Source: Candidatus Altarchaeales archaeon A3
GTDB lineage: Archaea > Altiarchaeota > Altiarchaeia > Altiarchaeales > Altiarchaeaceae
Reading direction: 5' to 3'
DNA length: 10,341 nt
Assembly (NCBI GenBank): GCA_002083985.1
Contig: MTER01000089.1
Location: 1 to 10,341, forward strand
In this document: positions 1-10,341 of the stretch, piece after piece
How the letters are laid out: each line of letters starts with the position of its first letter
How positions within the stretch are numbered: position 1 is the stretch's first letter
Made by a program: the position numbers and the translations under genes
The notes under the pieces: generated by a model
Seen by the model: the letters and a program-made list of their open reading frames with translations, nothing else
What the model was told of the DNA's origin: nothing
Databases searched by the model: none

Positions 1-2
1 CG

Positions 3-119
3 AATATTTTTAGAAATAAAATTAATGGTCTTGATGATAAAGTTATGGAAATATCATGTGGGTTGTGGAATTATCATTTATTAAGTTCTTACCTATCTTT
101 GAAAGTTATGAGTTTTTGA
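3..119 (+). CDS. 3' end of an unidentified open frame, possibly a transposase tail
   Basis: An open frame enters from the left edge and runs 38 codons to a TGA at 117-119. Its sequence (with GLDDKVMEISCGLWNYHLL in the middle) reads like protein: a basic patch RNK, an acidic turn and an aromatic segment WNYH, a composition often seen near the C-terminus of DDE transposases. I do not recognise a specific family. The only context support is an end motif at 272-293 that matches the terminal repeats of two MITE-like elements in this window, about 150 bases after the stop, which is where the right end of an insertion sequence would lie. An open frame of this length can also occur by chance, and the other two forward frames close nearby, so the call is tentative. 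Confidence 0.3.
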   Translation, partial: NIFRNKINGLDDKVMEISCGLWNYHLLSSYLSLKVMSF

Positions 120-362
120 CCCTGAAAACTGTAAAATTTTGGTGGCAAGAAAAAAACAAATTTAAAGGTGTTTTTAGACATTTTTTAAATATCTTTCAAA
201 CTCAGGTCTTAATCTCTTAATATAAATTAGTAAATTAGAATAAATAAAAAACTGACGATTTATGAGTTTAAGTTATTTCGCAACAGGTCTATTCTGTTCA
301 GGAAAGAAAACCAGAGGGGTTTGATAGAATTGGAAATACGATTGTTGTTAAAACATAAAAAA
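120..362. other. Non-coding AT-rich stretch upstream of the surface-protein gene
   Basis: No credible gene is seen on either strand. The stretch is very AT-rich and contains a weak inverted repeat (AGTTTT at 111-116 with AAAACT at 125-130) and the element-end motif at 272-293. Positions 312-318 read GAGGGGT, a Shine-Dalgarno-like run, but it lies 2 bases before a TTG at 321 and about 44 bases before the ATG at 363, so it fits neither start well. The promoter of the downstream gene probably lies here but I cannot place it. Confidence 0.6.
272..293 (-). repeat. Solo terminal-repeat motif matching the MITE ends
   Basis: Positions 273-293 match the reverse complement of the left end of the 6347-6542 element at 20 of 21 positions; the core is TTATTTCGCAACA followed by GTCTATT. 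No convincing partner copy in the opposite orientation is seen in 1-272. It is therefore either the right end of a larger element that begins left of the window or a solo remnant. It lies about 70 bases upstream of the ATG of the surface-protein gene, so it could have affected that promoter. Confidence 0.7.
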
Positions 363-1961
363 ATGAAAAACACAAATAAAATTTTAAACGAATTTGCCGT
401 AATGGCGTGTATAATGCTCCTTCTCAGCGGAGCAGTTGCAGCAGCAGGACAACAACAGCAAACAGCGACAACAGGAACAAATGATGAAACAACTAGCCCA
501 ACATCATTGATAGTGGACTATAATATGACCCATGTGGATAAGAAACTAAAACCGGGAGACTTGGGAACCATAACGATAGTTTTGAAAAATACGGGCGACC
601 TGTATGCAAAGGAAGTCGAAGCGTCTCTTCCAAGCACCGGAAATATTCATGCCGGCAGTTACCAGGAACTTGGAACAATCAATCATGATCAGACAACAAT
701 AATTACAACAACAATCAGGATAGAAAAGAATGCATACATCGGCACACACATACTCTCGCTGCGTTTGAAATATAAGATGTACTATTATGCCAACAATGAT
801 TTAGAATCAAGAACAGAAGAGACAAACTGGGAAATACCAATACAAGTATATGGTGATGTAAACTTTGCTGTGCAGAACATAAGTGATGATATTGTAGCAG
901 GCAGAACACAGGAATATGCAATGACATTGAAAAATTCAGGTGAAAGCAGTGTTAATGATGTATCTGCAACTCTCATCTCCCGGAATGAGGACATCATTGT
1001 AATTGAAAATAATTTTGATGCAGGCTCAGTGAAAGCAGATGAAGCAAAAACACTGGAATTTAAGATATACGTCGGCGATAAACTGCCCGGCGGGACATAT
1101 CCTGCTGTTGTTAAACTCTCCTTTGATGACGGAACAGGGACGCGATATGAGGAAATAGATACAGGGATTGTAGTTGCATCCGGTTCAAGAAAACCGCAAA
1201 TTGCGATAAGCGATATGAGTATTACGCCAGAGAAAATAGAGCCGGGGAATGAAGTCAATATCAAAATAACTATAAAAAATGTAGGTGATTCTAATGCACA
1301 AAGAATTGATCTAAAATTAGATCCTTCACAATTACCATTCACATCATCCGGTTCTGGAACTTCAACTTATGTTGATGAATTAAATAATAGTAAAGTATAT
1401 GCACATGAATTTACATTAATATCTGATAAAACAGCGGAAGTTAAGTCGTATTCAGTTCCGCTAACAGTTACATACTCAAATGATAAGGGAATTGAACAAA
1501 CTCCGTTTAAAGATGTTGTGGGAGTTACATTAAAAGGTAAAGCTCAACTGAATATCGCAAATATAAAAGTAGAGCAATTGAGCTCAAACAGTAAAAATTC
1601 AAAAACACTTCAAATCAGGGTAGAAAATACCGGAACAGGGGATGCAGAGGCAGTGCGGGTACTTGTAGAATCGCCGGCATTTGGTAAAAAAGAAGCACCT
1701 CTCGGAAAGATAGGTGTGGATGAAGATACCACTGCAATTTTTGATGTTAATTTCAAGGAAGTTAATGGTAGCGGTGATGGGAAGGCCAGCGGCTTCATAA
1801 CAGTTAAATACGAAGATGATTTCGGAAAATCGAATATCACGGATAATTTTGAATTCATGGTATCTTCAAGTGGTGATGGCGGGTCTCCTGTACTTATTAT
1901 TCTGGCGATTATTATCATAGCCGCAGCTGTTGCTGTTTACAGGAAATATTTAAAGAATTAA
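363..1961 (+). CDS. Secreted, C-terminally anchored surface protein with four beta-sandwich repeats (COG1361-like)
   Basis: The product is 532 residues from the ATG at 363. I chose this start because a typical signal peptide follows at once: basic MKNTNK, then a hydrophobic core ending near AVAAAG at about residue 29. In-frame TTG codons at 321 and 330 could extend it but would put 11-14 charged residues before the signal. The mature part has four repeats of about 115 residues, each carrying a K/E-N-x-G turn (KNTG near 75, KNSG near 190, KNVG near 305, ENTG near 421) after a PGD/AG/PGN segment. This is the CARDB/NEW3-type beta-sandwich pattern of archaeal COG1361 proteins. A hydrophobic helix at about 509-526 followed by RKYLKN anchors the C-terminus, leaving the repeats outside the cell. 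COG1361 genes often neighbour MacB-like ABC genes, as here, so it probably serves as the extracellular partner of that transporter. The substrate is unknown. A Q/T/N-rich linker follows the signal peptide. Confidence 0.85.
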   Translation: MKNTNKILNEFAVMACIMLLLSGAVAAAGQQQQTATTGTNDETTSPTSLIVDYNMTHVDKKLKPGDLGTITIVLKNTGDLYAKEVEASLPSTGNIHAGSYQELGTINHDQTTIITTTIRIEKNAYIGTHILSLRLKYKMYYYANNDLESRTEETNWEIPIQVYGDVNFAVQNISDDIVAGRTQEYAMTLKNSGESSVNDVSATLISRNEDIIVIENNFDAGSVKADEAKTLEFKIYVGDKLPGGTYPAVVKLSFDDGTGTRYEEIDTGIVVASGSRKPQIAISDMSITPEKIEPGNEVNIKITIKNVGDSNAQRIDLKLDPSQLPFTSSGSGTSTYVDELNNSKVYAHEFTLISDKTAEVKSYSVPLTVTYSNDKGIEQTPFKDVVGVTLKGKAQLNIANIKVEQLSSNSKNSKTLQIRVENTGTGDAEAVRVLVESPAFGKKEAPLGKIGVDEDTTAIFDVNFKEVNGSGDGKASGFITVKYEDDFGKSNITDNFEFMVSSSGDGGSPVLIILAIIIIAAAVAVYRKYLKN

Positions 1962-1989
1962 TTCGCTCTATGGGAGTAAGAATATATGC

Positions 1990-2023
1990 TAAAATGTCTG
2001 CAATATTAAAAACCAAATTATGA
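1990..2023 (+). pseudogene. Vestigial duplicate of the start of the ABC ATPase gene
   Basis: Positions 1990-2013 match 2916-2939, the start region of the downstream ABC ATPase gene, at 22 of 24 bases. Translated from the ATG at 1994 the copy reads MSAILKTKL and then stops (TGA at 2021-2023), whereas the intact gene reads MSAILKTENLK. The match fades after about 25 bases, with weak similarity for another 15. The copy lies 32 bases after the stop of the surface-protein gene, where an operon-linked ATPase gene would be expected to start. I infer it is a scar of an insertion that displaced the ATPase gene, or of a local duplication. Short matches in AT-rich DNA can arise by chance, but agreement in both DNA and reading frame makes that less likely. 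Confidence 0.6.
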
Positions 2024-2076
2024 AAAATAAGGGAAAGAATAAGGAAGAGGATGTTTGAGTGGAAAAAGTGAATAAT

Positions 2077-2107
2077 TTAAAAAAGGCGAAATTCCGACCT
2101 TTTTTAA
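2077..2107. other. Perfect 10-bp stem-loop upstream of the lipoprotein gene
   Basis: TTAAAAAAGG at 2077-2086 pairs perfectly with CCTTTTTTAA at 2098-2107 around an 11-base loop. The 3' arm is a T-run, so on the plus strand it resembles a terminator hairpin for the preceding gene; archaea mostly terminate at T-runs without needing the stem. The AT-rich tail 2102-2111 is also centred near 30 bases before the ATG at 2138, where a TATA box for the lipoprotein gene could lie. Which role applies, if either, is not settled by the sequence. Confidence 0.55.
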
Positions 2108-2137
2108 TTTGAAAATTTGATATTCGATAACGATAAA

Positions 2138-2734
2138 ATGGATAAAAAAATTTTAGTCTGGATTGGAATCCTAGGAATAACGTATGTTGTATTGATAAGT
2201 GGGTGTTTAAAAGACAACTCACAAACGTCTGAAACTTTAATTCAAGAAACTGTTAAAGATGAACAAACCGATGAAGGGGTTGGCTCATTGCAAAAAGAAG
2301 AAGATTCTGAAATTAAAGAAGAAACTTCATACCCAGTTGCTGGGGAGATACCAGGACAGCTCCCACAAGGTGGTCAAGAGTCAGGACAGCCCCCGCAGGA
2401 GGTAATCGATGCATGTAGTGGAAAAATTGAGGGCGATGGTTGTGAGTTTGCTTTTCTCCAAGGCAAGGGAAATGGAACTTGTCGAACAGTTAATAATCAA
2501 TTAGTTTGTGTGCCTGAAAGCGGTCCGCCTCCCAACCAATGGCCGCAAGGTGGTCAAGGGCCCGGAGGACAGCCCCCGCAGGAGGTAATCGATGCATGTA
2601 GTGGAAAAATTGAGGGTGATGATTGTGAGTTTACTTTTCCTCAAGGCAAGGAAAATGGAACTTGTCGAACAGTTAATAATCAATTAGCTTGTGTGCCGGC
2701 AGGCGGTCCGCATCCCAACCGGGAGATAGAATAA
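2138..2734 (+). CDS. Putative lipoprotein with two tandem four-cysteine modules
   Basis: The product is 198 residues from the ATG at 2138. An in-frame TTG at 2117 would add seven polar residues before the signal and is less likely. The N-terminus MDKKILVWIG, a hydrophobic core and a lipobox LISGC (cysteine at about residue 23) indicate a lipid-anchored protein outside the membrane. An acidic, glutamine-rich linker (about 24-80) is followed by two nearly identical modules beginning QPPQEVIDACSGK, about 61 residues apart. Each has four cysteines in the pattern C-x(8)-C, then GNGTC/ENGTC, then L-x-C-VP. I know this as a small cysteine-rich unit (ACxGKxxGDxCxF...GxC...LxC) seen in many bacterial and some archaeal secreted proteins, with no function I can name. 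The modules probably form disulphides. Module, linker and PQGGQ segments were copied together. The gene lies between a surface protein and the ABC genes, probably as a later insertion. Confidence 0.75.
   Translation: MDKKILVWIGILGITYVVLISGCLKDNSQTSETLIQETVKDEQTDEGVGSLQKEEDSEIKEETSYPVAGEIPGQLPQGGQESGQPPQEVIDACSGKIEGDGCEFAFLQGKGNGTCRTVNNQLVCVPESGPPPNQWPQGGQGPGGQPPQEVIDACSGKIEGDDCEFTFPQGKENGTCRTVNNQLACVPAGGPHPNREIE
2384..2720 (+). repeat. Tandem duplication inside the lipoprotein gene
   Basis: Bases 2384-2537 and 2567-2720 are near-identical, at an offset of 183 bases (61 codons). They differ at only a scatter of positions, several of which change the residue (for example GDG/GDD and EFAF/EFTF). 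Similarity continues upstream (CAAGGTGGTCAAG at 2366 and 2546) with a 3-base length difference. The high DNA identity points to a recent duplication or ongoing gene conversion, and copy number could vary between strains. Confidence 0.9.
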
Positions 2735-2786
2735 TAATATCTGATATATTAATAAAAAATAATATCATGAATGAGAAAAAATGTCG

Positions 2787-2912
2787 GAACTCTGCGAATT
2801 TGCTTCGCAAACCCTTCCTAACGGGTCACTAACAAACAGATATGCGATTCCGCTGCCGCTCCATCCAAATTTGTCTTAACGGACAAACTTCGCATATCCG
2901 CCATTAGTTAAA
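2787..2912. other. Hairpin-rich intergenic element between the lipoprotein and ABC genes
   Basis: This spacer is less AT-rich than its surroundings and folds on paper into nested stems. TGCGAA 2793-2798 pairs with TTCGCA 2804-2809. GATATGCGA 2839-2847 pairs with TCGCATATC 2890-2898, extended by ACTAA 2828-2832 with TTAGT 2904-2908. An inner hairpin TTTGTC 2870-2875 pairs with GACAAA 2882-2887. No open frame of note runs through it. It could be a dispersed extragenic repeat, a structured leader of the ABC operon, or part of the DNA that arrived with the lipoprotein gene. I do not recognise it as a known riboswitch or RNA class. Confidence 0.5.
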
Positions 2913-2919
2913 AATTAAA

Positions 2920-3612
2920 ATGTCTGCAATACTGAAAACAGAAAATTTGAAGAAAGATTTCCTCATGGGTAAAATAAAGGTTCCCGCATTAAGAGGGGTA
3001 AATATTGAGATAGAACAGGGAAGTTTCACAGCAGTCATGGGTGCTTCAGGATCAGGAAAAACCACACTTCTTAATATGGTTGGACTTCTTGATGCGCCAA
3101 GTTCCGGGAAAGTTTATGTTGACGGCATAGATACCAGTGACCTGAGCGGGACACAGATGGCAAAGATGCGGCTTGAAAAATTAGGGTTTATATTTCAATT
3201 TTTCAATTTATTTCTTGAATTAACAGCCCTTGAAAATGTTATGGTTCCGTTGATGCTTGCAGGAAGAGGTGATGCAGAGAAAAGAGCGAAGGAACTTCTT
3301 GAACTTGTTGGATTGGGGGATCGTTTGGATCATAAGCCGTCTGAATTATCTGGGGGACAGCAGCAAAGAGTAACAATCGCTCGCGCCCTTGTCAATGAAC
3401 CCGTACTTTTGCTTGCCGATGAGCCCACCGCTAATCTGGACAGCAAAACGGCAGTTGAAGTTGTGGGATTATTCAGAAAGTTAAATAAGGAGACGGGGGT
3501 AACAGTATTTATGGTTACGCATGAAGAAGAACTCGGGAGAATGGCAGATAGAATAATCTGGCTTAGGGATGGTTTGATTAAAAATATTGGAAATATTGAT
3601 AAAATTAATTAA
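2920..3612 (+). CDS. ABC transporter ATPase, LolD/MacB class
   Basis: This is a 230-residue cytoplasmic ATPase of the usual length for the LolD/MacB/FtsE group, which drives permeases that move or pull substrates at the outer face of the membrane. All motifs are present: Walker A GASGSGKT at 41-48, Q-loop glutamine at 93 in FIFQFFNLF, signature LSGGQ at 143-147, Walker B LLLADE at 163-168, D-loop NLD at 172-174 and switch histidine at 201 in VTHE. The start ATG at 2920 gives MSAILKTENLKKDF, the normal first strand of the family. No clear Shine-Dalgarno site precedes it. The stop is 4 bases before the permease ATG, so the two are surely co-transcribed. Upstream lies a hairpin-rich spacer rather than the surface-protein gene, and a decayed copy of this gene's first codons lies at 1990-2023. 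Confidence 0.95.
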   Translation: MSAILKTENLKKDFLMGKIKVPALRGVNIEIEQGSFTAVMGASGSGKTTLLNMVGLLDAPSSGKVYVDGIDTSDLSGTQMAKMRLEKLGFIFQFFNLFLELTALENVMVPLMLAGRGDAEKRAKELLELVGLGDRLDHKPSELSGGQQQRVTIARALVNEPVLLLADEPTANLDSKTAVEVVGLFRKLNKETGVTVFMVTHEEELGRMADRIIWLRDGLIKNIGNIDKIN

Positions 3613-3616
3613 AACA

Positions 3617-4816
3617 ATGAAAAAACAAAACGCGGTATTATTTTTAGCGTTAAAGGACACATTCAAAGACAAGGGGATGTTTCTGTTGGTAGTTGGAATT
3701 TTAGCATTGAGTTATGTCAACATTATTTTCTTTTCAGGATTTATCGCGGGAATGACAAACACAGTTCAGGACCAGATAATAGGTGTTATGTCCGCACATA
3801 TCCTGATTATACCAAAAGAAAATCATGAGTACGTTGAGCATGTTTCAAGCATACAGAAAAAGATTGAAGTAATCCCCGGGGTTGTTGCATCCGCACCACA
3901 CAATGAGATGGGTGGGACTATAAAGTATAAATCAAAAAGCATACGGGTTGGCCTGACTGGAGTGACGCCCTCCTTGGAGAAGAGAGTTACAGAGATCCCA
4001 TATAAAGTTGTGGAAGGTGAATTTTTAAGTGATTCGGATACAGGTGAGGTGTGTATTGGGATTAACCTGCTCTCTGACGAGTCTGGCGGTGATACAGAGC
4101 GTTCAAGGGGGGAGTTAGGAAATATAGGGGTGGGCGACAGAGTGACAATCACACACAGTAATGGTGTTGTTAAGGATTATAGGGTTAAATGTATATTGGA
4201 TGCAGGTTTTGATGTTGTTGATGGCGGTGTGTATTTAACAACAAAAGAGGTTGAAGAAGTATATGGGATTGAAGATAAGGCCTCACAAATTTTAATTAAA
4301 ATTGCCGATAAGAACGCAGTAGAAGAATATAAACTTAAGGTAATGCAGGAAAATGTTGGAGGAGATGTTAAAACATGGAAGGATTTCGTGGGGTTTGTTG
4401 AACAGATGGTTCAGACATTGGACAGTACAAGGATAATAATGAGTATCGTAGGGATATTAACTGCAGTCATGACAATAGGGATTATAATTTATATTAATAC
4501 TCAAAACAAAAAGCGGCAGATAGGAATACTTAAAGCAATCGGGGCAACAGATAACACGGTTTTGAAGATTTTTTTGCTGGAATCTGTTCTTTTTGGTTTA
4601 GTTGGTGTAATTATAGGAGTTATTGCCGGGCAAGCAGTAACATACTACTTCAACCAAAATCCCGTAAGTATGCCCATGGGAGAGCTTAAACTTGTCCTGG
4701 AACCTGCCACTATGATTATTTCGGCAGTGGTGCTTTTGATGGGAGTAATCGCGGGAGGAATGTATCCCTCATGGAGGGCAGCAAAAATAGATATAGTGAA
4801 GGCGGTGTGGGGGTGA
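3617..4816 (+). CDS. ABC transporter permease, FtsX/MacB (LolC/E) type
   Basis: The product is 399 residues from the ATG at 3617, 4 bases after the ATPase stop. An in-frame TTG at 3587 lies inside the ATPase gene and is rejected. The layout is that of the MacB/LolCDE (type VII) group: a first membrane helix at about 20-43, a large extracytoplasmic MacB_PCD-like region at about 45-270, then three helices at about 271-294, 317-342 and 363-383 (FtsX domain). The C-terminus GGMYPSWRAAKIDIVKAVWG is the usual family ending (PxxRAAxxDxxxA). The sequence KKRQIGILKAIGAT at about 298-311 is the usual coupling segment after the second helix. A hydrophilic stretch SDESGGDTERSRGELGN at about 153-169 looks like a loop insertion in the periplasm-like domain. 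Such proteins use ATP to move their external domain rather than open a channel. The substrate is unknown; a lipoprotein or lipid is the family precedent. Confidence 0.93.
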   Translation: MKKQNAVLFLALKDTFKDKGMFLLVVGILALSYVNIIFFSGFIAGMTNTVQDQIIGVMSAHILIIPKENHEYVEHVSSIQKKIEVIPGVVASAPHNEMGGTIKYKSKSIRVGLTGVTPSLEKRVTEIPYKVVEGEFLSDSDTGEVCIGINLLSDESGGDTERSRGELGNIGVGDRVTITHSNGVVKDYRVKCILDAGFDVVDGGVYLTTKEVEEVYGIEDKASQILIKIADKNAVEEYKLKVMQENVGGDVKTWKDFVGFVEQMVQTLDSTRIIMSIVGILTAVMTIGIIIYINTQNKKRQIGILKAIGATDNTVLKIFLLESVLFGLVGVIIGVIAGQAVTYYFNQNPVSMPMGELKLVLEPATMIISAVVLLMGVIAGGMYPSWRAAKIDIVKAVWG

Positions 4817-5014
4817 TTTTAGAGAATAAATTAAAAGTATGAAGTGTTATAAACGGTATAAAAAGTATATACAAAAAATTGATGAATACTCACGAAGTAC
4901 GAAATGTATTTGATAAGACAAAAATTTAACTATCTAAATAAATACTAAAAAAATAAAAAGGAAAATGAATGGAAAAACAAGTAAAACAGGATTTAGATTT
5001 TCTGGATTAAAAAA

Positions 5015-5104
5015 TATAATAGACATGTTGCAAAATAACTTTTTCACCTTTAAAATTTTTAATTTGCACCTTTAAAATTTTTAATTTGCAACAACTCTAA
5101 TATT
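5015..5104. mobile_element. MITE-like element 1 with 23-bp imperfect terminal inverted repeats
   Basis: The left end (5015-5037, containing TAATAGACATGTTGCAAAATA) and the right end (5082-5104, containing GCAACAACTCTAATA) are inverted repeats matching at 18 of 23 positions. The same left core and right core occur in the element at 6347-6542. Only about 45 bases lie inside, made almost entirely of a perfect 22-base tandem repeat. It encodes nothing and would need a transposase in trans. Exact boundaries and target duplication cannot be set in this AT-rich context. Confidence 0.7.
5045..5088 (+). repeat. Perfect 22-bp tandem repeat, two copies
   Basis: The unit starting CACCTTTAAAATTTTTAATT occupies 5045-5066 and 5067-5088 with no mismatch. 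It fills the interior of the small element at 5015-5104, and the end of the second copy (AATTTGCA) merges into the right terminal repeat. It probably arose by slippage. Confidence 0.95.
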
Positions 5105-5113
5105 CAATTTTAC

Positions 5114-5160
5114 TGAAAACTATGAGTTTTCAATCTTTAAAAATCTTTTGGATTTTTAAA
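5114..5160. repeat. Two adjacent perfect stem-loops
   Basis: TGAAAAC 5114-5120 pairs with GTTTTCA 5126-5132 across a 5-base loop. TTTAAAAATC 5136-5145 pairs with GATTTTTAAA 5151-5160 across TTTTG. They lie just right of the MITE-like element and read the same on either strand. They may be remnants of further small elements. No function is evident. Confidence 0.65.
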
Positions 5161-5199
5161 TGAGATTTCTTTTAAGCATTTTCAAATAAGAAAATTTTA

Positions 5200-5224
5200 A
5201 AATATCCGAGCATCAGCGAGGTGA
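5200..5224 (+). repeat. Short repeat, copy 1
   Basis: AAATATCCGAGCATCAGCGAGGTGA is the most divergent of three copies of a motif whose clearest copy contains CCGAGCGAAGCGAGGTGA. The GC-containing core stands out sharply from the AT-rich surroundings. It runs directly into the 13-bp palindrome at 5223-5251. Confidence 0.6.
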
Positions 5225-5251
5225 TTTAAAAATTTCAGAAATTTTTAAATC
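5223..5251. repeat. 13-bp perfect palindrome with 3-base loop
   Basis: GATTTAAAAATTT at 5223-5235 pairs with AAATTTTTAAATC at 5239-5251 around CAG. It lies exactly between copies 1 and 2 of the short GC-containing repeat, so copy 1, palindrome and copy 2 form one compact unit of about 70 bases. It could fold as RNA or extrude as DNA. Confidence 0.85.
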
Positions 5252-5270
5252 TCCGAACGAAGTGAGGTGA
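5247..5270 (+). repeat. Short repeat, copy 2
   Basis: AAATCTCCGAACGAAGTGAGGTGA differs from copy 3 (6403-6426) at only two bases. The central GAAG lies between short GC arms that can form a small GCGAAGC-type hairpin in the best copy. It lies about 47 bases from copy 1. Confidence 0.8.
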
Positions 5271-5469
5271 GATTTTTAAAAGATATCCTGTAAATTAATT
5301 AATCTAATTTAAAGAGATGAGCAACTACTTTTATTTTTCGCCCGCATTTTTATTTTTAAGAAAAAGGCGGAATGCAGTAATAAATTTTACCGTAAACATT
5401 TGTCCTTTCTTTTCTCACAATTCCGAAAATTCCGAATGCTTCCTTTACTTTTCTGTGAATTTTCATATT

Positions 5470-6270
5470 TTAATGCTTCGGATTTATATGGACATTATAA
5501 ATTTCTCCCTCCATATCTGCGAGCGTGCAGGCGACAATTGCCAGTGCTTTTTCAACAGCATACTGATTTGTTCCCGTAATCTCTACGAATAAATTTTTTG
5601 TTCCTGTAGTTACCTTTGTGCGGTCGGCATTTATGATGGGTGGCATCGAAACCGCATCGTTATTTGCATCAACAATAAGCGGAAATTTATCAAAATTTTT
5701 TATTATCTTTCCATACTCAATTCCTTTCGGATGCTTTCTTAAAATTTCATCCAAATACATATCATCCGCAAAATTTAGCGGAATCAATTTATAGTCCGTC
5801 GGCTGGACTGCTTTATAGGTAACGGGAAAATTTATAACATCCAAATTGTGTATTCCTATGGCAACTTTTTTCCTGTTCCTTCCGTGCGTAATATGTAGTT
5901 TCTCCTGAATATTCATCAGGGATTTTAGTCGTGCATCCGTGATATTTAAATTTTTCACTATTGCAGAAGATATAAATGGCCTGATTTCTTTAATGGACTT
6001 ATCAACAAAAATTTTACATTCCTTCATCTCATCCCTAACTTCATATTGGGCAACATCTTTTTTTATCCCTAAAAAATTTCTCAATGCCCGCGCAAATCCC
6101 TCAACGCACAGCATATCGGGCCTGTTTGGAAAAATTTCCATTACTGCTTTATCCTTGTCAAGACATTCCATATCAACTCCGAGCATAGGAATCCTTTCCC
6201 TCAAAAAATTTAAGTCGCTAACTCCTGTTAATTCAGTTAATTCGTTTGTGTTAAATTCTACCGTTGGCAT
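5470..6270 (-). CDS. pheT: N-terminal half of phenylalanyl-tRNA synthetase beta subunit (B1 and B3/B4 editing region only)
   Basis: The product is 266 residues; archaeal PheT is normally about 550. The start MPTVEFNTNELTELTG is the standard PheT beginning. B1 spans about 1-75 (IPMLGVDMECL, FPNRPDMLCVEGFARALRNFLG). The B3/B4 region spans about 98-262, with the archaeal/eukaryotic hallmarks KVAIGIHNLD, HPKGIEYG, SMPPIINADRTKV and LFVEITGTN; this domain clears Tyr-tRNA(Phe). The protein ends INPKH-TAA where the B5, B6 and catalytic-like B7 core and the B8 region should follow. Neither the continuing frame nor the adjacent minus frame down to about 5280 resembles them. It could be a genuine split subunit, a free-standing editing protein, or a truncated copy left by rearrangement. 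The preserved frame and motifs argue against long decay. It is bracketed by two related MITE-like elements (5015-5104 and 6347-6542). Confidence 0.88.
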   Translation of the reverse strand: MPTVEFNTNELTELTGVSDLNFLRERIPMLGVDMECLDKDKAVMEIFPNRPDMLCVEGFARALRNFLGIKKDVAQYEVRDEMKECKIFVDKSIKEIRPFISSAIVKNLNITDARLKSLMNIQEKLHITHGRNRKKVAIGIHNLDVINFPVTYKAVQPTDYKLIPLNFADDMYLDEILRKHPKGIEYGKIIKNFDKFPLIVDANNDAVSMPPIINADRTKVTTGTKNLFVEITGTNQYAVEKALAIVACTLADMEGEIYNVHINPKH

Positions 6271-6346
6271 TTTTATAGAAATTTATGGAAAATCAATTAT
6301 CAAATTAACATTACTTTATTAAAACATTATAATTAAAACTTCTATC

Positions 6347-6542
6347 ATTAATAGACATGTTGCGAAATAATTTTCAATCTATTGTTATTTTAAATTTATT
6401 TAAAATCTCCGAGCGAAGCGAGGTGACAATATATTCACAATTATGAATTTTTTCCACCATAAAAAAATAAATTTTAGATAGTTTGTATATTGTTGGGGTA
6501 TAAAATAACCCATATCAACTATTTCGCAACAACTCTAATAAA
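6347..6542. mobile_element. MITE-like element 2 with 23-bp terminal inverted repeats
   Basis: The left end (6347-6369, containing TAATAGACATGTTGCGAAATA) and the right end (6520-6542, containing TATTTCGCAACAACTCTAATA) are inverted at 19 of 23 positions. The left core matches element 1 with one mismatch over about 21 bases, and the right core GCAACAACTCTAATA is identical to element 1. The 150-base interior encodes nothing. It contains the palindrome TTTTAAAT/ATTTAAAA (6388-6405) and copy 3 of the short GC-containing repeat. The right end lies 46 bases before the SNF2 start and the left end about 77 bases before the PheT start, so the element occupies the shared divergent promoter region. Confidence 0.75.
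6403..6426 (+). repeat. Short repeat, copy 3 (clearest copy)
   Basis: AAATCTCCGAGCGAAGCGAGGTGA lies inside MITE-like element 2. It matches the copy at 5247-5270 at 22 of 24 bases, and the copy at 5200-5224 less well. The GCGAAGC core is a sequence known to form very stable small hairpins. Confidence 0.8.
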
Positions 6543-6556
6543 CAAATATAAATCCG

Positions 6557-6566
6557 TTTAAATTTA
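6557..6566 (+). promoter_or_regulatory. Putative TATA box for the SNF2 gene (leaderless)
   Basis: TTTAAATTTA at 6557-6566 is centred about 26 bases before the ATG at 6588. That is the spacing from an archaeal TATA box to the transcription start, so the mRNA may begin at or next to the start codon. No Shine-Dalgarno site is seen before the ATG, which fits. The box lies just outside the right end of MITE-like element 2. AT-rich DNA gives many false matches. Confidence 0.4.
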
Positions 6567-6587
6567 ATTCTTACATTAGCGAATAAT

Positions 6588-9500
6588 ATGGAGCCGGAAG
6601 AACTTACAGAGAATATTATTAGGGCATACGCGGATTCAACAAGTATATTTGAGCGCGGGAAAAGGTACTATTATGACAAAAAGATAATATATATGAATGT
6701 AAAGAAAGAGGGCAAAGAAATTTGTGCCAAGGTTGCGGGACACTATGGTATATACGATGTTGATATTACTTTTGGTAAGGGTAAGAGTGTGATTCACAGC
6801 AGCTGCACATGTCCTTATGAAGGTAAGGGTTGCAAGCATGTCGTCGCGGTTTTACTTAAATTTCGCTACGAATTCAAAGATGCAGCCAAAGATAATTCAA
6901 ACCAGCATTCCGGAGCAAACACAAACACACAGAATAAAAAAGAGGAGAACTTATGGAATTTCTCTCTGGACGATATCGTGAAACACACTTCAAAACAATC
7001 CGTTTCGGACGCCTTTGATATCTTGACCGAAAATAAGTTAGAAATAAAGTCCTTAACCGACAGGGAAATGCTCACGGAGATAGATGAAAAAATTTCTCTT
7101 TCTTATTTGTGGGAAAAACATCTTGCAAGAGATAATGTAAAAGTCCGCATATACCGAAGGGGCTTTGATGAGCTCCTTTCATTCTATGCGGAATGTAATT
7201 GTAAGACCCAATACGAGCACTCAAGATGCAGGCATACTGCCGCCTCTTTGCTCGCTTTATTTCTACAAAAAAACAAAAAACAAATATCCGAAGTAAAAGA
7301 AGAATTCCTCTCTAAAATCCGTTCCGAACAGTTTTATAGTTTCGTTCGCGAACTTGATTCCTCCTTCATCGAAAAATCAAAGGCAAAGATTCTGCAAAAT
7401 TATATATTTTATTTCAATGCGGAGAAACATACACATTCTTATGAGGGTCATTTTTCAATAGAAGTAGAAAAAAGATATATCAAGAAATCAGGCCTTCCCG
7501 GAGCACCATCCATTGTTACTGATAAATTTATGAAAGAGTATTATGATGCGATTCCGGACAATAGGAGAAAAATTTTTGATTTGTTCAGATGGAATCTCTT
7601 GCATGATGAGAGATGGCGATCTTCATCGGAGAATCTTGTTAAGGATAAATTTAGGGACAGAGATGACAGTATTTTATTGGGCGAAATGAGAAATTTATAC
7701 AATGAAGATCCACAGGCGTTTCAGAACTGTATATTCCCGGGCGAAAAAGGCGAAATTGAGATTGGTGTTAGCGAAGACAAAGAACGAAAAAAGGCGGTCT
7801 TAAAAATAACTGCAAATGTGGGTGAACAAAAATTTCAGATTAATAAAAATGACTGCGATTTTCTTGGAAAAGACCCTTTATGGGTTTCCATTTACGACAA
7901 TAAAAGAAAAAATTTTACCCTCTTTGAACTGAAGTGTCCTTATCAGGAAATCGTAAAGAAGCTGCCAGAGTTTTCAGAGGCGGAAATAGAAATGAATCAA
8001 CTGAACGATGTCATAGAAAAACACTATCCGAACTTGTCAAAAATAGGGAAGGTTGCACTTCCGCCGGGCTTTGATATTGAAGAACAAAAATTTGAGCCGG
8101 TTCCCCGTTTGTATCTCAGGGACTACGGAGAGTCATTTGGTATTGAGCTGCGGTTCCTCTATGATAAACAGGAGGTCCCGGACACAGGCGGGCAGGATAT
8201 TGTATTCAAAAACGAAAAAGAAAAGATTATTAAAATACCAAGAAACCCGGAGAAAGAGAATGACTATTTCAAAGTCCTTCTTGACCATTACACTACAAAA
8301 CGCGGTGATTTGCTTATCCCTGCCATAGACCCTTATCTATGGCTTACTGATGTGGCAAATGATTTAATAGCTATGGGTTATGAGGTTTATGGAAAATCCG
8401 AATTACTTAATAATAAGATCGCGCAGGAAGAGCCAAAACTGAAATTAGAGGTCTCAAGTGGGATTGACTGGTTTGATTTAAAAGGAGCCGTATCGTTTGG
8501 AAAAGAAACGGTTTCCTTTACTCAAATACTTTCTTCAATAAACAGCAATGAGCGGTTTATTAAACTGAGTGACGGAAGAAAAGGCGTTATCCCGAAAAAA
8601 TGGCTCAATAAACTATCAGGTATCACAGGTCTGTTAGAGCGTGATGAAAAAAATGAAAGTGCAAGGGCATCAAGGTCGCAGATTGCTATTATAGAGGCGT
8701 TGCTTGATATTTCGGAAAAAACAACAGTTGATAAAAAATTTAAACAAATCAGGGAAAAATTTTCCGGTTTTAAGGAGATAAAACATATTTGCCTCCCTAA
8801 AGGCATGAAAGGTGAACTGAGGGACTATCAAAAAGCAGGATATGACTGGCTGCATTTTCTAAAGGAGTTTGGTTTAGGAGGATGCCTTGCGGATGAGATG
8901 GGTCTTGGCAAAACAGTTCAGGCGCTGAGTTTACTGCTTTACGAAAAAGAACATGGTATTAAAACACCTTCGCTTATTGTAGTTCCGACATCTCTTGTGT
9001 TTAACTGGGTGAATGAGATTAAGAAATTTACTCCCTCGCTTGATGTCTATGTTCATCACGGGCTTGAAAGAGAACGAGACGGCGGAAAGATATGGAAAAA
9101 ACATACAGATATTATTCTCACAACTTACGGGACTTTAAGGAATGACGCGGATATATTTAAAGATAAGGACTTCCATTATGTTATCCTTGATGAATCACAG
9201 TATATAAAAAATCCTCTCTCAAAGACCGCCGGAGAAATATATAATCTGAAATCAAGACATAAACTGGCGATGACCGGAACGCCGATAGAAAACAATTCCT
9301 TTGAATTGTGGTCACAGTTCGCATTTCTCAACCCGGGGCTGCTGGGAAACATAAATTACTTTAAAGAGACATTTGCAAAGAGCATTGAAAAGGAGAAAGA
9401 CGAACATAAAACGAATGCACTTAAAAACATAATAAACCCGTTTTTACTGATGAGGAAGAAGGAGATGGTTGCAAAGGAACTTCCGGAAAAACAAATTTCT

Positions 9501-10202
9501 GTATCCTACTGCGAGATGGAGCCGAAACAAAGAGAAATTTACGAATCGTGGAAATTTAAAATCAAAAATGAGATAGAGGATGCGATAAATAAAGGGGGCT
9601 TTATGAAATCCCGGTTTAAGATATTGCAGGGGATTATGAAATTAAGACAGATATGTAATCATCCGGTACTTATTGACGAAAGCTTTACCGGGGAATCCGG
9701 TAAATTAAACATGCTGATGGAACAGATTGAGGAAGTTATTGCAGGCGGGCATAAGGTCCTGGTTTTTTCTTCGTTTGTCAAGATGTTGCATGTTTTCCGC
9801 AGTGAATTTGAAAGAAAGGGTATAAAATTTTCTTATCTTGACGGAAGCACGCGCAACAGAAAAGATGTCGTGGAGAAATTTCAGAACGATTCAAATATAA
9901 AAGCGTTTCTCATCAGTTTGAAAGCAGGCGGACTGGGTTTGAATCTCACCGAAGCGGATTATGTATTTATTATTGACCCGTGGTGGAATCCTGCGGCAGA
10001 GATGCAGGCAATGGACAGGACACACAGAATAGGGCAGAAAAAGAACATATTTGTTTATAAGGCGATTACAAAAGACAGCATAGAAGAGAAAATACTCCAG
10101 CTTCAGGAAAGCAAACTGAATCTTGTTAAGAATGTGATTGCAGTTGACGAAGGGATTTTCAAGAAATTATGCAGGGAAGACATTGAAAAGTTGTTCGTAT
10201 AG
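6588..10202 (+). CDS. SWI2/SNF2-family ATPase with two SWIM zinc-finger motifs
   Basis: The product is 1204 residues. SWIM-type zinc motifs (CxC...CxH) occur twice: C73, C75, C82, H84, and C203, C205, C214, H216. A long middle region (about 240-735), without motifs I can place beyond general similarity to SNF2-associated domains, leads to the ATPase core. Motif I is LADEMGLGKT 767-776, Walker B DESQ 868-871, motif III MTGTP 895-899, motif V AGGLGLNL 1113-1120 and motif VI DRTHRIGQ 1143-1150. These assign it to the SNF2 translocases (COG0553), which use ATP to move along double-stranded DNA and remodel protein-DNA or RNA polymerase complexes. The layout resembles the SWIM-SNF2 proteins common in bacteria, so lateral origin in an archaeon is plausible. 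All core motifs are intact. The gene stands alone; no methylase, nuclease or other defence partner is seen. The ATG at 6588 fits the family start and a TATA-like box 26 bases upstream. Confidence 0.95.
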   Translation: MEPEELTENIIRAYADSTSIFERGKRYYYDKKIIYMNVKKEGKEICAKVAGHYGIYDVDITFGKGKSVIHSSCTCPYEGKGCKHVVAVLLKFRYEFKDAAKDNSNQHSGANTNTQNKKEENLWNFSLDDIVKHTSKQSVSDAFDILTENKLEIKSLTDREMLTEIDEKISLSYLWEKHLARDNVKVRIYRRGFDELLSFYAECNCKTQYEHSRCRHTAASLLALFLQKNKKQISEVKEEFLSKIRSEQFYSFVRELDSSFIEKSKAKILQNYIFYFNAEKHTHSYEGHFSIEVEKRYIKKSGLPGAPSIVTDKFMKEYYDAIPDNRRKIFDLFRWNLLHDERWRSSSENLVKDKFRDRDDSILLGEMRNLYNEDPQAFQNCIFPGEKGEIEIGVSEDKERKKAVLKITANVGEQKFQINKNDCDFLGKDPLWVSIYDNKRKNFTLFELKCPYQEIVKKLPEFSEAEIEMNQLNDVIEKHYPNLSKIGKVALPPGFDIEEQKFEPVPRLYLRDYGESFGIELRFLYDKQEVPDTGGQDIVFKNEKEKIIKIPRNPEKENDYFKVLLDHYTTKRGDLLIPAIDPYLWLTDVANDLIAMGYEVYGKSELLNNKIAQEEPKLKLEVSSGIDWFDLKGAVSFGKETVSFTQILSSINSNERFIKLSDGRKGVIPKKWLNKLSGITGLLERDEKNESARASRSQIAIIEALLDISEKTTVDKKFKQIREKFSGFKEIKHICLPKGMKGELRDYQKAGYDWLHFLKEFGLGGCLADEMGLGKTVQALSLLLYEKEHGIKTPSLIVVPTSLVFNWVNEIKKFTPSLDVYVHHGLERERDGGKIWKKHTDIILTTYGTLRNDADIFKDKDFHYVILDESQYIKNPLSKTAGEIYNLKSRHKLAMTGTPIENNSFELWSQFAFLNPGLLGNINYFKETFAKSIEKEKDEHKTNALKNIINPFLLMRKKEMVAKELPEKQISVSYCEMEPKQREIYESWKFKIKNEIEDAINKGGFMKSRFKILQGIMKLRQICNHPVLIDESFTGESGKLNMLMEQIEEVIAGGHKVLVFSSFVKMLHVFRSEFERKGIKFSYLDGSTRNRKDVVEKFQNDSNIKAFLISLKAGGLGLNLTEADYVFIIDPWWNPAAEMQAMDRTHRIGQKKNIFVYKAITKDSIEEKILQLQESKLNLVKNVIAVDEGIFKKLCREDIEKLFV

Positions 10203-10307
10203 ACATCTATATTGGCATCAAAAAATCACGAATAACATCCACTCTTTATTGAGCATATTTTAACAAACTACCAATTTTGGAGAAATTTAAACAAAAAAAT
10301 TCAAAAA

Positions 10308-10341
10308 ATGGCAAAAGTTGATAAAAAAGTTTCGATTCATA
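10308..10341 (+). CDS. Possible start of a gene cut by the window edge
   Basis: An ATG at 10308 opens a frame MAKVDKKVSIH that is still open at the last base. MAK followed by lysine-rich residues is a common protein start, and it lies about 100 bases after the SNF2 stop on the same strand. A weak AT-rich box AAATTTAAA near 10283-10292 precedes it. Eleven codons are too few for identification. Confidence 0.35.
   Translation, partial: MAKVDKKVSIH

Follow-up and report, generated by a model that had tools for sequence, protein, structure and literature searches.

The N-terminal pheT half and its surroundings

The window, i.e., the whole stretch of 10,341 bp analysed here, is the complete contig C89 of a 65% complete bin of 1.45 Mb (1.447 Mb) in 209 contigs (genome G000), and its host organism can be assigned by sequence to Altiarchaeota. 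It carries the front half of pheT, the gene for the beta subunit of the tRNA-charging enzyme PheRS (Table 1). The encoded protein aligns to the curated archaeal PheT model (TIGR00471, pheT_arch) over positions 1-261 of 551 with 318.5 bits (E 7.4e-95), and with the N-terminal half of the model it passes the cut-off of 282.65. No match to B5 or the catalytic-like core was found in the window's chain past model position 261. Matches to the Pfam domains B3_4 (PF03483, 27.6 bits) and PhetRS_B1 (PF18262, 22.2 bits) are slightly below their respective cut-offs of 29.3 and 26.8. The closest solved structure is 2cxi, an N-terminal fragment of Pyrococcus horikoshii PheT (E 1.9e-49), to which the best predicted model of the half aligns with a TM of 0.87 by query length (Foldseek). 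This model, built from a 6-sequence alignment, has a mean pLDDT of 81, with residues 127-133 and 183-191 below 50; the other four models reach 57-77.5. As the matches to TIGR00471, Pfam, 2cxi and the predicted model agree, B1 and B3/B4 are present in the protein and B5 is missing, and the initial annotation as an N-terminal PheT half ending at a domain boundary proved correct.

Its observation that no second half follows likewise holds. Positions 4816-5470, downstream of the gene, are about 650 bp of AT-rich DNA lacking a long ORF and a second pheT half, with a short remnant of a purF-like gene. One Cys position of this remnant reads Phe, and the replaced residue is presumably the catalytic Cys of purF. 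An intact purF lies at the matching place in the related genome G001 (L069:8391-9941; TIGR01134, 464 bits), and none was found in the 65% complete bin of G000. The pheT half is further flanked by short MITE-like elements, whose end motif AWTAGASWTGTTGC occurs in 184 copies in the bin (94 and 90 by strand) versus none for the pattern read backwards.

Table 1. Positions of the pheT half and its flanking features in the window, and of PheS in the same genome
Feature	Position	Strand	Remarks
pheT N-terminal half	5470..6270	minus	266 aa; PheT B1 and B3/B4 editing domains; own ATG start and stop
Stop codon of the pheT N half	5470..5472	minus	at the B3/B4-B5 domain boundary; all 24 complete free-standing N halves have 263-272 aa
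purF-like 5' remnant	5359-5466	minus	36 codons, after the pheT half
Short MITE-like elements	5018-5101 and 6350-6539		matching inverted ends AWTAGASWTGTTGC, flanking the pheT half
PheS of G000	C41:3081-3887		293 bits (PF01409), 499-aa frame, third contig

The second half and PheS

The rest of PheT is encoded in the same bin as a free-standing ORF of 299 aa on contig C158, which comprises B5 and the core. It aligns to TIGR00471 positions 274-548 with 248.7 bits, below the full-length cut-off of 282.65, and also aligns with the C-terminal portion of PheT chains of solved structure. Coverage of the model by the two halves is complementary and non-overlapping, with 12 model positions between them. 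G000 contains a single B3/4 match, the one in the window, and a single strong PheT-core match on the other contig. A full-length pheT was not found in the 65% complete bin, either as the only or as a second copy, and neither was a complete parent synthetase, which would be expected beside a stand-alone trans-editing protein. Three readings had initially been offered for the half-gene: a split subunit, an editing protein acting alone in a genome that also has a full pheT, and a recent truncation. Only the split subunit is sustained, with the C half present in the same assembly and the same end point recurring throughout the phylum; the other two are not supported.

PheS, the partner in a heterotetrameric PheRS, is likewise encoded in G000 (Table 1). 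Across the phylum a PF01409 match of at least 280 bits is present in 24 of 29 genomes and PheS lies in pieces in G005 and G013; G014 and G025 have a match of a weaker, non-PheS-like kind only, and none was found in G019. No pheS adjoining either half was seen in the phylum genomes. Only in G012 does a PheS-like match of at least 280 bits share the contig of a half; it lies about 25 kb from the C half. Many of the genomes encode a further PF01409 protein with a lower score (about 97-149 bits, in most cases in frames of 480-560 aa, e.g., G000:C66:1732-2385), which could be SepRS.

Distribution of the split in Altiarchaeota

Among 29 surveyed Altiarchaeota genomes including G000, the N-terminal part was matched in 27. 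Complete free-standing N halves with their own stop occur in 24 genomes of six families and, counted from the conserved MP start, are 263-272 aa long, so the half-gene with the same stop recurs in relatives of the window's genome. The N half is cut by contig ends in G021 and G024 (in the latter as two pieces, both at contig ends), G004 has a fused pheT in a 575-aa frame, and G016 and G022 have no N-half match. Full-length free-standing C halves are present in 21 of the 29 genomes, the aligned stretch overrunning the gene's stop in G008 and G024. C halves in pieces at contig ends occur in G017, G020 and G028, and no C half was found in G018, G019, G021 and G025. The genomes with missing halves (G016 and G022 for the N half, the latter four for the C half) are incomplete (70-81%), and the absence could be real in some of them.

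Both halves are complete in 18 genomes. They lie on separate contigs in 16 and share one contig in two, where they are about 355 kb (G012, a single contig of 1.39 Mb) and about 449 kb (G010) apart. Each split genome has one N-part locus only, the two pieces of G024 being contig ends, and the N half is therefore the only source of B1-B3/B4 domains found. Among named assemblies, the N-half loci nearest to that of the window belong to three Candidatus Altarchaeum (78, 81 and 85% identity), followed by an Altiarchaeales assembly (51%) and a record labelled Euryarchaeota archaeon (48%).

A search of 197 genomes gave a match in 196 and none in G051; outside the phylum, every one of the higher-scoring matches listed has an open frame of at least 531 aa. 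A genome outside the phylum, G053, displays a fused pheT frame with a single in-frame TAG in its N-terminal part (G053:C1:257994-259655), which comprises 558 aa when read through and 382 aa in the downstream part. Its halves are contiguous, so it is not the Altiarchaeota split.

Gene neighbourhoods

The C half is directly followed by the gene for the release factor aRF1 on the same strand at 16 of 20 loci examined by clustering (all but one of the 21 loci with a full-length C half), the identity of aRF1 being based on two cluster members that matched TIGR03676. The exceptions are G003, in which two fragments of another gene lie in between, G026 and G009, in which other genes follow, and G000, in which the contig ends behind a 353-aa gene after the C half. 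This gene (L089:168-1229) has a relative in G003, preserved in fragments (L092:7336-8207), and its protein has no NCBIfam match. Of the 24 split N loci, 20 were examined, and in 12 of these a TrkH-like gene is positioned head-to-head with the N half, with a small ORF between them in three; of these TrkH-like proteins one member was tested and reached 289 bits with TIGR00933, below the cut-off of 331. In the window's genus a gene for an SNF2 helicase takes the head-to-head position in G000, G001 and G003. A tblastn search with a single reference each for aRF1 and the TrkH-like gene, at E 1e-10 or better, detected neither gene in the stretches of 7-16 kb taken around the fused pheT of 15 outgroups and of G004.

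Selection and editing-pocket residues

Both halves are under purifying selection. Pairwise dN/dS (YN00) in the six species pairs among four species of the window's genus lies at 0.09-0.19 in the N half and at 0.19-0.27 in the C half, and G000 is 78-85% (N half) and 79-86% (C half) identical to its three congeners. We take Leu202, Ser211, Asp234 and Thr236 of P. horikoshii PheT to be editing-pocket positions. S208, N214 and T232 of the N half, the equivalents of Ser211, Asn217 and Thr236, are unchanged in all 24 split N halves. At the Asp234-equivalent position 18 of the 24 carry E and six carry D, and two of six fused sequences have E as well; at the Leu202-equivalent position 22 carry I, one L and one F. 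Asn217 has been described as an editing-site residue (PMC3275996).

The two halves of G000 appear to have different closest relatives, namely G003 for the N half and G002 for the C half. The C half (L089:1252-2151) is 85% identical to that of G002 versus 78% to that of G003, and HMG-CoA synthase, encoded beside the C half, and aIF5B of G000 are closest to G003, as is the N half. On these comparisons, one of the two halves may have been exchanged between members of the genus.

Probable time and number of fissions

A PheT tree of 30 sequences, 18 from split genomes with both halves and 12 fused, recovers all split sequences as a single clade (90/87; present in 84% of 200 bootstrap trees), a moderate support that is under the strict mark of the tool; G010 was flagged for its odd letter make-up. 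The fused G004 is the next branch to this clade (95/90). As a species marker we chose aIF5B, since EF-2 is cut in G004 (208 of 720 positions). For this tree 34 loci were taken and 31 sequences used: the outgroups G031, G040 and G045 were dropped because they had no frame with the searched motif, and, of the 28 phylum genomes besides G004, 22 were in, leaving out G021, G022 and G025-G028. A branch with 100/99 support sets the 22 genomes apart from G004 and eight outgroups, and G004 does not group with the rest of the phylum; the midpoint root, which falls on the long branch leading to the window's genus, is without meaning.

The position of G004 outside the split clade makes a single fission likely, and the simplest reading of the trees is that it postdates the divergence of the G004 lineage. 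Conversely, the phylum may have been split ancestrally, and G004 may have re-joined the halves or imported a fused pheT. Such a history would fit the assignment of G004 and the split genomes to one class. We nevertheless consider it very unlikely, as G004 belongs neither to the split clade of the PheT tree nor to the group of the other phylum genomes in the aIF5B tree, one fission suffices, and its pheT adjoins the split ones in the tree and not a distant donor.

Proposed function of the two halves

That the window holds the front half of an essential synthetase subunit, and that two distant genes make up the PheRS beta subunit in Altiarchaeota, is in our view practically certain. We propose that pheT was ancestrally fused and was cut, in the simplest case a single time, in the linker that joined the editing domain to B5, and that the two pieces then came to lie far apart in the genome. 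The N half (B1-B3/B4) would bind the C half (B5-core) and PheS post-translationally, which would rebuild a PheRS of the (alpha-beta)2 type as six chains of three polypeptides. PheS and the C half would charge tRNA-Phe, and Tyr-tRNA-Phe would be hydrolysed in the B3/B4 pocket of the N half. For this reading as a whole, i.e., a split beta subunit, its fission after G004, and assembly with PheS with editing by the N half, we estimate a probability of about 0.85.

Its main rival is free editing in trans, in which the N half, not stably bound to the synthetase, would hydrolyse Tyr-tRNA-Phe released by an enzyme of PheS and the C half, much as other editing proteins that stand free act on their own tRNAs. 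The N half gene is indeed unlinked from both the C half and pheS, and the predicted fold weakly matches the free-standing deacylase CtdA (E 5e-5 to 8e-5, TM 0.37-0.43). We regard a free factor as unlikely, however, considering that B1 is kept in the N half, that its end point is uniform and its conservation strong, and that each split genome has one N-part locus. Still another explanation, that the gene was recently truncated or is a pseudogene, or that sequencing or assembly went wrong near position 5470, could draw on the fragmented bin with its 209 contigs and on the decayed purF-like and repeat DNA directly downstream. It has a vanishingly small probability: the end point is shared by complete free-standing N halves in 24 of the 29 genomes, the 24 coming from six families and five of them being named public assemblies, and dN/dS is low in the genus. 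A recent truncation, assembly join or pseudogene at 5470 was thus rejected on the phylum-wide end point and the low dN/dS.

The split has implications beyond the window. A near-universal synthetase subunit is naturally cut exactly between its editing and core domains, and the cut marks one archaeal group. Conservation of the split suggests that the editing and core parts need no covalent link. Proofreading might even be separable, such that the editing half is regulated and exchanged apart from the charging half with its aRF1-linked gene; we hold this to be improbable, and if true, fidelity and capacity of PheRS would be tunable apart in Altiarchaeota. In any case the halves are ready-made separate proteins for asking if PheRS editing works in trans.

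Comparison with known systems

The split of pheT in Altiarchaeota has been known since 2016 and is confirmed here. According to Bird et al. 2016 (PMC4975002), the same split is a synapomorphy of Altiarchaeales with read support, based on a genome set that includes CG_SM1 (1.46 Mb, 220 contigs) and MSI_SM1. The same text infers that the halves assemble (the subunit 'recombines post-translationally') and states that their relative placement could not be determined. The initial annotation knew of no free B1-B3/B4 unit, and to regard such a unit as unprecedented is wrong given this earlier description. As far as that text goes, the split agrees with the present one in lineage, in the cut just before B5, in the two non-adjacent genes and in conserved residues; in G000, too, the cut lies just before B5 and the halves are two separate, non-adjacent genes. 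Because the split was already reported, the gain here is the wider sampling, the likely time of fission (after G004) and the conserved neighbours. Specifically, we add to that account a set of 29 genomes, two same-contig distances, a fused outgroup and the genes conserved beside the halves; the linkage to aRF1 and TrkH, the distances between the halves and the fused G004 do not appear in the portion of Bird et al. covered here (PMC4975002). No experimental follow-up of the split pheT was found in the literature covered, to which most subscription papers do not belong.

The N half shares its sequence, predicted fold and most editing-pocket residues with fused archaeal PheT (TIGR00471) and with 2cxi. 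The latter is a 348-residue fragment extending past the end of the window's protein, and its residues 280-348 match the C half; unlike 2cxi, the natural N half ends before B5. Synthetases in two pieces are also known from the split LeuRS of Aquifex aeolicus and the split AlaRS of Nanoarchaeota (PMC4975002), which are other enzymes and events independent of the split pheT. A PheT-like fold outside a synthetase occurs in LRRC47 and CtdA, neither of which is a PheT half itself: the former is by name a leucine-rich-repeat protein, and the latter is far more distant (7-8% identity).
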